Source: Falsiruegeria litorea R37 (GTDB lineage Bacteria; Pseudomonadota; Alphaproteobacteria; Rhodobacterales; Rhodobacteraceae). Taken from it: a DNA stretch of 64,000 nucleotides. Shown piece by piece: positions 1 to 64,000 of the stretch (positions within the stretch are counted from its first letter, which is position 1; each line of letters opens with the position of its first letter). The notes below the pieces were generated by a model. That model did not search any database, had not been told where the DNA came from, and was given only the letters and a program-made list of their open reading frames with translations. A program made the translations under genes and the position numbers. The stretch spans positions 62,001 to 126,000 of the forward strand of contig NZ_FWFO01000001.1 in assembly GCF_900172225.1 (NCBI RefSeq). The letters run 5' to 3'.

Positions 1-1308
1 CTTCACACTGGATTTACACAAGCATCCAATTTTGCACGGGCTTATCGACGCTGGACAGGTGAAACGCCCTCTAAGGCCCGGTCGAAACAAAGATGAATTG
101 AATTCGCCTTGTCTAGTCGATCCTGCCCGTTCGCGCCCTTTGAAATTTGGTATGGCTTGATTCAGATCAGCATTTGGCCTTTTGCTTGCATGGAATTCTC
201 AAAAAGCAACGAAAGTTTACTGCGAGCTGATCACGGCCTGCACGTAATGGATGGTCAGCACAAAGTAGACATTGCGGCGGGAGCAACTGAAGGTCAACGT
301 ATGCCCATTCGCTCGACTTTGCAAAGCCCGCAATCTGCGCATGACTGCTGTTGCGTGAGAAAGCAGCGACTGGCAACAGCCCACCCTATATCTACAAATG
401 CTGAACCCGTATTCCTCCCGTTGGGGGCGTTGAAGGCGAGACGTACAAACCGCGGGCCAAGCTCAACTAAATCTTGCACTTTGCGACATCAAATGCACTT
501 AATGCTAGAGAATCATAACCTCAAAGTTGATCCCGCTGATGTCGCTCGCCCGACGAGGTAGAGACTTAAGAAAAAAATGCAACCTTATGGGTAAATCGTG
601 CAAAATTATGCGCAAACGCTGTGAAGTATTATGGGCGAAACTCCGTGAATTTCTTTAATGAATTCAATGAAGGTGATGCAGAGTTATGCGCGCACCTACA
701 GGGGTTTGTAGGGACGCGTACAAAGCTGCACACACCCCATAAGATTGCACGAATTGCGCATAAGTCTGCATGATTTCCCCCATTTAGATTGTGAGGCAAT
801 TGCAATGCAATCAGAACGAGATGAGCAAGAATTGGGCGAAGAGCCTTGCTATGGCATTGTGGGGGCAAATTTACTTGGCCGCTTGAAATTCTTCTATCTC
901 GCCAACTCCAATTTCGCCCTACGAAAGGATCCTGGCGACTGGATAGGTAAAGGCCCCCAAGGTTGCTAACACGCACTTCCCGCTGTCCGGTCGTCTTAGA
1001 ACGGATCTTGGGAGTTTGTTCCACTCTGTTCTAATGGCCGCAAGGCGCAGGAAGTGGACTTTGCAAAGTCGCGATGAACGCAGCCAGGCACACGACACAA
1101 ACGGCCCACTCCGGACCTTCGCCCTACCTTCACGTTTCTGCAGCCGCAGCCCGCTTACCGGTCATTCGCCGCGTGTGCGAAATCCGGATCTGTTCGAATT
1201 TACAGATCGCGGGACAAACCACCAATTCGATGCGGTTGCGCCAATGGCGGCTTTGAGAAAATCGGCGCATCGGCTACACTTTCCCTTCGAAGTTGACCGG
1301 AGAGCGTT
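1..1308. other. accessory region without a convincing gene
   Basis: I find no credible protein-coding gene in this stretch. Open frames on both strands overlap each other, lack ribosome binding sites and resemble no family I know. The base composition is visibly poorer in GC than the region beyond 5.9 kb. The only structured element is the repeat array at 577-771, described separately. The rest may be decayed mobile-element DNA whose left end lies outside the window. Confidence 0.5.
577..771. repeat. iteron-like 16-bp repeat array, six copies
   Basis: Six copies of a 16-mer fit RYGMARNNYTATGSGS, allowing one mismatch in the first. Four are in plus orientation at 577-592, 598-613, 621-636 and 676-691. 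Two are inverted, at 735-750 and 756-771. Neighbouring copies start 21 or 23 bp apart, about two helical turns, as in iterons or recombinase arm sites. The short block between copies four and five contains an inverted repeat around an acctacaggggtttgtagg core. Three more copies lie at 5825-5880. The protein that binds them cannot be identified from this window. Confidence 0.75.
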
Positions 1309-1938
1309 GTGTTGGAAGTTGATGAACAGATTGAAAGTATTGAACGGCTTAGAGAACTGCTGCCGACCGAAGGGTTTACCAACACTTTTCTCAAGGTAAG
1401 TGATCGGCTGAATGATACTGCGCGGAAATTCATTGAGCTTGCACCATTTATTGTCGTTGCAACTAAAGCGTCTAACGGTCTGATTGATGTTTCGCCGAAA
1501 GGTGACCCAGTTGGTTTCGTAGAAGTTTACGATGACAAAACACTCATTATTCCAGACCGGCTCGGCAACCACCGTGTCGATGGCTTTCAAAATCTACTGG
1601 AAGACCCGAACATCGCTGTTCTCTTCGTCGTACCGGGTCACGGCGATACGCTGCGTGTTGCGGGCAAGGCTCGCATTGTTCGAGATGCTGCGATCAGCAA
1701 ACGGCATGCGATCAACGGCAAGCAACCTTTGCTCGCGCTTGTTATAGAGGTCGAGGAAGCCTTCATGCACTGTTCTAAGTCATTCATTCGATCTCGATTG
1801 TGGCACGCTGACCATTGGCCCAAGCGAAAGTCGGCCCCCACACTCGCTGAATGGGTGATATCCACAGTTGACCGCGAACAAACGCTTCAAGAGGTCGAGG
1901 ACGATCACACGGCAGATGAAGGTACTCGGCTCTACTGA
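1309..1938 (+). CDS. PPOX-class flavoprotein (pyridoxamine 5'-phosphate oxidase-like, MSMEG_1061-type)
   Basis: Predicted FMN-binding split-barrel protein of 209 residues. The central part, with a T-K-A-S-x-G-x-x-D-V-S-P-K-G-D-P stretch near residues 52-66, matches the PPOX subfamily often annotated as MSMEG_1061-type. The later H-R-V-D-G-F and V-x-G-x-G-D-T-L-R-V-x-G-K-A segments also fit. Members bind flavin and usually act as poorly defined oxidoreductases; the substrate is unknown here. The start is GTG at 1309, preceded by a purine-rich ggagag about 5 bases upstream. The gene stands alone in the accessory segment, with no operon partner. Family assignment is good; the physiological role is not known. 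Confidence 0.8.
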   Translation: MLEVDEQIESIERLRELLPTEGFTNTFLKVSDRLNDTARKFIELAPFIVVATKASNGLIDVSPKGDPVGFVEVYDDKTLIIPDRLGNHRVDGFQNLLEDPNIAVLFVVPGHGDTLRVAGKARIVRDAAISKRHAINGKQPLLALVIEVEEAFMHCSKSFIRSRLWHADHWPKRKSAPTLAEWVISTVDREQTLQEVEDDHTADEGTRLY

Positions 1939-1974
1939 AGTTCCGGACAACTGTCATCCGAGCACATGGCAGCA

Positions 1975-2022
1975 TCCGCTTCGGGCTCCTTGCGGTCATC
2001 TGACGACTTTTGTCGGGCTTTT
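1975..2022 (+). repeat. 48-bp direct repeat, copy 1
   Basis: These 48 bases recur at 5501-5548 in the same orientation with a single mismatch (c at 1982, t at 5508). The shared core reads gggctccttgcggtcatctg and continues with gacgacttttgtcgggcttt. It lies just downstream of the PPOX gene. Sequence on either side is not shared, so it is a short dispersed repeat or a relic of a longer element. Confidence 0.8.
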
Positions 2023-2167
2023 GGGAGCAACTCACCACCCGACGGCTACTAAGCGGAATTTCCCCGACCTTCGCCGTGATTACACCTACGACCGCTTTCG
2101 GTCGGCAGGGCAAAAACCGATCGTTGTCGCCGATAAAAAACAAATAAGTTTTGGCTGCTCGATCAGC

Positions 2168-2554
2168 CTATTCATCCAAGTTTGGCTTGTCCCAAGGTTG
2201 CGCTGCGTCCGCGTAGAGTATGCGGCTCGGTTTGTGCTTTTCAGGTTCATCGAGTGATGAAGCATGTACATACAAGCAATGCTCCATTCGCTCACTGCGC
2301 CGGGTCAGGGGAGAGCCGCAGGTTGAGCAAAAGCTGCTCCAAGTGGGTTGGCCCGATCCACCGGCCATTTGATATTCCCGAGAGGGGCCCTCAAGCTGAA
2401 AGGTCTCTGCGACCAATGGAAACATTTCCGAATGCCCGGTTCCGGTGAGCTGTTGGCAATCGCGGCAGTAGCATCGGAAAGATGAAATATCAGAAAGTTC
2501 TCCACGATACCGGACCGCGCCGCACTTACATCCGCCAGAAATCCCTTTACTCAT
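2168..2554 (-). CDS. GFA-family protein (CENP-V/glutathione-dependent formaldehyde-activating-like)
   Basis: A small zinc protein of 128 residues. It has the GFA-fold cysteine pattern: C-K-C-G-A-V-R-Y near the N-terminus, C-Y-C-R-D-C-Q near residue 30 and C-S-T-C-G-S-P-L near residue 77, giving ligands for two zinc sites. Despite the family name, most members have no demonstrated formaldehyde activity, so the function is inferred only at fold level. The start chosen is ATG at 2554, which has an agagg Shine-Dalgarno directly upstream. An in-frame ATG 39 bases earlier has none. The gene is isolated, opposite in direction to its neighbours. Confidence 0.8.
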   Translation of the reverse strand: MSKGISGGCKCGAVRYRGELSDISSFRCYCRDCQQLTGTGHSEMFPLVAETFQLEGPSREYQMAGGSGQPTWSSFCSTCGSPLTRRSERMEHCLYVHASSLDEPEKHKPSRILYADAAQPWDKPNLDE

Positions 2555-2691
2555 CTTTGACCTCTTTGCGTAGTCAGCACAATGCCCCCGCACATCCTAG
2601 CCTCCATCTTGCTCTAGCCCCGCTTGCCCTTGGCTTTCGCGATGCTATGGTTTTTGGCTAAGAAAACCAAGCGTTGTTGGAGGGGCATGGG

Positions 2692-3492
2692 ATGTCGGAT
2701 CCGTTTCAAGATGTAGATGCAGCAGGTGCCGAGTTCATTTCAGCGTTTGCTGATTCTATGGACGAACGTCAGTCCGACCCCATAATGGAGAAGATCGTCT
2801 CAAGATATCTGGGGAAACTCGAGTTCGCTGAAGGTAGCTTGACGATTGAAGTCGGGTGCGGTGCGGGAGCAGTCACTCGCCGTGTTGCCGAGAAAGCCAA
2901 TCCTGAGCGTGTTATTGGTTTCGAGCCATCTGTGGGCTTCGTCCAAGAAGCAAGAACGCGGGTCAGTGACCATGAAAATGTTGAGTTTGAGGTTGCGGCA
3001 GGGGCGTCTCTGCCGTTGGAAGATGGGTCGGTTGATAACTTGATCATGCACACTGTGCTGACCCATGTTGAAGATCCAGTTCCGCTTTTGACCGAAGCCG
3101 TGCGCGTCATAAAGTCTGGAGGGCGTCTTATCTTATGTGATGCTGACTTTTCAAAAGCGTCACTGGGAAACCTACCAAACGATCCTCTCGACGCATGCGC
3201 CAAGATATTTGTCAAAGAGTTCGTCACCGATCCGTATGCGGTCGCCAAGTTGAAAAAGCTCGCTTCTGACGCGGGGTTTAAAGTCGAAGACTTCAATTTC
3301 CAAAGCCGCAGCGTTCTGGATAACGACCAAATGCTTCCTTGGGTCGAAGAAACTGGCAAAGTGTTGATGAAACGTGGGGAAATTGGAGGAGAATTGCATA
3401 ACGGCCTAGTTGCTGAGTATCGCCGTCGCGCAAAAGAAGGCACTCTCTATGGATATCAGGTATTCGCAACACTGATTGCCAGACGCCCATAG
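2692..3492 (+). CDS. class I SAM-dependent methyltransferase
   Basis: A 266-residue protein with a Rossmann-type methyltransferase core. Motif I is I-E-V-G-C-G-A-G-A-V near residues 52-61, an acidic residue ends strand beta-2 (G-F-E-P-S), and motif IV/post-I is seen in the L-P-L-E-D-G-S-V-D-N segment. This matches the Methyltransf_11/25 group, which methylates small molecules or quinone-type substrates. The acceptor cannot be read from sequence. The start is ATG at 2692, preceded by ggaggggc 8-13 bases upstream. An upstream in-frame ATG overlaps that Shine-Dalgarno and is unlikely. It is a lone gene in the accessory segment. Confidence 0.85.
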   Translation: MSDPFQDVDAAGAEFISAFADSMDERQSDPIMEKIVSRYLGKLEFAEGSLTIEVGCGAGAVTRRVAEKANPERVIGFEPSVGFVQEARTRVSDHENVEFEVAAGASLPLEDGSVDNLIMHTVLTHVEDPVPLLTEAVRVIKSGGRLILCDADFSKASLGNLPNDPLDACAKIFVKEFVTDPYAVAKLKKLASDAGFKVEDFNFQSRSVLDNDQMLPWVEETGKVLMKRGEIGGELHNGLVAEYRRRAKEGTLYGYQVFATLIARRP

Positions 3493-3852
3493 TCTATCGG
3501 GAAATGAGACCTTCATGCGCTGCGCAGCATCGGTCAAAGTGGGCTCTCTACCGCCATTAGATCGGCCGCAGAAAATCCAGCTACGAAGTCTCAGGCCCTT
3601 GTCGTGGACGGCCCAGAGACGCCGTCTGCTGCCCCGTGGATTGCTGCGTTGCGGCCCGTCGAACCAGCCATTCGCTGCGGGCGCGAAATCAAACCGTAGG
3701 CGAACTGGTGGTGTGCGGGACGATGCGGTAGATTGCGGCGAGCCAAGGGGATATTCCAGTTACTTGTTGGACGGGATGGCTGGATCTTGCAGTCGAAACC
3801 ATCAAACTGGAAAGGTTTGTCGAATTCTGACATTCTCAAATAGATTGCAGGC
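3493..3852. other. intergenic, no gene recognised
   Basis: About 360 bases separate the methyltransferase and the cyclase. Short open frames run through on both strands, but none shows a family motif or a ribosome binding site. I see no terminator hairpin, repeat or RNA gene here. Confidence 0.5.
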
Positions 3853-5355
3853 GTGAACCCACTAATGCAGAACTTGGAAAACGGTCCCAGTATGAATCAA
3901 GTCCTCGTTTCTGATGCAGTTAAACGTCGTTTGGTCGAAAGAGAGATCCGCATCCAGCAATCGGTCGAGGTTCAGCGGTTCAACCCCAGTATTGTCCTCG
4001 GCAACATCACCCTGGCACTGATCTTTTTTGTTATCGACCCAAATTTGGTCATTTCTAGCGGTGCGGTATTCGTCTATGCGCTAACGGCGATATTGGTCGC
4101 CCAATCAATCCGCAGTTACTTACGGCTTCGTCATCGTGAGAGGCCTACTGACGTCGGCTCGCGCCGCATTCAAAAAATCAATTTTTACGCGGGCCTCATC
4201 GGTCTCAATTGGACGATCTTCTCCTTGCTGGCGTTAAGGCTTGCAGATCCGGTCACATCGATGGTGATCGTGCTTGGTACGTCTTCATTCGCTCTTGCGT
4301 CTTTGGTTTCAATGGCTTCATCGCCTATCGCAGGCTCGCTGGCCGCATTTCCGGTTATCTTTGCAAACGGCTTCGGGATGGCCTTTTTCGGACATCTTCC
4401 GGTTTCTACTGCACTTTTGGTTTCTGCATCACTGGCGACAATCACGTTCTTCGGCGTAGCCGCGAATTGGCAAAAAACCAAAATGAACGTTCTGACACAA
4501 GTCGACAGCATGTTGGCCAAGGCTGATCGCGCAGAAACAATGGAGAGACTGTCTCACCGCTTAGCCAAGTACCTTTCCCCACAACTATACTTGTCGATTC
4601 TGACAGGAGAGCAAACCGAAGAAATTGTTTCAAAACGCAAAAAGCTGACCGTTTTCTTTTCGGATATAGTCGGCTTTTCCGAGATCACGGACAGATTGGA
4701 AAGTGAAGAGCTGTCGACGTTGCTCAACCGATATTTGACTGAAATGTCTCTAATTGCCGAAAGCCATGGTGGCACAATCGACAAGTTCATCGGTGATGCA
4801 ATTGTGGTCTATTTTGGGGATCCTGAAAGCAAGGGTGCGAAGAAGGATGCACTAGCATGCGTCCGCATGGCGATTGAAATGCAAGAGCGTGTCCGTGAGT
4901 TGAAACAAGAATGGTTAAACCTGGGGTTGGAAGAAACTTTCGATCTGCGCATCGGCATCAATACAGGTTATTGCACAGTGGGAAATTTCGGCTCAGATCA
5001 AAGAGTTGATTACACGATTATCGGTAGCGAAGTGAATCTGGCGGCGCGTCTGGAATCTGCGGCTGATAATGGCTGCATCCTTTTGGCTAACGAGACTTAT
5101 GCCCTTGTAAAGGATTGGATTGCTGCAGATGAGCAGGAGCCGATGCGCGTAAAGGGGTTTGAGCGCCCTATCAGGACCTTTCAGGTGCGCAGAACTGCGG
5201 AGCTAGACACCGCAGAAGCACTAACTTTCCATCGCAGGGAAGCGAACCTTTCCCTGAAGATGAACCACGCCCTCATGAACGACACCGAGCGTGAGCTGTC
5301 AGCATCCATTTTGCGTGAGGCGCTTGAGAAACTCGATGGACGACCTGCGAGCTAG
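3853..5355 (+). CDS. membrane-anchored class III adenylate cyclase
   Basis: Predicted to make cAMP from ATP on the cytoplasmic side of the inner membrane. The N-terminal third (about residues 45-210) has roughly six hydrophobic segments. A short linker leads to a class III catalytic domain (about residues 255-435). Metal-binding aspartates are visible in F-F-S-D-I-V-G-F-S and in I-G-D-A-I-V-V-Y-F-G-D. The transition-state N and R are in N-L-A-A-R-L-E-S. The lysine in T-I-D-K-F and the threonine in D-Y-T-I-I-G fit ATP rather than GTP specificity (class IIIb pattern). The start is uncertain: GTG at 3853, or ATG at 3865 or 3892. No cAMP-receptor gene is nearby. Confidence 0.85.
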   Translation: MNPLMQNLENGPSMNQVLVSDAVKRRLVEREIRIQQSVEVQRFNPSIVLGNITLALIFFVIDPNLVISSGAVFVYALTAILVAQSIRSYLRLRHRERPTDVGSRRIQKINFYAGLIGLNWTIFSLLALRLADPVTSMVIVLGTSSFALASLVSMASSPIAGSLAAFPVIFANGFGMAFFGHLPVSTALLVSASLATITFFGVAANWQKTKMNVLTQVDSMLAKADRAETMERLSHRLAKYLSPQLYLSILTGEQTEEIVSKRKKLTVFFSDIVGFSEITDRLESEELSTLLNRYLTEMSLIAESHGGTIDKFIGDAIVVYFGDPESKGAKKDALACVRMAIEMQERVRELKQEWLNLGLEETFDLRIGINTGYCTVGNFGSDQRVDYTIIGSEVNLAARLESAADNGCILLANETYALVKDWIAADEQEPMRVKGFERPIRTFQVRRTAELDTAEALTFHRREANLSLKMNHALMNDTERELSASILREALEKLDGRPAS

Positions 5356-5500
5356 TACGTAATCCGAAAAAGTTGAACCGGTATTAGGGCTCAGTTGCAG
5401 CGAAAGCAAAAATCAGGGCGCTATTTAAGACACAGAACTCATGGATGACGGTGTCGGGTGCAGCTCTCTTCTTTTCGGTTTAACGCCCAGATTGGGATAT

Positions 5501-5548
5501 TCCGCTTTGGGCTCCTTGCGGTCATCTGACGACTTTTGTCGGGCTTTT
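5501..5548 (+). repeat. 48-bp direct repeat, copy 2
   Basis: This matches 1975-2022 at 47 of 48 positions, in the same orientation, 3526 bp away. Recombination between the two copies would remove the GFA, methyltransferase and cyclase genes. Confidence 0.8.
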
Positions 5549-5824
5549 CAGGCTGAATGTCTGCTTTCTTCGACTGCGAGAGTTTGTTTTGCGACTGCAG
5601 AGAATGACCGGTTTCCGCCCAAGGTGTTTGATCGCCTGCTCTGATGACTAGTTAAGATGAAATACAGAGCAAGTTCCTAGATCAGGGCATCAACAGCTAT
5701 TCCGAACTTCAGCAGAACTGTTCTTGAAGGCGGCAATCCCATGCTGATTGAGAGTGCCTTCGAGGAATTTCCAAGGCTGCATGCATATGTTCAATGCCGG
5801 TTCGCGATGATGTTTCTTTGAATT

Positions 5825-5880
5825 GCGAAAAACTATGGGCGAACTGCGCAATATTATGGGGTGTGCGAAGTGCTATGCGC
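5825..5880 (+). repeat. iteron-like 16-bp repeat array, three copies
   Basis: Three tandem copies of the RYGMARNNYTATGSGS 16-mer lie at 5825-5840, 5846-5861 and 5865-5880, spaced 21 and 19 bp. All are in the same orientation as the first four copies of the 577-771 array. The last copy is followed by acacctacaa, almost the same as the cgcacctaca that follows the fourth copy of the first array (692-700). The array ends 14 bp from the gyrB stop codon and marks the likely boundary between accessory and core chromosome. Confidence 0.75.
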
Positions 5881-5894
5881 ACACCTACAACCCC

Positions 5895-8336
<2,442 letters not shown>

Positions 8337-8390
8337 TCACCTTATACGTTTTCTGGGGGGGATTGTCACGCCATCCCACCAGATTTTGTG

Positions 8391-9011
8391 TCACGTAAAG
8401 GGAATGATCAGACCCACGCAAATCAACAGGCAACCAGCCATGATATTGGTCCGTCGCATGGCCTGTGGCGAGGTCAAAACACTGCGCAACCGGTCGATGA
8501 ACAGGGCAAAGGCAAGGTTGCCCAGCAGGGGTACAGTGAAGGACAGCGCAAGGATCGGGAGGATGTCAGTGCGGGTGATCTGGCTGAGGTCAAAGAAGCC
8601 CGGCAACATGCCCATGTAGAACAGGATCGCCTTGGGGTTGGCCAAAATGACGATCAGCCCAGCCATGAATCCCGCCCATTTTCCGGGTTTGGTCAGCGCC
8701 TTGTTTTCGCGGATCGTGTCGCCTGCATGACGCAGCACGCCGATCCCCATCAACAGGAACACCCCGCTGGCCACATAGCGCAGGACGGTCATGAAACCTT
8801 CGACCTCATTGACCAGCCAGGACACGCCGATGATCGCCAATAGCGGCCAGAGGATGTCACCAATCGCGACGCCAAGGGCCAATGGCCAGGCCGCCTGGAA
8901 CCCACCGCTCAGCGAGCGTGCGATGATTGCCAGCCAGACGGGGCCGGGCGTCAGGAACAAAACCAGCAGGGCGCCAGCGTATAGGGTCAACTCCCAGGCG
9001 GTGATGGTCAT
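8391..9011 (-). CDS. LysE/RhtB-family amino-acid exporter
   Basis: Inner-membrane protein of 206 residues with about six hydrophobic segments. The N-terminal L-F-L-T-P-G-P-V-W-L-A signature is typical of LysE/RhtB translocators, which export amino acids such as lysine, threonine or homoserine lactones. A conserved N-P-K-A-I-L-F-Y motif lies near residue 125. The substrate is unknown. Its ATG overlaps the recF stop codon by four bases (ATGA), so it is translationally coupled to recF and sits inside the replication gene run ahead of gyrB. Confidence 0.92.
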   Translation of the reverse strand: MTITAWELTLYAGALLVLFLTPGPVWLAIIARSLSGGFQAAWPLALGVAIGDILWPLLAIIGVSWLVNEVEGFMTVLRYVASGVFLLMGIGVLRHAGDTIRENKALTKPGKWAGFMAGLIVILANPKAILFYMGMLPGFFDLSQITRTDILPILALSFTVPLLGNLAFALFIDRLRSVLTSPQAMRRTNIMAGCLLICVGLIIPFT

Positions 9012-10105
9012 GGGGCGTGAACCTCGGACACGCCATCTTGTTCGGTGACGTCCAGGAACTGCGCGCGGGTCTCCAACTCGGCGAACAGCTCGGGCCCTGT
9101 GCCCGTCATCCAGGCTTGGGTGCCAAGCGCGCAGATCTCGTCATACAGCGCCGCGCGGCGGTTTGCATCCAGATGGGCGGCAACCTCATCCAGCAGAACG
9201 ATGGGCGGTGCCCCTGTCTGGTCGGCCAATGCGCGGGCGTTGGAAAGGATCAGTGACACCAGCAGCGCCTTTTGCTCACCCGTCGAGCAATCCTTGGCGG
9301 GCACACCTTTTGCAGCAAACACGCCGTACAGGTCACTGCGATGCGGTCCGACCAACGTGCGTCCTGCCGCCAGATCGCGGAACCGGCTCTCGATCAGCGC
9401 CTCGCGCAGGTCGGCCTCGGTTTCAGGCATGGCACCCTCGGTTTGCACCAACTCCAAATCGGCGGACGGAAAGGCCGTCTGCGCCCGCTCCTGCGCCTGA
9501 CGGACCAGTTCCAGAGCCGACAGCCGTCCCTGATGGATACGGGCCCCTGCCTCGGCCATCTGCCGTTCCAGCGCCACGTACCAGTGATCGTCGCGGATCT
9601 GCTCCTTGAGCAGTTTGTTGCGCTCGCGCATGGCCTTTTCGTAAAGCAGTGACGCCTCGGCGTGGCCGGGATCAAAACTCAACGCCATGCGGTCCAGAAA
9701 CCGTCGCCGCCCATCTGCCCCTTCGATCCACAGCCGATCCATTGAGGGCACAAGCCAAACGACCCGCGACAGCTGCCCCAAAGCCACCTGATTGGCCGCC
9801 TTGCCGTTGACCCGCACTTGTCTGGCGGCGCCCCCATCGGACCAGGTTTCGATCTCGTGGGATTGGCCCTGAACGTCCAGCACGCCCTGAAGTTTCCAGC
9901 CCAAAGCCTCGGGCCGCCGGGTCATCTCGGCCGCACTGGCACGTCGCATCCCGCGTCCGGGCGAGAACAGGGACACTGCTTCCAGGATATTGGTCTTGCC
10001 CGCCCCGTTGGCCCCGTGAATGGCAATAGGCCGGCCATCCAACGACAGCCGCGCCACCTTGTGGGACCGAAAGTGGGAGATGGTCAACTCGGTCAGAGCC
10101 AACAC
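9008..10105 (-). CDS. recF: DNA replication/repair protein RecF
   Basis: SMC-like ATPase that loads RecA at single-strand gaps with RecO and RecR. The 365 residues match the family length. Walker A is G-A-N-G-A-G-K-T-N near residues 32-40, preceded by the diagnostic N-terminal F-R-S-H. The ABC-type signature lies in S-T-G-E-Q-K-A-L-L, and Walker B is P-P-I-V-L-L-D-E-V-A-A-H-L-D. It lies 62 bp downstream of dnaN on the same strand and overlaps the lysE-type gene by 4 bp. Confidence 0.96.
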   Translation of the reverse strand: MLALTELTISHFRSHKVARLSLDGRPIAIHGANGAGKTNILEAVSLFSPGRGMRRASAAEMTRRPEALGWKLQGVLDVQGQSHEIETWSDGGAARQVRVNGKAANQVALGQLSRVVWLVPSMDRLWIEGADGRRRFLDRMALSFDPGHAEASLLYEKAMRERNKLLKEQIRDDHWYVALERQMAEAGARIHQGRLSALELVRQAQERAQTAFPSADLELVQTEGAMPETEADLREALIESRFRDLAAGRTLVGPHRSDLYGVFAAKGVPAKDCSTGEQKALLVSLILSNARALADQTGAPPIVLLDEVAAHLDANRRAALYDEICALGTQAWMTGTGPELFAELETRAQFLDVTEQDGVSEVHAP

Positions 10106-10167
10106 GTGACCGCCCCCTTCATCTTTTCAAAAATACTCGCGCCGCAGGCATTGCGCAGAATGCGCGA

Positions 10168-11286
10168 TCAAACACGCATCGGCATGACGACATAAACCGC
10201 GCTCTGATCATTGCCTTCGCGCATCAAGGTCGGATCGCCGGCCGAGTTGAACATGAACACCGCATTCTCGCGATCCACTTGGGATGCGATTTCCAGAAGG
10301 TACTTGGCGTTGAACCCGATCTCGAGCCGCTCGTCACCATAGGCCACGGCCAGCTCTTCCTCGGCCGCACCGCTGTCGGGAGCATTGACCGACAAGATCA
10401 AGCGGTCTTCTTCCAGCTGCAATTTCACCGCGCGTGAGCGTTCGGACGAAACTGTCGCAACCCGGTCCACGGCTTGCGCGAATTCGGATGCATCCACCTC
10501 CAACCGGCGGGTGTTGCCCTGCGGGATCACGCGCGTGTAGTCAGGGAAGGTACCGTCGATCACCTTCGATGTCAGGGTGATGTCGGGCGTGGCAAAACGC
10601 ACTTTGGTTTCGCTGACCGACACGGCGATATCCATCTCGTCATCGTCCAACAGCTTGCGCAGCTCACCCACGGTCTTGCGCGGTACGATCACGCCCGGCA
10701 TGTCCGCCGACCCTGCGGGAAGCTCTGCATCGATACGGGCCAGGCGATGGCCATCGGTGGCCACGGCACGCAACACCTTGCCGCCGTCGGCGTCGGTGAC
10801 GTGCAGGTAGACGCCGTTCAGGTAATAACGGGTCTCTTCGGTCGAGATCGCAAATTTCGACTTGTCGAACAGGCGGCGCAGCATTCCCGCGGGCGCGGTG
10901 AAGTTCGACTGATACTCGGACGAGGCCATAACCGGGAAATCTTCGCGCGGCAGTGTCGCCAATGAGAAGTTGGACCGACCGGCATCGACCGTCAGGCGAC
11001 CGGTTGCGCTGTCAGCGGTCAGTGTCACAAGTGCCCCGTCAGGCAGCTTGCGCACGATCTCGTGCAGAGTGGTCGCGGCGACGGTGGTGGCGCCTGCGCG
11101 CTCGACCTGAGCGGGGGCCTTGTCGACAACTTCGATATCCAGGTCGGTGGCGCGGAATTGGACGCTGTCACCTTCGGCTTCGATCAGAACATTCGCCAGG
11201 ATTGGGATGGTGTTGCGGCGTTCCACAACGGATTGGGCCTGAGACACGGCCTTGAGCAGCGTGCCGCGTTCGATGCTGATCTTCAT
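10168..11286 (-). CDS. dnaN: DNA polymerase III beta sliding clamp
   Basis: Processivity clamp of DNA polymerase III, 372 residues, made of three repeated clamp folds. The start M-K-I-S-I-E-R at 11286 is the conserved beta-clamp N-terminus; the open frame extends 16 codons further upstream but that part is not family-like. The C-terminus ends V-Y-V-V-M-P-M-R-V, matching the canonical V-x-P-M-R. It is separated from dnaA by about 250 bp that contain the dnaA terminator, so dnaN probably has its own promoter. Confidence 0.97.
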   Translation of the reverse strand: MKISIERGTLLKAVSQAQSVVERRNTIPILANVLIEAEGDSVQFRATDLDIEVVDKAPAQVERAGATTVAATTLHEIVRKLPDGALVTLTADSATGRLTVDAGRSNFSLATLPREDFPVMASSEYQSNFTAPAGMLRRLFDKSKFAISTEETRYYLNGVYLHVTDADGGKVLRAVATDGHRLARIDAELPAGSADMPGVIVPRKTVGELRKLLDDDEMDIAVSVSETKVRFATPDITLTSKVIDGTFPDYTRVIPQGNTRRLEVDASEFAQAVDRVATVSSERSRAVKLQLEEDRLILSVNAPDSGAAEEELAVAYGDERLEIGFNAKYLLEIASQVDRENAVFMFNSAGDPTLMREGNDQSAVYVVMPMRV

Positions 11287-11481
11287 AATCCCTACATCCT
11301 TTTCTTGGGCCAGTGAGATGGCCGGGACAGGCACCCTAACGGGTCAGGCCTGCGGTACAAGTTTTTTCATGGATTTGTCCGCTGGAATGCAGGGGGCGTC
11401 AAGGCCCGCGTGGCCGATCAGACACAGATCGCGCCAAAACGTTGGCCTCAGCCCACAGGCAGACCGCCAAGAGGTCACAAA

Positions 11482-11511
11482 AAAGGCCCCGACGCACTGT
11501 TCGGGGCCTTT
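11482..11511 (-). terminator. Rho-independent terminator of dnaA
   Basis: An 11-bp perfect stem (aaaggccccga with tcggggccttt) and an 8-base loop are followed on the minus strand by a run of T residues. It sits 23 bp beyond the dnaA stop codon and separates dnaA from dnaN transcription. Confidence 0.88.
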
Positions 11512-11533
11512 GTGTAAGGGATGGTTGTCGGGC

Positions 11534-12937
11534 TTACGCCTCGAGTGCGCGGCGCAGCATCTCGACGTCTTCGGCGATCTGCCCATCGGTCAGTTTCAAC
11601 TCCTCGATGCGCTTGACGCCGTGCATGACCGTGGTGTGGTCACGCCCGCCAAAGCGGCGGCCGATCTCGGGCAGAGAGCGGCTGGTGAGCTGCTTGCACA
11701 GATACATCGCCACCTGACGCGGGCGCGCGTATGAGCGCAAGCGCTTGGGGCCGATGATGTCGCTGAGACGGATGTTGTAGTAGTCCGAGACCTTGCGCTG
11801 GATCTCCTCAACCGTGATCTTGCGCTCGGACGCACGCAGCACATCGGCCAGGCAGTCCTGCGTCAGATCCATGTCGATCTCGCGCCCCACCAGCGAGGCA
11901 AAAGCAAAGAGACGGGTCAGGGCACCTTCGAGCACACGCACGTTGGTCGAGATCCGATGGGCCAGGAACTCCAATACACCATCGGCGATCTCGAGATCGG
12001 GGTAGGTGATCTTGTGCTGTTGAACCTTGTTCTGCAAAATGCCCAACCGCAGTTCATAGTCGGTGGGGTGCAGATCAACGACCAAGCCGCACTGCAGGCG
12101 TGATTTCACGCGATCTTCAAGATCCTTGATCTCACCAGGGGCGCGGTCGGCCGAGATGATGATCTGCTTGTTCTGATCCACCAGCGCATTGAAGGTGTGG
12201 AAAAACTCTTCCTGCGTGCTGTCCTTGCCGGCGATGAACTGCACGTCATCGACCATCAGAACGTCGACCGATCGAAACAGATGTTTGAAGTCCATCATAC
12301 GGCGTTCGCGCAGGGCTTGCACAAAGCGGTACATGAACTGTTCTGCTGACAGGTACAGCACATTCAGGTCCGGGCGTTTCGATTTCAGTTCCCAGGCGAT
12401 GGCGTGCATCAGGTGCGTTTTACCAAGGCCAACGCCGCCATACAGAACCAGCGGGTTGAAGGTCACTGGGCCGCCTTCGGACACGCGGCGCGCAGCGGCA
12501 TGGGCCAGTTCGTTGGGCTTGCCGACAACAAAGCTGTCAAAGGTAAAGCGTGCATCCAGCGGGGCGGCCTGCAGAGAGTCCAGCGGTTCGAACGCGCTGC
12601 TTGTGGCACGAGTTTCGGTCTGCGCAGCAGCAGCAGGCTTGTCTTCGGTAGAACGCGGTGCGGCCTTCGTCGTTGACGCGGGGCGGGCCGGAGAATTCGC
12701 CGCAACACGAAATGCAATGCGCTGAACGGATTCGCCCGAGCTGTTCAACTCGTACAGGATAAGGTCAGCAAAGTTCTGGCTGACGTAATTCCCCATGAAG
12801 TTTGTCGGAACCGTAAAGACTGCAACCCCATCGTGCAGTTCCTGGAACTCAAGCGGTTCGATCCAGGTCGAGTAGTTGTTTTGTCCAACTGTCTTGAGCA
12901 GTTTTTGACGGAGTTGTCCCCATTTTTCTTGTGTCAT
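11534..12937 (-). CDS. dnaA: chromosomal replication initiator DnaA
   Basis: AAA+ initiator that opens the replication origin, 467 residues. Domain I begins M-T-Q-E-K-W. Walker A is G-G-V-G-L-G-K-T-H near residue 170, and Walker B/sensor shows L-M-V-D-D-V-Q-F. The DNA-binding domain IV carries R-P-R-Q-V-A-M-Y-L and the DnaA signature G-G-R-D-H-T-T-V-M-H-G near the C-terminus. The start at 12937 gives the family N-terminus; an ATG eight codons earlier is possible but less likely. The gene lies downstream of rpsT with a 542-bp gap, a common alphaproteobacterial order. Confidence 0.98.
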   Translation of the reverse strand: MTQEKWGQLRQKLLKTVGQNNYSTWIEPLEFQELHDGVAVFTVPTNFMGNYVSQNFADLILYELNSSGESVQRIAFRVAANSPARPASTTKAAPRSTEDKPAAAAQTETRATSSAFEPLDSLQAAPLDARFTFDSFVVGKPNELAHAAARRVSEGGPVTFNPLVLYGGVGLGKTHLMHAIAWELKSKRPDLNVLYLSAEQFMYRFVQALRERRMMDFKHLFRSVDVLMVDDVQFIAGKDSTQEEFFHTFNALVDQNKQIIISADRAPGEIKDLEDRVKSRLQCGLVVDLHPTDYELRLGILQNKVQQHKITYPDLEIADGVLEFLAHRISTNVRVLEGALTRLFAFASLVGREIDMDLTQDCLADVLRASERKITVEEIQRKVSDYYNIRLSDIIGPKRLRSYARPRQVAMYLCKQLTSRSLPEIGRRFGGRDHTTVMHGVKRIEELKLTDGQIAEDVEMLRRALEA

Positions 12938-13479
12938 CCAGCGCCTCACGCGTCCCATCATCAGCGGCCATTCAGCCTGTTATTACCCATCCAATTCACC
13001 GGACCAGTCCCGGCGGCGATTACACACAAAGGTATTGTGCACCGACGCGCTAGCATCGGCGTCGTACAGGCCAGAACCCGCACGAAAACAACCAACAAAG
13101 ACAAACATCCGCCTTATGACGACGGATTGCGCATCCTCGTTACCCGTTACACTCATTTTCGACAGGGCTAGGGTGTTCCACGAAACCCATAGCAGACCGA
13201 TCATGCCGAGATGTCCCGACGATCAGCAATCGCACTGCACTTTCTCTGATGCCTGTCAGATCTTGTGCCTTGCTGCCTGTCCCCCCAAGCGAGTGAATCG
13301 CTGAAACAGTGGTAGCAAGTCCGGGTGCGGAGCGGCAACGAAACTCTGATGTTGACTCTGCCTTTGGGGACAAAGAATCTCTCGCGCTCGCAGCAACGGG
13401 GCATCCTTGCAACAGGCGCAAAAAAAGGCGCTGCCAATGGCAACGCCTTTACACAAAACGCTTTTGTGCGAGTCGCGAA
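12938..13479. other. 542-bp dnaA upstream region
   Basis: No gene is visible between rpsT and dnaA. Apart from the two hairpins next to rpsT there is no terminator or repeat. It presumably carries the dnaA promoter. I searched for DnaA boxes (TTATNCACA) and found only weak partial matches such as ttacacaca near 13021, so I do not call this an origin of replication. Confidence 0.6.
13424..13450 (-). terminator. Rho-independent terminator of rpsT
   Basis: A 12-bp stem with one G-U pair (aaaggcgctgcc with ggcaacgccttt) and a three-base loop is followed on the minus strand by seven T residues. A second perfect small hairpin (cacaaaa/ttttgtg, about 13453-13468) lies between it and the rpsT stop codon. 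Confidence 0.88.
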
Positions 13480-13743
13480 TTAACCCAGGGCTTTGACCCG
13501 GGCTGCCAGGCGCGACACCTTCCGCGATGCGGTGTTTTTGTGGAAGACACCTTTGGACACACCACGCATCAGCTCGGGCTGAGCGGCCCGCAAAGCAGCG
13601 GTTGCGGCTTCTTTGTCGCCCGATGCAATTGCTTCTTCGACTTTACGCAGGAAGGTGCGGATGCGCGAACGACGGGCTTTGTTGACGGCAAAGCGGGTTT
13701 CGTTCTGACGGGCGCGCTTTTTTGCCTGGGGCGAATTTGCCAT
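13480..13743 (-). CDS. rpsT: 30S ribosomal protein S20
   Basis: Small-subunit protein of 87 residues that binds 16S rRNA. The N-terminus [13 protein letters not shown] and the middle [10 protein letters not shown] are canonical. The basic C-terminal helix [10 protein letters not shown] is present. The start is ATG at 13743 with an aggtcag-type Shine-Dalgarno; the open frame extends upstream but without family similarity. It precedes dnaA in the same direction and ends in a strong terminator, so it is probably monocistronic. Confidence 0.97.
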
Positions 13744-13927
13744 GGTTTTCTGACCTTTATCTCGGTTCGGTTTGTTCAAGTTAGCGCAATGCCAAGCCCA
13801 ATCCGGGTATAAGGTCACCGGTGTGATTCTAGCCAGAGCGGGCCGCACGCGCATATATTGCGGCGCTATCTAGCCAAGTTTGCCCGGAATGCCAAGCCGA
13901 TTCTGCGCCTGGGCCCCCGAAACGAAA

Positions 13928-13950
13928 CGGGCAGGTCAATGACCTGCCCG
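13928..13950 (-). terminator. probable terminator of the enoyl-CoA hydratase gene
   Basis: A 10-bp perfect stem (cgggcaggtc with gacctgcccg) and three-base loop lies 29 bp beyond the stop codon on the minus strand. The following gtttcgtttc tract is only moderately T-rich, so termination strength is uncertain. Confidence 0.7.
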
Positions 13951-13979
13951 CTCCCAAGAAGTGATTCCATTACGCGACG

Positions 13980-14756
13980 TCATTTGTCGCGGAACTGCGC
14001 CTCGCGTTTTTCCAGGAAGGCGGCCATGCCCTCTTTCTGGTCTTCGGTGGCAAACATCGAATGGAACACGCGGCGTTCGAACAGCAGACCCTCGTTCAGG
14101 GTCAGTTCGTAGCTGCGGTTCACTGCTTCTTTGGCCGCCATCGCTGACAGTTGCGATTTCTCGGCAATCTTCTGGGCCGCAGCGGTCGCTTCTTCGATCA
14201 GCTTTTTGGCGGGAACCACTCGGCTTACCAGGCCCGAGCGTTCGGCCTCTTCGGCGTTCATGAAGCGGCCAGTCAAGTTCATGTCCATCGACTTGGATTT
14301 GCCCACAAAGCGGGTCAGGCGCTGCGTGCCGCCAATGCCTGCGATGACGCCCAGATTGATCTCGGGTTGGCCAAACTTGGCGGTATCAGAGGCGATGATG
14401 AAATCGCACATCATGGCGAGTTCGCAGCCGCCGCCGAGTGCGTAGCCACCGACAGCTGCGATGATCGGCTTGCGCACAGCTGAAATGCGGTCGCCGATGG
14501 TGCCGAACAGGTCTTCGGTGTAAACTTCGACAAAGGATTTCTCCGACATTTCCTTGATGTCGGCACCTGCGGCGAACGCCTTTTCCGATCCCGTCAGAAC
14601 GATGCAGCGCACCTTGTCGTTTGCGTCAGCCTCTTCCAGAGCTGTGCAGAGCTCTCCGATCAACTGGGCATTCAACGCGTTCAATGCATCGGGGCGGTTC
14701 AGTTTCACGAGGGCTACGTGGTCTTCAACGTCGACGATGATCGTCTCAAAGGCCAT
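13980..14756 (-). CDS. enoyl-CoA hydratase (crotonase family)
   Basis: Hydrates trans-2-enoyl-CoA to 3-hydroxyacyl-CoA in beta-oxidation and related routes. The 258-residue length is typical of short crotonases. Visible hallmarks are the CoA-binding [10 protein letters not shown] loop (about residues 61-70), the oxyanion-hole [13 protein letters not shown] segment with catalytic Glu near 114, and the second glutamate in Q-P-E-I-N-L-G-V. It lies between rpsT and mutM on the same strand, with its own probable terminator. Confidence 0.93.
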
Positions 14757-14821
14757 GGAGATGTGCTTTCGGTTGTTCCGTTCTGGACCGATTCCTTACC
14801 ACGAGGGGAAGATGGTTCAAG

Positions 14822-15673
14822 TTATCTTTGGCATTGCGAACAGTAGAAAGATGAGCGTCCCGATTGGGTGATTCTGCTCACTGTTCCAGTGCAGTCGGGG
14901 GTGCGACAGGCCTCTCCCTCGCGGCCATAGACGTCAAAGCTGTGCTGAAAATATCCAAGCTCCCCATCAGCTTGGCGGAAATCCTTGAGCGACGATCCGC
15001 CCGCGTCGATCGCATCAGACAGCACCTGCCGGATGATTGGAACAAGGGCGGCAACGCGGGTAGCGGAAATTTTTCCGGCTTTGCGACGTGGCGAAATTCC
15101 GGCGCGAAACAATGCCTCGCAAACGTAAATATTGCCCAAACCTGCGACGATTCCCTGATCCAGCAGTGCGGATTTGACCGGCGTATTCTTGCTGCGGAAC
15201 GATTCAACCAGATGTTGTTCATGGAAATCATTGCCCAACGGCTCTGGCCCCAGCACCGACAGCAGCTTGTGGTCAGCCGCCGTCGCGGTCGGCAGCAAGT
15301 CCATCGCACCAAATCGGCGGGGATCATTGAACGTGACCCGCGCACCGTTGGCCATGTGGAACACCACATGATCGTGCTTTTCCGGCATGGGGTGGTCATG
15401 CACGAACTGTCCCAGGGGATCACCCGACACCGTCATGCGCCCCGACATGCCCAGATGTATGAGTAGCGTCTCACCCGTGTCCAGATCCGCAAGGATATAT
15501 TTGGACCGCCGCCCCAATCGCTGCACCCTCGCGCCGGTCAATCGCTCGGCCATCCGCTCCGGGAAAGGCCAGCGCAGATCCGGGCGGTTGACGTCAGCCC
15601 GCTCGATCACCTCGCCCTCCATCGCGGGGGCCAGGCCACGTCGGACGGTCTCGACCTCGGGCAGTTCAGGCAT
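14822..15673 (-). CDS. mutM: formamidopyrimidine-DNA glycosylase (Fpg/MutM)
   Basis: Bifunctional glycosylase/AP lyase that removes 8-oxoguanine and other oxidised purines. The mature enzyme starts [10 protein letters not shown], where Pro2 is the nucleophile, so the start at 15673 is decisive over the longer open frame. The H2TH region [13 protein letters not shown] is present. A C-terminal zinc finger C-x4-C...C-x2-C ends in Y-C-S-Q-C-Q-R. Length is 283 residues. It is divergent from ubiE with an 86-bp gap. Confidence 0.96.
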
Positions 15674-15759
15674 TATGGGACTCCCAATTCCAAAGGGCCG
15701 CATTGTGCCCGTGTTCCAACGCCCTATAACAGGGGCGAAATCAGAAAACGGCAAGGCCC

Positions 15760-16512
15760 ATGTCCGAGAACAGTCAAAAGACCACTCACTTTGGTTTCTC
15801 CGAAGTTCCCGAAGGTGAAAAGGCCGGGCGCGTCCAGGGCGTGTTCAACTCGGTGGCCAGCAAATATGACATCATGAACGATGTCATGAGCATGGGCATC
15901 CACCGGGTGTGGAAAGATGCCATGATGGATTGGCTGGCGCCGCGCCCCGGACAAAAGCTGTTGGATGTTGCGGGCGGCACCGGCGACATCTCGTTCCGGT
16001 TTTTGGACCGTGCCGGCCACGGGCACGCCACGGTACTGGACCTGACCGAACCGATGTTGGTCGAGGGTCGCAAACGCGCCGAGGCATCGCATCTGGCCGA
16101 CAGTCTGGATTGGGTGGTGGGCGACGCCATGTCCCTGCCGTTCGAGGACAACACATTCGACGTCTACACGATCTCGTTCGGCATTCGGAACGTGACCCGC
16201 CCGCAAGAGGCGCTGAACGAGGCGTACCGCGTTCTCCGCCCCGGTGGCCGCCTGATGGTGCTGGAGTTCAGCCAGTTGCCCAACGAAGGGCTGCAGAAAC
16301 TCTATGACCTCTACAGCTTCAACGTCATCCCGCGTATGGGGCAGGCCATCGCCGGGGATTACGACAGCTATCAGTATCTGGTGGAATCGATCCGCAAGTT
16401 CCCGGACCAAGAGACATTCCTGAGCATGGTGCGCACAGCGGGCTTCGGCAATGCCAAATACCGCAACCTGTCGATGGGTATTGCGGCGCTGCATTCCGGC
16501 TGGAAGCTCTAA
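15760..16512 (+). CDS. ubiE: bifunctional demethylmenaquinone/2-methoxy-polyprenylbenzoquinol methyltransferase
   Basis: C-methylates the ring in ubiquinone biosynthesis. The 250 residues contain [13 protein letters not shown] near residue 29 and [10 protein letters not shown] near residue 69 (SAM motif I). The UbiE signature R[14 protein letters not shown] is also present. The C-terminus ends [11 protein letters not shown], characteristic of the family. It is followed after three bases by ubiB, so the two form an operon for ubiquinone synthesis. Confidence 0.96.
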
Positions 16513-16515
16513 GAC

Positions 16516-18045
16516 ATGCGTGGACCTCACAACATCATTCGCCTGATCCGTACAGGCGCAACGCTCGAGCGGACGGGCGCCATGAATGTGGTACTCGACG
16601 CGTTCGAGGCCCCGCCGCTCTTGCGCTTTGTAGCGCATGCTTTGGGCAAGCCGTTTCAGTGGCTTGGCTACAAGGGCGACCCTGACATGCCCCCGGCGAC
16701 CCGTGCGCTGACGGCGCTTGGTCCGGCTTACATCAAGTTTGGTCAGGTTCTGTCGACTAGGCCGGATGTGGTCGGCGATGAGTTGGCAGAGCAGCTGCGC
16801 GTGTTGCAGGACAAGCTGCCCCCGTTCCCAAGGGACGAGGCGATGGCCGAGGTTGAACGCGAGCTGGGTCAACCCATCCCCGAGATATTCAGCGAATTCA
16901 GCGAGCCGATCGCGGCTGCCTCAATCGCACAGGTGCACAAGGCGACGCTGGCGACCACGGGTGACGAGGTTGCGGTCAAAGTTTTGCGTCCGGGGATCGA
17001 AAAAGCGTTTCGCAAGGATGTGGATGCCTTCTATCTGGCTGCCCGCATCGTCGATCTGTTCGCCCCCGGCGCGCGCCGTTTGCGCCCGATGGAGGTGATC
17101 GAACATTTCGACGGTGTTGTGCGGGGTGAGCTCGACCTGCGGCTGGAAAGCTCGGCCGCGTCCGAGTTTACTGACAACACCAAGGATGATGGCGGGTTCC
17201 AACTGCCCCCTGTGCGTTGGTCCCTGTCCTCGCGCCGCGTGATGACGCTGGGGTGGGCCGATGGGGTGCCACTGGGTGACAATGACGCGATTGATGCCGC
17301 TGGTCACGACCGCGTTGATCTGGGTGAGCGGGTGCTGCGCCTGTTCTTGATGCACGCGCTGCGCGATGGGTATTTCCACGCCGACATGCATCAGGGCAAC
17401 CTGAAGGTCGCGCCCAATGGTGACATCATCGCCTATGACTTTGGCATCATGGGCCACATCGACGAATACACCCGCCGGGTCTATGCCGAAATCCTGTTTG
17501 GCTTCATCCGCCGCGACTACAAACGCGTCGCCGAGGTTCATTTCGAAGCCGGATATGTTCCCGCCAACCAGGACGTAGATGAATTTGCCCGTGCCCTGCG
17601 TGCGGTGGGTGAGCCGATCTTTGGCATGGACGCCACCCAGATCTCGATGGGGCGGTTGTTGAACTACCTGTTCGAGGTGACAGAACGCTTTGGCATGGAA
17701 ACCCGAACCGAGCTGATCCTGCTGCAACGCACCATGGTGGTGGTCGAAGGCGTGGCTCGGTCGCTGAGCCCCCACATCAACATCTGGGACGTCGCACGGC
17801 CCGTGGTCGAAGACTACATTAAACAATCCATCGGCCCCCGAGCCATCGTGTCCGATCTTTCCAAGACGGCTATGGTCTTGGCCCGCTTTGGTCCGCGTTT
17901 GCCTGCATTGGTTGAAAAGGCCCTGATCGCGCAATCAGTCGAAGATGAGCCGAAGCCAAGGTCCTTTCAAAGCCGCGTCTGGTTGGTTCTGGGCGGCGCT
18001 GTTGTTGGCGGTGTGTTGGTGATTTTGGCGGACGCACTGTTCTGA
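16516..18045 (+). CDS. ubiB: ubiquinone biosynthesis protein kinase-like UbiB
   Basis: Atypical ABC1/ADCK-type kinase-like membrane protein required for ubiquinone synthesis, 509 residues. It shows the diagnostic K-x-G-Q motif in Y-I-K-F-G-Q-V-L-S-T-R near residue 75. The A-A-S-I-A-Q-V-H nucleotide loop is near residue 137, and the catalytic segment is H-A-D-M-H-Q-G-N-L with a D-F-G metal site in A-Y-D-F-G-I-M-G. A hydrophobic helix at the C-terminus likely anchors it to the inner membrane. It starts 3 bp after the ubiE stop. Confidence 0.95.
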   Translation: MRGPHNIIRLIRTGATLERTGAMNVVLDAFEAPPLLRFVAHALGKPFQWLGYKGDPDMPPATRALTALGPAYIKFGQVLSTRPDVVGDELAEQLRVLQDKLPPFPRDEAMAEVERELGQPIPEIFSEFSEPIAAASIAQVHKATLATTGDEVAVKVLRPGIEKAFRKDVDAFYLAARIVDLFAPGARRLRPMEVIEHFDGVVRGELDLRLESSAASEFTDNTKDDGGFQLPPVRWSLSSRRVMTLGWADGVPLGDNDAIDAAGHDRVDLGERVLRLFLMHALRDGYFHADMHQGNLKVAPNGDIIAYDFGIMGHIDEYTRRVYAEILFGFIRRDYKRVAEVHFEAGYVPANQDVDEFARALRAVGEPIFGMDATQISMGRLLNYLFEVTERFGMETRTELILLQRTMVVVEGVARSLSPHINIWDVARPVVEDYIKQSIGPRAIVSDLSKTAMVLARFGPRLPALVEKALIAQSVEDEPKPRSFQSRVWLVLGGAVVGGVLVILADALF

Positions 18046-18071
18046 GCTGAAATCGTGCTAGGGTTCGGGTC

Positions 18072-19058
18072 ATGCCGAAACCGAACCCATATCGCCCTTT
18101 TGAGCCAGACCCCGATCAGGTTGCACGACAGCCCGCAATCAGTGGAAACGAGATCAACGGATTGGGCGAGCCTGAGCCGCGTAACCCTGCGATGGTCTAT
18201 TGGGCACCGGACCCGATGGACATTCCACACGGCCCTCTGCAGTTATATTTTTACACCCAATCGGCCAAGGAACCGGCGTTTGCCGAGCAACGTGCCGAAC
18301 GGCAGAAAATCCTGGATGCGGTTTTGCCCGACTTGGCACCAGTTGCAGTCTCAAAGCCACCAGCAGAGTGGACAACGGGGCTAGACCAGTTTGTGGCGGA
18401 TGGTGTCTGCGAGATGACCGGCGTGGCTGAAATGCAGCCCGATTGGGTTTTTGACGGCTATGACATCCCGCAGTCGCGGGTCATCATTCTGGGCGTGCAA
18501 CACGACTATGGCGAAATTTCCGCAGCACCTGAACCGCGCGCGGGGCTGGAGGTCATGACCCAATACGCCCGCGCGGCTTTGGCGGCCAAGACTGTGGCAG
18601 GCTGGATCAGGGAACAGGGGTGGGCGGCTGAAGCCGTTACAGGCCCGATGACCGGGGCCTTGGCGATGATCCCACCTGCATTGGCCTGTGGGTTTGGCGA
18701 ATTAGGCAAGCATGGCTCGATCATCAATCCGGAACTTGGTGCCTCATTCCGCCTATCTGCGGTTCTGACTGATGCACCGTTTGAGCCGACCCCAGCCCAA
18801 GATCATGAAATCGATGCCTTCTGTCAGAGCTGTCGGATTTGCGAGGATGCCTGCCCACCCGAAGCGTTGTCGCCTGACAAGAAAATGGTTCGAGGGACGC
18901 GCAAATGGTACGTGGACTTCGACAAATGCCTGCCGTTCTTCAACCAGACCCACGGCTGCGCGATCTGCATCGCGCAATGCCCCTGGTCGCGGCCCGGCGT
19001 GGGGTTGAACTTGGCCGTTAAGTTAGCCCGGAAGAAGGAAAGGGCCGCGGCTGAATGA
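18072..19058 (+). CDS. 4Fe-4S dicluster protein, QueG/reductive-dehalogenase-like
   Basis: A 328-residue protein with a C-terminal bis-4Fe-4S module. The first set is C251-x2-C254-x2-C257-x3-C261-P, and the second starts at C-L-P-F-F and continues C-A-I-C-I-A-Q-C-P-W. The upstream domain resembles the cobalamin-binding fold of epoxyqueuosine reductase and respiratory reductive dehalogenases. Proteins like this in marine alphaproteobacteria are often annotated as reductive dehalogenase domain proteins. I see no twin-arginine signal, so a cytoplasmic location is likely. The substrate is unknown. It follows ubiB by 26 bp and may be co-transcribed, and it runs convergently into the thiolase gene. 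Confidence 0.7.
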   Translation: MPKPNPYRPFEPDPDQVARQPAISGNEINGLGEPEPRNPAMVYWAPDPMDIPHGPLQLYFYTQSAKEPAFAEQRAERQKILDAVLPDLAPVAVSKPPAEWTTGLDQFVADGVCEMTGVAEMQPDWVFDGYDIPQSRVIILGVQHDYGEISAAPEPRAGLEVMTQYARAALAAKTVAGWIREQGWAAEAVTGPMTGALAMIPPALACGFGELGKHGSIINPELGASFRLSAVLTDAPFEPTPAQDHEIDAFCQSCRICEDACPPEALSPDKKMVRGTRKWYVDFDKCLPFFNQTHGCAICIAQCPWSRPGVGLNLAVKLARKKERAAAE

Positions 19059-19089
19059 CCGCGACCCTAGCCAGAAAAGTTTAATTGAA

Positions 19090-20265
19090 TCAGAGACGTT
19101 CCAGAGCGATGGCGATGCCCTGACCGCCACCGATGCACATGGTGACCAGCGCCTTGGAGCCACCTGTGCGCTCCAACTCATAGAGCGCCTTGAGCGTGAT
19201 GATCGCGCCGGTTGCGCCGACCGGGTGTCCCAGGGCAATCGCGCCGCCGTTGGGGTTCACCTTGGCCGCGTCCAGACCCAGTTCCTTGTTCACCGCCAAG
19301 GCCTGCGAGGCGAAGGCCTCGTTGCTTTCGACGACGTCGAAATCATCTGCCGAGAGGCCCGTTTTAGCCATCAGGTTCTGCACTGCCGGAACCGGGCCGA
19401 TGCCCATCACTTCGGGGCGGACACCGGCGTGGGCGTAGCCCAGAACGCGGGCCTTGGGTTTCAGTCCGGCCTTCTCTGCTGCGTCGGCTGTGGCGAAGAC
19501 CATCGCCGCTGCACCATCGTTAATTCCGCTTGCATTTCCGGCAGTTACGCGACCGTCCTTCTTGAAGACAGGGCGCAAGCCAGCAAGAGCTTCGGTCGTT
19601 GTGGCCTTGGGGTGTTCATCCACCATGAAGTCGACCATGTCGCGTTTGACCTTGACCTGCACAGGTGTGATCTGGCTGTTGAAGTGGCCTGCCTCAATGG
19701 CTGCCGCTGCGCGGGTCTGGCTGGTCATTGCGAACTCGTCCATCTGTTCGCGGGTGATCTGGTGTTCGTCCGCGACGTTTTCCGCCGTGACGCCCATGTG
19801 GCCGGTGCCGAACGGGCAGTTCAACGCGCCCAGCATCATGTCGAGCGATTTGACGTCGCCCATTTTCGCACCCCAACGGGCCTGTTGCATGATGAAGGGG
19901 CTGCGCGACATGCTTTCGGCACCACCTGCCAGGGCGAAGTCGGCATCCCCCAGCATCAGGGATTGCACTGCAGACACAATGGCTTGCGCGCCCGATCCAC
20001 ACAGGCGGTTGACGTTCATCGCGGGCGTGCCATTGGGAATGCCCGCCTGCATGGCGGCCACGCGGCTGAGGTACATGTCGCGGGGTTCGGTGTTGATCAC
20101 GTGGCCAAAAACCACATGGCCGATCTGCGCGCCCTCAACCCCGGAACGCTCTAGCGCGGCCTCGGTGGCGACGGTGGCCAGGTCGATGGGGGCGGTCGAG
20201 GCAAGCGCCCCGCCAAAGGTGCCGATGGCGGTGCGGGCACCGTCCAGAATCACGATGTCGGTCAT
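19090..20265 (-). CDS. acetyl-CoA C-acyltransferase (thiolase)
   Basis: Condenses or cleaves acyl-CoA and acetyl-CoA, as in polyhydroxyalkanoate synthesis or beta-oxidation. The 391-residue length fits the biosynthetic-type thiolases. The nucleophilic cysteine is in N-R-L-C-G-S-G-A-Q-A (about residue 88), the histidine in A-L-G-H-P-V-G-A-T-G-A, and the second cysteine in M-C-I-G-G-G-Q-G. The start is M-T-D-I-V at 20265, with gaggaga immediately upstream; the open frame extends 14 codons further without a Shine-Dalgarno. An 11-bp-phased GTGCAC array lies about 90-130 bp upstream and may control it. Confidence 0.93.
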   Translation of the reverse strand: MTDIVILDGARTAIGTFGGALASTAPIDLATVATEAALERSGVEGAQIGHVVFGHVINTEPRDMYLSRVAAMQAGIPNGTPAMNVNRLCGSGAQAIVSAVQSLMLGDADFALAGGAESMSRSPFIMQQARWGAKMGDVKSLDMMLGALNCPFGTGHMGVTAENVADEHQITREQMDEFAMTSQTRAAAAIEAGHFNSQITPVQVKVKRDMVDFMVDEHPKATTTEALAGLRPVFKKDGRVTAGNASGINDGAAAMVFATADAAEKAGLKPKARVLGYAHAGVRPEVMGIGPVPAVQNLMAKTGLSADDFDVVESNEAFASQALAVNKELGLDAAKVNPNGGAIALGHPVGATGAIITLKALYELERTGGSKALVTMCIGGGQGIAIALERL

Positions 20266-20355
20266 AATGTCTCCTCTCGATTTGGCGGTATTATGCATGT
20301 GCAGCACGGGCCTGTCTGCGGGAACGTGCCGTCATCAAAATGGCGGAAAACCCGT

Positions 20356-20394
20356 GTGCACACCCCGTGCACAATGCGTGCACTACCCGTGCAC
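20356..20394. promoter_or_regulatory. four GTGCAC palindromes at exact 11-bp period
   Basis: The hexamer GTGCAC occurs at 20356, 20367, 20378 and 20389. Each start is exactly 11 bp from the last, so all four fall on one face of the helix. Spacers are five bases and differ in sequence. The array lies just past the 3' end of the DUF6525-like gene and 91-130 bp upstream of the thiolase start, a typical place for an operator array. The binding protein is unknown. Roseobacter PhaR-type regulators recognise TGC/GCA-rich sites, but that link is only a guess. Confidence 0.6.
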
Positions 20395-20399
20395 CGGTT

Positions 20400-20696
20400 T
20401 TACGCGGCTCTTTGCAGTCCGCACGCGTCCACCAGCCCGGGGTGATCCGGCCCCCATATGCGTTCGATGTCGCGGTTCATATGGGCGCGTTCCAGTCGAT
20501 CAAGCTCGATCAACGCGGCCTGTACGTTGCCGCGGTGTTGGCGCATGGCCTTGGCCCAGATCCGTTCGGCTGATTTCACCGACCAGCTGAGCATGGCGCG
20601 CTGAAGCCAACCGCGCAGCTCGGGCGGGAGACGATCAAAGCGGGTCATCGGGGCGGCCTTGCGGCGCCGGAGGGAGGAGGTGACGTTTCTGCGCAT
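20400..20696 (-). CDS. small hypothetical protein, DUF6525-like
   Basis: A 98-residue basic protein rich in arginine and tryptophan. The R-F-D-R-L-P-P-E-L-R-G-W-L segment and the R-D-I-E-R-I-W-G near the C-terminus resemble the short alphaproteobacterial family DUF6525, which has no known function. The start could be ATG at 20696 or the internal ATG at 20648, which is the N-terminus of the family-like part. It lies upstream of the thiolase on the same strand, with the GTGCAC array between them. No signal peptide or membrane segment is visible. Confidence 0.55.
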   Translation of the reverse strand: MRRNVTSSLRRRKAAPMTRFDRLPPELRGWLQRAMLSWSVKSAERIWAKAMRQHRGNVQAALIELDRLERAHMNRDIERIWGPDHPGLVDACGLQRAA

Positions 20697-20785
20697 AAGA
20701 AGTGTGTAATGTTATTACGTAACGCGTATCTATCGACCGCGGCCAGAGTTGACAAGAGCGGCAAAAGACGGGCAGAGACTCCGTT

Positions 20786-21352
20786 ATGACGGAGAATGCA
20801 GACGATATCCTGACACGCTTGCCCGCGCGCCTGAAAGAGGCACGCCGGGCGCAGGGTCTGTCGCTGGAAGCGGTGGCGAATCTGTCGGGCGTTTCCCGCT
20901 CGATGGTCAGTCAGATCGAGCGCGGCGAAAGCAGTCCCACGATTGCAACCCTGTGGAACCTGACGCGCGCGTTGCAGGTGGATTTTGCCGGGTTGCTCGA
21001 AGATGGCGAGGCCACGGACAAGATCGAGGTTCTGCGCGCGTCAGATGTGCCCAGTATCGACAATATGGGGCAGGGGTGTCGCATTCAGATCCTGTCGCCA
21101 CCCGAAGAGGCCGGCGGGCACGAGGTGTATGACATTCGGTTCGAAGCGGGGGGCGCGCTGAACAGCCAGCCACACACGCGCGGCGCCAACGAGCAGCTGA
21201 CGGTGCTGGAGGGGGCGGTGCGGGTCACATCCGGCAGCGCGAGCAACACGCTGAACGCCGGGGACACCGCGCGCTATGCGGCGGATATCGCCCATTCCAT
21301 CGAAGCTGGGGATCAGCCGGCGCGCGTCTTTCTGATCGTCAAGAACGCTTAG
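20786..21352 (+). CDS. XRE-family regulator with C-terminal cupin
   Basis: A 188-residue transcription factor with an N-terminal helix-turn-helix (about residues 12-68; G-L-S-L-E-A-V-A-N-L-S-G-V-S-R-S-M-V-S-Q-I-E-R-G). A C-terminal cupin domain (about residues 110-185) is likely to sense a small ligand. This HTH-cupin architecture commonly controls catabolic or amino-acid genes. It lies upstream of the gentisate/3-hydroxybenzoate genes on the same strand but is separated from them by about 570 bp, so control of that cluster is plausible but unproven. The start ATG at 20786 lacks a strong Shine-Dalgarno. Confidence 0.88.
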   Translation: MTENADDILTRLPARLKEARRAQGLSLEAVANLSGVSRSMVSQIERGESSPTIATLWNLTRALQVDFAGLLEDGEATDKIEVLRASDVPSIDNMGQGCRIQILSPPEEAGGHEVYDIRFEAGGALNSQPHTRGANEQLTVLEGAVRVTSGSASNTLNAGDTARYAADIAHSIEAGDQPARVFLIVKNA

Positions 21353-21921
21353 GACCAGGTCCAGCTGTTAAGGTGGTCCCCGCCAAAGAGGAGGGGGTTC
21401 TCTTTGACGGGGGAGGCCAGGCTGGGTGTAGCGGCAAAGCCTGGCCATTGGTCAGATCGCCAGAAAACACGGCTTGCTGACCAGTCCATCGGCGCGCCTG
21501 CGTGAGCAGGGATACGTATTCAACGTGCTCGACCTACAAACTGGGGGGTGGTCGAAGACGTCAATGCACCGATGAAATTCTGTATGTAAAATTCACTATA
21601 AAGGTAGTGCGGATCGCCGATTGGTCGAAACATCCGGTCCTGGATTGTGATCCGCGTGTGTTCAGGGTCCCCAATGTATCATGTTTCCTGGTGCAGTTGG
21701 ACGTTGAGTCCGGGTCAACGCAACCGGGAAAAGCAACCAGTGGGGTCAAAGGGCAAAAGTGAGCAATTTCACGCCTATGCAATCAGGAGTTGTTGGCGAA
21801 ATCTGGCCCGTTTCGCATTCTCGGCGATGGCTATGGTTAGATCTTTTTCGCTAACCGGCGTCAATTTGATGGGTTTTTCCACAATAAGTATGCATCATAC
21901 TGCGGTTGAGAGGAGAGTGAC
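21353..21921. other. 569-bp intergenic region upstream of the gentisate genes
   Basis: I find no intact gene. One short reading frame (about 21431-21571) translates to a helix-turn-helix-like fragment ending R-L-R-E-Q-G-Y-V-F-N. It has no start and is preceded by an in-frame stop, so it may be a decayed gene remnant. The 3' part holds the palindromic operator candidate and the promoter region of the gentisate operon. Confidence 0.5.
21887..21901. promoter_or_regulatory. palindromic operator candidate upstream of gentisate dioxygenase
   Basis: A perfect inverted repeat, agtatg-cat-catact, lies 20 bp before the gentisate dioxygenase start codon. MarR-type regulators of aromatic catabolism bind short AT-rich palindromes in this position. 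No MarR gene is present nearby, so the cognate regulator is unknown. Confidence 0.5.
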
Positions 21922-22959
21922 ATGTCCGAACCTTTGGGGGAGTTGGAGGATTTACCGCAGGCGTATCGCGATGAGTTGAAGCAGGCGGGGGTGGCGCCGC
22001 TCTGGCCGATGATGCGTAATGTGCTGCCGCACGGCGCGCCGCAGCCGGTGACGCAGGCGGGGTATTGGAACTATGACGCGTTGCGGCCCTTGTTGCTGAA
22101 AGCCGGAGAACTGACGCCGGTGGAAAAGGCCGAACGCCGGGTGCTGGTGCTGTCTGATCCGGGGCGTGGGACGGGCGCGATGCAGGCGACGGCGTCGATC
22201 TATTTGGGGATGCAATTGTTGCTGCCGGGCGAAAGCGCGCCCGCGCATCGGCACACGCCCTCGGCCGTGCGGATCATTGTTGAGGGGACGGGCGGCTATT
22301 CGGTGGTCGACAGCGAGCGCCTGCCGATGGAAGAAGGCGATCTGGTTCTGACGCCCTCGGGCGAGTGGCACGATCACGGACACGATGGAAATGAGCCGGT
22401 GGTGTGGCTGGATGCCCTGGACCTGCCGGTGTTTGTGCAGCTTGAAGGGTCCTATGCGGTTGAGGGCGACTTGCAGCCCCAACGCAACAGGCCGGACGCC
22501 AGCGAGGTCGAGTACAAGGCGGCGGGTCTTGCCCCTACCCGGAGGCCAGGTCACCGCGCCCGCCGCTTTCCGATGTTGCGCTACCCCTGGACCGGGACCG
22601 AGGCGGCGTTGCGCCAGATGTCGGCCTATGGTGGGGATGAGATTGCGGAGCTGGACTATGTCAACCCCGAGACAGGAGAGGACATTCTGCCGACGTTGGG
22701 GTTCACGGCGATGATGTTTGGTGCGGGGCAGTCGCAGAAGCCGCCCTTGCGGTCCTCATCCTGTGCGTTCCATGTGATCAAGGGGCATGGCCGGACCGAG
22801 GTTGACGGGCAAGTGATCGACTGGGGGCCAAAGGACACGTTCACGGCGCCGGTCTTTGCCGCTATCTCTCATCAGGCGGAGAGCGAGGCCTTTGTGATCC
22901 GCATTCATGACCGTCCGCTACAGGACAAGCTTGGCTACTATGAGGAGCGCGCGCGATGA
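21922..22959 (+). CDS. gentisate 1,2-dioxygenase
   Basis: Fe(II)-dependent bicupin ring-cleavage dioxygenase converting gentisate to maleylpyruvate. The 345 residues include the metal-binding H-R-H motif in A-P-A-H-R-H-T-P-S-A-V-R (about residue 109), a downstream histidine in E-W-H-D-H-G, and a C-terminal cupin half. Start ATG at 21922 has gagaggagag just upstream. It overlaps the next gene by four bases (ATGA). The cluster also encodes a hydrolase and an FAD hydroxylase fitting the 3-hydroxybenzoate to gentisate pathway. Confidence 0.9.
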   Translation: MSEPLGELEDLPQAYRDELKQAGVAPLWPMMRNVLPHGAPQPVTQAGYWNYDALRPLLLKAGELTPVEKAERRVLVLSDPGRGTGAMQATASIYLGMQLLLPGESAPAHRHTPSAVRIIVEGTGGYSVVDSERLPMEEGDLVLTPSGEWHDHGHDGNEPVVWLDALDLPVFVQLEGSYAVEGDLQPQRNRPDASEVEYKAAGLAPTRRPGHRARRFPMLRYPWTGTEAALRQMSAYGGDEIAELDYVNPETGEDILPTLGFTAMMFGAGQSQKPPLRSSSCAFHVIKGHGRTEVDGQVIDWGPKDTFTAPVFAAISHQAESEAFVIRIHDRPLQDKLGYYEERAR

Positions 22960-23654
22960 GCGACAGCCTGTTTTCCCTGCCCCAGACCCCCGGCATTCCA
23001 GTGAATGGCGAAAGTGCCACCTATCCAATCGGGCGGATCTTCTGCGTTGGTCGGAATTACGCTGCCCATGCAGCCGAGATGGGGAACGAGGTGGACCGCG
23101 AGGCGCCGTTTTATTTCACCAAATCCGCGCCGAATGCGATTTTGTCGGGCGCGACGGTGCCGTACCCTCCGGGCACCGAAAACTTTCATTACGAGATGGA
23201 ATTGGCCTTTGCGATCGGCAAGCCGGTGTTTCGCGCCGATAGCGGGCAGGCGTGGGATGCCGTGTACGCCTATGGCTGTGCCTTGGACATGACGCGGCGG
23301 GATCTGCAGATCCGTGAGCGGAACAAACAGCGTCCCTGGGATCTGGGCAAGGATGTTGAAAACGCTGCCGTGTTTGCTCCGCTGACGAAGGTGGACGGGT
23401 GGTCTCCGGATGACGCCAAGCGCATCCATCTGTCGGTGAATGGTGAGGTCAAGCAGGACGCCACCCTGGAAGAGCTGATCTGGAAGATCGACGAGATCAT
23501 CTGCCATCTGTCGGGGTTCTATCATCTGCGGCCGGGTGATCTGATCATGACCGGGACGCCTGCAGGTGTTGGGCCGGTTGTGGCGGGTGATGTGATCGAG
23601 GGCGGTATTGACGGGCTGGATCCGATTGCCCTGAAGTTGAGCGAGGCGGAGTAG
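22956..23654 (+). CDS. fumarylacetoacetate hydrolase-family protein, probable fumarylpyruvate hydrolase
   Basis: A 232-residue FAH-fold hydrolase that should split fumarylpyruvate (or maleylpyruvate directly) into pyruvate and fumarate/malate. The family core I-F-C-V-G-R-N-Y-A-A-H-A-A-E-M-G is near residue 27. The metal-binding glutamates fall in H-Y-E-M-E-L-A-F (about residues 76-83), and T-G-T-P-A-G-V-G-P-V is the C-terminal signature. It is translationally coupled to the gentisate dioxygenase by an ATGA overlap. No maleylpyruvate isomerase gene is present in the cluster. Confidence 0.88.
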   Translation: MSDSLFSLPQTPGIPVNGESATYPIGRIFCVGRNYAAHAAEMGNEVDREAPFYFTKSAPNAILSGATVPYPPGTENFHYEMELAFAIGKPVFRADSGQAWDAVYAYGCALDMTRRDLQIRERNKQRPWDLGKDVENAAVFAPLTKVDGWSPDDAKRIHLSVNGEVKQDATLEELIWKIDEIICHLSGFYHLRPGDLIMTGTPAGVGPVVAGDVIEGGIDGLDPIALKLSEAE

Positions 23655-23657
23655 GCC

Positions 23658-24848
23658 ATGAGCCAAGACCGCATCCTGATCGCTGGCGGGGGGATTGGCG
23701 GTCTTGCTGTAGCGCTGGGCCTGGCGCAGCGTGGTCGGCGGGTTCTGGTTCTGGAGAAAGCCGCGCGGTTTGGAGAGATCGGGGCCGGAATTCAGCTGGG
23801 CCCCAATGCGTTTCATGCTTTTGACTATCTGGGTGTGGGTGACGCCGCACGGGCGATGGCAGTTTACATCGACAATCTGCGTTTGATGGATGCCCTGAGC
23901 GGGGAAGAGATCACGCGCATCCCGCTGGGCGATGAATTTCGCGCGCACATGGGCAACCCATATGCCGTTGTGCATCGGGGCGAAATGCACGGGGTTTTTC
24001 TGAGCGCCTGTGAGGCGAATCCGCTGATCGAATTGCGAACCGAAGCGGCGGTTCAGAGCTATGAACAGGAAGACGGCAGTGTTCATGCGGTGCTCGGCGA
24101 CGGTACGCGCGTTGACGGCGCAGTGCTGATCGGGGCGGATGGGCTGTGGTCAAAAGTCCGCAAGCAGATGCTGGACGATGGGCCACCTCGGGTGTCGGGG
24201 CATACCACCTATCGTTCAGTCATTCCGGTGGAGCAGATGCCCGAGGCGCTGCGCTGGAATGCGGCGACGTTGTGGGCCGGGCCCAAGTGCCATGTGGTGC
24301 ATTATCCGCTGTCGGGCGGGCAAAATTTCAACCTCGTGGTGACCTATCACAACCACGCGCCCGAGCCAGTGGCAGGCAAGCCCGTTCCGGTCGAAGAGGT
24401 GCGGCGCGGGTTCGAGCATGTGCATCCCTTGGCGCAACAGGTGATCGAACAGGGGCAGGATTGGAAACTGTGGGTTTTGTGTGACCGCGATCCGGTGATG
24501 AATTGGGTCGAGGGGCGCGTGGCATTGCTGGGCGATGCGGCCCATCCGATGCTGCAATATTTTGCCCAAGGCGCCTGTATGGCGATGGAAGATGCGGTTT
24601 GCTTGTCGGACATGGTGGCCAGCCATGATGATCTGGAACAGGCTTTGTGCGCCTATCAGCAGAAACGGCGCTTGCGTACTGCGCGCGTTCAGTTGCAGTC
24701 TCGAGAGATCGGAGAGCACATTTATCATCCCGCGGGGGCTCATGCGGAATTGAGAAACGCCATCATGCGGGCAAAGACGCCGCAAGATTGGTACGCGGAG
24801 ATCGAATGGCTCTATGGCGGCACCGGGTTGGAGAGCGCGGCGTCGTGA
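23658..24848 (+). CDS. FAD-dependent monooxygenase, probable 3-hydroxybenzoate 6-hydroxylase
   Basis: A 396-residue class A flavoprotein hydroxylase. The Rossmann G-G-G-I-G-G-L-A-V-A-L-G-L-A-Q is near residue 10, a DG motif in L-I-G-A-D-G-L-W-S-K-V-R near residue 155, and a GD motif in A-L-L-G-D-A-A-H-P-M near residue 290. In this context, next to gentisate dioxygenase and the hydrolase, para-hydroxylation of 3-hydroxybenzoate to gentisate is the best reading; salicylate 1- or 5-hydroxylase activity cannot be excluded. It begins 3 bp after the upstream gene. Confidence 0.82.
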   Translation: MSQDRILIAGGGIGGLAVALGLAQRGRRVLVLEKAARFGEIGAGIQLGPNAFHAFDYLGVGDAARAMAVYIDNLRLMDALSGEEITRIPLGDEFRAHMGNPYAVVHRGEMHGVFLSACEANPLIELRTEAAVQSYEQEDGSVHAVLGDGTRVDGAVLIGADGLWSKVRKQMLDDGPPRVSGHTTYRSVIPVEQMPEALRWNAATLWAGPKCHVVHYPLSGGQNFNLVVTYHNHAPEPVAGKPVPVEEVRRGFEHVHPLAQQVIEQGQDWKLWVLCDRDPVMNWVEGRVALLGDAAHPMLQYFAQGACMAMEDAVCLSDMVASHDDLEQALCAYQQKRRLRTARVQLQSREIGEHIYHPAGAHAELRNAIMRAKTPQDWYAEIEWLYGGTGLESAAS

Positions 24849-24859
24849 CCAAAGACTGT

Positions 24860-24902
24860 AGCAATATATTGCATTGATGATCCAGATTTGCATTATATTG
24901 CT
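24860..24902. promoter_or_regulatory. inverted repeat upstream of dctP (operator candidate)
   Basis: agcaatatattgca (24860-24873) and tgcattatattgct (24889-24902) form a 14-bp inverted repeat with one mismatch and a 15-base spacer. Each arm is itself nearly palindromic. The element lies 28-70 bp upstream of the dctP start, where an operator would sit, so the TRAP genes may have their own regulated promoter apart from the catabolic operon. Confidence 0.55.
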
Positions 24903-24929
24903 CCAAAGAGGGATCAAAGGGAGGAAAAC

Positions 24930-25976
24930 ATGACTTATCGCAGAACCCTGATGGGTTTGATCGGCGGCGCGGCGGTGGCGGCCATGGCCACCGGATTCGG
25001 CGCAACTTCGGCGTTGGCACAAGAGGTTACGCTGAAACTGCACCAGTTCCTGCCAGCACAGGCCAACGTGCCAAAGCTGGTGCTGGACGTCTGGGCCGAC
25101 AATGTCGAAAAGGATTCGGGTGGCCGGATCAAGGTCGAGCGTTATCCGTCGATGCAGCTGGGTGGCAAGCCGCCAGAGCTGATGGACCAGGCAATCGACG
25201 GTGTCGCCGACATCATTTGGACCGTTGTGGGGTACACTCCGGGCCGCTTCCCATCGACCGAAGTGTTCGAGCTGCCGTTCATGATGACCGATGCACGCGC
25301 GATGAGCCGGGCGTATTGGGAAATGTTCGAAAAGCACATGAAGGACACTGAGTTCAAGGATGTGCATATTCTGGGCACCTGGGTGCATGGTCCGGGCCTG
25401 ATCCATACGGCTGATCCGGTGGAATCGCCTGACGATCTGCAAGGCATGAAGATCCGCGGCGGTTCGCGCTCGGTCAATTCGCTGCTGACCAAGCTGGGCG
25501 CGACCCCGGTTGGTATGCCGGTGCCTGCGGTACCCGAGGGGCTGAGCAAAGGTGTGATCGACGGAACAACCATTCCGTGGGAAGTGACTGCTGCGCTGAA
25601 GGTTCCGGAGCTGGTGGAAAACCACACCGAGTTCACTGGCAAGGCGCTGTATACGCTGACCTTCGTTTTGGCGATGAACAAGCCCAAGTATGAGAGCCTG
25701 CCTGATGACCTGAAGAAGGTGATCGACGATAACTCGGGCCTTGAGTTTTCGGTCTTTGCGGGTGGGACCATGGCGGATGCTGATGGTCCGTCGCGTGTGA
25801 TCGCCGAGGATCTGGGCAACAACATCATCACGCTGGATGCCGACCAGACCGCCGAATGGCAGGCGCTGGCCATGCCGATCTATGACGAATGGATCGCGGA
25901 CATGGAAAGCAAGGGCAAGGACGGCAAGGCGCTGATCGAAGAAGCGCAGATGCTGATCGAAAAGTACTCGCAGTAA
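24930..25976 (+). CDS. TRAP transporter solute-binding subunit (DctP family)
   Basis: Periplasmic substrate-binding protein of a tripartite ATP-independent transporter, 348 residues. The N-terminal signal peptide (about 1-30, ending A-L-A-Q-E) and the central G-M-K-I-R-G-G-S-R motif, which holds the substrate-binding arginine, are typical. The start at 24930 has gggaggaaa directly upstream; the open frame begins 14 codons earlier without support. The likely cargo is an aromatic acid such as 3-hydroxybenzoate or gentisate, judged only from the neighbouring catabolic genes. Confidence 0.9.
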   Translation: MTYRRTLMGLIGGAAVAAMATGFGATSALAQEVTLKLHQFLPAQANVPKLVLDVWADNVEKDSGGRIKVERYPSMQLGGKPPELMDQAIDGVADIIWTVVGYTPGRFPSTEVFELPFMMTDARAMSRAYWEMFEKHMKDTEFKDVHILGTWVHGPGLIHTADPVESPDDLQGMKIRGGSRSVNSLLTKLGATPVGMPVPAVPEGLSKGVIDGTTIPWEVTAALKVPELVENHTEFTGKALYTLTFVLAMNKPKYESLPDDLKKVIDDNSGLEFSVFAGGTMADADGPSRVIAEDLGNNIITLDADQTAEWQALAMPIYDEWIADMESKGKDGKALIEEAQMLIEKYSQ

Positions 25977-25984
25977 GTACATCT

Positions 25985-26011
25985 GACCGTGGCGGTGCTG
26001 CCGCCACGGTC
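25985..26011 (+). promoter_or_regulatory. stem-loop between dctP and dctQ
   Basis: A perfect 11-bp stem (gaccgtggcgg with ccgccacggtc) with a 5-base loop lies 9 bp after the dctP stop codon. No T run follows, so it is more likely an mRNA-stabilising or attenuating hairpin giving high binding-protein expression relative to the membrane subunits. Confidence 0.65.
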
Positions 26012-26037
26012 GCCATTTCAAGAAAGACGAACGACCG

Positions 26038-26622
26038 ATGCACAAGCTGATGATGGGATTGGCCCGCACGCTGGCCATTGTCGGCGGGATTGTCCTGAGC
26101 GCGCTGATCCTGTTGACCTGTGCTTCTATCCTGGGCCGTTTGCTGAACGGCTTTTTCCACGGCGATTTCATGCAGGGACTGGCGCCCGGCTTTGCCGATT
26201 GGGCGATTGCGATTGGCATCGGCCCGGTGAACGGCGATTTCGAACTGGTCGAGGCAGGCGTTGCCTTTGCTATCTTCTGTTTTATGCCGCTGTGTCAGAT
26301 CACGGCGGGCCATGCCTCGGTCGATATTCTGGCGAACAATTTTTCCAAGGCGGTGAACCGGTTCCTGCGGATGGTGATCGAGGTCGCCTTTGCGGGCGTG
26401 CTGGTGTTGATTGCGTGGAAGCTGGGCGATGGGATGCTGAGCAAGCGGCAATACGGCGAGACGACGTTCCTGCTGCAATTCCCGATCTGGTGGGCCTATG
26501 GCCTGAGCTTTGTGGCGTCGCTGGCGGCAGCGGTTGTTGGTATCTACATGGCGGGTGTTCGGATCTATGAATTCCTGACGGGTCGCATCGTGATCCACGA
26601 TGGGATGGAGGCAAGCCATTGA
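26038..26622 (+). CDS. TRAP transporter small membrane subunit (DctQ family)
   Basis: A 194-residue inner-membrane protein with four hydrophobic segments and the central acidic-loop arrangement of DctQ subunits. It forms the membrane complex with the large subunit encoded next. It is at the long end for DctQ, due to an extended first periplasmic loop with F-H-G-D-F-M-Q-G and following residues. The DctM start codon overlaps its stop (TTGA), so the two are translationally coupled. Confidence 0.87.
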   Translation: MHKLMMGLARTLAIVGGIVLSALILLTCASILGRLLNGFFHGDFMQGLAPGFADWAIAIGIGPVNGDFELVEAGVAFAIFCFMPLCQITAGHASVDILANNFSKAVNRFLRMVIEVAFAGVLVLIAWKLGDGMLSKRQYGETTFLLQFPIWWAYGLSFVASLAAAVVGIYMAGVRIYEFLTGRIVIHDGMEASH

Positions 26623-28118
26623 GTTCGCTTGAGATTGGGATTGCATCCTTTCCTGCCCTGATGGTGCTGATTTTCCTGCGGGTGCCAATTGGGTTGGCGA
26701 TGTTTCTGGTCGGGTTGGTGGGCCTGATCTGGGTCACCGACGGCACGCAGGTGGCGTTTGCGCGCCTGAAGAACGAGACCTACACGACCTTTTCCAGCTA
26801 TTCGCTGACCATCGTGCCGATGTTCCTGCTGATGGGGCATTTCGCGACCCTGGGCGGCATGTCGAATGCGCTGTTCAAGGCCGCCGAGGGCTGGCTGGGT
26901 CACCGCAAGGGCGGTGTTGCGATGGCGTCTATCGGGGCCTGTGCAGGGTTCGGCGCGATTTGTGGCTCATCATTGGCGACGGCGGCAACGATGGGGCGCG
27001 TGGCCCTGCCCGAGCTGAAGCAATATGGCTATGCCGGTGGGTTCTCGACCGCGACCCTGGCGGCGGGGGGCACGCTTGGTATCCTGATCCCGCCATCGGT
27101 TGTTTTGGTGATCTATGCGATCCTGACCGAGCAGAACATTGCCAAACTGTTTCTTGCGGCATTCATCCCCGGCATCATGGCGGCGTTGGGTTATGTCATC
27201 GCGATCTCTGTCTATGTGCGGCTTTATCCCGAAAGTGCCGGCACCCGGCCTGCGGTGCCCTACTCCGAGCGGTTTGCGGCCCTTGTTCAAGTCTGGCCCG
27301 TGCTGCTGGTCTTTGGCCTTGTGGTGGGCGGTATCTATCTGGGGTGGTTCACCCCAACCGAGGGCGCGGCTGTGGGTGCGTTTGGCACGGCTGTGATTGC
27401 GTTCTTCAATGGTGGACTGACGCGCAGTTCGCTGGTCGAGAGTTTCACCGTCACCGCGCGCTCGACCGCGATGATCTTTTTCATCGTGCTGGGGGCCGGG
27501 TTCTACAATGGCTTTTTGGCGCTGACTCAGGTGCCACAAGAGCTGTCGAATTATGTGGTCAGCCAGGGCTTCAGCCCGTGGATGGTTCTGGCACTGATCC
27601 TGTGTTTCTATCTGGTCTTTGGCTGTCTGATGGACAGCCTTTCGATGATCCTGCTGACCATCCCGATCTTTTTCCCGGTGATCTCGGCGATGGACTTCGA
27701 TCTGGTCAATCTCGCCGCTTTGCAGGCCGATGCCGCGCGCGAGGTGCTGGCGGCAGGTGTGCCCGAGGGGATGGGCGCGGAAACGCTCGCCTCGATCAAA
27801 GACGCGATTGCCAACGGCACCGAGCTGACCCGCGCCGAGATGAAGGAGCTGGGCATTCGGGTGACCAAGGGCATGGCCAACCGGATGGAGGCCGAGCATG
27901 TGGCGATCTGGTTCGGCATTCTGGTGCTGATTGTCGTCGAGGTCGGGTTGATCACGCCGCCGGTGGGGATGAACCTGTTCATCATCAACGCGATGGATCG
28001 CAAGACACCGATGGTCGAGACTTATAAGGCGGTGATGTTCTTTGTCGGCTCAGACATTATCCGGGTAATCATTCTGGTCGCGTTCCCGTCGATCACCCTG
28101 TTCTTGCTGGCGCTATGA
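26619..28118 (+). CDS. TRAP transporter large membrane subunit (DctM family)
   Basis: A 499-residue permease with about 12 hydrophobic segments that carries solute with sodium. DctM hallmarks include the early P-I-G-L-A-M-F-L and a P-P-S-V-V-L-V-I-Y loop; the C-terminal L-I-T-P-P-V-G-M-N-L-F motif is strong. The start is TTG, overlapping the dctQ stop by four bases. An insertion of about 60 residues near 360-420, rich in A and E and hydrophilic, lengthens the protein beyond the usual 430 residues; such loops occur in some aromatic-acid TRAP transporters. Confidence 0.9.
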   Translation: MSSLEIGIASFPALMVLIFLRVPIGLAMFLVGLVGLIWVTDGTQVAFARLKNETYTTFSSYSLTIVPMFLLMGHFATLGGMSNALFKAAEGWLGHRKGGVAMASIGACAGFGAICGSSLATAATMGRVALPELKQYGYAGGFSTATLAAGGTLGILIPPSVVLVIYAILTEQNIAKLFLAAFIPGIMAALGYVIAISVYVRLYPESAGTRPAVPYSERFAALVQVWPVLLVFGLVVGGIYLGWFTPTEGAAVGAFGTAVIAFFNGGLTRSSLVESFTVTARSTAMIFFIVLGAGFYNGFLALTQVPQELSNYVVSQGFSPWMVLALILCFYLVFGCLMDSLSMILLTIPIFFPVISAMDFDLVNLAALQADAAREVLAAGVPEGMGAETLASIKDAIANGTELTRAEMKELGIRVTKGMANRMEAEHVAIWFGILVLIVVEVGLITPPVGMNLFIINAMDRKTPMVETYKAVMFFVGSDIIRVIILVAFPSITLFLLAL

Positions 28119-28145
28119 GGCGCCGCCTTGGTTCGCAAGACAAGG

Positions 28146-28991
28146 TCAGTTGAAGGTCACGTGAACTGAGGGGTTGCCCGGCAATCCGTCATAGGTGGCG
28201 CGCGCACCGCCCTTGCCTTTTGCAGGGGGGAACAGGGGGCCGAACGACCCGACCGAGATCATGTCACCGGGTGCAAACGTGATCCCCTTGGACATGAGCC
28301 ACAGGGCGGAATTGGCCGGGTGACCCAGAACGGCCTGACCGGGAACTTGGGACAGGATTTCCCCGTCCGCGGCAGCGAGAGTCACTTGCATCTGAGCCAG
28401 CCTGTCCGTCATCGCATCCGCGTCTTCTACCGGGATGGGGTTGCCCAAAACGCCCAGTTTGGGTGCGACACCAATGGCAGTCAGGGTTACGCCAGTGATT
28501 GGTTCGCCTTTTGCCAGGGTCAGGTCTGGCAGCTCGATAAAGGGGCGGATGGCTGAGACATGCGCCAAAACCTCGGCTGGTGTCGTTGCCTGGTTGATGG
28601 CGGCATCGGCGACCACCAGAATCAGATCCGCTTCGAACACTGGGCGCGCGCCCCAGGTTGCGGGCACTTCGGCCCCGTCCGGCAGCATCATGTTCTGGTA
28701 GAGCACGCCCTGAACCGGTTCACTTACCCCGAACCTGTCTTGCGCTGGCTTGCTGGTCAGACCGGCTTTGTAGCCGATGACCGGCCCCATATGAGCCGTC
28801 ATCGCGTGAACGAGTTTGGCCTGGGTACACAGCGCATCCGCCATCGTGCCATCCTTGGACAAGGCTGCCGTCGGAGTGTTGGAGATGTAATCCGCGACAA
28901 AACCCGCGATCTGATCATCGCTGGCGCATTCGGCCCAAGCCGCGCCTGTGTTCAGGGACAGAGCAATCAAGAGGGGCAAGCCAGGTTTCAC
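28146..28991 (-). CDS. secreted 2-keto-4-pentenoate hydratase-like protein
   Basis: A 281-residue protein with the fold of MhpD/HpcG hydratases and decarboxylases: I-G-Y-K-A-G-L-T-S near residue 73 and F-E-A-D-L near residue 119. It has a clear N-terminal signal peptide (about residues 1-20, ending A-W-A-E-C), whereas canonical family members are cytoplasmic. A periplasmic role is therefore inferred. It lies 19 bp downstream of pbpC on the same strand and looks like the last gene of the alpha-2-macroglobulin/pbpC operon. It also converges with the TRAP operon; the function is open. Confidence 0.75.
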   Translation of the reverse strand: MKPGLPLLIALSLNTGAAWAECASDDQIAGFVADYISNTPTAALSKDGTMADALCTQAKLVHAMTAHMGPVIGYKAGLTSKPAQDRFGVSEPVQGVLYQNMMLPDGAEVPATWGARPVFEADLILVVADAAINQATTPAEVLAHVSAIRPFIELPDLTLAKGEPITGVTLTAIGVAPKLGVLGNPIPVEDADAMTDRLAQMQVTLAAADGEILSQVPGQAVLGHPANSALWLMSKGITFAPGDMISVGSFGPLFPPAKGKGGARATYDGLPGNPSVHVTFN

Positions 28992-29010
28992 GTCACAGTC
29001 TCCTTCTGGG

Positions 29011-31044
29011 TCAATCTATTCGAATGTCCGCCCGGTCAGACAGGCCGGCGCTGTCAATCACCACCAGCTGCGAAAACCCTTGTCCCGGATTGGTGATTTC
29101 GAACTCGCGTCTCTGCATGCCATGGATCATGGGGACACCATTGGCCAACACGACAAAGGGGGCCTGACCGCCGCGCAGCTTGATGGTCAGCGCCTCGCCT
29201 TGCGTGTCCAGACGCGCACCGTGGGGCGGGAAGATCAGGCTTGGCCTGTTGCCGCTGGTGGTGTTGGAGCGCGCCTCGAACCTTTGTAGTGGTTGCGGCA
29301 GCTTGGCTGCGCCCAAAATCAGCGTGGCGGCGGGGGGCGGGGGCATTGGATCAAAAGCTGATTTCAAGCGACCGAATGCCTGAAACAGAACCGGTGCTGC
29401 CAGATCGCCGCCAAAGACGCCGGGAACAGGGGTGCCATCCGCGCGCCCCATCCAGACGCCAATCACATGGCGCCCATCATAACCGATCGCCCAGGCGTCT
29501 CGGTGGCCGTAGGATGTACCGGTTTTGTAGGCCAGCACGCCAGCCGGCGCCCCGCGCGGGGGCGCCAGGCCGGCCAGAATATCGCTGACGTGCCAGGCAG
29601 CAACGGGTGACAGAACCCGACCTGTTTCGGTCGGAGTAATCAGCAAATCGTCGCGCAGGTCGACGCCTTGTCCGCCGCGTGCCAGGCTGGCGTAAAGCTG
29701 CACCAGATCCTGCAGGCTCATCCCGATGCCGCCCAAAGAGATGGCCAGCCCCGGTTTGCCTGTTGGCAGTTTCGGACGGGTGCCCACCCGGTGCAACGCA
29801 GACATCAGGCGCGACGGACCAAGGGCGTTTGTCAGCTTGACCACAGGTATATTGAGCGACATCTGCAAAGCGTCCCGAACCCGCACATCACCGCGAAACT
29901 GTCCGTCAAAGTTGCGCGGCGCATAGCGACCGAACTGCACTGGCCCGTCGTGAATGAGGGTTTCGGGGTGGGCGAGCCCCTGATCAAAGGCCAGCCCATA
30001 CACCAGCGGTTTGAGCGTGGATCCGGGCGAGCGGATCGCTTGAGTCATGTCAATGAACCCCTGCCGGTCGGCTGCGTATTCGGGGGAGCCGACCGAGGCG
30101 ATGATCTCTCCGGTCTTGGCGTCCGCCACGACCAGTGCAGCCGACATGGCGCGCCCGGCCTCGCGCGCGGCTTGTGCGATCAAGAGTTCCAACCGGGCCT
30201 GAGCGTCGGCCTCGAGGGTCAGGTCATGTAGCAAACGGTCCGGGTATTGGGCGCGTTTGCGATCTGCCAGATGCGGCGCCAGCGCGGGAAACGGCCGCAG
30301 TGTGGCGGGCACCCGTTCCGTCAGCGCGGCTTGCGCCTCTGCTTGAGGCAGGATGCCTTGAGCCTCCATACGCGCCAAAACGCGGTTTCTGGCGGCCCGT
30401 GCGGCGTCTGCGCGGCGGTCCGGACGCCGGGTTTCGGGGGATTGCGGCAAGGCCACCAACAGCGCGGCCTGCGCGGCGGTCAGGCGGCGTGGCTCTTTTC
30501 CGAACCATGCAAGCGATGCCGCTCGGACGCCTTCGAGGTTGCCGCCAAAGGGCGCATGAGTCAGGTACAGCTCCAGGATCTGCTCTTTGCTCAGCCGCCG
30601 TTCCAGGGCCAGCGCCACACGCATCTGGCGCAGTTTGCCGGACCAGCGCCCCGTGGTCCCGTCTTCGAGCAGGCGTGCCACCTGCATTGTGAGCGTCGAT
30701 CCCCCAGACACTGGGCGACCGTTCCAGATCGCTTGCCCGACTGCCCGCATGATGGCCAGAGCATCGACGCCCGCATGGGTGTCGAACCGTTTGTCTTCGT
30801 ACCGTTTCAACAGGGTGAGGTAGGTGGCGTCCACAGGCCCCGGTGTCAGCCGCCAGATGCCATCACCGACCTGATAGGCGCGCAACAGACGCCCGTTCCG
30901 ATCCCGCACTTCGACCGACGTGTCCGACAGGAAGGCTGGCAAGTCCGTGCGGTCGATCCAGGTATCAAAACCGTCCCGCGCCAAAGCGCTCAGAAACAGC
31001 CCAAACGCCAGAGTAAAGCAGATGATCGCACCCCTAAGCCTCAT
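29011..31044 (-). CDS. pbpC: penicillin-binding protein 1C
   Basis: Bifunctional peptidoglycan glycosyltransferase/transpeptidase, 677 residues, anchored by one N-terminal membrane helix (about residues 5-21). The GT51 catalytic glutamate is E83 in R-Y-E-D-K-R-F, with G-G-S-T-L-T-M-Q following. Transpeptidase motifs are S342-T-L-K345 (in S-P-G-S-T-L-K-P), S-L-N near 396 and K-T-G-T-S near 505. The C-terminus is a BiPBP_C beta domain. The start at 31044 puts the membrane helix at the N-terminus; the longer frame overlaps the upstream gene. It pairs with the alpha-2-macroglobulin gene upstream, as in enterobacteria. Confidence 0.93.
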   Translation of the reverse strand: MRLRGAIICFTLAFGLFLSALARDGFDTWIDRTDLPAFLSDTSVEVRDRNGRLLRAYQVGDGIWRLTPGPVDATYLTLLKRYEDKRFDTHAGVDALAIMRAVGQAIWNGRPVSGGSTLTMQVARLLEDGTTGRWSGKLRQMRVALALERRLSKEQILELYLTHAPFGGNLEGVRAASLAWFGKEPRRLTAAQAALLVALPQSPETRRPDRRADAARAARNRVLARMEAQGILPQAEAQAALTERVPATLRPFPALAPHLADRKRAQYPDRLLHDLTLEADAQARLELLIAQAAREAGRAMSAALVVADAKTGEIIASVGSPEYAADRQGFIDMTQAIRSPGSTLKPLVYGLAFDQGLAHPETLIHDGPVQFGRYAPRNFDGQFRGDVRVRDALQMSLNIPVVKLTNALGPSRLMSALHRVGTRPKLPTGKPGLAISLGGIGMSLQDLVQLYASLARGGQGVDLRDDLLITPTETGRVLSPVAAWHVSDILAGLAPPRGAPAGVLAYKTGTSYGHRDAWAIGYDGRHVIGVWMGRADGTPVPGVFGGDLAAPVLFQAFGRLKSAFDPMPPPPAATLILGAAKLPQPLQRFEARSNTTSGNRPSLIFPPHGARLDTQGEALTIKLRGGQAPFVVLANGVPMIHGMQRREFEITNPGQGFSQLVVIDSAGLSDRADIRID

Positions 31045-31594
31045 CAACCCACCCGTGCCAGCCGTCCGGATAGCCGGTGACAAAGCCACTCGCATCCACG
31101 TCCAGAAGGGCCGAAAAGCTTGGCGAGTTGTATTGCACTTGCCCGCCGGGTGCACGTTCATAGATCTGGTCCAGCCGCGCGACCTCATCCAGATCCGGCT
31201 TGAGCCAGGCGGCCTGCACCGTTACCTGTTCGCCCGGAACCCCGCCAAGGCGACGGATCGGCAACAGGTTGGTTGCGGGGGTGAAGCTCAGATCCAGATC
31301 GGTGCACTCACCGGTGCCCGGTTGCAGCACGTCGTTGAGCAGCCAGCCCTCGGCTGAGCGCACCAGACGCAGGTTGATCTGGCGTCCCTCAACCTCTCCG
31401 GCGACATCAGCAGACAGGCTCTGCCAGTCGGGACCGCAGCGCACATCATAGCTCAGGCGCGAGCCAACTCCGTCGACCCGCCACACCGCGTAGCCCATCA
31501 AAATCCACCCCTGATCCACGCCCGACAGGGTGCAACGGTCGGTGCCTTCGCCAACCGTGCGCTGCCAATGTGCCGTGGCCAGGGGTTGGGTCAT
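31034..31594 (-). CDS. putative glycolipid-binding domain protein (DUF1089-like)
   Basis: A 186-residue protein without a signal peptide or membrane segment. The G-R-Q-I-N-L-R-L-V-R-S and Q-V-Q-Y-N-S-P-S-F-S-A-L-L-D-V-D segments resemble the putative glycolipid-binding family (formerly DUF1089), whose fold has been linked to lipid or glycolipid binding without proven function. It overlaps the alpha-2-macroglobulin gene by 4 bp and pbpC by 11 bp, so it is locked between the two in one transcript. A role in envelope maintenance is inferred from that position. Confidence 0.7.
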   Translation of the reverse strand: MTQPLATAHWQRTVGEGTDRCTLSGVDQGWILMGYAVWRVDGVGSRLSYDVRCGPDWQSLSADVAGEVEGRQINLRLVRSAEGWLLNDVLQPGTGECTDLDLSFTPATNLLPIRRLGGVPGEQVTVQAAWLKPDLDEVARLDQIYERAPGGQVQYNSPSFSALLDVDASGFVTGYPDGWHGWVDEA

Positions 31595-34500
31595 GGCGTG
31601 ACCTCAACCCGCCCCGTCTGTGTCCGGGCCCGGTAGCGGGGGCGGTACATGTCTTCGACCACCGCCGCTGGCTGATGGAACTCGCCGGGTGTCACGGCGC
31701 GCGCCACATAGGCCACCGTCACCTGCTCGCTGTTGTCCATGTCGACAGCCGCCAGGAACCGGTCCGAGCGGAATTCGGCATGTGTCGCTTCGGACAGGTC
31801 CAGCCAATCAAGCGAGCGTACATCGCCTGATTGCAGCAGGCTGGGATTGTCGATCTCGATCCCGGCGGGCAGGGGATCGTCAATCATCAGCCGCGCGCCC
31901 GAGGGTTCGAACGGATCAACTGTCAGAACCGTGACAAAACGTTCGCCCACGGCAAAACTGCGACGCTCCAGCGGTGCGCCCTCCATCGAGTAATACTGCC
32001 GCGTGATGCCATAGCCCGTGCCACCCGCAGGAGGTGCAATTTCAGGTACACCAAGGGTGGTTAGTGTCACCTCGGTCGTTTGGCCATCGGCGGCGGTGAT
32101 GTTGTAGCTGTCACTGCCCGCGCCTTGCAGCACTTGCACAAACGGCCCCGATACCGGCGCGCCGTTGACCATCAGTCCGGCGTGTTCGGGCGATTTGATC
32201 AGCGCCTGCGCGGCCAGCAGGGTCCACGCGGCCTCTTGCGTGGACAGGCGGTCACTGGTCTGGCTGACCTGGCTGATCAAAGCGGCATTCTGTGCCGTCA
32301 CGCTGCCTGCCTCGGCTGCAAGCGCCAGCAGGCCTGCCGCATCGCGTTGCGTGGTGCCGTAGTCCGCGCGCCAATAGGCGTTGTCCCCGAACCCGTGCTC
32401 TTCGAACAGGCCAGCAGAGCGCGCGAACAAGGCATCGGCCCGCGTCTGATCACCGTACATCGCCAAAGCCGCCCCAAGCTGCGCGACTGCCAACGGGGTG
32501 GCAAAAGCCTCGGCCTTTACATCCGCATAATAGCGCAGATCGCCCATCGACGCCGCCCCCTCGCGCGCCAACACCATCAGGGCATAGGCCACATCCTCGC
32601 CCCCGAAATCGAAATCGGGGGCATAGTTGATGCGGTTGCGCAGGTTGTCCATCGCTTGCGCAAAGGCGCGGTCGGGGATCACAAACCCCTCGGCCCGCGC
32701 GCGGCTCAGGAAATCCGAGACATAGGCGTCGAGCCAGAAATCTCCGCTTTCGGCACGCCACAGGCCAAAGGCCCCGTTCGACGCCTGCCGTGTCAGCACG
32801 CGCGAAATCGCCGCGTCGATCTGGGCCGAAATCTTCGCTCCACTGCCGAGGCCCGTGGCCTGTGCCACCGACGACATGTACAGCAAAGGCATGGTCTGCG
32901 ACGTGATCTGTTCGGTACAGCCATAGGGGTAGCGGTCCAGCGTGCTCAACAGCCCCGGTGCATCGAAGTTGGCCAAGGGGCCAGCCGACAGGATGGCGCG
33001 CGCCGATCCTTGGCGCAGACCGGCAAAGACATCGTCAGAGAACAAGAAACTGTCGCCACCGGCCAGCGAAAACCGGCGGGTCTGTGCCACCACAGGATCA
33101 TTGGCGCGCACCGGCATCCGCAGGGATTGCGTCAGCGTCACGCCATCGGGGGTGGTCAGGGCAAGTTCGATGGTTGGATCGCCCACGCCACCGGCACGGA
33201 TCGGGATGGCAAAGGATGCCTTCTCGCCGCTTTCCAGTGCAAAAGCAGCGGGAACGTCACCCATCTGCACGCCGTTCGAAGCGGTGATACGCAGCTGCAT
33301 CTCTCCGGTTGCGCCATCGGCATGCACGGCCTCGAGCAGCATGCGGCTGCTGTCCCCTGGCGCCAGGAAGCGCGGCAGACTGGCCGTCAGGACCACCGGG
33401 TCGCGCACCAGCATGTCATGCTCGGCCTGGCCCACCGCTCGATCAGACCAAGCCACAGCCATCAGGCGAACCGTGCCGTTGAAGGCAGGCAGCGGTACTT
33501 CGACCTCGGCTTTGCCATCAGACCCGAGTTTCACCGTACCGCTGAACACGGCCATCAGGTCCTGCGTGGGTGGCGGCGATTGCATCCGCATGCCGTTGTC
33601 CGCGTCCCCGCCCGAACGCACCTGGCCCATAGCCCCGTTCATGCCGTCGATCAGACGGCCGTAGACGTCACGCAATTCCACACCCAAACGCCGCTGGCCA
33701 AAGTAGTGGCCTTGGGGATCGGGGCTTTCAAACCCGGTCAGGTTCAGGATACCCACGTCAATCGCGGCGAGCGTCAGATAGACGTCGTCCCCTTCAGTCG
33801 CACCTGCGACCGTGACACCAACCTTTTGCGTCTGACGGGGCCGTACAACTTCGGGCGTGTCGATAGAGACCGCCAGCTTGCGGCCCTCAGGTTCGACCAT
33901 TGCATGCACCAACCCAAGCGCACGGGCTGGGTTCTGGCCTGCGTTCACGTCCATCGGGCGGATTACGGTGGCAGTGACATAGGCGCCGCTGCCCCACTCC
34001 TCGGTCACGGTCAGGGGGATGCGCGTGTCGCCTGCGGAGACCTCGACCAACTCGCGGTGGATCACCTCGTTCGACATCACCTGGATCAAGGCAGTCCCGC
34101 CCATGCGGGGCACGATCCGCAGTTGCGCGGTGTCGCCGATGGCGTAGCTGTCCTTGTCCAGCGACAGTTCCAACCGGTCGGGTGTGACCGAGGAATCCCC
34201 ACCCTGATACCATCCAGCATAGAAATCGAATGCAGCTGCGGTGTAGGTGCCATCAAGACGTTCAACGACCAGCTCGTACTCGCCCCAATCCACGGGCTGC
34301 GACACCGTCAGAGGGTCGCTGCCCAAATCAGCCTCACCCGTCGCAATGCGGGTGCGGCGGGTGGTCGGCTCCCAGTTCCAGTTGCCGTACAGCTGATACC
34401 ACTGGTAGCGTGTCTCGACCCGGTTCAAGGTCCAGCGCACGCGCATCGGTTGTGGTGTCAGATCCGGTGTCAGACCGACGATCTGAAACGCGGCTTCGGA

Positions 34501-37020
34501 CCCTTCGGCCACGACATCCTCGAACAACGGTTTGATGCCGATCACATCCGTGGGTGGGTTGACCTGCGCGCTCAGGCGACGTTCCACCGGGCGGGCCGAG
34601 CCATCGGCAAGCCGGGTGATCACGGTTGCCTCCAGCGGGCGACCGGCGGCGTCGATCTGGGGGATGTCCACAGACAGCTGCGCCTTGCCTTGGTCATCCG
34701 TGCGTTCGCCGCCGAAATAGCTGCTTTGCGCGGTGACCGAGCTGTCATAGCGGCCAAAGCGATAGCCGGGATAGGCCGCAAGCTCTTGCGTGGTGCGGAT
34801 CACAACCTGCCCGTCGGTGGTCAGATCGGACCCCGGTGCGCCAAACAAATAGCGCGCGTCAATGCTGAGCGGCACGCTGTCACCGGGACGCAGGGGCGCG
34901 TTTGGCAGGCTTTGGTCAAAGTCGATGCGTTCGGGCAGGAAATCCTCGACCAGCACGGTCTGGCTGGCCAGAACTGCGCCTTTGGGGTCGCTCTTGATAT
35001 CCAGTCGCCAGGACCCACGCGGCACGCTGGCGTCCACCGGCAGAGCAAAGACATGGCCGCCCGCAACGCCCCCGTTGGACACGCGGCGCAGGTATTCCAC
35101 CCCGTCCGGTCGGCTGAGGATCGCGGTCATCGGCACACCGTCGATGGCCTGTGCGACGGTGTCGCGGGCCAAAACGGTGGCATTGATCACTTCGCCCGCG
35201 CGGTATGCACCGCGATCGGTGGTCAGGAAGACATCGACCGGGCCGGGCGCGGGCCGCCCCTCGACCCCGCGATCAGACAGATCAAACGCTGGATCGGTAA
35301 GCGACAGGAAGCCGATGTCGCTGTCGCCTTGGCGGGCAAAGACCATCGCGGGTGCAGCAGCCCCGCTCCCCCGTGTCAGGCCCGCGTCAAAGCGCACAGT
35401 GCCATTCGCGTCAGTTGCAGCCTTTGCCAGAACCGCATTGGCTTTCGAGATCATCGTGACCTCGACCCCCGCGCGCGGCTTGGCATCGCCCAGACCCAGG
35501 ACCGAAACATGCAAACCGTCGGTGCCAGACACCGTGCGCAGGCCCAGATCAGACAGGACAAACCACTGGGTCGCGCCTGGATCGTCATAAGGATCGGCCC
35601 CCGGAACACGCGCTGTCAGCGCATAAATGCCAGCGGGTTGTCCGGCAATGGCCTCGGCCAAAGGCAGGCGGGCCGTCATGTCGCGATTCAGCTCGCTGGT
35701 CACATCCGCTGTGCCCGTCCAGACCTCTTGCGCGATCTCGGACGCGAATTGCTGGTCCTGCCATTGACTGAGCGGACGGCCAAAGAACCCGTCCTGCACC
35801 GCGCGCAGCAGGTTGCGGTCACTGACCCGGCGCAGGCGCAGGTCGATCTGGGTCAGGTTCACGGTTTCAATCGGCAGCGCGGCTTCGGCTGTTTTGGGCA
35901 GCACATAAGACCGCCCCGGGAACCGGACCGAGGGCGACCGATCGCGCACATAATGGGTCAGTGTCACGTCGCGATGCAGCGTTTCTCCGGATGCGGCGGG
36001 CAGCCCTTTGCGCAGGGTAAACCGGTACCGCTCGCCATGTTCGACACCGTCGACGCACAGCTGCTGATCATCGGCCTGTACTGACAGGGTCGTGGTCTGC
36101 AATTGCACAAAGGGGTCGTAGTCTACGCTGGCTTTTTCGAGCGGTTCGGAAAACTGAACGCAGATCCGCGGGGCGGCGGCGTCGCTTTCAACGGTGCTGT
36201 CGACCACGCGGAACCCATATTTCGCGATCGCACTTTCCAAGGCCGCCAGAATGTCCTCACGCGGTTGGATTTCAGAGGCGACCCGCAGGACGGACACCAT
36301 GTCGCGCCCCCTACCGGAGCGCTCCAATGCCTGTGACAAAAGCTCAAGCGCTGTCACTTGAGCACCGGCGGTGTCAGAGCGCAAATAACCGTTCAGCGCG
36401 GCGGAAATCGCCATCGCGCGCACCTCGGATCGGCGTCGCGCGTCCGGTTCGATTTGCAACAGACGGCGGGCGTATTCGCCCCACAGATCGGAACGGTCGG
36501 TCAGTGACAGCGCCACCCCGGTCCAGCCCAAAGCCCGAACCGGATCCGAAGTCGAGGCACGCATGGCCCCCAAAACCGCCTCGATATCGCGGCCGCCGGC
36601 GCGATGCCGCAAGCCCAGATCACGCGCCAGGGTCGCAGCCCGCGAAAAATCGCGCTCTTGCAGAACATCAAGCGCCTGCATACGCGCCGCCCCACGCTGT
36701 GTGGCTTCTGCGGGCGTCGCGATCTTTTGCGCCGAAATCGCGCCTTCGTAAGGGGTCTGATCGCTGACGCCACTTTTGGGGAAGCAGGAATTTGACCGCG
36801 TGTTGAACGTGAACGCTGCACATTGGCGGTTGGCGGAGCAGGCCCGCACGCAGGAATTCAGGTCCGTATCAAACAGCGCATCCAGATCGGCGCCGTAAAA
36901 ATCCATGTCCTGGGTCACCACGTAGCGAAAATCAGGCACCGAGTTTTGCGCAACCGCCGCCCCGGCAAAGAAAAAAATCGAAAGAAATTGAGCAATTAGA
37001 CTGATGACAAAGCGTGGCAT
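31591..37020 (-). CDS. bacterial alpha-2-macroglobulin with PAN domain
   Basis: A 1809-residue periplasmic protease-trap protein. A signal peptide spans residues 1-25 (ends A-V-A-Q), with no lipobox cysteine, so it is probably not a lipoprotein. A PAN/apple-like domain with four cysteines follows (about 30-100). Macroglobulin-type beta domains fill the middle, and a thioester domain carries Y-G-C-T-E-Q, with Cys1368 and Gln1371 positioned to form the thioester. It should trap proteases that breach the outer membrane while PBP1C repairs the wall. The start at 37020 gives the signal peptide; the frame stays open further upstream but runs into the divergent kinase promoter region. Confidence 0.92.
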   Translation of the reverse strand: MPRFVISLIAQFLSIFFFAGAAVAQNSVPDFRYVVTQDMDFYGADLDALFDTDLNSCVRACSANRQCAAFTFNTRSNSCFPKSGVSDQTPYEGAISAQKIATPAEATQRGAARMQALDVLQERDFSRAATLARDLGLRHRAGGRDIEAVLGAMRASTSDPVRALGWTGVALSLTDRSDLWGEYARRLLQIEPDARRRSEVRAMAISAALNGYLRSDTAGAQVTALELLSQALERSGRGRDMVSVLRVASEIQPREDILAALESAIAKYGFRVVDSTVESDAAAPRICVQFSEPLEKASVDYDPFVQLQTTTLSVQADDQQLCVDGVEHGERYRFTLRKGLPAASGETLHRDVTLTHYVRDRSPSVRFPGRSYVLPKTAEAALPIETVNLTQIDLRLRRVSDRNLLRAVQDGFFGRPLSQWQDQQFASEIAQEVWTGTADVTSELNRDMTARLPLAEAIAGQPAGIYALTARVPGADPYDDPGATQWFVLSDLGLRTVSGTDGLHVSVLGLGDAKPRAGVEVTMISKANAVLAKAATDANGTVRFDAGLTRGSGAAAPAMVFARQGDSDIGFLSLTDPAFDLSDRGVEGRPAPGPVDVFLTTDRGAYRAGEVINATVLARDTVAQAIDGVPMTAILSRPDGVEYLRRVSNGGVAGGHVFALPVDASVPRGSWRLDIKSDPKGAVLASQTVLVEDFLPERIDFDQSLPNAPLRPGDSVPLSIDARYLFGAPGSDLTTDGQVVIRTTQELAAYPGYRFGRYDSSVTAQSSYFGGERTDDQGKAQLSVDIPQIDAAGRPLEATVITRLADGSARPVERRLSAQVNPPTDVIGIKPLFEDVVAEGSEAAFQIVGLTPDLTPQPMRVRWTLNRVETRYQWYQLYGNWNWEPTTRRTRIATGEADLGSDPLTVSQPVDWGEYELVVERLDGTYTAAAFDFYAGWYQGGDSSVTPDRLELSLDKDSYAIGDTAQLRIVPRMGGTALIQVMSNEVIHRELVEVSAGDTRIPLTVTEEWGSGAYVTATVIRPMDVNAGQNPARALGLVHAMVEPEGRKLAVSIDTPEVVRPRQTQKVGVTVAGATEGDDVYLTLAAIDVGILNLTGFESPDPQGHYFGQRRLGVELRDVYGRLIDGMNGAMGQVRSGGDADNGMRMQSPPPTQDLMAVFSGTVKLGSDGKAEVEVPLPAFNGTVRLMAVAWSDRAVGQAEHDMLVRDPVVLTASLPRFLAPGDSSRMLLEAVHADGATGEMQLRITASNGVQMGDVPAAFALESGEKASFAIPIRAGGVGDPTIELALTTPDGVTLTQSLRMPVRANDPVVAQTRRFSLAGGDSFLFSDDVFAGLRQGSARAILSAGPLANFDAPGLLSTLDRYPYGCTEQITSQTMPLLYMSSVAQATGLGSGAKISAQIDAAISRVLTRQASNGAFGLWRAESGDFWLDAYVSDFLSRARAEGFVIPDRAFAQAMDNLRNRINYAPDFDFGGEDVAYALMVLAREGAASMGDLRYYADVKAEAFATPLAVAQLGAALAMYGDQTRADALFARSAGLFEEHGFGDNAYWRADYGTTQRDAAGLLALAAEAGSVTAQNAALISQVSQTSDRLSTQEAAWTLLAAQALIKSPEHAGLMVNGAPVSGPFVQVLQGAGSDSYNITAADGQTTEVTLTTLGVPEIAPPAGGTGYGITRQYYSMEGAPLERRSFAVGERFVTVLTVDPFEPSGARLMIDDPLPAGIEIDNPSLLQSGDVRSLDWLDLSEATHAEFRSDRFLAAVDMDNSEQVTVAYVARAVTPGEFHQPAAVVEDMYRPRYRARTQTGRVEVTP

Positions 37021-37156
37021 GCTGCCCTCCCTGTTTGCGGCAGGGTCGCACGGGGGGCGGCGCTTTGGCAACGATTCCCATATTGAGACTTGCTTAAATA
37101 CTTGTTCACCGACTCGTCGGATGCTGCGGGCAAGAACCGCCTGGGGACTGTCTGGA

Positions 37157-39385
37157 ATGAGCCTTGTCAACAAATTGGCCGAGGAACGGCGTGCGCGTCT
37201 GGCTGCCGAGCGCCTGCTTGAGCTGAAACAAGCCGAGCTGAGCGCGGCCAATCGCAAGCTGGGACGCCATGCCTTGGCCCTGACACGCAAGATTGGCGAA
37301 AAGCAGGCCGAGGTTGCGACTGTCCGGGACGAAAACGAAAAGGTCAAATCCGACCTGACGGTCGCCAACGCCAAAATCGAGATTGCCGAGCGTCGCCTGT
37401 GGCATTCGATTCAGACCATTCAGGATGGGTTTGCGTTTTTTGACGCCGACAGCAATCTGATCGGTGCCAACACCGCTTATCTGAACGCTTTTGACGGCCT
37501 CGAAGAGGTCGCTCCGGGCATCTCGTACATGCGGATTTTGCAACTGTTCACAGATGAGGGGTTGGTCAACACCGAAAGCCTGGCGCCAGACGAATGGCGC
37601 CACATGATGACTGAACGTTGGATGGCCCCCAACCCTGAACCTGTCGTCATGCGAATGTGGAACGATCAATATATCAAGTTGATCGATCAGCGTGGCCACG
37701 GCGGTGACGTGGTGAGTCTGGCGCTGAACATCACCTCGACCGTACATTACGAGTCCGAATTGCGGGCGGCGCGGGAACGCGCAGAAGCAGCAAACCGCGC
37801 CAAATCGGCCTTTTTGGCGAACATGAGTCATGAAATCCGCACCCCGATGAATGGGGTTGTCGGCATGGCGGAGCTGCTGACCGATACAGCGCTGGACGAG
37901 GAACAGAGGCTATACGCCAACACGATCAAGAACTCGGGTGAGGCGCTGCTGGTCATCATCAACGACGTTCTGGATTATTCAAAGATCGAAGCCGACAAGT
38001 TGATCCTGCACCCCGAGCCCTTTGATTTGGAGCGTTGCATTCACGAGATCGCAATGCTGTTGCAGCCGACAGTGCGGGACAAGGGGCTAACGCTGTTGGT
38101 TGATTATGACCTGTTTCTGCCAACCCTGTTCATTGGCGACCCGGGGCGCGTGCGCCAGGTACTGACCAATTTGGTGGGCAACGCGATCAAATTTACGTCC
38201 AAGGGGCATGTATTGATCCGTGTCACAGGTGTACCCGACCCCGTTTCGCAAAAATGCGCGATCCATGTCGCAATCGAAGACACCGGCATCGGGATCCCCG
38301 CTGACAAAATCGACCACATCTTTGGTGAATTCAATCAGGTTGAGGACGAGCGCAACCGCAAGTTCGAAGGCACCGGATTGGGCCTGGCAATCTCGCGCCG
38401 ATTGGTTGAGCTGATGGAGGGATCGGTCTGGGTTGAGAGCGAAGAGGGTATTGGGTCTTGTTTCGGGTTCCGTGTAACGATGGATATGGCCGAAGGACCG
38501 CAACCGGCACCGCCAAATTTCCTGGGTGAAATCCATCATGTGATGATCGTCGACGATCTGTCCGTGAACCGTGCAATCCTGCAAAAACAACTTGCCCAAC
38601 TGGGAGTCAGCGTCACCTCTTGTTCCTCGGGCAAAGAGGCTTTGGATTGCATCGACAAAAGCGTCGACCTGGTGCTCAGCGATCACAACATGCCCGATCT
38701 GGACGGGTTGGAGTTGGTCGACGCCCTGCATGAGCGCGGTTGGGGCGGCGTACCATTTGTACTGCTGTCGTCCAATCCCAGCGTTGCGCAAGCGGACCCG
38801 GCGAGCAAGCTGCTGCAAGGTATCTTGCAAAAACCCATTCCCCGGGCCGAGTTGTTCTCGCGCCTGTCAAACCTGGGGGCCAAGACACCCAAGCCGTCCG
38901 ATGCTGCCGAAGCAGGCCCGTCTGCCCCTGAGGCGCAGGATGATGCACAAATTTCGCCGCAATCAGACAAGCGCCGGATGCGAATCCTGGCAGCCGAAGA
39001 CAACCGGACCAACCAGCTGGTGTTCCGCAAGATGGTCAAAGAGTTGGACATCGAGCTGAAGTTTGCCAACAACGGTCTTGAAGCCGTCGAAGCCTTTGGC
39101 AGCTTCGAACCTGACCTGATCTTCATGGACATCTCGATGCCGAAAATGGATGGCAAGGAGGCGACGGGCGAAATTCGCAAGCTGGAAAACGGCGCTGCCC
39201 ATCATGTGCCAATCGTAGCTTTGACCGCCCATGCTATGGACGGCGATTCCGAGGGGATCCTGGCCGCCGGTCTGGACTTTTACATGACCAAGCCACTGCG
39301 CAAGGGGCTTATTCACGAGCGCATTGCAGAGCATCAACCGGCAGATGCGCTGCCGGTCAACAAATCGGATGCGGATCAGGACTGA
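37157..39385 (+). CDS. hybrid histidine kinase with two receiver domains
   Basis: A soluble 742-residue signalling protein. An N-terminal coiled coil (about 1-90) is followed by a PAS-like domain (about 90-205) and HisKA with phosphorylatable His225 in M-S-H-E-I-R-T-P-M-N. HATPase boxes follow (D-T-G-I-G-I-P and G-T-G-L-G-L-A-I). Two receiver domains carry Asp509 (S-D-H-N-M-P) and Asp658 (M-D-I-S-M-P). No transmembrane segment is visible. The start at 37157 follows a tctgga purine stretch; the frame opens earlier, overlapping the divergent gene. It is divergent from the alpha-2-macroglobulin operon and overlaps yaaA tail-to-tail by 10 bp. Confidence 0.9.
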   Translation: MSLVNKLAEERRARLAAERLLELKQAELSAANRKLGRHALALTRKIGEKQAEVATVRDENEKVKSDLTVANAKIEIAERRLWHSIQTIQDGFAFFDADSNLIGANTAYLNAFDGLEEVAPGISYMRILQLFTDEGLVNTESLAPDEWRHMMTERWMAPNPEPVVMRMWNDQYIKLIDQRGHGGDVVSLALNITSTVHYESELRAARERAEAANRAKSAFLANMSHEIRTPMNGVVGMAELLTDTALDEEQRLYANTIKNSGEALLVIINDVLDYSKIEADKLILHPEPFDLERCIHEIAMLLQPTVRDKGLTLLVDYDLFLPTLFIGDPGRVRQVLTNLVGNAIKFTSKGHVLIRVTGVPDPVSQKCAIHVAIEDTGIGIPADKIDHIFGEFNQVEDERNRKFEGTGLGLAISRRLVELMEGSVWVESEEGIGSCFGFRVTMDMAEGPQPAPPNFLGEIHHVMIVDDLSVNRAILQKQLAQLGVSVTSCSSGKEALDCIDKSVDLVLSDHNMPDLDGLELVDALHERGWGGVPFVLLSSNPSVAQADPASKLLQGILQKPIPRAELFSRLSNLGAKTPKPSDAAEAGPSAPEAQDDAQISPQSDKRRMRILAAEDNRTNQLVFRKMVKELDIELKFANNGLEAVEAFGSFEPDLIFMDISMPKMDGKEATGEIRKLENGAAHHVPIVALTAHAMDGDSEGILAAGLDFYMTKPLRKGLIHERIAEHQPADALPVNKSDADQD

Positions 39386-40146
39386 TAGGGGCGGACAAAT
39401 ACTGGCTTTTCCGGCGTGGACAGGTCAGCGCGATAGGCATACCCGCCGGTATCGAATTCCAAGATACCTTCGGGATCGGTCAATCGGTGCTGGATGATGT
39501 AGCGCGCCATCGCTCCGCGCGCTTTCTTGGCAAAGAAGCTGACGATCTTGGGCGCGCCTGCCTTGTCTTCCATGAACACAGGCGTAACCACCCGCAGGTT
39601 CAGCGCCTTGGGGGCCACGGCACCAAAGTATTCCTGGCTGGCGCAGTTCACCAGAACATCTGATCCCACGGCTTCGCCCTGAACATTCAGCGCCTTGCTC
39701 AGCTGATCGCGCCAATAGTCATACAGCGATTTGCCCCGCCGGGTTTTCAACTTGCTGCCCATCTCAAGCCGATAGGCCTGGATGCGGTCCAGAGGGCGCA
39801 ACACACCATAAAGCCCGGACAGAATGCGCAGATGATCCTGTGCCCAGGCCAGTTCCTCGGCATCGAGCGACGCGGCTTCGAGCCCCTGATACGTGTCACC
39901 GGCAAAAGCCAGCGCGGCAGGGCGGGTTACATCGCCATCGGGTTCTTCGACAAAAGACCTGAACCGATCCCGGTTCAGACGCGCCAGATCGGGGCTGATA
40001 TCCATCAGTTTCTGCAGATCGCCCAAGGTCAGATTGCGCGCTGTCTTGGCCAACCGGATCGCGTCATCCTGAAACGCGGGCTCGGTCGCCGTCACATCAC
40101 GTTCCGCCCAATCCAGCCGTTTGGCCGGGGAAATCACCACAAGCAT
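39376..40146 (-). CDS. yaaA: peroxide stress protein YaaA
   Basis: A 256-residue DUF328/UPF0246 protein that in E. coli limits free iron and DNA damage under hydrogen peroxide stress. The N-terminal M-L-V-V-I-S-P-A-K-R-L-D-W is nearly diagnostic, as are the L-S-G-L-Y-G-V-L-R-P-L-D segment and C-A-S-Q-E-Y-F near residue 164. It is convergent with the histidine kinase and overlaps its 3' end by 10 bp. It lies just downstream of recQ on the same strand, 33 bp away. Confidence 0.93.
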   Translation of the reverse strand: MLVVISPAKRLDWAERDVTATEPAFQDDAIRLAKTARNLTLGDLQKLMDISPDLARLNRDRFRSFVEEPDGDVTRPAALAFAGDTYQGLEAASLDAEELAWAQDHLRILSGLYGVLRPLDRIQAYRLEMGSKLKTRRGKSLYDYWRDQLSKALNVQGEAVGSDVLVNCASQEYFGAVAPKALNLRVVTPVFMEDKAGAPKIVSFFAKKARGAMARYIIQHRLTDPEGILEFDTGGYAYRADLSTPEKPVFVRPYQS

Positions 40147-40178
40147 GTTCTGCCCCCAATTTGTCGGTTCCCGCAGAC

Positions 40179-42218
40179 TTAGCCCGCAGCGCGTAGTACG
40201 TCCAGAAAGGCATCGCCAAAACGTTCCGCGCGGCGTTCGCCCAGCACCCGTTCCAGCCCATGACGATCATCAGGTTTCAGCTGTGCCACCTTGGCCAATT
40301 GCGAGGCCGAGCAGCTGAGCGGCTTGTCGATCCCACCGGTGCCGCGCGCCAATTCCGTTTGCTTTTCAAGCAGTTGATCATAGATATCACCGCGATCCCG
40401 CACCGCCAGCTTGCGCCGGGCCGGATGCAGCTCTTCAATCGCGCCGGTGATCACTTCAAGAAAGAGTGAGCCATAGCGCTCCAGCTTCTTGGCTCCAACG
40501 CCGGCGACACGCGCCATCTGATCCAGCGAAGCAGGGCGACGCTCGGCCATTTCGATCAGGGTGCGATCCGGGAAAATCACATAAGCGGGCACTTTGGCGG
40601 CCTCGGCCAGTGCGCGACGCTTGGCCTTGAGCGCGGAAAGCAGCGGTGCATCCTCGTCCGAGACCATCGCCTTGACCGCTGGCCGCCGGGCCGCCTTGCG
40701 GATGGAATCGCGGCGCAGGCGAATGTCGGCCTCGCCCTTGAGGATCGGCTTGGCGATTTCGGTCATGCGAAGCGCACCGTGGCGTTCGGGGTCCGGGCGC
40801 ACCAGATCATGCCCCATCATTTGCCGGAATATCGCCTGCCATTGTGGCTTGCTGTATTCTTTGCCCACGCCGTAGGTGGGCAGTTGATCGTGACGGCGGG
40901 CGCGGACCTTGTCTGTTTCATTGCCCAGCAGAATGTCGATCAGGTGACCCGAGCCGAACCATTCTTCGGTCCGCAGGATCGCCGAGAGCGCCATGCGCAC
41001 GGGCGTGGTGCCATCAAATACATCGGCAGGCGTGTCACACAGATCGCATTTGCCGCAGGTCACATCCGCCTCGCCAAAATACCCCAGCAGGGTCTTGCGG
41101 CGGCATTCCAACGCCTCAGCCAAGCCAAGCAGCGAATTCAGCCGGGCGTGATCTGCCGCGCGGCGTTCGGGCGGGGCCAACCCCTCGTCAATCTGCGAGC
41201 GGCGCAGGCGGATGTCGTCGGGGCCAAAGAGCGTCAGCGTTTCCGCAGGTCCCCCATCGCGCCCGGCGCGGCCGATCTCCTGATAATAGGCCTCGATCGA
41301 CTTTGGCAGGTCGGCGTGCGCAACCCAGCGGATGTCCGGTTTGTCGATGCCCATGCCAAAGGCCACGGTCGCCACCACGATCAACCCATCCTCGCGGGCA
41401 AATCGGGTTTCCACGATGCGGCGATCTTCGGCCTCCATCCCGCCGTGATAGTAGCAGGCGGAATGCCCGGCCTCGCGCAGGGCTTGCGACAGGGTCTCGG
41501 TCTTGTTGCGGGTGCCGCAATAGACGATGCCGGATTGCCCTTTGCGCGCGGCAGCAAATTCCATGATCTGGCGGCGGGGATTGTCCTTGGCGGAAAAGGC
41601 GAGGTGGATGTTAGGCCGGTCGAACCCGCGCAAAAAGGCGCGCGGCGGGACACCGTCGAACAGCTTTTCGACGATCTCGTCCTGCGTTTCCGCATCTGCC
41701 GTTGCGGTAAAGGCTGCCAGCGGCACGTCCAAGGCGCGGCGCAGCTCGCCGATGCGCAGGTAATCGGGGCGGAAATCATGCCCCCATTGGCTGACGCAGT
41801 GCGCCTCGTCCACGGCGATCAGGCTGACCCCGATCCGACGCAGCATGCCCATAGCCGCACCCGAGGCCAGACGTTCGGGCGCCATGTAGAGCAATTTCAA
41901 CTCGCCCGCATCCAACGCGGCCCAAACCGCTTCGGTCTCTTCGGGTGTGTTGCCGGATGTCAGCGCCCCGGCCGCCACGCCCGCCTCTTGTAGCGCGCGC
42001 ACCTGGTCGCGCATCAGGGCAATCAGCGGAGAGATCACCACCGTGACCCCCTCGCGTATCAGCGCAGGCAGCTGGAAACACAGGGATTTACCGCCGCCCG
42101 TGGGCATGATGGCCAGCACGTTTTCGCCTGCGGTCACGGCATCGACGATCTCTTCCTGCCCGGGGCGGAAGGCGTCGAATCCAAAGACATCTCGCAACAG
42201 CGGCGCGGCGTCGAACAT
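40179..42218 (-). CDS. recQ: ATP-dependent DNA helicase RecQ
   Basis: 3'-5' superfamily 2 helicase in recombination and fork repair, 679 residues. Walker A is T-G-G-G-K-S near residue 41, DEAH in A-V-D-E-A-H-C, and the RecQ aromatic-rich loop Q-W-G-H-D-F-R-P-D-Y follows. Motif VI is I-G-R-A-G-R-D-G. Zinc cysteines sit in L-E-C-R... and C-G-K-C-D-L-C-D-T, an RQC winged helix follows, and an HRDC domain occupies about 510-590. The final 80 residues form a second helical repeat-like tail. It sits downstream of a 10-bp perfect inverted repeat (42245-42267). Confidence 0.96.
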   Translation of the reverse strand: MFDAAPLLRDVFGFDAFRPGQEEIVDAVTAGENVLAIMPTGGGKSLCFQLPALIREGVTVVISPLIALMRDQVRALQEAGVAAGALTSGNTPEETEAVWAALDAGELKLLYMAPERLASGAAMGMLRRIGVSLIAVDEAHCVSQWGHDFRPDYLRIGELRRALDVPLAAFTATADAETQDEIVEKLFDGVPPRAFLRGFDRPNIHLAFSAKDNPRRQIMEFAAARKGQSGIVYCGTRNKTETLSQALREAGHSACYYHGGMEAEDRRIVETRFAREDGLIVVATVAFGMGIDKPDIRWVAHADLPKSIEAYYQEIGRAGRDGGPAETLTLFGPDDIRLRRSQIDEGLAPPERRAADHARLNSLLGLAEALECRRKTLLGYFGEADVTCGKCDLCDTPADVFDGTTPVRMALSAILRTEEWFGSGHLIDILLGNETDKVRARRHDQLPTYGVGKEYSKPQWQAIFRQMMGHDLVRPDPERHGALRMTEIAKPILKGEADIRLRRDSIRKAARRPAVKAMVSDEDAPLLSALKAKRRALAEAAKVPAYVIFPDRTLIEMAERRPASLDQMARVAGVGAKKLERYGSLFLEVITGAIEELHPARRKLAVRDRGDIYDQLLEKQTELARGTGGIDKPLSCSASQLAKVAQLKPDDRHGLERVLGERRAERFGDAFLDVLRAAG

Positions 42219-42244
42219 GGGGCGGGTGCCTTATCAGTATCTTG

Positions 42245-42267
42245 TGTGTCTGCTCTTAGCAGACACA
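42245..42267. repeat. perfect 10-bp inverted repeat upstream of recQ
   Basis: tgtgtctgct-ctt-agcagacaca forms a perfect stem with a three-base loop. It lies 27 bp before the recQ start and 52 bp beyond the yggT stop on the minus strand. No T run follows, so it may be an operator or an RNA-processing hairpin rather than a terminator. It does not fit the alphaproteobacterial LexA box. Confidence 0.55.
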
Positions 42268-42318
42268 ATCACATACTAAGATTCCGTGAACAAGAGCGAC
42301 AAGCCGACCCAGAAGGAA

Positions 42319-42606
42319 TCAGATGAAGCCAAAGATCGATGGCAGGATGTAGCTCTGCAATGAGATCACCACCAACAAGGCCACCAACGGCGCCAGATCG
42401 ATGCCGCCCAAGTCCGGCAGGACGTTGCGGATCGGGCGATAGATCGGCTCCAGGATGCGGTTCAGGCCATACCAGATCTGTGCGACCATCTGCTGATGCA
42501 GGTTGAGGATCTGAAAGTTGATCAACCAGCTCATGATCACATGCGCAATGATAAAGAACCATACGACTTGTAGGATCAGTTGCAGCGGTCCGTAAATTGC
42601 CATCAT
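42319..42606 (-). CDS. YggT-family integral membrane protein
   Basis: A 95-residue protein with two hydrophobic segments (about residues 5-28 and 68-90). The diagnostic Y-R-P-I-R-N-V-L-P motif of YggT/CcmC-like proteins lies near residue 57. Family members help osmotic-shock tolerance, cell-shape or protein sorting in various bacteria, with no defined biochemistry. It is divergent from the MFS gene, and recQ lies downstream on the same strand. Confidence 0.9.
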   Translation of the reverse strand: MMAIYGPLQLILQVVWFFIIAHVIMSWLINFQILNLHQQMVAQIWYGLNRILEPIYRPIRNVLPDLGGIDLAPLVALLVVISLQSYILPSIFGFI

Positions 42607-42796
42607 GGGCGCGTTCTCCGGTTTAGTCTTACCGACACCTAGTCACCGCCACCAAAAAGGGCAAGAGCCGCACGCGGCGATGGTTGACGCGGCCCATGTG
42701 TGCCGCGCTGGCCACGGCGCGAATAGCATCATGTGATATTCCTTGCGTCACTTGCCAAATGCCCGTCATATCGAACCAATTGCATTGGGGATGAAG

Positions 42797-44179
42797 ATGG
42801 CAGAGATTTCTGCGCGCAAGCGCGTTTGGGGGTGGTGGTTCTTTGACTGGGCCAGCCAGCCGTATCACACCCTGTTGGTGACCTTTATCTTTGGTCCATT
42901 CTTTGCGGGTGTCGCAGCCGAGTTTTTCATGACCCAAGGCCAAGATGCCAAAATGGCGGCAGCCAGTGCTCAAACGCTTTGGGCCTGGGGAATGGCCCTG
43001 GCCGGATTGGTGATCGCCTTTGGCGCACCGATCATGGGGGCCTTTGCAGATACGACCGGGCGCACACGGCCTTGGGTTGTGGTGTTTTCGATCATGTATG
43101 TGATCGGTGCGACCGGCCTGTGGTTCACTGCGCTGGATGGATCGAACCTGTATCTTATGCTGGGCCTGTTTGCCTTTGGCTTCATCGGTGCCGAATATGC
43201 GTTGATCTTTACCAATTCGCAGCTTCCCGACCTGGGGGGCGAAGACGAGGTGGGCAAGATCTCAGGCTCTGGCTTTGCTTTTGGATATGCTGGTGGTGTT
43301 CTGGCGCTGATGATCATTCTTGCTCTGTTCGCCGAGCAGGGGAATGGCCGCACAATTGCTGGGCTAGAGCCCGGGCTGGGCCTGTTGAATGCTGACATGC
43401 GTGAGGGCACCCGCTTTGTCGGTCCTTTTACCGCAGTCTGGTACGTGATCTTCATGATACCTTATTTTCGCTGGGTGCGCATGCCACGCCAGCGGCGCGG
43501 GTCAGGCAAGGTGTCCGAGGCCTTGGCGATGCTGCGCCATTCCATCGCCAATCTACGCCATCAACCCAGCTTGTCGGCCTATCTGGCGGCGTCGATGTTC
43601 TATCGGGATGCGTTGAACGGCCTGTACACATTTGGTGGGATCTATGCGGTGGGCGTGCTGGGATGGCCCGTCACGCAGATCGGCATCTTTGGTATTCTGG
43701 GCGCCATATCGGCCACGATTTGCAGCTGGATCGGAGGTAAGCTGGACACGCGATATGGTCCCAAACCGGTTATCGTCGGGTCCATCTGGGTGTTGATCGT
43801 GGTCTGCGCCATCGTGGTGGGCATGTCGCGCGAAGCAATCTTTGGCCTGCCGCTGGCCGCGGGATCCAGCCTGCCTGACACGATCTTCATGGTTTGCGGC
43901 GTCATGATCGGCGGTATGGGAGGTGTGCTTCAGGCCACATCCCGTTCCCTTATGGTGCGACACGCCGACCCCGATGCTCCGACAGAGAGCTTTGGTCTTT
44001 ATGGCCTGTCCGGACGTGCCACGGCCTTTATCGCCCCGATCCTGATCGGCGTTGCCACCACGATGACCGGAAGCGCGCGTCTTGGGGTGTCACCTGTCAT
44101 TCTACTCTTTATCCTTGGGCTCTTCCTGCTACGCTGGGTGAAACCGCAAGGAGTACGTACGAGTGAACCCTCTGGTTAA
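42797..44179 (+). CDS. MFS transporter, UMF1/Atg22-like family
   Basis: An inner-membrane permease of about 460 residues with roughly 12 hydrophobic segments. The N-terminal W-G-W-W-F-F-D-W-A-S-Q-P-Y motif marks the UMF1 family (vacuole-effluxer type); its substrate is unknown in bacteria. The G-L-S-G-R-A-T-A-F motif near the C-terminus fits as well. I chose ATG at 42797 because of ggggatgaag just upstream; ATG at 42791 is an alternative and 42743 is less likely. It overlaps mepA by 17 bp. Confidence 0.85.
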   Translation: MAEISARKRVWGWWFFDWASQPYHTLLVTFIFGPFFAGVAAEFFMTQGQDAKMAAASAQTLWAWGMALAGLVIAFGAPIMGAFADTTGRTRPWVVVFSIMYVIGATGLWFTALDGSNLYLMLGLFAFGFIGAEYALIFTNSQLPDLGGEDEVGKISGSGFAFGYAGGVLALMIILALFAEQGNGRTIAGLEPGLGLLNADMREGTRFVGPFTAVWYVIFMIPYFRWVRMPRQRRGSGKVSEALAMLRHSIANLRHQPSLSAYLAASMFYRDALNGLYTFGGIYAVGVLGWPVTQIGIFGILGAISATICSWIGGKLDTRYGPKPVIVGSIWVLIVVCAIVVGMSREAIFGLPLAAGSSLPDTIFMVCGVMIGGMGGVLQATSRSLMVRHADPDAPTESFGLYGLSGRATAFIAPILIGVATTMTGSARLGVSPVILLFILGLFLLRWVKPQGVRTSEPSG

Positions 44180-45041
44180 ATCTCTGGTCTATGGGTTGGC
44201 CCTGATGGTGCTGGCCTTGCCGGGTTCGGCCGAACCTCTGGCGAAACAGCTGTTCGGGGCAATGGACACCGGCTCGCGCCAACGCGCCAGCGCATTTGGC
44301 AGCTATTCCAAGGGCTGTGCCTCAGGCTCGGTGCAACTGCCGGAAACCGGTCCGACCTGGCAGGCGATGCGCCTGTCGCGCAATCGCAACTGGGGTCATC
44401 CCGAAACAATCGATTTCATCGAAAAGCTCAGCCGCAAAGCCGCGAAACAGCGTGGGTGGAGCGGGCTTTATATCGGGGACATCAGCCAACCACGTGGCGG
44501 GCCGATGCTAACCGGACACCGTAGCCATCAGATCGGGTTGGACATCGATATCTGGATGCTGCCCGCCAACAACCTGCGCCTGTCGCGTCAGCAACGCGAA
44601 AGCATCTCGTCCATTTCGCTGCGCCGCAACAAGGGGGCCTTTGTGAACAGCAACTGGACCCGCCAGCATCACGAGATCATCAAGGCCGCCGCCAAGGACA
44701 AACGCACCGCGCGCATCTTTGTCTTCCCCGGCGCCAAGGTTGCGATGTGCAACGCCGAAAAAGGCAATCGCGCCTATCTGCGCAAGATCAGGCCCTGGTA
44801 TGGGCACCACTATCATTTCCATGTGCGCCTGAAATGTCCGCGCAACGCAAAAGGGTGCGTCAATCAGGATCCCCCTCCCAAGGGGGATGGTTGCGCCGAA
44901 GCGCAAACCTGGGTCAATAACATCATCAGCCCACCCCCTCCGAAGCCGCGTGATCCTAACGCGCCTCCCCCCAAGAAACGGCGTGAATACGTCCTAGCGG
45001 ATCTTCCCAAACAATGCGTCTCGGTCTTGCAGTCTCAGTAG
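44163..45041 (+). CDS. mepA: penicillin-insensitive murein endopeptidase
   Basis: Periplasmic LAS-type metallopeptidase cleaving D-Ala-meso-DAP crosslinks in peptidoglycan, 292 residues. The signal peptide is residues 1-23. Zinc ligands are visible in G-H119-R-S-H122-Q-I-G-L-D127 and in Y-G-H-H-Y-H-F-H near residue 217. A proline/lysine-rich tail ends the protein. The start is GTG at 44163, inside the 3' end of the MFS gene. Its own 3' end overlaps the next gene by 28 bp, so the three are one tight operon. Confidence 0.93.
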   Translation: MNPLVKSLVYGLALMVLALPGSAEPLAKQLFGAMDTGSRQRASAFGSYSKGCASGSVQLPETGPTWQAMRLSRNRNWGHPETIDFIEKLSRKAAKQRGWSGLYIGDISQPRGGPMLTGHRSHQIGLDIDIWMLPANNLRLSRQQRESISSISLRRNKGAFVNSNWTRQHHEIIKAAAKDKRTARIFVFPGAKVAMCNAEKGNRAYLRKIRPWYGHHYHFHVRLKCPRNAKGCVNQDPPPKGDGCAEAQTWVNNIISPPPPKPRDPNAPPPKKRREYVLADLPKQCVSVLQSQ

Positions 45042-45898
45042 TTTTCACATTTTTGCTGACAGGATCTGTTGTCGCGGTGGATACGGCCAAGGCCACTTTT
45101 CTGAGCAGCTACAGTTGGCACCACACGTCCCCATGGTTTGGCGGTCTGTCCGCATTGGAGATGTCCGAGAATGGGCGCGACATGACGCTGCTCAACGATC
45201 GGGGTATCATTCTGACCGCTCGTGTTTCGCGAAACGGCGCGACCGTCAGCAACATCGACATCACCTCGAGCGCGCGCGTGCTGTCGAGCAAGGGCGAGAC
45301 CCTGAGGGGGGTGGCAGGCGATTCCGAAGGAATGGCAATCAGCAAGGATGGCTCTGTCTATATCTCGTTCGAGGGCATCCACAGGATTGCGCGCTACAAC
45401 AGGGGCGACAACACGACAAATGTGTTGCTGCACCCTGATGCGTTCAAACAGATGGCCGGCAACGGCTCGTTCGAGTCCCTGGCGATCGACGACAGTGGTC
45501 GGCTTTACACGATGCCGGAGAAAGGGCTGACCGCTGATGGACGCATTCCCGTCTATCGCTGGAGCGGGCGCGCCTGGTCGCAGCCCTTTTCCCTGCCGAA
45601 ATCAGGGAAATTCCTGCCCGTGGGCGCGGATTTTGGACCTGATGGGCGGTTCTATCTGCTGGAACGCGCTGCTGGGTTTCTGGGGTTTCGAACCCAATTG
45701 CGTCGCTGGGACTTGAGCAGCGGTATGCCAGAGGACGGCACGATCCTTTTGCGGACTCGGTCCGGTACCCATGACAATCTCGAAGGGGTCTCTATTTGGC
45801 GCGACGCCGCAGGGCAGTTGCGGGCCACGATGGTGGCGGATGACAACTTTCTGATCATCCAACAAACCGAGCTGGTGGAATACACGCTGCCCGACTGA
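45014..45898 (+). CDS. esterase-like phytase-family protein
   Basis: A 294-residue secreted protein (signal peptide about 1-22) with a beta-propeller-like repeat pattern: repeated S-x-D-G-x-x-Y and G-x-x-Y/F-x-L-E segments. This fits the esterase-like activity of phytase family (Phytase-like). The substrate is unknown. It begins within the mepA coding region, in another frame, so expression is tied to the MFS-mepA operon. No serine-hydrolase G-x-S-x-G motif is evident, so the esterase label should be treated as a family name. Confidence 0.75.
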   Translation: MRLGLAVSVVFTFLLTGSVVAVDTAKATFLSSYSWHHTSPWFGGLSALEMSENGRDMTLLNDRGIILTARVSRNGATVSNIDITSSARVLSSKGETLRGVAGDSEGMAISKDGSVYISFEGIHRIARYNRGDNTTNVLLHPDAFKQMAGNGSFESLAIDDSGRLYTMPEKGLTADGRIPVYRWSGRAWSQPFSLPKSGKFLPVGADFGPDGRFYLLERAAGFLGFRTQLRRWDLSSGMPEDGTILLRTRSGTHDNLEGVSIWRDAAGQLRATMVADDNFLIIQQTELVEYTLPD

Positions 45899-45995
45899 CT
45901 TGCTTTGGTCGGTGTTTTTGGCTAAACGCGCCGCTTACCCGTCAGTCTGGCGGGACAAGTCGCCGCTACCTTGTCAAAAAAACGGGCTCAGACAT

Positions 45996-46625
45996 ATGAC
46001 ACGCGCACATCTACCCGGCATTCTTGCCATGGCCGCCATTGTTGTGGCCTCGAACATCCTGGTTCAATTCCTGTTTGGCCAATGGCTGACATGGGGAGCC
46101 TTCACCTATCCACTCGCATTCCTGGTCACTGATGTGATGAGCCGCGTTTATGGCGCAGGTCCGGCACGTCGAGTTGTGTTTGTGGGCTTTGTCGTAGGCG
46201 TAGTCTGCTCGCTGATCGGCACACAGATCATGGGCGAATTCGGCCCGCTGGTCACGCTGCGCATCGCTATGGGGTCGGGCATCGCATTCTTGACCGCACA
46301 GATGCTGGACGTCAGCATCTTTGCCGCCCTGCGTGGCGGCAAATGGTGGCGCGCGCCGTTGGCCTCGACCCTGATCGGCTCTTGCGTGGACACGGCCTTT
46401 TTCTTTTCGATCGCATTTTCGGCGCAGCTGGCCTGGCTGGAACCCGGCAACGATGTGTCCTGGGCAAACGAAGCCATCCCGATGCTGGGTGTTGGTCCTG
46501 TTGCGCCGCTTTGGGTTTCGCTGGCCTTTGCCGACTGGCTGGTCAAACTTTCCCTGGCCCTGATTGCGCTGATCCCTTTCCGCCTGATTGTTCGGCGTCT
46601 GGACCCCAACGGCAGCGCAGCCTGA
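45996..46625 (+). CDS. yhhQ: queuosine precursor transporter (VUT/DUF165 family)
   Basis: A 209-residue inner-membrane protein with about six hydrophobic segments. The family motif Y-P-L-A-F-L-V-T-D-V-M-S-R-V-Y-G lies near residue 35, and G-S-C-V-D-T-A-F-F near residue 125. Family members import queuine/preQ0/preQ1 for tRNA queuosine synthesis. The start ATG at 45996 gives the membrane helix at the N-terminus; the frame is open 32 codons upstream but without similarity. It is about 100 bp from the previous gene, and no preQ1 riboswitch was recognised there. Confidence 0.88.
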   Translation: MTRAHLPGILAMAAIVVASNILVQFLFGQWLTWGAFTYPLAFLVTDVMSRVYGAGPARRVVFVGFVVGVVCSLIGTQIMGEFGPLVTLRIAMGSGIAFLTAQMLDVSIFAALRGGKWWRAPLASTLIGSCVDTAFFFSIAFSAQLAWLEPGNDVSWANEAIPMLGVGPVAPLWVSLAFADWLVKLSLALIALIPFRLIVRRLDPNGSAA

Positions 46626-46700
46626 CGATTTCATTTGGAGAATTCGGAAACCCGTGTCACGCTCGGTCTTGAGTTCAACAAAAGAAAAGGAGGTGATCCA

Positions 46701-46757
46701 GTGTCGAGAAAGAGATTGGAGAGAGGTGTCGGAACAATTCGGGAGCGCGCCTTTTAG
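46701..46757 (+). CDS. possible 18-residue leader peptide
   Basis: GTG at 46701 lies 6 bases after an aaggaggt Shine-Dalgarno (46687-46694), an optimal spacing. It opens a frame of 18 codons ending TAG at 46755-46757. The peptide (MSRKRLERGVGTIRERAF) is very basic. I know of no homologue. The case rests on the extreme ribosome site alone; the site could instead serve a structural or antisense role. Confidence 0.35.
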   Translation: MSRKRLERGVGTIRERAF

Positions 46758-46845
46758 GGCAACCCTTGGCGGCAACGCCACCCGAAACGATCTGAGTTCA
46801 GGTCCGTGAGCATGCTCTGACCGACCCGACCTCCTGAACCTTTCG

Positions 46846-46875
46846 AAGGGCCGTCCGATATTGGGCGGCCCTTTT
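46846..46875 (+). terminator. Rho-independent terminator upstream of arfB
   Basis: An 11-bp stem with one G-U pair (aagggccgtcc with gggcggccctt) and a six-base loop is followed by tttt. It separates the candidate small transcript from arfB, which starts 47 bp downstream. Confidence 0.85.
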
Positions 46876-46921
46876 CGATTTTACTCTGTTTGACGTGCGG
46901 GGGCCGCTGTAAGGTCGCGCC

Positions 46922-47341
46922 ATGCTGCGGATCACAGATGACATATCCATTCAGGACTGGGAGTTGACGGAGAGTTTCATGCGAGCCTCTGGCCCCGGGG
47001 GGCAGAACGTCAACAAGGTGTCGACTGCGGTGGAACTGCGGTTCGAAGCTGAGCGGTCGCCGTCCTTGCCGGGGGCGGTAAAGACCCGCCTTAGACGGCT
47101 GGCGGGACGTCGATGGACCAAAGAGGGCGCGCTGATCTTGCAGTGCGACGAAACCCGTTCGCAGATCCGCAACCGCGAGATCGTGCGCGAACGACTGGTG
47201 GTCCTGATCCAAAAGGCGCTGGAAGCCCCAAAACGCCGGATCGCGACCAAACCCACCAAGGGATCGGTTCGGCGCAGGCTGCAAGCCAAAAAGGCGCGCA
47301 GCGAGGTCAAATCCCTGCGTGGCAGAATTACCGACGATTGA
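46922..47341 (+). CDS. arfB: alternative ribosome-rescue factor ArfB (peptidyl-tRNA hydrolase)
   Basis: Releases peptides from ribosomes stalled on truncated mRNA without a stop codon. The 139-residue protein has the catalytic G26-G27-Q28 in S-G-P-G-G-Q-N-V-N-K and the basic C-terminal tail (residues about 105-139, rich in K and R) that enters the mRNA channel. It lacks the codon-recognition domains of RF1/RF2, as expected for ArfB. It sits directly downstream of the anti-16S leader region. Confidence 0.93.
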   Translation: MLRITDDISIQDWELTESFMRASGPGGQNVNKVSTAVELRFEAERSPSLPGAVKTRLRRLAGRRWTKEGALILQCDETRSQIRNREIVRERLVVLIQKALEAPKRRIATKPTKGSVRRRLQAKKARSEVKSLRGRITDD

Positions 47342-47355
47342 AACCTGTGCAGGCT

Positions 47356-47558
47356 CGGGGGTGCTCCCGCGCCCGAGCAGACCTGACTGCGTCAGCTCAG
47401 CTAACGGCCTTGGGCCGGGCGCCGAGCCCTCGGCTCGGCGCGGTTCCGCTTGGGGCACCTGTTCTGCATAGGCGAGACCCGCCGCGCGAAGCGCGGCCCG
47501 GCCCAACGGGAGGAGGTTTTTCTGCAAGAAAAATTGACGACGGGCGGGAGCACCCCCG
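47356..47558 (+). mobile_element. MITE-like element copy 1 (203 bp)
   Basis: The ends form inverted repeats: cgggggtgctcccgc at 47356-47370 pairs perfectly with gcgggagcacccccg at 47544-47558. The interior is GC-rich, with small hairpins and no usable gene. It matches the element at 52354-52606 in order and in several long blocks, notably cggcccaacgggaggaggtt and the aaaaattgacgacgggcggg block near the right end. It lies 14 bp after the arfB stop. No target-site duplication is evident. Confidence 0.75.
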
Positions 47559-47657
47559 TGTCCTGAAGAGCCGACTTCGCGATCGCTTTGGGCTGGCGTC
47601 CTTTGCGCGCGCTGTTAGTGTACCCCCAACATCGCGTTTTCAGGGGAGAGGAAACAC

Positions 47658-48404
47658 ATGAGACTGCAGGGCAAAACAGCCATTGTGACCGGAGGCGGGT
47701 CAGGCTTTGGTGCGGGCATCGTGGCCAAGTTCGTGTCCGAAGGTGCACGTGTGATGATTGCAGACATAAATTTGGATGCCGCCCAGGAGATCGCCAACCA
47801 GATGGATGGCGATGCAATCGCCCATCAGGTCGATGTTGGTAACGCGGTTTCCGTCGATGCCATGGCCGAAGCGGCTTTGGCCAAACTCGGCCACCTCGAC
47901 ATACTGGTCAACAACGCGGGCGTCACCCACCTGCCTACCCCGCTCGAGGATGTGAGCGAGGCGGATTTCGACCGCGTGTTCAATGTGAACATGAAATCCG
48001 TCTACCTGACTGCCCGTGCCCTTGTTCCCCACATGAAAGAACGCGGTTCCGGTTCCGTCCTCAATGTTGCCTCGACTGCTGGTGTCTCTCCCAGACCGAA
48101 CCTGAATTGGTACAACGCCTCAAAGGGTTGGATGATCACCGCGACCAAGGCGATGGCGGTCGAACTGGCCCCCTCGGGTGTGCGGGTGAACGCGATCAAC
48201 CCGGTGGCCGGAGAAACGCCGCTTTTGAAATCCTTCATGGGTGAGGACACGCCAGAGGTGCGCGCCAAATTCCTCTCGACCATCCCCCTGGGCCGCTTTT
48301 CCCAGCCCGAGGATATGGGCAACGCGGCCTGTTTCCTGTGCTCGGACGAGGCCAGCATGATCACCGGGGTTGCGATGGAAGTCGACGGGGGCCGGTGCAT
48401 ATGA
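47658..48404 (+). CDS. SDR-family oxidoreductase
   Basis: A 248-residue short-chain dehydrogenase/reductase using NAD(P)H. The cofactor motif T-G-G-G-S-G-F-G is near residue 11, N-N-A-G-V near 88, and the catalytic triad Ser, Tyr, Lys in A-S-T-A-G-V-S and Y-N-A-S-K near 152. The D-I-N at the end of beta-2 favours NAD. The substrate is unknown. It heads a tight operon with a cupin gene and a P1-family peptidase; the start has ggggagagg upstream. Confidence 0.92.
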   Translation: MRLQGKTAIVTGGGSGFGAGIVAKFVSEGARVMIADINLDAAQEIANQMDGDAIAHQVDVGNAVSVDAMAEAALAKLGHLDILVNNAGVTHLPTPLEDVSEADFDRVFNVNMKSVYLTARALVPHMKERGSGSVLNVASTAGVSPRPNLNWYNASKGWMITATKAMAVELAPSGVRVNAINPVAGETPLLKSFMGEDTPEVRAKFLSTIPLGRFSQPEDMGNAACFLCSDEASMITGVAMEVDGGRCI

Positions 48405-48754
48405 GCCGTGTGAACCTGACCGAAAAACTGGCGCGGTTCACATCTCATTGGGATCCGCATGTGGTTGCCGATTACAACGACAACGACGTGATGGTGGTCA
48501 AGTTTCAGGGCGCGTTTCCCTTTCATCACCACGAGGATACCGATGACTTCTTCTTCGTCCTTGAGGGGGAAATGGTGATGGACATCGAAGGGCAAGCACC
48601 CGAGACCGTACGCGCAGGCGAGCTTTATGTCGTGCCCAGGGGCGTAACCCATCGACCCCGCGCCGATGCCGAATGCAAGGTGCTGTTGATCGAACCCAAA
48701 GGTGTGCCAAACACTGGCGATCCAGCAACTGCCGCGCCCAAACCCAGGATATGA
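48401..48754 (+). CDS. small cupin-domain protein
   Basis: A 117-residue single-domain cupin. Metal-binding motif 1 is F-H-H-H-E-D-T-D-D-F-F-F-V-L-E-G near residue 40, and motif 2 includes P-R-G-V-T-H near residue 80. Such proteins often isomerise or bind small substrates of the neighbouring pathway. The start ATG overlaps the SDR stop (ATGA), and the P1-peptidase gene starts 4 bp after its stop, indicating co-translation. Confidence 0.88.
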   Translation: MSRVNLTEKLARFTSHWDPHVVADYNDNDVMVVKFQGAFPFHHHEDTDDFFFVLEGEMVMDIEGQAPETVRAGELYVVPRGVTHRPRADAECKVLLIEPKGVPNTGDPATAAPKPRI

Positions 48755-48758
48755 CGCC

Positions 48759-49775
48759 ATGCAGCCCGGTCCCAAGAACCTGATCACCGATGTCGATGGC
48801 CTGTTGGTCGGCAATGCGCAGGACAACACCCTGAAATCCGGCACCACGGTTCTGACTGCAGCCAAGCCCTTTACCGCCTCGGTCCATGTCATGGGCGGCG
48901 CCCCCGGCACCCGCGAAACCGATCTGCTGGCCCCCGACAAATCCGTGGCCCGGGTCGAGGCACTGACCCTATCGGGCGGATCGGCTTACGGGCTGGATGC
49001 CTGTTCCGGTGTTGTCGATGGGCTGCGCGCGCAGGGGCGCGGGTTTCAGGTCGGGCAGGCGATCATTCCTCTGGTCCCTGGTGCAATCCTGTTCGACCTG
49101 CTCAATGGTGGGCAAAAGGACTGGTCCGAGAACCCTTATCGCGCCTTGGGGCGCGCCGCGTTCGAGGCCGCGAGTGATACATTCGATCTGGGCACCATCG
49201 GGGCGGGCACCGGGGCGCTGACCTCGATGCTCAAAGGGGGCTTGGGTTCGGCCTCGCTGGTGATGGGCGACGGCACAACGGTTGGGGCCCTGGTTGGCGT
49301 CAATCCGATGGGCAGTGTCACAACACCGGGGGATCGGCATTTCTGGGCGGCAAATTTCGAAATAGACGCCGAGTTCGGCGGCGTTGGTCCGGATCCAAAC
49401 GGTGGCCTGGGGCGCAGCCAGGACAGCCGCAAGCTGATGGCGATGCGGCAGCAATCACAGGACCGCGCCAATACCACCATCGCCATTGTCGCCACCGATG
49501 CGAACCTGTCCAAGGCGCAATGCCAGCGGATGGCCATCGCCGCCCACGATGGCATCGCACGCGCCACGGTTCCGGCCCATTCACCGGGGGACGGAGACCT
49601 GGTGTTTTCGGTATCGACCGGGGCACGCCTGTTATCCAACCCGGAACGCGATCTGACAATGATCGGCCACGCCGCAGCCCTTTGTCTGTCGCGTGCCATC
49701 TGCCGCGCGGTCTATTTGGCTACACCCGCGCCCGGCGATCTTTTGCCGACATGGTCCCAGGCCAACAGAGGCTAA
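48759..49775 (+). CDS. P1-family (DmpA/BapA-like) peptidase
   Basis: A 338-residue member of peptidase family S58, autoprocessed aminopeptidases with Ntn-type folds. The self-cleavage site is recognisable at N-T-T-I-A-I-V-A-T-D-A near residue 240, where the Thr after Asn would be the exposed nucleophile. Known relatives release N-terminal D- or beta-amino acids, or cleave nylon-type amides. The substrate here is unknown. It is the third gene of the SDR-cupin operon, hinting at breakdown of an amide-linked compound. Confidence 0.85.
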   Translation: MQPGPKNLITDVDGLLVGNAQDNTLKSGTTVLTAAKPFTASVHVMGGAPGTRETDLLAPDKSVARVEALTLSGGSAYGLDACSGVVDGLRAQGRGFQVGQAIIPLVPGAILFDLLNGGQKDWSENPYRALGRAAFEAASDTFDLGTIGAGTGALTSMLKGGLGSASLVMGDGTTVGALVGVNPMGSVTTPGDRHFWAANFEIDAEFGGVGPDPNGGLGRSQDSRKLMAMRQQSQDRANTTIAIVATDANLSKAQCQRMAIAAHDGIARATVPAHSPGDGDLVFSVSTGARLLSNPERDLTMIGHAAALCLSRAICRAVYLATPAPGDLLPTWSQANRG

Positions 49776-49877
49776 CGCCAAAATTCCCGCGCATCCGGGG
49801 TGCGCGTCAAAGTGACGTTTTGACTCTCGCGCCGTGCGCCCCCTCTTTAGGGGCAGCCAATTTAATGGAGATAAGCC

Positions 49878-50291
49878 ATGAAACGTCTTGTTGCGACGAT
49901 GATTGTCGGCCTGCTGGCCGTGCCTGCCCTGGCCGAGGGCGACGCCGAGAAAGGCAAGAAAGCCTTCAACAAGTGCAAAGCCTGCCACACCATCGTGTCC
50001 GATGCGGGCGACACCATCCTGAAGGGCGGAAAAACCGGCCCGAACCTTTATGGCATCGCGGGCCGCACTGCAGGCACTGTTGATGGGTTCAAATACGGCG
50101 CCAGCCTGGTGGAAGCCGGTGAAAAGGGCCTGGTCTGGGATGCGGAAAACTTTGCCGAGTACACCAAGGACCCCAAGGGGTTCCTGAAGACCTATCTCGA
50201 CAACACATCGGCCAAATCCAAGATGTCGTTCAAGCTCAAGAAGGGTTCGGAAGACATCTATGCCTATCTTGAAAGCGTCGTGGCCGAGTAA
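49878..50291 (+). CDS. cytochrome c2-type soluble cytochrome c
   Basis: A 137-residue periplasmic electron carrier. A signal peptide spans residues 1-19. The haem-binding C33-K-A-C36-H37 motif follows, and an axial Met lies in K-S-K-M-S-F near residue 115. Size and the insert near residues 42-52 resemble cytochrome c2/c550 of purple bacteria. A strong terminator follows, so it is probably monocistronic. A Shine-Dalgarno atggagat lies just upstream of the start. Confidence 0.92.
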   Translation: MKRLVATMIVGLLAVPALAEGDAEKGKKAFNKCKACHTIVSDAGDTILKGGKTGPNLYGIAGRTAGTVDGFKYGASLVEAGEKGLVWDAENFAEYTKDPKGFLKTYLDNTSAKSKMSFKLKKGSEDIYAYLESVVAE

Positions 50292-50319
50292 TTCCGGGCC
50301 AATCTGCGCAAAAGGAACA

Positions 50320-50344
50320 AAAGGCCGCAGCCCCTGCGGCCTTT
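50320..50344 (+). terminator. Rho-independent terminator of the cytochrome c gene
   Basis: An 11-bp perfect stem (aaaggccgcag with ctgcggccttt) with a three-base loop lies 28 bp after the stop codon. The T run is short (ttt). Confidence 0.8.
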
Positions 50345-50490
50345 CGTGCGATTGATCGGCTTGACGTTCGACGCCACCTTTGATGTCACGGGGCTGCTTT
50401 GCGCCCTTTGCGTTCCATCAACTCGACCAGACACTTTGCACACCGACCCTTCATGACCCGCACACAGCATCACATTCCAGGAATATCGAC

Positions 50491-51033
50491 ATGGGCATCC
50501 TGATCCCCGCCTGGGTGGATGGAGAGCTGGCACCCGTAGACAAGCTTGAGGCGCACGAAAAGGGCCTCAAACACAAGGCCGTGTCGGTCTTTGTCGTGCG
50601 CGGTATGGATATCCTGATCCAGCGGCGCGCGATGAACAAATACCACACGCCGGGTCTGTGGGCGAACACCTGCTGCACCCATCCCGACTGGGACGAAACC
50701 TCGAGCACATGCGCCGTGCGCCGTCTGAACGAAGAACTTGGGATTACTGGTTTGTATCCCGAATACCGCCACCGGCTGGAATACCATGCCGATGTTGGTA
50801 ACGGCATGGTCGAGAACGAGGTGGTCGATGTCTTCCTCGCTCATGCGCGCGGGGATCTGGCGATGGAGCCAAACCCGGATGAGGTGATGGAGACCCGCTG
50901 GATCGACTATCACGACCTGCTGGCCGAGGTGCAGCGCCACCCCGAACGGTTCACGCCCTGGCTCAAGATTTATCTGCAGCATCACGCCGACACCATCTTT
51001 GGTCCGGACCTGATTATCTCGGCCAAGGCCTGA
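50491..51033 (+). CDS. idi: isopentenyl-diphosphate delta-isomerase, type I
   Basis: Interconverts IPP and DMAPP for isoprenoid (carotenoid, quinone) synthesis, 180 residues. It is a Nudix-fold protein with the active-site cysteine in N-T-C-C-T-H-P near residue 56 and the Nudix-like segment A-V-R-R-L-N-E-E-L-G-I near 76. The catalytic E-N-E-V-V-D-V-F lies near 110, with metal ligands in W-I-D-Y nearby. The start at 50491 gives the family N-terminus; the longer frame covers noncoding sequence. It stands alone between cytochrome c and the FAD monooxygenase gene. Confidence 0.93.
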   Translation: MGILIPAWVDGELAPVDKLEAHEKGLKHKAVSVFVVRGMDILIQRRAMNKYHTPGLWANTCCTHPDWDETSSTCAVRRLNEELGITGLYPEYRHRLEYHADVGNGMVENEVVDVFLAHARGDLAMEPNPDEVMETRWIDYHDLLAEVQRHPERFTPWLKIYLQHHADTIFGPDLIISAKA

Positions 51034-51094
51034 GGCCACCCTTGTCAGTTACATTCGAACTTGGTTCTCTTGCCTGAGCTAGGGGAGAGAAACA

Positions 51095-52348
51095 TTGACC
51101 ATTCTGATTGCCGGGGGCGGCATCGCGGGGCTGAGCCTTGGGCTGACATTGCACCAGATCGGCGTGCCATTCCGTATTTTTGAAGCCACTCAAGAGATCC
51201 GCCCCATGGGCGTGGGCATCAACTTGCAGCCCAACGCCGTGCGCGAGCTGTTCGAGATGGGGTTGGAGCACGAGTTGGATGCCATCGGTGTGCGCACCAA
51301 GCAATACGGGTTCTATTCGAAACTGGGCAAAACCATCTGGGAAGAGCCGCGCGGCACCTGGGCTGGCTACTCTTGGCCGCAGTACTCGGTCCATCGGGGC
51401 GAATTGCAGATGATGCTCTATCGCGCCCTGGTCGACCGCGCCGGGCCCGATTGCATCGAAACCGGGGCGCGCGCGGTTGGGTTCGAGGGTGCATCGACCC
51501 TGTTGTTGGAGGGGGGGCGATCCGAGACCGGATCCTTGGTCGTGGCTGCAGATGGCATCCATTCTGCCCTGCGCGCGCAGATGTACCCGGACGAAGGCGA
51601 ACCGATCTGGAACGGGCGCGTGCTGTGGCGCGCAACAACCCAAGCGCCCGAGTTCCGCGGCGGGGCCGCAATGGTGATGATCGGTCACGATGACCTGCGC
51701 ATTGTGGCCTATCCGATCTCGGTGCCGGACGCGGGCAGCGGAATGACCACCATCAACTGGATCGCGGAAAAGCGCTTTGCCCTGGATGCAGCCTGGAAGA
51801 AAGAGGATTGGAACCGCCCCGCTGACATCGCGGATTTCCTGCCTGATTTTGCAGGCTGGCAGTTCGATTGGGTTGATGTTCCGGCACTGATCAAGGGCGC
51901 GCAGGCGGTTTATGAATATCCGATGGTTGACCGCGACCCGTTGCCGCGTTGGACGCATGGGGCCGTGAGCCTGATGGGCGACGCGGCGCATCCGACCTAT
52001 CCGATCGGCTCAAATGGTGCGAGCCAGGCCATCGTCGACGCCCGCGTGGTTGGCGCTTGTCTGCTGGAGCATGGGGTGACATCTCGAGCGCTGAAGGCTT
52101 ACGAGGACCAAGTTCGGCCAGTGACAACAGGCGTGGGCTTGGCCAATCGGGCGGGCGGCGGGCCTGACGCGGTGCTGCAACGGGTGGAGGATCTGTGTGG
52201 CGGTGATTTCGACGACATCAATGACGTCATTCCCCGTGCCGATTTGGCATCACACGCCGAGAAGTACAAAACCACCGCCGGCTTTTCGATCGAAGCCCTG
52301 AACGCCAAGTCCAAGATCATTCCCGAAGGTGCACGATTGTCCGAGTAA
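51095..52348 (+). CDS. FAD-dependent oxidoreductase (UbiH/PhzS-like monooxygenase)
   Basis: A 417-residue class A flavin monooxygenase. The Rossmann motif G-G-G-I-A-G-L-S-L-G-L-T-L is at residue 6, D-G near residue 155 in V-A-A-D-G-I-H-S-A-L-R, and G-D-A-A-H-P-T-Y-P near residue 292. Homologues are annotated as flavin-dependent oxidoreductases, close to PhzS-type phenazine hydroxylases; no specific substrate can be assigned. The start is TTG at 51095, supported by aggggagag upstream. A MITE-like element begins 5 bp after its stop codon. Confidence 0.85.
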   Translation: MTILIAGGGIAGLSLGLTLHQIGVPFRIFEATQEIRPMGVGINLQPNAVRELFEMGLEHELDAIGVRTKQYGFYSKLGKTIWEEPRGTWAGYSWPQYSVHRGELQMMLYRALVDRAGPDCIETGARAVGFEGASTLLLEGGRSETGSLVVAADGIHSALRAQMYPDEGEPIWNGRVLWRATTQAPEFRGGAAMVMIGHDDLRIVAYPISVPDAGSGMTTINWIAEKRFALDAAWKKEDWNRPADIADFLPDFAGWQFDWVDVPALIKGAQAVYEYPMVDRDPLPRWTHGAVSLMGDAAHPTYPIGSNGASQAIVDARVVGACLLEHGVTSRALKAYEDQVRPVTTGVGLANRAGGGPDAVLQRVEDLCGGDFDDINDVIPRADLASHAEKYKTTAGFSIEALNAKSKIIPEGARLSE

Positions 52349-52353
52349 GAGGG

Positions 52354-52606
52354 CGGGGGAGCTCCCGCGCCCGCGCGATCCTGACTGCGTCAGCACCACG
52401 AACGGCCTTGGGCGTAGCGCCGCGCTTTGCGCGGCGCGGTCCCGTCGGGTCGCATAGATTTGCCGCAAGACAGCCCTCTCGCGACCAAGGTAGCGACGAT
52501 CGCCTCGCGTTCGGCGCAACGCCAAATGCCGCGCGCAGCGCGGCACGGCCCAACGGGAGGAGGTTTTTCTGACAAGAAAAATTGACGACGGGCGGGAGCA
52601 CCCCCG
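52354..52606 (+). mobile_element. MITE-like element copy 2 (253 bp)
   Basis: Terminal inverted repeats cgggggagctcccgc at 52354-52368 and gcgggagcacccccg at 52592-52606 differ at one position. Shared blocks with copy 1, in order: gactgcgtcag, aacggccttgggc, the aacgggaggaggtttttct block and the aaaaattgacgacgggcggg block. An internal stretch of about 80 bp (roughly 52447-52530) has no counterpart in copy 1 and accounts for the length difference. Both copies are in the same orientation. Confidence 0.75.
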
Positions 52607-52626
52607 AACCTGAAGCAAACCTTGTT

Positions 52627-53058
52627 TTACCTCCCTTCAAGCTCGATGATATTGCCCTCGGGATCGCGCATATAGACGGCAAAATACGGCGTCTCGTCGG
52701 ACCCCAGATTCGTAACCTCGCCCAAGGCGGACCCACCTGCTTGCAGGATGCCTTCATGAGCTGCCTGCAGATCTTCGACCTCAAAAGCAACATGCGCGTA
52801 GCCCGCCGAATTGGCGCTGCCTGCAGGGCGATCTTCGTAAGCCGCAAACTCAAAGAGTTCCAGGAACATATCAACTGCCCCGGGTAAGGACAGCCAGACC
52901 GAGCGGATCTTTGCCCCACGCAACCCGATGCCGCGGTCCACGGCCTTGCCTGACAACTCGCGCGGGGGTCGCAGATCCTGGCAACCAAAGACCCGCCGAT
53001 AGAATTCGGCCAGCCGATCCACGTCTCTGGCCACGATATTGAGGTGGGAAACCCTCAA
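52627..53058 (-). CDS. VOC-family (glyoxalase/bleomycin-resistance-like) protein
   Basis: A 143-residue protein with two beta-alpha-beta-beta-beta units typical of the vicinal oxygen chelate superfamily. The N-terminal [11 protein letters not shown] puts a metal ligand at His, and the C-terminal [13 protein letters not shown] carries the last ligand. The likely start is TTG at 53058, overlapping the glpK stop (TTGA); no ATG is available nearby. The coupling to glycerol kinase suggests, without proof, a link to methylglyoxal or glycerol-derived aldehydes. It converges with MITE copy 2. Confidence 0.78.
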
Positions 53059-54533
53059 AACGCCATTGCTGCTGCCACGGCCGTTTTCCACCGCGCATAA
53101 GCCGCTTCGCGATCGGCCTCTGCCATCTTGGGGTCGAACCGCTGATCCAGAGCCCAGGTGTCGGCAAAGCCTGCCTGATCCGGATAGACCCCCGCCTGCA
53201 TCCCCGCAAGCCACGCTGCGCCAAGCGCTGTTGTTTCCTGCATTACCGGACGGTCCACGGACGCGCCCAACAAGTTCGACAACCCCTGCATCGCCCAATT
53301 AGAAGCACTCATGCCGCCATCCACGCGCAAGGTCACGTCGGCGTCGCCGCCCCAGTCCCCTTGCATCGCCTCCCACAGATCGCGGGTCTGATAGGCGATG
53401 CTCTCCAGTGCGGCCTTAGAGAACTCGGCTGGGCCGGAATTGCGGGTCAGGCCAAAGACCGCACCGCGACAATCGGGTTTCCAATAAGGCGCACCGAGGC
53501 CCGTAAACGCAGGCACCAGCACCACGTTCTGCGCCGGATCGGCCTGCGCGGCCAGCTCACCACTTTGCGGAGCGCTTTCGATAATCCCCAGGCCATCGCG
53601 CAGCCATTGCACGGCGGCCCCTGCGATAAAGATCGACCCTTCGAGCGCATATGTCCTCTGCCCGCCCAGCTGATAGGCAATGGTGGTCAGCAGCCGGTTG
53701 TTCGACACCACCGGGTCCGACCCGGTGTTGAGCAGCGCGAAACAGCCAGTGCCATAGGTGGATTTCATCATGCCCGGCTGAAAACAAGCCTGCCCCATGG
53801 TTGCCGCCTGCTGATCGCCAGCCACGCCCAGTATGGGAATTGATCCGCCAAACAGCTCGGTTGAGCCGAAGTCCGCGGCGCAATCACGCACTTCGGGCAG
53901 CATGGCCACGGGCACATGCAACAGATCACAGATCTCGGGGCTCCACTCACCGGTGTGAATGTTGAACAGCAGGGTCCGCGCCGCGTTGGTGGCATCGGTG
54001 GCATGCACCTTGCCGCCCGTAAGACGCCAGATCAGAAAACTGTCGATGGTTCCGAACAGAACCTCACCCCGTTCCGCTCGTTCCCGCGCGCCGGGAATGG
54101 TGTCAAGCAACCATTTGACCTTAGTGCCCGAGAAATAGGGGTCCAGCAGCAAGCCGGTTTGGGCGACAATATCATCCTCGCACCCCTCGCTACGGAACGC
54201 ATCGCAGATCGCAGCGGTGCGGCGATCCTGCCAGACGATGGCATTGTGCAGGGGCTTGCCGGTTTCACGGTCCCACAAAACGGTGGTTTCGCGCTGGTTG
54301 GTGATGCCGATCCCCGCGATCTGGTCCGAACCAATGCCGTGATTGGCCAAGACTTCTTGGCAGACCGCCAGAGTGGTCGACCAGATCTCTTCGGCATCGT
54401 GCTCAACCCATCCGGCTTGCGGGAAATGCTGTGTGAACTCCTGCTGCGCAGTGCCCACGCGCGCCATGTCACCATCAAACAGGATCGCCCGACTGGATGT
54501 GGTGCCCTGATCGATTGCCAGAATATAGGTCAT
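53055..54533 (-). CDS. glpK: glycerol kinase
   Basis: Phosphorylates glycerol to glycerol-3-phosphate, 492 residues, FGGY-type carbohydrate kinase with an actin-like fold. The N-terminal [11 protein letters not shown] phosphate loop, [12 protein letters not shown] near residue 79 and Q-D-R-R-T-A-A-I are diagnostic. The C-terminal half has F-T-G-L-G-A-P-Y-W and the [15 protein letters not shown] motif. No glpD or glpF is adjacent. The VOC gene is translationally coupled downstream. Confidence 0.96.
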
Positions 54534-54602
54534 TGCCGCGCGCTCCCCGCTGAATTTTCAGCGAGGTTAGCCCGAGCACGGGGACACGTTCCAGCCCAGA
54601 TT

Positions 54603-55454
54603 TCAGACCTTTGGCACTTCGATGTTGTCGATCAGGCGCACGCCCTCCATCCAGGCCGCCACCAGCATCCGCGCGGGACGCGTAGGTGTGTCCAGAGCCT
54701 CCAACGAGGTTGCGCAGCGCAGATCGAAGTATTCGATGCCAGTGAACCCGGCCTGCTCCAACCGGTCTCGCGCCTGTTTCGCCAATGGCGCAAAGGACCC
54801 CCCTTGCGCCAGCGCCTGAACCACGTCTTGCATGATCGGGTTCAGTTGTGCGGCCTTGATCAGCCCCTCGTCCGACAGGCGAAGGTTGCGCGAGGACATG
54901 GCGAGACCCGAAGGCTCGCGCACGGTTGGGCAGCCAATGACTTCGGTCGGAATATCCAGATCGCGGGCCATTCGGGTGACCAGCATCAGTTGCTGATAAT
55001 CCTTCTGCCCGAAATAGGCCCGGTCGGCAGAGGTCTGCAGGAACAGTTTTGCCACCACGGTCGCCACGCCGTCGAAGTGACCGGGGCGAAACTCGCCCTC
55101 CATCACATCTGTCAGGCCCGAGACGGAGACGTTTGTTGCAAAGCCGCTGGGATAAACCTCATTCGGTCCCGGCACATAGATCGCGTCGATGCCCAAGGGC
55201 GCCAATTTTTCCGCATCCTCATGCTCAGTCCGGGGATAGTTTTCCAGATCCTCGGGGTTGTTGAACTGCTTGGGGTTCACAAAAATCGTGACAATTACCC
55301 GGTCGCACCCTGTGCGCGCGGCCTGCGCCAGCGACAGATGGCCTGCATGCAATGCCCCCATGGTGGGCACCACACCAATGCATTCTCCCGCCCGTTTCCA
55401 GGTGGCAGTCAGATCACGCAACTCGGCCAGAGAGCGCAGAATTGGGGCAGTCAT
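54603..55454 (-). CDS. panC: pantothenate synthetase
   Basis: ATP-dependent condensation of pantoate and beta-alanine to pantothenate, 283 residues, HIGH-type nucleotidyl-transferase fold. The [13 protein letters not shown] motif is near residues 30-42, V-S-I-F-V-type F-V-N-P-K-Q-F near 61, and the K-M-S-K-like S-M/R-N segment M-S-S-R-N near 188. It overlaps panB by four bases (ATGA), forming a two-gene coenzyme A operon. Confidence 0.96.
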
Positions 55455-56290
55455 GTCTTGGACCCTTTTGCGGGAGCCTGATCGGCGAACACATGCTCCA
55501 CAGCGGGGAAGCTGCGCGCGCGCACCTCGGCTGCATATTCGGCGATTGCGGCCTCGGCCTGATCGCCCAGATCGGCATAGCGTTTGACGAACTTCGGTTT
55601 GAAAGCAGTGAAAAAGCCCAGCATGTCGTCAACAACCAGAATCTGACCGTCACACCCTGCAGAGGCACCGATGCCAATGGTTGGAATGGCAATCTCAGCC
55701 GTGATCTGATCCGCCAGTTTTTGTGGCACCTTTTCCAGCACGACCGAAAACGCTCCCGCGTCCGCCACGGCATGGGCATCAGCCAAAACCGCCTCGGCTT
55801 GCGCATCGCGACCTTGGACCTTATAGCCGCCAAGGGTGTTGATCGACTGTGGCGTCAGGCCGATATGCGCCATCACCGGGATACCGCGCTTGACCAGAAA
55901 GCGGATGGTTTCGGCCATTTCGACCCCGCCTTCGAGCTTTACGGCCCCGGCACCCGTTTCCGCCATCAACCGCGCAGCGTTGCGAAACGCCTGTTGTGCC
56001 CCCTCTTCGTAGGACGCGAACGGCATGTCGATCACCATCATCGCGCTGGACAGCCCGCGTGCCACGGCCTGGCCATGCATGATCATCATGTCCATCGTCA
56101 CACCCAGGGTCGAGGTCAGCCCATGCAGCACCATGCCGACGCTGTCGCCCACAAGAACAAAGTCGCAATGCGCGTCCATGAATTTGGCCATCGGCGTGGT
56201 ATAGGCGGTCAAACTGACCAGCGGTTCGCCCCCTTTTCGGGCACGGATATCTTCAGCATTTGGCGCTTGCTTGCGGGCAGTGGCACTCAT
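55451..56290 (-). CDS. panB: 3-methyl-2-oxobutanoate hydroxymethyltransferase
   Basis: First committed step to pantothenate: transfers a hydroxymethyl group from 5,10-methylene-THF to ketoisovalerate. The 279 residues form a TIM barrel with V-G-D-S-V-G-M-V near residue 47, D-M-P-F-A-S-Y near 88, K-L-E-G-G near 117 and the active-site E-K-V-P near 184. The start is ATG at 56290; thirteen extra codons upstream lack similarity. It is divergent from the ABC importer operon. Confidence 0.96.
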
Positions 56291-56464
56291 GGTTCCCTCC
56301 TGCGGGAGTATTATGTTGCGGCGCGGCATAGCATTTCTGCACCGCGCACATAAAGACCGGTTGCGCCAACATTTCCTTGATTGACCCGAGGTTTAAGGAA
56401 ACAGTGTTGATTAGGCAGCCAGATTCCCGGATCGGGCACGCGACATATTGTTGGGGAGAACATA

Positions 56465-57952
56465 ATGGGACATGCATTCAAACACACATTTCGAACGGCT
56501 TTGGCGCTAAGCGTCAGCCTGTTGGCCACACAGGCGTTTGCCAAGTCGGACATCACCGTCGCAATGCAATTGGAGCCGCCTCACCTCGACCCGACCAGCG
56601 CTGCAGCACAGGCCATCGACTCGGTTGTTTACACCAATGTGTTCGAGGGGCTGACCCGATTCATGGGCGATGGCGCCATCGTACCGGGCCTGGCTGAAAG
56701 CTGGGAAATCTCGGATGACGGCACGGTCTATACCTTCAAGTTGCACGACGGTGTGACCTTTCACGATGGCACCACAATGGATGCCGAAGACGTCAAGTTC
56801 AGCCTGGACCGGGCCCGGGCCGAAGACAGCGCCAACGCACAAAAGGCCCTGTTCGCCGGGATCACCGATGTTGCGGTAGTCGATCCGCTGACCGTCAAGG
56901 TCACGCTCAAAGAGCCCAACGGCAATTTCCTGTTCAACATGGCATGGGGCGATGCGGTGATCGTCGCGCCCGAAAGCATTGACGATATCAAGACCAACCC
57001 CATCGGCACTGGCGCCTTCAAATTCGCGGGCTGGGTGCAGGGCGACAAGATCGACCTGGAACGCAACGCCGATTACTGGGGCGATCAGCCGGCGCTGGAA
57101 AAGGCCACGTTCAAGTTCATTTCGGACCCCACCGCCGCCTTTGCCGCAGTGATGGCCGAAGATGTGGATGTCTTCAGCGGTTTCCCCGCCCCCGAAAACC
57201 TGCCACAGTTTGATGCGGATCCGCGGTTCCAGGTTCTTGTCGGATCGACCGAGGGTGAGACCATCTTGTCGACCAACAACAAGCAACCGCCTTTTGATGA
57301 TGTGCGCGTCCGTCAGGCGCTGGCCCATGCCATTGATCGTCAGGCCATCGTCGATGGTGCGATGTTTGGATATGGCACGCCCATTGGCACACATTTCGCC
57401 CCGCACCACCCGGCCTATGTCGATCTGACCGGCAATTCCGCCTATGACCCGGAAAAGGCCAAGGCGCTGCTGGCCGAAGCGGGGTTTGCCGATGGCTTTG
57501 AGACAACCCTGCACCTGCCGCCGCCGTCTTATGCGCGCCGTGGGGGCGAAATCATCGCGGCACAACTGGCCGAGGTCGGCATCAAGGCCGAGATTACCAA
57601 CGTCGAATGGGCGCAGTGGCTGGAAACGGTGTTCCGAGGCAAGAACTTTGGCCTGACCATCGTCAGCCATACCGAGCCGATGGACATCGGCATCTACGCC
57701 CGACCCGAATACTACTTCCAGTACGACAACCCGGCCTTTCAGGATCTGATGACAACGCTGAATTCGACAACCGACCCGGACGAGCGGACCAAGCTTTTGG
57801 GCCAGGCGCAGACCATGATATCGGAAGATTACGTGAACGGTTATCTGTTCCAGTTGGCCGCTTTGAGCGTCGCCAAGGCGGGCGTTCAGGGCTTGTGGGT
57901 CAACGCCCCAACCGCAGCCAACGATCTGACCGCCGTCAGCTGGGCCGAATAA
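56465..57952 (+). CDS. ABC peptide/nickel-type substrate-binding protein (SBP family 5)
   Basis: Periplasmic binding protein, 495 residues, feeding the Dpp/Opp-type importer encoded downstream. A signal peptide covers about 1-26 (ends A-F-A-K). Family 5 features include V-Y-T-N-V-F-E-G-L-T-R-F near residue 60 and L-A-E-S-W-E-I-S-D-D-G-T-V-Y-T-F-K-L-H-D-G-V-T-type repeats. The C-terminal half has V-R-Q-A-L-A-H-A-I-D-R. Ligands of the family are peptides, nickel or small organic molecules; the actual ligand is unknown. The start has ttggggag upstream. Confidence 0.93.
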   Translation: MGHAFKHTFRTALALSVSLLATQAFAKSDITVAMQLEPPHLDPTSAAAQAIDSVVYTNVFEGLTRFMGDGAIVPGLAESWEISDDGTVYTFKLHDGVTFHDGTTMDAEDVKFSLDRARAEDSANAQKALFAGITDVAVVDPLTVKVTLKEPNGNFLFNMAWGDAVIVAPESIDDIKTNPIGTGAFKFAGWVQGDKIDLERNADYWGDQPALEKATFKFISDPTAAFAAVMAEDVDVFSGFPAPENLPQFDADPRFQVLVGSTEGETILSTNNKQPPFDDVRVRQALAHAIDRQAIVDGAMFGYGTPIGTHFAPHHPAYVDLTGNSAYDPEKAKALLAEAGFADGFETTLHLPPPSYARRGGEIIAAQLAEVGIKAEITNVEWAQWLETVFRGKNFGLTIVSHTEPMDIGIYARPEYYFQYDNPAFQDLMTTLNSTTDPDERTKLLGQAQTMISEDYVNGYLFQLAALSVAKAGVQGLWVNAPTAANDLTAVSWAE

Positions 57953-57963
57953 CCAATACACTG

Positions 57964-57985
57964 CCGGGCCCACAATCGGGCCCGG
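57964..57985 (+). promoter_or_regulatory. intercistronic stem-loop after the binding-protein gene
   Basis: ccgggccc and gggcccgg form an 8-bp perfect stem with a six-base loop, 12 bp after the stop codon. There is no T run. It may protect the binding-protein mRNA from 3' decay and lower expression of the genes downstream. Confidence 0.6.
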
Positions 57986-58013
57986 TGAAGGACTTCGATA
58001 CTTTCTGCGTGAT

Positions 58014-59096
58014 ATGAATACCTTACGTTTTTCAAAGCCAATTCTGCTGCTGCTCTGCCTGTTGCTTGCGACGGTCCTGCTGATGCCCGTTCAGGCCTTG
58101 GCGCAGGGTCTGTTCCGATCTGACATGGACAGGGCCCTTGGCACGCCCGAAAACCCGCTTCAGGTTGGGGTTGGCATCCATATTGACCAGATCTCATTTG
58201 TCGACCAAAAATCTGAAAACTTTGGCGCCGTGGCGACAATCCGCGCGCGCTGGCACGACCCGGCGCTTGCCTTTGACCGCGACGAGATCGGCCGCGACGC
58301 GCGTATTGTAAAGCCCGAGGCTTTTGTCGAATACGCCTCCAGCCTGCCGACGATCGTGCCGGCCTTTGTCATCCAGAACCAGCAATCGAACCGCTGGATC
58401 CATCAATCCGTCGTCGCCATCGAGCACACCGGACAGGTGACCTATTTCGAAAAATCCTCGCTGACGTTGCAGGCGCCCTATTTCAACTTTAAGAAATACC
58501 CCTTTGATCAGCAGCAGTTCTTTTTCGAAATCGTCTCGGTCTTTCCAGCAGATGTCGTTCAATACACGGTGCTCGAAGAGTTTTCGGGCCTGGGTGAGCT
58601 GCTGGGCGAAGAAGAATGGATCCTTGAACGCCCCAACATGGTGCTGAGCACCACCACCGGCCTGTCCGGAGCCCCCAGTGCCAAAGTTGCGCTTGCGTTC
58701 GAAGGGCGGCGGCACGTCATGTATTATGCCATCCGTATCTTCATGCCGATGCTGGTTCTGATCGCCTGCAGTTGGGCGCTGTTCTTTCTGGACGAATACC
58801 GCAAACGGATCGAGATTGCGGGGGCTAACCTGCTGGTGTTTGTGGCTTTCAACTGGGTGATCTCGGATGACTTGCCGAAACTGGGATACCTGACTTTCCT
58901 GGATTTCATCCTGCAATGGATGTTTGTCGTCACCGGTGCGATCATCATATTCAGCGTCCTGCTCAGGCGGCTCAAAACCTCGGGTCGCGAAGATTTGGCG
59001 CGTAAGCTCGACAACTATGCGATCAAGTGGATTTATCCGTTGGGGTATGCCGCCATCGTGGGGTTTGCTGTCATGAACTATCTCGTTGTGTCCTGA
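58014..59096 (+). CDS. prokaryotic pentameric ligand-gated ion channel (Cys-loop family homologue)
   Basis: A 360-residue homologue of GLIC-type channels. Signal peptide residues 1-30 (ends A-L-A). A beta-sandwich ligand-binding domain follows (about 45-230), whose Pro-loop K-Y-P-F-D-Q-Q-Q-F (about 161-169) lacks the Cys pair, as in bacterial members. Four transmembrane helices lie near 236-258, 265-283, 291-318 and 336-358. TM1 has the family-type R-I-F-M-P-M-L-V-L-I. TM2 contains polar and small residues suited to a pore. The gene lies within the ABC importer operon, 61 bp after the binding-protein gene and 10 bp before the permease gene. Confidence 0.87.
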   Translation: MNTLRFSKPILLLLCLLLATVLLMPVQALAQGLFRSDMDRALGTPENPLQVGVGIHIDQISFVDQKSENFGAVATIRARWHDPALAFDRDEIGRDARIVKPEAFVEYASSLPTIVPAFVIQNQQSNRWIHQSVVAIEHTGQVTYFEKSSLTLQAPYFNFKKYPFDQQQFFFEIVSVFPADVVQYTVLEEFSGLGELLGEEEWILERPNMVLSTTTGLSGAPSAKVALAFEGRRHVMYYAIRIFMPMLVLIACSWALFFLDEYRKRIEIAGANLLVFVAFNWVISDDLPKLGYLTFLDFILQWMFVVTGAIIIFSVLLRRLKTSGREDLARKLDNYAIKWIYPLGYAAIVGFAVMNYLVVS

Positions 59097-59106
59097 CCCT
59101 GCGCCG

Positions 59107-60054
59107 ATGCTACGCTATGCCCTCAAACGCCTGTTGTCGCTGATCCTCAGCCTTGCGGTCGCCTCGCTGGTGATCTTTGCTGTGATCGAAGTGGCCCCAG
59201 GGGACCCGGCTTCCTTCATGCTTGGGGTGAACGCGCAGCCCGACACGTTGGCAGCCCTTCGGGCCGAGCTGGGTTTGGACGTACCCAAAACCGAGCGATA
59301 CCTGGATTGGGTCGGCGGTATGCTAACCGGGGATTTCGGCACATCTTACACGTATCGAACGCCGGTGTCGCAGATGATCGCGGACCGGATGTGGGTGTCC
59401 TTGCCGCTGGCGCTTTATGCACTGACACTGTCGACACTCATCGCCTTTCCTGCGGGCATCTACGCCGCCTCGCGCCGGGGCAAGCCCGGGGACATCGCAG
59501 TGATGGGAGCCACACAGTTGGGTGTGGCAGTGCCCAACTTCTGGTTTGCAATGATGCTGGTGCTGGTGTTTGCCATTAACCTGCGCTGGTTTAGCGCGGG
59601 TGGTTTTGCGGGCTGGGACAAGGGGGGGTGGGCCGCGCTGCAGTCGCTGACCTTGCCCGCCATTGCGCTGGCGCTGCCACAGGCTGCCATCCTTGCCCGT
59701 GTCATGCGATCGGCGCTGCTGGATGTGCTGGGAGAGGACTTTATGCGCACGGCCCGCGCCAAAGGTCTCAGCCGCCGTCAAGCCCTGTGGCGCCACGGGC
59801 TGCGCAATGCACTGATCCCGGTGTTGACGATCATCGGGTTGCAGTTTTCCTTCCTGCTTGCCGGATCGATCATCATCGAACAGGTGTTCTACTTGCCAGG
59901 CTTGGGGCGGCTGGTATTTCAAGCGATTTCGTCCCGCGATCTGATTGTGGTGGAGTCGGTGGTAATGCTCCTGGTCTTCGCGGTGATCGTTGTGAATTTC
60001 GTCGTTGATCTGGCCTATGCTGCCGTCGACCCACGCCTGAGGAGCCGGACATGA
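59107..60054 (+). CDS. ABC transporter permease (DppB/OppB-like)
   Basis: A 315-residue inner-membrane permease with six hydrophobic segments. The N-terminal M-L-R-Y-A-L-K-R-L-L-S-L-I-L is typical. The family motifs P-G-D-P-A near residue 35 and the EAA loop (A-R-A-K-G-L-S-R-R-Q-A-L-W-R-H-G-L-R-N-A) near residue 216 are present; the loop contacts the ATPase. The start at 59107 is chosen over an ATG seven codons earlier that overlaps the channel gene. Confidence 0.93.
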   Translation: MLRYALKRLLSLILSLAVASLVIFAVIEVAPGDPASFMLGVNAQPDTLAALRAELGLDVPKTERYLDWVGGMLTGDFGTSYTYRTPVSQMIADRMWVSLPLALYALTLSTLIAFPAGIYAASRRGKPGDIAVMGATQLGVAVPNFWFAMMLVLVFAINLRWFSAGGFAGWDKGGWAALQSLTLPAIALALPQAAILARVMRSALLDVLGEDFMRTARAKGLSRRQALWRHGLRNALIPVLTIIGLQFSFLLAGSIIIEQVFYLPGLGRLVFQAISSRDLIVVESVVMLLVFAVIVVNFVVDLAYAAVDPRLRSRT

Positions 60055-60097
60055 TCGGTCGAGTTGTGGTACTCCCTCTCGATTTTGCGGGACCGCG

Positions 60098-60148
60098 CCG
60101 TGGGCGAGGCCGTATGGACGCAGCGCGACCATACGGCCTCGCCCACGG
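60098..60148 (+). repeat. perfect 20-bp inverted repeat between permease genes
   Basis: Left arm 60098-60117 (ccgtgggcgaggccgtatgg) and right arm 60129-60148 are exact reverse complements, separated by an 11-base loop. It fills most of the 121-bp gap between the two permease genes. It is stable enough for an RNA hairpin but has no T run. It may be an RNA-stability element or a REP-like insertion. Confidence 0.85.
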
Positions 60149-60175
60149 TGCCCCCTCCCGGCTCGGACTGTCATC

Positions 60176-60991
60176 ATGAGCCGCAATCTGATCTTTGGTA
60201 CGGCCCTATCGTCACTCGTGGTGCTTGCCGCCGTACTTTCATTTGTGTGGACGCCCTACGATCACACCGCGCTCGACATCCCCAACAAGTTGAAGCCGCC
60301 AAACGCGACCCATTGGTTGGGCACGGATCACTTTGGCCGCGATATGCTGTCGATGATCATGGTCGGCGCCCGTACCTCAATCGCTGTTGCTTTGGTCGCT
60401 GTTGGCATCGGCATGGCCGCTGGTGTCCCACTTGGCCTGACCGCTGCCGCGCGCAAGGGATCGTGGCTGGATGAGGTGATCATGCGCGGCAATGATCTGG
60501 TCTTTGCCTTCCCCTCGCTTGTCATCGCCATACTGATCACCGCCATCTTCGGCGCAGGCGCGATCAACGCCATCATCGCCATCGGCATCTTCAATATCCC
60601 CGTTTTCGCCCGCATCACCCGCGGGGCTGCATTGTCGCTTTGGGAACGCGAGTTCATCATGGCCGCCCGCGTCGCTGGCAAAGGGGCCGCACGCATTTCA
60701 GCCGAACACATCCTGCCCAACGTTGCGAACCTGTTGATCGTGCAGGGCACCATCCAGTTCAGCCTGGGCATACTGGCCGAGGCAGGCCTCAGCTACGTCG
60801 GTCTGGGCGCACAGCCCCCCACACCCAGTTGGGGCCGCATGCTGGCGGATGCTCAAACGATGGTCAGCTTTGCGCCGCATCTGGCCTTGATCCCCGGCTG
60901 TGCCATCATCCTGACGGTGCTGGGTCTGAACCTCATGGGCGACGGGCTGCGCGATTGGCTCGACCCCCGCATCCGGGTGGCCCGTACATGA
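60176..60991 (+). CDS. ABC transporter permease (DppC/OppC-like)
   Basis: Second permease subunit, 271 residues, six hydrophobic segments. It has the H-W-L-G-T-D-H-F-G-R-D family motif near residue 43 and the EAA loop (A-R-V-A-G-K-G-A-A-R-I) near residue 165. The C-terminal L-G-D-G-L-R-D-W-L-D-P-R-type sequence (M-G-D-G-L-R-D-W-L-D) is diagnostic. Its stop overlaps the ATPase start (ATGA). Unusually it lies 121 bp after the first permease because of the inverted repeat. Confidence 0.94.
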   Translation: MSRNLIFGTALSSLVVLAAVLSFVWTPYDHTALDIPNKLKPPNATHWLGTDHFGRDMLSMIMVGARTSIAVALVAVGIGMAAGVPLGLTAAARKGSWLDEVIMRGNDLVFAFPSLVIAILITAIFGAGAINAIIAIGIFNIPVFARITRGAALSLWEREFIMAARVAGKGAARISAEHILPNVANLLIVQGTIQFSLGILAEAGLSYVGLGAQPPTPSWGRMLADAQTMVSFAPHLALIPGCAIILTVLGLNLMGDGLRDWLDPRIRVART

Positions 60992-62586
60992 GCCTGCTTG
61001 AGATCCGGAACCTATCCCTGTCGATTGGGGCGCATGACATTCTCAAGGGTGTCGACCTGACACTTGGCCCGGGTGAGATCGTGGCCGTGACAGGCGAGAG
61101 CGGATCCGGCAAGTCGATGACGGCCCTTGCGGTGATGCAGTTGTTGCCCCAAGCAGCCCGGGCCCAGGGGTCGATCCAGCTGGACGGCCAAGAGCTGCTA
61201 GACCTGCCCGAAGAGCAGATGTGCGCCTTGCGCGGTCAATCCATCGGGATGGTGTTTCAGGAACCGATGACGGCACTCAACCCAGTCAAGACCATCGGCG
61301 ACCAGGTGATGGAAACGATCCTGATCCACAAGGCCATGCCACCGGCCCAAGCCGAAGAGCGCGCGCGCGAGGTTCTGACTCGCGTCGGCCTGCCCCCTGA
61401 CCGCTTCCCTCTTTCACGGTTTCCGCATGAGCTGTCGGGCGGACAACGCCAACGCGTCGTCATCGCCATGGCCATTGCCTTGCGTCCTCGCTTGTTGATC
61501 GCAGATGAGCCAACTACAGCACTTGATGTTACGACGCAGGCGCAGATCCTCGACCTGCTTCAGGGGCTGGTGACCGAATATGGCATGGGAATGTTGATGA
61601 TCACCCATGACTTGGCCGTTGTCGCCGATCTTGCCGATCAGATCGTGGTCATGCGCAACGGTGAGGTGGTCGAAACCGGGCACACCCGGCATCTGCTGCG
61701 CCACATGCAGCACCCCTATACCCAGATGTTGTTCGAGGCCTCGGATCACCAGGTTACACTGCCCCCGGTGTCAGATTTGCAACCGCTGCTGGCCGTCGCC
61801 GATGTGGTGCGCGACTATCGCAAGCCCCGCACGCGGCTTTTTTCGAAACCAGAGTTTCACCGCGCGGTCGATGGCGTCAGTTTCACCCTCCACCGCGGCG
61901 AACGCTTGGGGTTGGTAGGGGAATCCGGTTGCGGTAAGTCGACCCTGACACGGGCCATTCTGGGCCTCGAAGAGGTTCAGCGCGGCCATATCCTGTTGGA
62001 CGGCAACCCGGTGTTTTCCGGCCACACGCCCAACCGCGCGGTGCGACGCAAGATGCAGGTGGTTTTCCAAGACCCATTCGGCAGCTTCAACCCACGCCAC
62101 AAAGTGGACCGGTTGATCACCGAGCCGTTCTACCTGCTCGATACCCCACCCCGAGGAGCGGAACGCAGCGATCGCATTGCCGAGATGCTGACAGCCGTCG
62201 GCCTGTCCCCAGATGATGCCGGGAAATACATCCACGAATTTTCTGGCGGCCAGCGGCAACGCATCGCCATCGCGCGCGCGCTGATCATCCGGCCCGAGTT
62301 GATCCTGTTTGACGAGGCGGTCTCGGCTTTGGATGTCTCGGTGCGTGCGCAAATCCTCGATCTGTTGGCTGAACTGTGTGAGGCCTATGAATTGACTTAC
62401 TTGTTCATCAGCCACGATCTGAACGTGGTGCGCACGATCACGGACCGGGTGATGGTCATGCAAGCAGGCAAGATTGTCGAACAAGGCGACACCGAGCGGG
62501 TGTTTACCGACCCTCAGCACCCCTATACCGAGGCGCTTTTGGCTGCCGCCCCACGCTTGCCCAAGATCACACAAGGGGTTGCATGA
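60988..62586 (+). CDS. fused double ABC ATPase (DppD-DppF-like)
   Basis: A 532-residue protein with two complete ATPase modules, replacing the separate DppD and DppF. Module 1 has Walker A G-E-S-G-S-G-K-S near residue 36, signature L-S-G-G-Q-R-Q-R, and Walker B L-L-I-A-D-E-P. Module 2 has Walker A G-E-S-G-C-G-K-S near residue 307, signature F-S-G-G-Q-R-Q-R, and Walker B with [12 protein letters not shown]. An oligopeptide_HPY-type C-terminal segment (H-P-Y-T near both module ends) is present. Translation is coupled to the upstream permease. Confidence 0.94.
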
Positions 62587-62643
62587 TTGCGCAACTCGCG
62601 CCCTACTCGCGCACGACATATTTCAAAACAATTGGAGCCCGCC

Positions 62644-64000
62644 ATGACCACCGATCTCTGGTTTGATCCGACACTGTGCCTGATTGGTGGCGAATGGCGC
62701 CCGGCCACCTCGGGGCGGACGTTGCCATTGGTGAACCCCTCGGACGGGTCCGAGATCTGCCAGATCGCACGGGGCGAGACCGCAGATATCGATGCAGCCG
62801 TTGAGGCGGCTCAGGCCGCTTTGGACGGTGAATGGGGGCGGATGCCTGCATTCGAGCGCGGTCGTCTTCTGACCCGGCTGGGACAACTGGTTCTGGATAA
62901 GGTCGACGAATTGGCGGCCATCGAGGCCGCCGATGTAGGAAAACCGCTGACCCAAGCCCGTGCCGATGCCGTGGCGCTTGCACGGTATTGCGAGTTCTAC
63001 GGCGGGGCGGCAGACAAGATCCATGGCGAAACGATCCCTTATCTGGATGGCTATACCGTCTATTCCTTGCGCGAACCGCATGGTGTGACCGGCCATATCG
63101 TGCCTTGGAACTATCCCATGCAGATCATCGGGCGTTCTGTCGGGGCGGCTTTGACAATGGGAAACGCCGCTGTTCTGAAACCGGCGGAAGAAGCCTGTCT
63201 GACCGCATTGGCCTTTGCCGATCTGGCGGTACAGGCCGGTTTCCCCGCTGGTTCCCTGAACGTCGTTCCGGGTATCGGGGCAGAGGCGGGCGCGGCACTG
63301 TCGGCGCATCCCGGCATCCACCACATCTCGTTCACCGGGTCGGTGGCGACCGGGGCCCTGGTGCAGCAGGCGGCGGGCAAGAACGTGGTGCCTGTGACGC
63401 TGGAGTTGGGCGGCAAATCCCCGCAACTGGTGTTTGACGACGCCGATTTGGACGCGGCCCTGCCATTTCTGGTCAACGCTGGTATTCAAAACGCTGGTCA
63501 GACCTGCTCTGCCTCATCTCGAATTCTCGTACAGCGCGGCGTGTATGAGACGGTCAAATCCCGCATGGCCGAGGCCTATGGAGCACTTACCGTCGGCCCA
63601 GCGTGCGATGACCTGCGGGTTGGTCCGCTGATCTCGAACCGGCAAAAAGAGATTGTGACCGGTTTCCTCGACAAAGGTGCGGATCTGACCATCGCGGGCC
63701 AGGGTGTCCTTGTCGATCATGCGCCCGACACTGGCGCCTATGTCCGTCCCACGCTCTTTGCTGATGTGCCCGCCGACCACACGCTGGCGCGGGACGAAAT
63801 CTTTGGCCCTGTGCAGGTGCTGATCCCGTTCGACACCGAAGAAGAGGCCGTGCGCATCGCCAACTCCACCGACTATGGCCTGGTCGCCAGCATCTGGTCC
63901 CGCGACGGTGCCCGTCAGATGCGGTTGGCAAAACAGCTGCATGCGGGGCAAGTGTTCATCAACAACTACGGCGCGGGTGGCGGCGTCGAACTGCCCTTTG
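62644..64000 (+). CDS. aldehyde dehydrogenase (partial, runs past window end)
   Basis: NAD(P)-dependent aldehyde dehydrogenase, 452 codons visible and open at the window end. The catalytic Cys lies in N-A-G-Q-T-C-S-A-S-S-R near residue 290, the general-base Glu in V-T-L-E-L-G-G-K-S-P-Q near 256, and the Rossmann-like F-T-G-S-V-A-T-G near 233. The N-terminus includes I-G-G-E-W-R-P. It follows the ATPase gene by 57 bp and may belong to the operon, hinting that the imported compound is oxidised through an aldehyde. The start is ATG at 62644. Confidence 0.93.
   Translation, partial: MTTDLWFDPTLCLIGGEWRPATSGRTLPLVNPSDGSEICQIARGETADIDAAVEAAQAALDGEWGRMPAFERGRLLTRLGQLVLDKVDELAAIEAADVGKPLTQARADAVALARYCEFYGGAADKIHGETIPYLDGYTVYSLREPHGVTGHIVPWNYPMQIIGRSVGAALTMGNAAVLKPAEEACLTALAFADLAVQAGFPAGSLNVVPGIGAEAGAALSAHPGIHHISFTGSVATGALVQQAAGKNVVPVTLELGGKSPQLVFDDADLDAALPFLVNAGIQNAGQTCSASSRILVQRGVYETVKSRMAEAYGALTVGPACDDLRVGPLISNRQKEIVTGFLDKGADLTIAGQGVLVDHAPDTGAYVRPTLFADVPADHTLARDEIFGPVQVLIPFDTEEEAVRIANSTDYGLVASIWSRDGARQMRLAKQLHAGQVFINNYGAGGGVELPF

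Follow-up and report, generated by a model that had tools for sequence, protein, structure and literature searches.

A remote relative of the CC2171 RNA in Falsiruegeria litorea as a putative 30S-docking small RNA

Long Shine-Dalgarno (SD) sequences, tiny reading frames on short RNAs and messages whose fold controls ribosome access have each been described in bacteria. In Staphylococcus aureus, one study describes SD pairing that is extended towards the start codon, with small open reading frames (ORFs) and leader peptides among its users, as a general habit (PMC13009471). The rnTrpL/peTrpL system of Sinorhizobium meliloti is a tiny ORF on a short RNA which, according to one paper, is leaderless, comes from a trpE attenuator and yields a functional peptide (PMC10117765). 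For tisB (PMC7708055) and a toxin mRNA of Helicobacter pylori (PMC6733600), the structure of the message is reported to govern 30S access to the ribosome site. Bartonella BbsR14 is described as a short RNA with a sequence of the SD/anti-SD pair, in this case an anti-SD placed in stem-loops (PMC7717549). Closest to the RNA considered here is CC2171 (RF01867), filed by Rfam as an sRNA gene ("caulobacter sRNA"). Two reports place it among the families with an R-scape-improved structure in Rfam 15 (PMC11701678) and give one hit in a Mesorhizobium sRNA survey (PMC5596092). In a literature search that covered few subscription journals, queries for CC2171, RF01867, GGAGGUGAUCC, the peptide strings, and small ORFs, anti-SD or 30S returned no description of the ORF; nor did the same literature yield the full 16S complementarity, the class-wide spread or the SD masking in Rhodobacteraceae that are reported below.

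In the present work, we examine an element of Falsiruegeria litorea R37 that lies in a window of 64,000 nucleotides (contig NZ_FWFO01000001.1, positions 62,001 to 126,000). We will argue, at roughly even chances and from the sequence comparisons given below, that it gives rise to an mRNA-like small RNA of its own, which docks 30S subunits and has a clade-specific off-state in Rhodobacteraceae. The element differs from each of the systems above. Compared with the general habit of S. aureus, its 11-mer SD core occurs once in the R37 genome, in a stand-alone terminated unit. Unlike rnTrpL, it lies behind a promoter position of its own, its SD is extended and its peptide is not conserved. It differs from the type I toxin mRNAs in that it has no hydrophobic toxin, no known antisense partner and no conserved peptide, and from BbsR14 in that it bears the SD itself, together with a start codon and an ORF. 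The parts of the element are collected in Table 1.

Table 1. Parts of the element and the neighbouring arfB start, in window coordinates.
Feature	Position	Strand	Remarks
Whole element	46676..46872	+	Aligns with the whole Rfam RF01867 model (CC2171, positions 1-159)
Weak sigma-70-type promoter, TTGGAG, 17 nt, CACGCT	46635..46663	+	5/12 match in the window; position conserved
Extended SD, perfect complement to 16 nt of the 16S tail, AAAGGAGGTGATCCAG	46686..46701	+	
18-codon ORF, GTG to TAG, VSRKRLERGVGTIRERAF	46701..46757	+	Start and stop kept among relatives
Small hairpin across the stop codon; loop CAAC, of CARY type	46754..46769	+	
Internal anti-SD ACCTCCT, able to pair with the SD core	46829..46835	+	Predicted pairing
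CTTTCGA, P1-like strand, able to pair with bases just 3' of the start codon	46840..46846	+	
Intrinsic terminator: 13-pair stem, 4-nt loop, T-rich tail	46845..46874	+	
arfB ATG	46922		RF-1 domain in product

The extended SD is the sole perfect match of its kind in the window, and allowing up to three mismatches to the 16-mer gives 3 matches, to be compared with 0.36 expected by chance. Since the assembly of R37 lacks a 16S gene, we took the tail from two sister genomes within the genus (GGCTGGATCACCTCCTTTCT), and with this tail the complement in the window extends over 16 nt. In relatives with a G before AAAGG it is 17 nt. Both GGAGGTGATCCAG and the 11-mer core AAGGAGGTGAT occur a single time in the 4.69-Mb genome. 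The match overlaps the GTG start codon (46701-46703) by one base, its 16th and last, and the distance from GGAGG to GTG is 7 nt. The perfect 16-nt complement that a first-pass annotation of this DNA had pointed out is thus confirmed as an exceptional site with a core unique in the genome, and its remark on an optimally spaced GTG opening a basic frame of 18 codons also stands, with TAG at 46755-46757. Among the 24 elements found in Rhodobacteraceae, the first 10 bases of the extended SD are invariant. The commonest SD change, A to G in GATCC, retains a G-U pair with the 16S tail.

Turning to transcription, 67 of 121 non-redundant elements have a best promoter-like pair whose end lies 17-24 nt upstream of AAAGG, versus 3 in one shuffled set. 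(Two probable chance matches, L126 and L177, were left out of this count and of the hairpin counts below.) A plain promoter scan of the window reported none, and the pair given in Table 1 is only weak. We infer from the sequence that transcription starts near 46670 and ends near 46880, giving an RNA of about 200 nt, which with this start would open with a short CAACAA-type leader. A terminator is called in 24/24 Rhodobacteraceae elements, that of L022 being poor (duplicates L030, L031, L055, L058 and also L026 were left out), and in 102/118 named loci among the matches listed. The small unit proposed earlier, closed by a strong terminator 47 bp ahead of arfB, is borne out in the window. On its upstream side lies a gene for a Vut_1 (YhhQ-type) transporter.

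At the gathering cut-off, Rfam gives no match in the window. At a relaxed threshold, RF01867 matches the element over positions 1-159 of 159 with 38.2 bits and E 8.6e-7 (E 2.9e-6 in the whole-genome search), which is below the cut-off of 75 bits; the other Rfam families gave chance-level matches only. Intermediates are found across orders: the model matches 10 of 12 loci of several orders at 33-90 bits, and the cut-off is passed by 3 of 16 named loci. In a survey of 372 genomes of the class, the model has a match at E <= 0.001 in 80 and reaches its cut-off in 13; among 14 well-known control genomes Caulobacter vibrioides alone has a match. On the strength of these intermediates and of the end-to-end alignment, the window RNA is, by sequence comparison, a remote homologue of RF01867 CC2171 that lies below the formal threshold. 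The RNA family as such is already known from Rfam, but the cut-off misses the Rhodobacteraceae clade. The alignment with CC2171 takes in CAACAA...GAAAGGAGGUGAUCCAGUGUC at the 5' end and the terminator stem at the 3' end. A difference lies in the fold, because the Rfam consensus structure leaves the SD unmasked, whereas the Rhodobacteraceae form is predicted to pair it with the internal anti-SD.

At the DNA level, 29 of the 61 related genomes searched gave a match, and in Rhodobacteraceae the element is present in 24 of 37 genomes; G009/L026, which matched at the terminator alone, is excluded from this count. A strict class-wide pattern is found in 65 of 385 genomes, and a pattern with one mismatch, applied over the phylum, in 67 of 378. 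In this sample, all 67 one-mismatch matches fall among the 125 alphaproteobacterial genomes, versus 0 of 253 other Pseudomonadota. Conservation outside the strain, whose absence the first-pass annotation had named as a refutation, is hence present both within Rhodobacteraceae and class-wide. The orders among the matches listed are Rhodobacterales, Hyphomicrobiales, Sphingomonadales and Rhodospirillales, and Acetobacteraceae and Brevundimonas are represented as well. There is one copy per genome, except for G048 with two (C1:805104-805255 and C1:2921849-2922077), and of these the copy whose SD is altered (GATCGA) has the higher CC2171 score. Two further loci, L126 (SAR92-labelled) and L177, have the SD-start pattern without the usual leader and are probably chance matches; L126 reads like a tRNA region.

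The genomic neighbourhood differs from order to order. In Rhodobacteraceae, the element stands directly downstream of the transporter gene in 24/24 loci and is followed by arfB in 20/24, while in the other four (L013, L015, L019, L022) the element and the yhhQ-type gene are kept with no arfB nearby. In the loci compared outside the family, neither the transporter gene nor arfB adjoins the element. In Sphingomonadales its neighbours code for an S4/FtsJ protein and a class IV aminotransferase, Mesorhizobium-like loci have an acetyl-CoA synthetase there, and those of Bosea and Methylobacterium an RNB-domain nuclease (4 loci). As a separate observation on this region of the window, a perfect 15-nt inverted repeat, CGGGGGTGCTCCCGC (47356-47370 and 47544-47558, with arms 173 nt apart), sits in the GC-rich gap between arfB and an SDR gene, and could be a small mobile or palindromic element.

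We now consider the reading frame, which in the window encodes a short basic peptide. With the start codon left free, the pattern AAAGGAGGTGRTCCNNNNTC matches 66 of 385 genomes, and the free codon is ATG, GTG or TTG in 65 of these 66 (GCA in 1, CTG in 0), where chance would give 3/64 codons. Codon 19 is a stop in 38 of 39 Rhodobacterales (TAG 21, TGA 11, TAA 6), a set made up of the 24 Rhodobacteraceae loci and 15 named loci chosen by peptide type. The sole exception has AGG at this codon and stops earlier, at codon 13 (L007). TGG is found at codon 19 in 0 of the 39, versus about 6.8 predicted from the column frequencies. In Sphingomonadales, the stop is at codon 19 in 26 of 28.

The peptide behaves differently. 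For pN/pS, sequences were grouped according to the length of the ORF and its motif. The 37 from Rhodobacterales give 0.85, the 26 from Sphingomonadales 1.29, and six smaller groups, each with 5-9 members, 0.80-1.22, so that purifying selection on the peptide was not found in any of the eight groups (5-37 sequences, 0.80-1.29). An excess of variability at third codon positions was not found either. The peptides are alike within orders and different between them, and between most orders no similarity was seen. With start and stop codons conserved and pN/pS free of purifying selection, translation looks selected in these alignments while the peptide does not. It is important to note that constraint at the RNA level could imitate part of the start and stop conservation. 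The ORF usually has 18-35 codons elsewhere, and two variant forms were seen. Eight Bradyrhizobium-type loci (L092, L101, L103, L119, L135, L138, L170, L171) have a 14-codon ORF ending in KRCHLAGIAR or KRCHLAGDAR, which is among the least variable and yet has a pN/pS of 0.80. The Azospirillum form (L036, L113, L160, L178) has the same extended SD followed by an ORF of 50-59 aa with a hydrophobic stretch.

The first-pass annotation had also suggested that a downstream acctcct could sequester the SD, and the predicted folds agree with this. In the window, the pairing of this segment with the SD core has a predicted probability of about 0.98. For each of the 24 Rhodobacteraceae elements, the predicted fold has the SD core paired, with a mean probability of 0.98, and the pairing to the downstream anti-SD just 5' of the terminator has a mean of 0.95. 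The corresponding predicted value for pairing to downstream sequence is 0.13 in 32 elements outside the family, and shuffling the downstream stretch gives a mean SD-core pairing of 0.46. For four elements, masking is not clearly above the shuffles (L018 14/40, L005 10/40, L017 7/40, L020 6/40). Some members of the family have an anti-SD segment that is itself similar to the 16S tail (CUGGCCCAUCUCC vs CUGGAUCACCUCC). Computed outside the ribosome for the 24 elements, the duplex of SD and 16S tail amounts to -27.4 to -35.4 kcal/mol and that of SD and internal anti-SD to -12.5 to -26.9 kcal/mol; the former being the stronger, the 30S subunit could win. Since masking is clade-specific, it cannot be the core function of the RNA.

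The predicted window transcript folds better than its shuffles (z -4.2). A further helix, P1 of the CC2171 family, would join the bases after the start codon to those just before the terminator. In a class-wide sample (148 of 174 elements kept, of which 99 non-redundant), the native energy is -12.3 kcal/mol versus -8.5 kcal/mol for swapped strands, with 0 of 2000 permutations as good, relatedness being uncorrected in this comparison; individually, 18 of the 99 beat 95% of their swaps. The sample omitted L126 and L177 as probable chance matches, L059, L040, L166, L091, L022, L042, L044, L057 and L054, and also elements without a called terminator or beyond the distance limits. Within Rhodobacterales, covariation in P1 was not found: over 32 unique pairs (L022 and duplicates left out), 4434 of 5000 permutations were as good as the native pairing. 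We therefore do not claim the P1 helix for the window, and we likewise do not claim a conserved pseudoknot or a P1/SD switch in Rhodobacterales. Another structural feature is a hairpin with a CARY loop. Of 122 non-redundant elements, 35 have it between +69 and +75 and 38 have it anywhere in the searched stretch, the latter to be compared with a mean of 4.2 and a maximum of 10 in 100 shuffled sets. In some other orders it lies inside the ORF, where it reads EQP, and in Rhodobacterales it lies after or across the stop codon, which marks it as a feature of the RNA.

With a 5' end complementary to nearly the whole free 16S tail and a tiny ORF behind it, the RNA appears built to catch ribosomes, and on the sequence comparisons the evidence favours ribosome engagement over a functional peptide. 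In the mechanism that we propose, the 5' end would be an optimised docking site, composed of the CAACAA-type leader, the SD and a start codon 7 nt past the SD core, and the SD would base-pair along practically the entire single-stranded 16S tail. The 30S subunit would then bind with near-maximal affinity, after which a dispensable peptide of about 18 codons would be translated, and the useful act would be the occupancy of the RNA by the ribosome. In Rhodobacteraceae, the RNA without a ribosome would be folded shut, SD with anti-SD, and a 30S subunit on the SD would hold it open. The open or closed state would thus track the supply of free 30S, and so may the lifetime of the RNA or its capacity to take up 30S. 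The target of the RNA would be in trans or the RNA itself rather than arfB, and the occupancy might serve sensing, buffering or the timing of decay. Very strong SDs help the 30S subunit to enter structured start sites and can delay its departure, both of which would suit an RNA of this kind. An SD of 16 nt need not mean strong translation, since in Escherichia coli, according to one study, an SD of six nucleotides outperforms longer ones (PMC2176067). Ribosome profiling offers points on both sides. In Caulobacter, the intergenic regions that yield most of the ncRNAs are reported to be untranslated (PMC4117421), which we count against docking; in S. meliloti some annotated sRNAs are reported to be translated (PMC10117765), which fits it. 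A literature search by name, covering few subscription journals, did not find the CC2171 RNA.

Three other readings are ranked below docking. The RNA could be a small mRNA whose order-specific basic peptide is functional, with the extended SD securing its synthesis from a structured message. The kept start and stop codons, the likeness of the peptides within orders and the 50-59 aa Azospirillum form with its hydrophobic stretch speak for this, but pN/pS is close to 1 in every group, most orders show no peptide similarity to one another, and the one motif that crosses orders, EQP, is an in-frame RNA hairpin that stands after the stop in Rhodobacterales; we consider this reading unlikely. Much the same judgement applies to the idea that the RNA acts in trans to titrate 30S subunits or the anti-SD and that its ORF is incidental. 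In favour of this, the terminated unit has a 5' end complementary to nearly the whole free 16S tail, but a pure decoy would need neither the properly spaced start (65/66) nor the kept stops, and titration would demand a very high abundance of the RNA. A role as antisense guide, by which the 3' end of 16S would be matured or protected, would agree with a complementarity that ends near the end of the tail and with the RNB-domain nuclease beside the element in Bosea and Methylobacterium. Against it, the match to 16S in the alignments is not continued beyond the tail, the start and stop codons are selected and the nuclease is a neighbour in four loci only, so that we hold this reading to be very improbable.

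The remaining candidates have still less in their favour. The first-pass annotation had tied the element to arfB, and a cis-acting leader or attenuator of this gene is suggested by the 47 bp between the terminator and its ATG here and by its presence next to most Rhodobacteraceae elements. This link does not hold: arfB is missing in 4/24 of these loci, other and unrelated genes adjoin the element in other orders, and a terminator closes every Rhodobacteraceae element, if poorly in L022. With synteny breaking both within the family and across orders, we have rejected the arfB leader as highly improbable. In some type I toxin mRNAs, the SD is masked by a long-range internal anti-SD, and the masking predicted in Rhodobacteraceae resembles this; the peptide, however, is short, basic and unconserved, and outside the family the SD is mostly unmasked from downstream, which makes a silenced toxin message an even more remote prospect. 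Finally, the 16 nt identical to the complement of the 16S tail could be a stray piece of an rRNA gene or a product of chance, the former being a possibility that the first-pass annotation had raised. The element is not such a fragment, as the rRNA similarity ends at 16-17 nt and the promoter position, start, stop and terminator are conserved class-wide; we regard this origin as ruled out and chance as next to inconceivable.

Returning to the docking reading, a bolder form of it would be that Alphaproteobacteria share a dedicated 30S-occupancy RNA whose state reports free 30S, and that in Rhodobacteraceae a segment like the 16S tail competes for the SD and turns the RNA into a two-state switch. 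We put this forward tentatively, as a proposal that is rather doubtful. An sRNA family filed under Caulobacter is spread over a bacterial class with a genome-unique 16S-complementary site, and it keeps its start and stop codons without keeping its peptide. An SD far beyond the usual optimum length is maintained by selection. If ribosome capture is the role of this RNA, a single natural gene would report on or regulate free 30S, which is difficult to measure.

Follow-up and report, generated by a model that had tools for sequence, protein, structure and literature searches.

A gene predicted to encode a subunit of a pentameric ligand-gated ion channel (pLGIC) lies among the genes of an ABC importer in Falsiruegeria litorea R37, and the question that this locus raises is whether channel and importer have a common job or are merely neighbours. 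The stretch of DNA analysed (the window) comprises 64,000 nucleotides of contig NZ_FWFO01000001.1. A sequence-only reading had placed the channel gene between the periplasmic binding protein and the permeases of a Dpp-type importer, with gaps of 61 and 10 bp on its two sides; the flanking genes and both distances are correct. The features of the locus, all on the forward strand, are as follows.

56465–57952, forward: family-5 periplasmic solute-binding protein (SBP), 495 residues, with an N-terminal signal-like segment (Pfam SBP_bac_5, 6.4e-97)
57963–57986, forward: strong GC hairpin directly after the SBP stop codon, without an immediate T-run (fold of −28.3 kcal/mol for a 91-nt stretch, z −2.3)
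58014–59096, forward: predicted pLGIC subunit of sTeLIC/DeCLIC type, 360 residues, ATG start
59107–60054, forward: ABC permease B (permB), DppB/GsiC type (Pfam BPD_transp_1, 2.7e-40, plus BPD_transp_1_N)
60055–60175, forward: permB–permC spacer of 121 bp with a 20-bp perfect inverted repeat (60098–60117 and 60129–60148)
60176–60991, forward: ABC permease C (permC), DppC/GsiD type (Pfam BPD_transp_1, 1.9e-32)
60988–62586, forward: ABC ATPase with two nucleotide-binding domains (NBDs), a DppD–DppF fusion, YejF/GsiA-like (Pfam ABC_tran in two stretches, plus oligo_HPY)
62644–64000 (to 64095 in the genome), forward: aldehyde dehydrogenase (ALDH; Pfam Aldedh, 9.2e-152)

Judged from its sequence, the product of 58014–59096 is a member of the pLGIC (Pro-loop) superfamily. 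It matches Neur_chan_LBD (Pfam PF02931; 1.1e-12, 48.2 bits against a cut-off of 26), and in an AlphaFold2 model (pLDDT 80.5) a hydrophobic N-terminal helix (residues 7–30) precedes an extracellular domain (ECD) of β fold and four transmembrane helices (235–256, 262–284, 295–322 and 326–357). The Pro-loop residues P163 and D165 are invariant in 25/25 aligned channel proteins, in which the flanking Cys pair is absent. The Pro-loop and four helices named in the sequence-only reading are found in this way. In M2, the 2′ pore position is Glu or Asp in 50/50 channel orthologues, and L9′ and W16′ are each present in all 50; the acidic 2′ residues also align in sTeLIC and DeCLIC. These two proteins are the best solved relatives in sequence comparison (sTeLIC, PDB entry 6fl9, 7e-75; DeCLIC, PDB entry 6v4a, 2.6e-68), and they account for all of ranks 1–26 when the channel model is compared with the PDB using Foldseek. 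The match to GLIC (∼1e-20) is much weaker, and for this reason the earlier label ‘GLIC-type’ was dropped and replaced by ‘sTeLIC/DeCLIC-type’: the channel superfamily was right and the type was not. Membership of the sTeLIC/DeCLIC subgroup is thus assigned by sequence, the closest solved relatives being neither GLIC nor ELIC. Pentamer formation and a ligand-gated current are predicted from family membership.

sTeLIC (from a Tevnia jerichonana endosymbiont; PDB entries 6fl9, 9ex6 and 9ewa) is also the best fold match (6fl9; 39% identity, TM 0.82 by target length). Like sTeLIC, the window channel has no extra N-terminal domain and carries an acidic 2′ pore residue, whereas the 16′ residue is Trp in the window channel and Phe in sTeLIC; this comparison covers sequence and fold only, and the importer-operon context is that of the window channel. 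DeCLIC (Desulfofustis; PDB entries 6v4a and 9ftg), likewise of the Pro-loop family, is ∼36% identical over the ECD and transmembrane domain (TMD) but has two extra N-terminal domains where the window channel has none. Gating by alkaline pH or by Ca2+ depletion is a trait of the sTeLIC/DeCLIC subgroup. The titles of the sTeLIC PDB entries refer to alkaline-pH gating and to a complex with 4-bromophenethylamine, an amine, and alkaline pH or Ca2+ are the stimuli described for sTeLIC and DeCLIC (PMC9897478).

The genes around the channel form a Dpp/Gsi-type ABC importer operon, with a family-5 SBP, two permeases and an ATPase that are all co-directional; family 5 we take to belong to the PBP-II fold class. 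An SBP_bac_5 protein, two BPD_transp_1 permeases and a two-NBD ATPase are common to this operon and to Dpp/Opp/Gsi-type importers, from which it differs in the extra channel gene between the SBP and the permeases. The permB reading frame starts at the ATG at 59107, which opens the conserved match in related loci, and permC and the ATPase gene overlap in an ATGA, the frame of the ATPase having been checked. The best solved relative of the SBP is YliB (PDB entry 1uqw, 1.8e-53). No substrate can be assigned to the importer, because the SBP scores below the NCBIfam cut-offs for GsiB, NikA and DppA and the permeases likewise fall below their equivalog cut-offs. Upstream of the operon, and divergent from it, are two pantothenate genes, panB and panC; 3′ of the ALDH gene, beyond the window, is a co-directional EamA transporter gene. 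The permB–permC spacer is confined to close relatives of the window (an equal gap is found in L023–L025 and L167), and other loci have permB and permC overlapping or directly adjoining. The spacer with its hairpin is single-copy in the genome, so a repeat family was ruled out.

A scan of a genome collection gave 47 related loci, of which 43 are complete for all five genes. The order SBP–channel–permB–permC–ATPase and the strand are kept in 43/43 of these, so the arrangement is not due to chance. A further two loci, L064 and L068, represent separate contigs of a single metagenome-assembled genome (MAG) that also fits the arrangement, giving a total of about 44 species; L060 and L067 have a channel and no importer. 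Across the complete loci the SBP–channel gap is 22–100 bp, and the channel–permB gap is exactly 40 bp in 29 of the 43. The operon is retained in L057 and L061 though the upstream panB and glpK are both missing there, and ALDH lies downstream in 41/43 carriers. A sTeLIC/DeCLIC-type pLGIC gene is conserved in the SBP–permB slot of this Roseobacteraceae importer operon. The linkage looked for by the sequence-only reading does recur, in the 43 complete loci and the split MAG, but it looks like one vertically inherited insertion and not like a pairing that arose several times over. Inserts between the channel and permB are present in two loci: one of 435 bp with a cupin gene (L061) and one of about 6.5 kb (L030) that carries genes resembling sarcosine oxidase. 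The latter (L030:11289–17504, and L126, from the same Ruegeria) also contains a GlxA/AraC-type regulator gene. The channel gene appears to be frame-shifted in genome G110 (L009/L127; two overlapping frames) and to bear stops in G007 (L010/L109); these copies are possibly decaying genes or assembly errors.

Importers of this type mostly occur without the channel. In a family sample of 198 genomes the SBP is present in 119 and a channel orthologue (at least 52% identity) in eight, in all eight cases in the slot; the importer therefore does not need the channel. G031 has a close relative of the SBP (87% identical) and no channel. Channel-less SBP loci (n = 34) were picked mainly by SBP identity, with some finished genomes added. 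permB follows the SBP gene within the stretch in 22 of the 34, directly in nine (15–164 bp) and after a larger gap in 13, and other genes occupy the SBP–permB junction in about 13 of these 22 operons. They include a tannase-type gene (L130), cupin genes (L131, L133 and L134), HDAC-like genes on the opposite strand (L133, L137, L144 and L150), cyclases (L137 and L158), a LysR gene (L138), a metallo-β-lactamase gene (L156) and others, the names of the L158 cyclase, the LysR gene and the metallo-β-lactamase being readings of the sequence without a family search; no convincing gene was seen in the SBP–permB gap of L149. The slot is thus permissive, so that position within it is weakened evidence for a common function and co-location is no proof of co-function. 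The HDAC-family gene is acetylpolyamine-amidohydrolase-like in all four genomes, and the cupin genes recur, one exceeding the NCBIfam mandelonitrile-lyase cut-off. The HDAC-like and cupin genes may hint at the substrate of the importer; a guess at the substrate from these genes and the ALDH was dropped as too weak to claim.

The Ka/Ks of the channel gene is 0.03–0.11, which indicates purifying selection. Mean protein identity among the loci is 70% for the channel, 85% for the SBP and 91% for permB. In a separate comparison the ECD, with a mean identity of 74%, diverges faster than the SBP, with 87%; this might be unlike what is expected of two proteins with one fixed common ligand. Channel and SBP distances correlate with r = 0.87. 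A tree of the channels groups all slot-borne sequences in one clade (support 88/78) and leaves outside it the channels of L060, L108, L120 and L067, all located elsewhere than in the slot; none of the members of the slot clade was found outside the operon. Mapped on to the SBP tree, the presence of the channel requires nine gain/loss changes, at least six of them from starred branches. Read by parsimony, and with a moderately supported clade, the trees suggest one insertion into the slot and its loss in several lineages; recombination that spread the block is a conceivable alternative to a single insertion.

When the other genes of the region are controlled for, channel and SBP protein distances give a partial r of 0.67, the highest of any pair. 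The control pair panC–glpK, whose roles are unrelated, reaches 0.61 and ATPase–ALDH 0.55; all of these are pairs of neighbours. Distances at fourfold sites, which are near saturation, give no channel–SBP signal. Since the TMD covaries with the SBP as strongly as the ECD does (0.62 versus 0.61), the covariation does not single out a surface for docking. It is barely above that of an adjacent unrelated pair and does not separate coevolution from linkage.

At the position of the hairpin behind the SBP stop codon, a GC-rich stem of differing sequence is found in nearly all carriers and in many non-carriers. Hairpins behind SBP genes often stabilize the SBP mRNA and reduce the expression of distal genes. 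The hairpin here is probably an mRNA stabilizer or a partial terminator that separates SBP expression from channel expression. A search of Rfam gave no match. No clear Shine–Dalgarno sequence was seen at the channel start, and because of this and of the hairpin after the SBP stop we infer a low channel:SBP expression ratio. A separate promoter for the channel would have spoken against a shared transcript, and a promoter scan between the SBP gene and permB gave matches at chance level only.

The sequence-only reading had called the locus the clearest candidate in the window for a new functional system. This does not hold: predicted operons that combine pLGIC and periplasmic-binding-protein genes have been on record since 2004, which makes the kind of system a known one. 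Tasneem et al. (2004) described predicted operons in which a pLGIC gene accompanies a stand-alone PBP-II or Cache gene and, from the gene context, proposed a common ligand and a role as a chemoreception/chemotaxis receptor (PMC549065). A pLGIC gene beside a PBP-II gene, as in those operons, is present in 43/43 complete loci; what differs is that the channel sits inside a full ABC importer operon, that the linkage has been traced through about 44 species and that the slot is variable. Three details are new: the channel keeps its place within an entire importer operon, the slot varies in content and a hairpin recurs at a set position. Roseobacter and Silicibacter are not named in the text of Tasneem et al. 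(2004) (PMC549065), and a literature search gave no papers on a pLGIC with Ruegeria or on a pLGIC with a solute-binding protein and an operon.

The best explanation as a whole, in which our confidence is evenly balanced, is that the channel is an optional accessory that responds to an importer-linked periplasmic cue. From its distribution and the trees, the channel would have entered the slot once, been co-inherited with the importer and been lost or replaced in several lineages. Transcripts from the SBP promoter would reach the channel gene, though at a lower level than the SBP gene, and the product would assemble in the inner membrane as a homopentamer whose binding domain faces the periplasm, the compartment in which the SBP works. 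Family knowledge and the conserved acidic 2′ ring suggest that the open channel would pass cations inwards, dissipating the membrane potential or an Na+/H+ gradient. We moderately favour as the stimulus a small chemical cue in the periplasm tied to the conditions under which the importer is expressed, not a docked SBP. The cue could be the importer substrate or a related amine: primary amines activate ELIC (PMC3119659). As the substrate of the SBP is unassigned, the amine idea rests on distant relatives. The channel would then be an importer accessory and no required subunit. A more specific form of the proposal, a natural co-receptor in which the SBP ligand also gates the pLGIC, so that arrival of substrate sets off a cation current by which membrane energetics or expression would be adjusted while uptake proceeds, is possible but rather unlikely.

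Operon membership had been taken as a pointer to a common function. The tight, conserved linkage and the low Ka/Ks agree with this, but the mostly channel-less importers, the permissive slot and a covariation close to that of the control pair weaken it; a job common to channel and importer is plausible. The channel may instead be a co-expressed passenger that gained a permissive slot downstream of a strong SBP promoter and whose job has nothing to do with the importer (a general pH, Ca2+ or osmotic response, for example), its synteny being owed to vertical descent. We regard this as a real possibility that we would, on balance, doubt. The many unrelated genes in the slot of relatives, the one insertion clade, the eight channel-bearing genomes against 119 with the SBP, a channel–SBP covariation no greater than is expected of adjacent genes and the alkaline-pH or Ca2+ responses of sTeLIC and DeCLIC (PDB titles; PMC9897478) all agree with it. 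It sits less well with the failure to find a slot-clade channel outside the operon and with an order and spacing that persist in L057 and L061 despite the loss of both upstream flanking genes; the tight spacing and low Ka/Ks fit, without proving, selection on the operon form.

That a ligand-loaded SBP docks on the channel ECD, opens the channel and so couples uptake to ion flux is improbable. Both proteins act in the periplasm, other bacterial pLGICs have fused PBP-I or jelly-roll domains (PMC549065, PMC9897478) and the SBP–channel pair tops the partial covariation of the region, but the TMD covaries like the ECD, panC and glpK come close as near neighbours of unrelated role and the 87% identical SBP of G031 has no channel. 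Least probable is the chemotaxis receptor that gene context had suggested for those bacterial pLGICs whose genes are linked to genes of PBP-II or Cache proteins (PMC549065). CheW is absent from six of eight sampled carriers (the genome of the window, which is 99.94% complete, and G073, G038, G043, G087 and G110) and present only in G005 and G193; this makes a chemoreceptor role that relies on CheA/CheW unlikely here, and it was rejected for the lineage. Overall, we place a shared cue or shared ligand slightly above the passenger explanation, and direct SBP docking low.

Bacterial pLGICs, for most of which no natural ligand is known, serve as structural models of animal neurotransmitter receptors. 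That a channel is locked into a single importer operon over about 44 marine species narrows the search for a ligand, by way of the ligand of the SBP; if the shared-ligand proposal is true, it would give a bacterial pLGIC a natural ligand to which genetics points. The channel is carried by many culturable Ruegeria and is naturally missing in close relatives, which offers ready-made comparisons. The permissive slot is a caution that conserved operon neighbours need not have a common function.

Outside the slot clade, no pLGIC gene was found beside a family-5 SBP gene when neighbours were read from open reading frames (ORFs). A class-wide search of 385 genomes with an orthologue profile gave one further distant match, with no adjacent family-5 SBP on ORF reading, and a plasmid search with the channel protein gave no match. 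Other neighbours of distant pLGICs were seen. In L122 a pLGIC gene is followed by an adjacent, co-directional gene for a PhnD-type binding protein and by apparent sensor and response-regulator genes; in L118 and L123, two genomes of different families, it lies directly 3′ of a dCache_3 sensor gene; and in L119 an SBP_bac_3 gene is three ORFs away on the opposite strand. These PhnD-type, dCache_3 and SBP_bac_3 neighbours agree with Tasneem et al. (2004) (PMC549065). In L113 (5335–9788; ORF reading of a contig that has Ns) a TAXI-type binding protein and a TRAP permease are encoded upstream of a distant pLGIC (27% identity), and these two transporter genes themselves follow permB–permC–ATPase of the same importer type.
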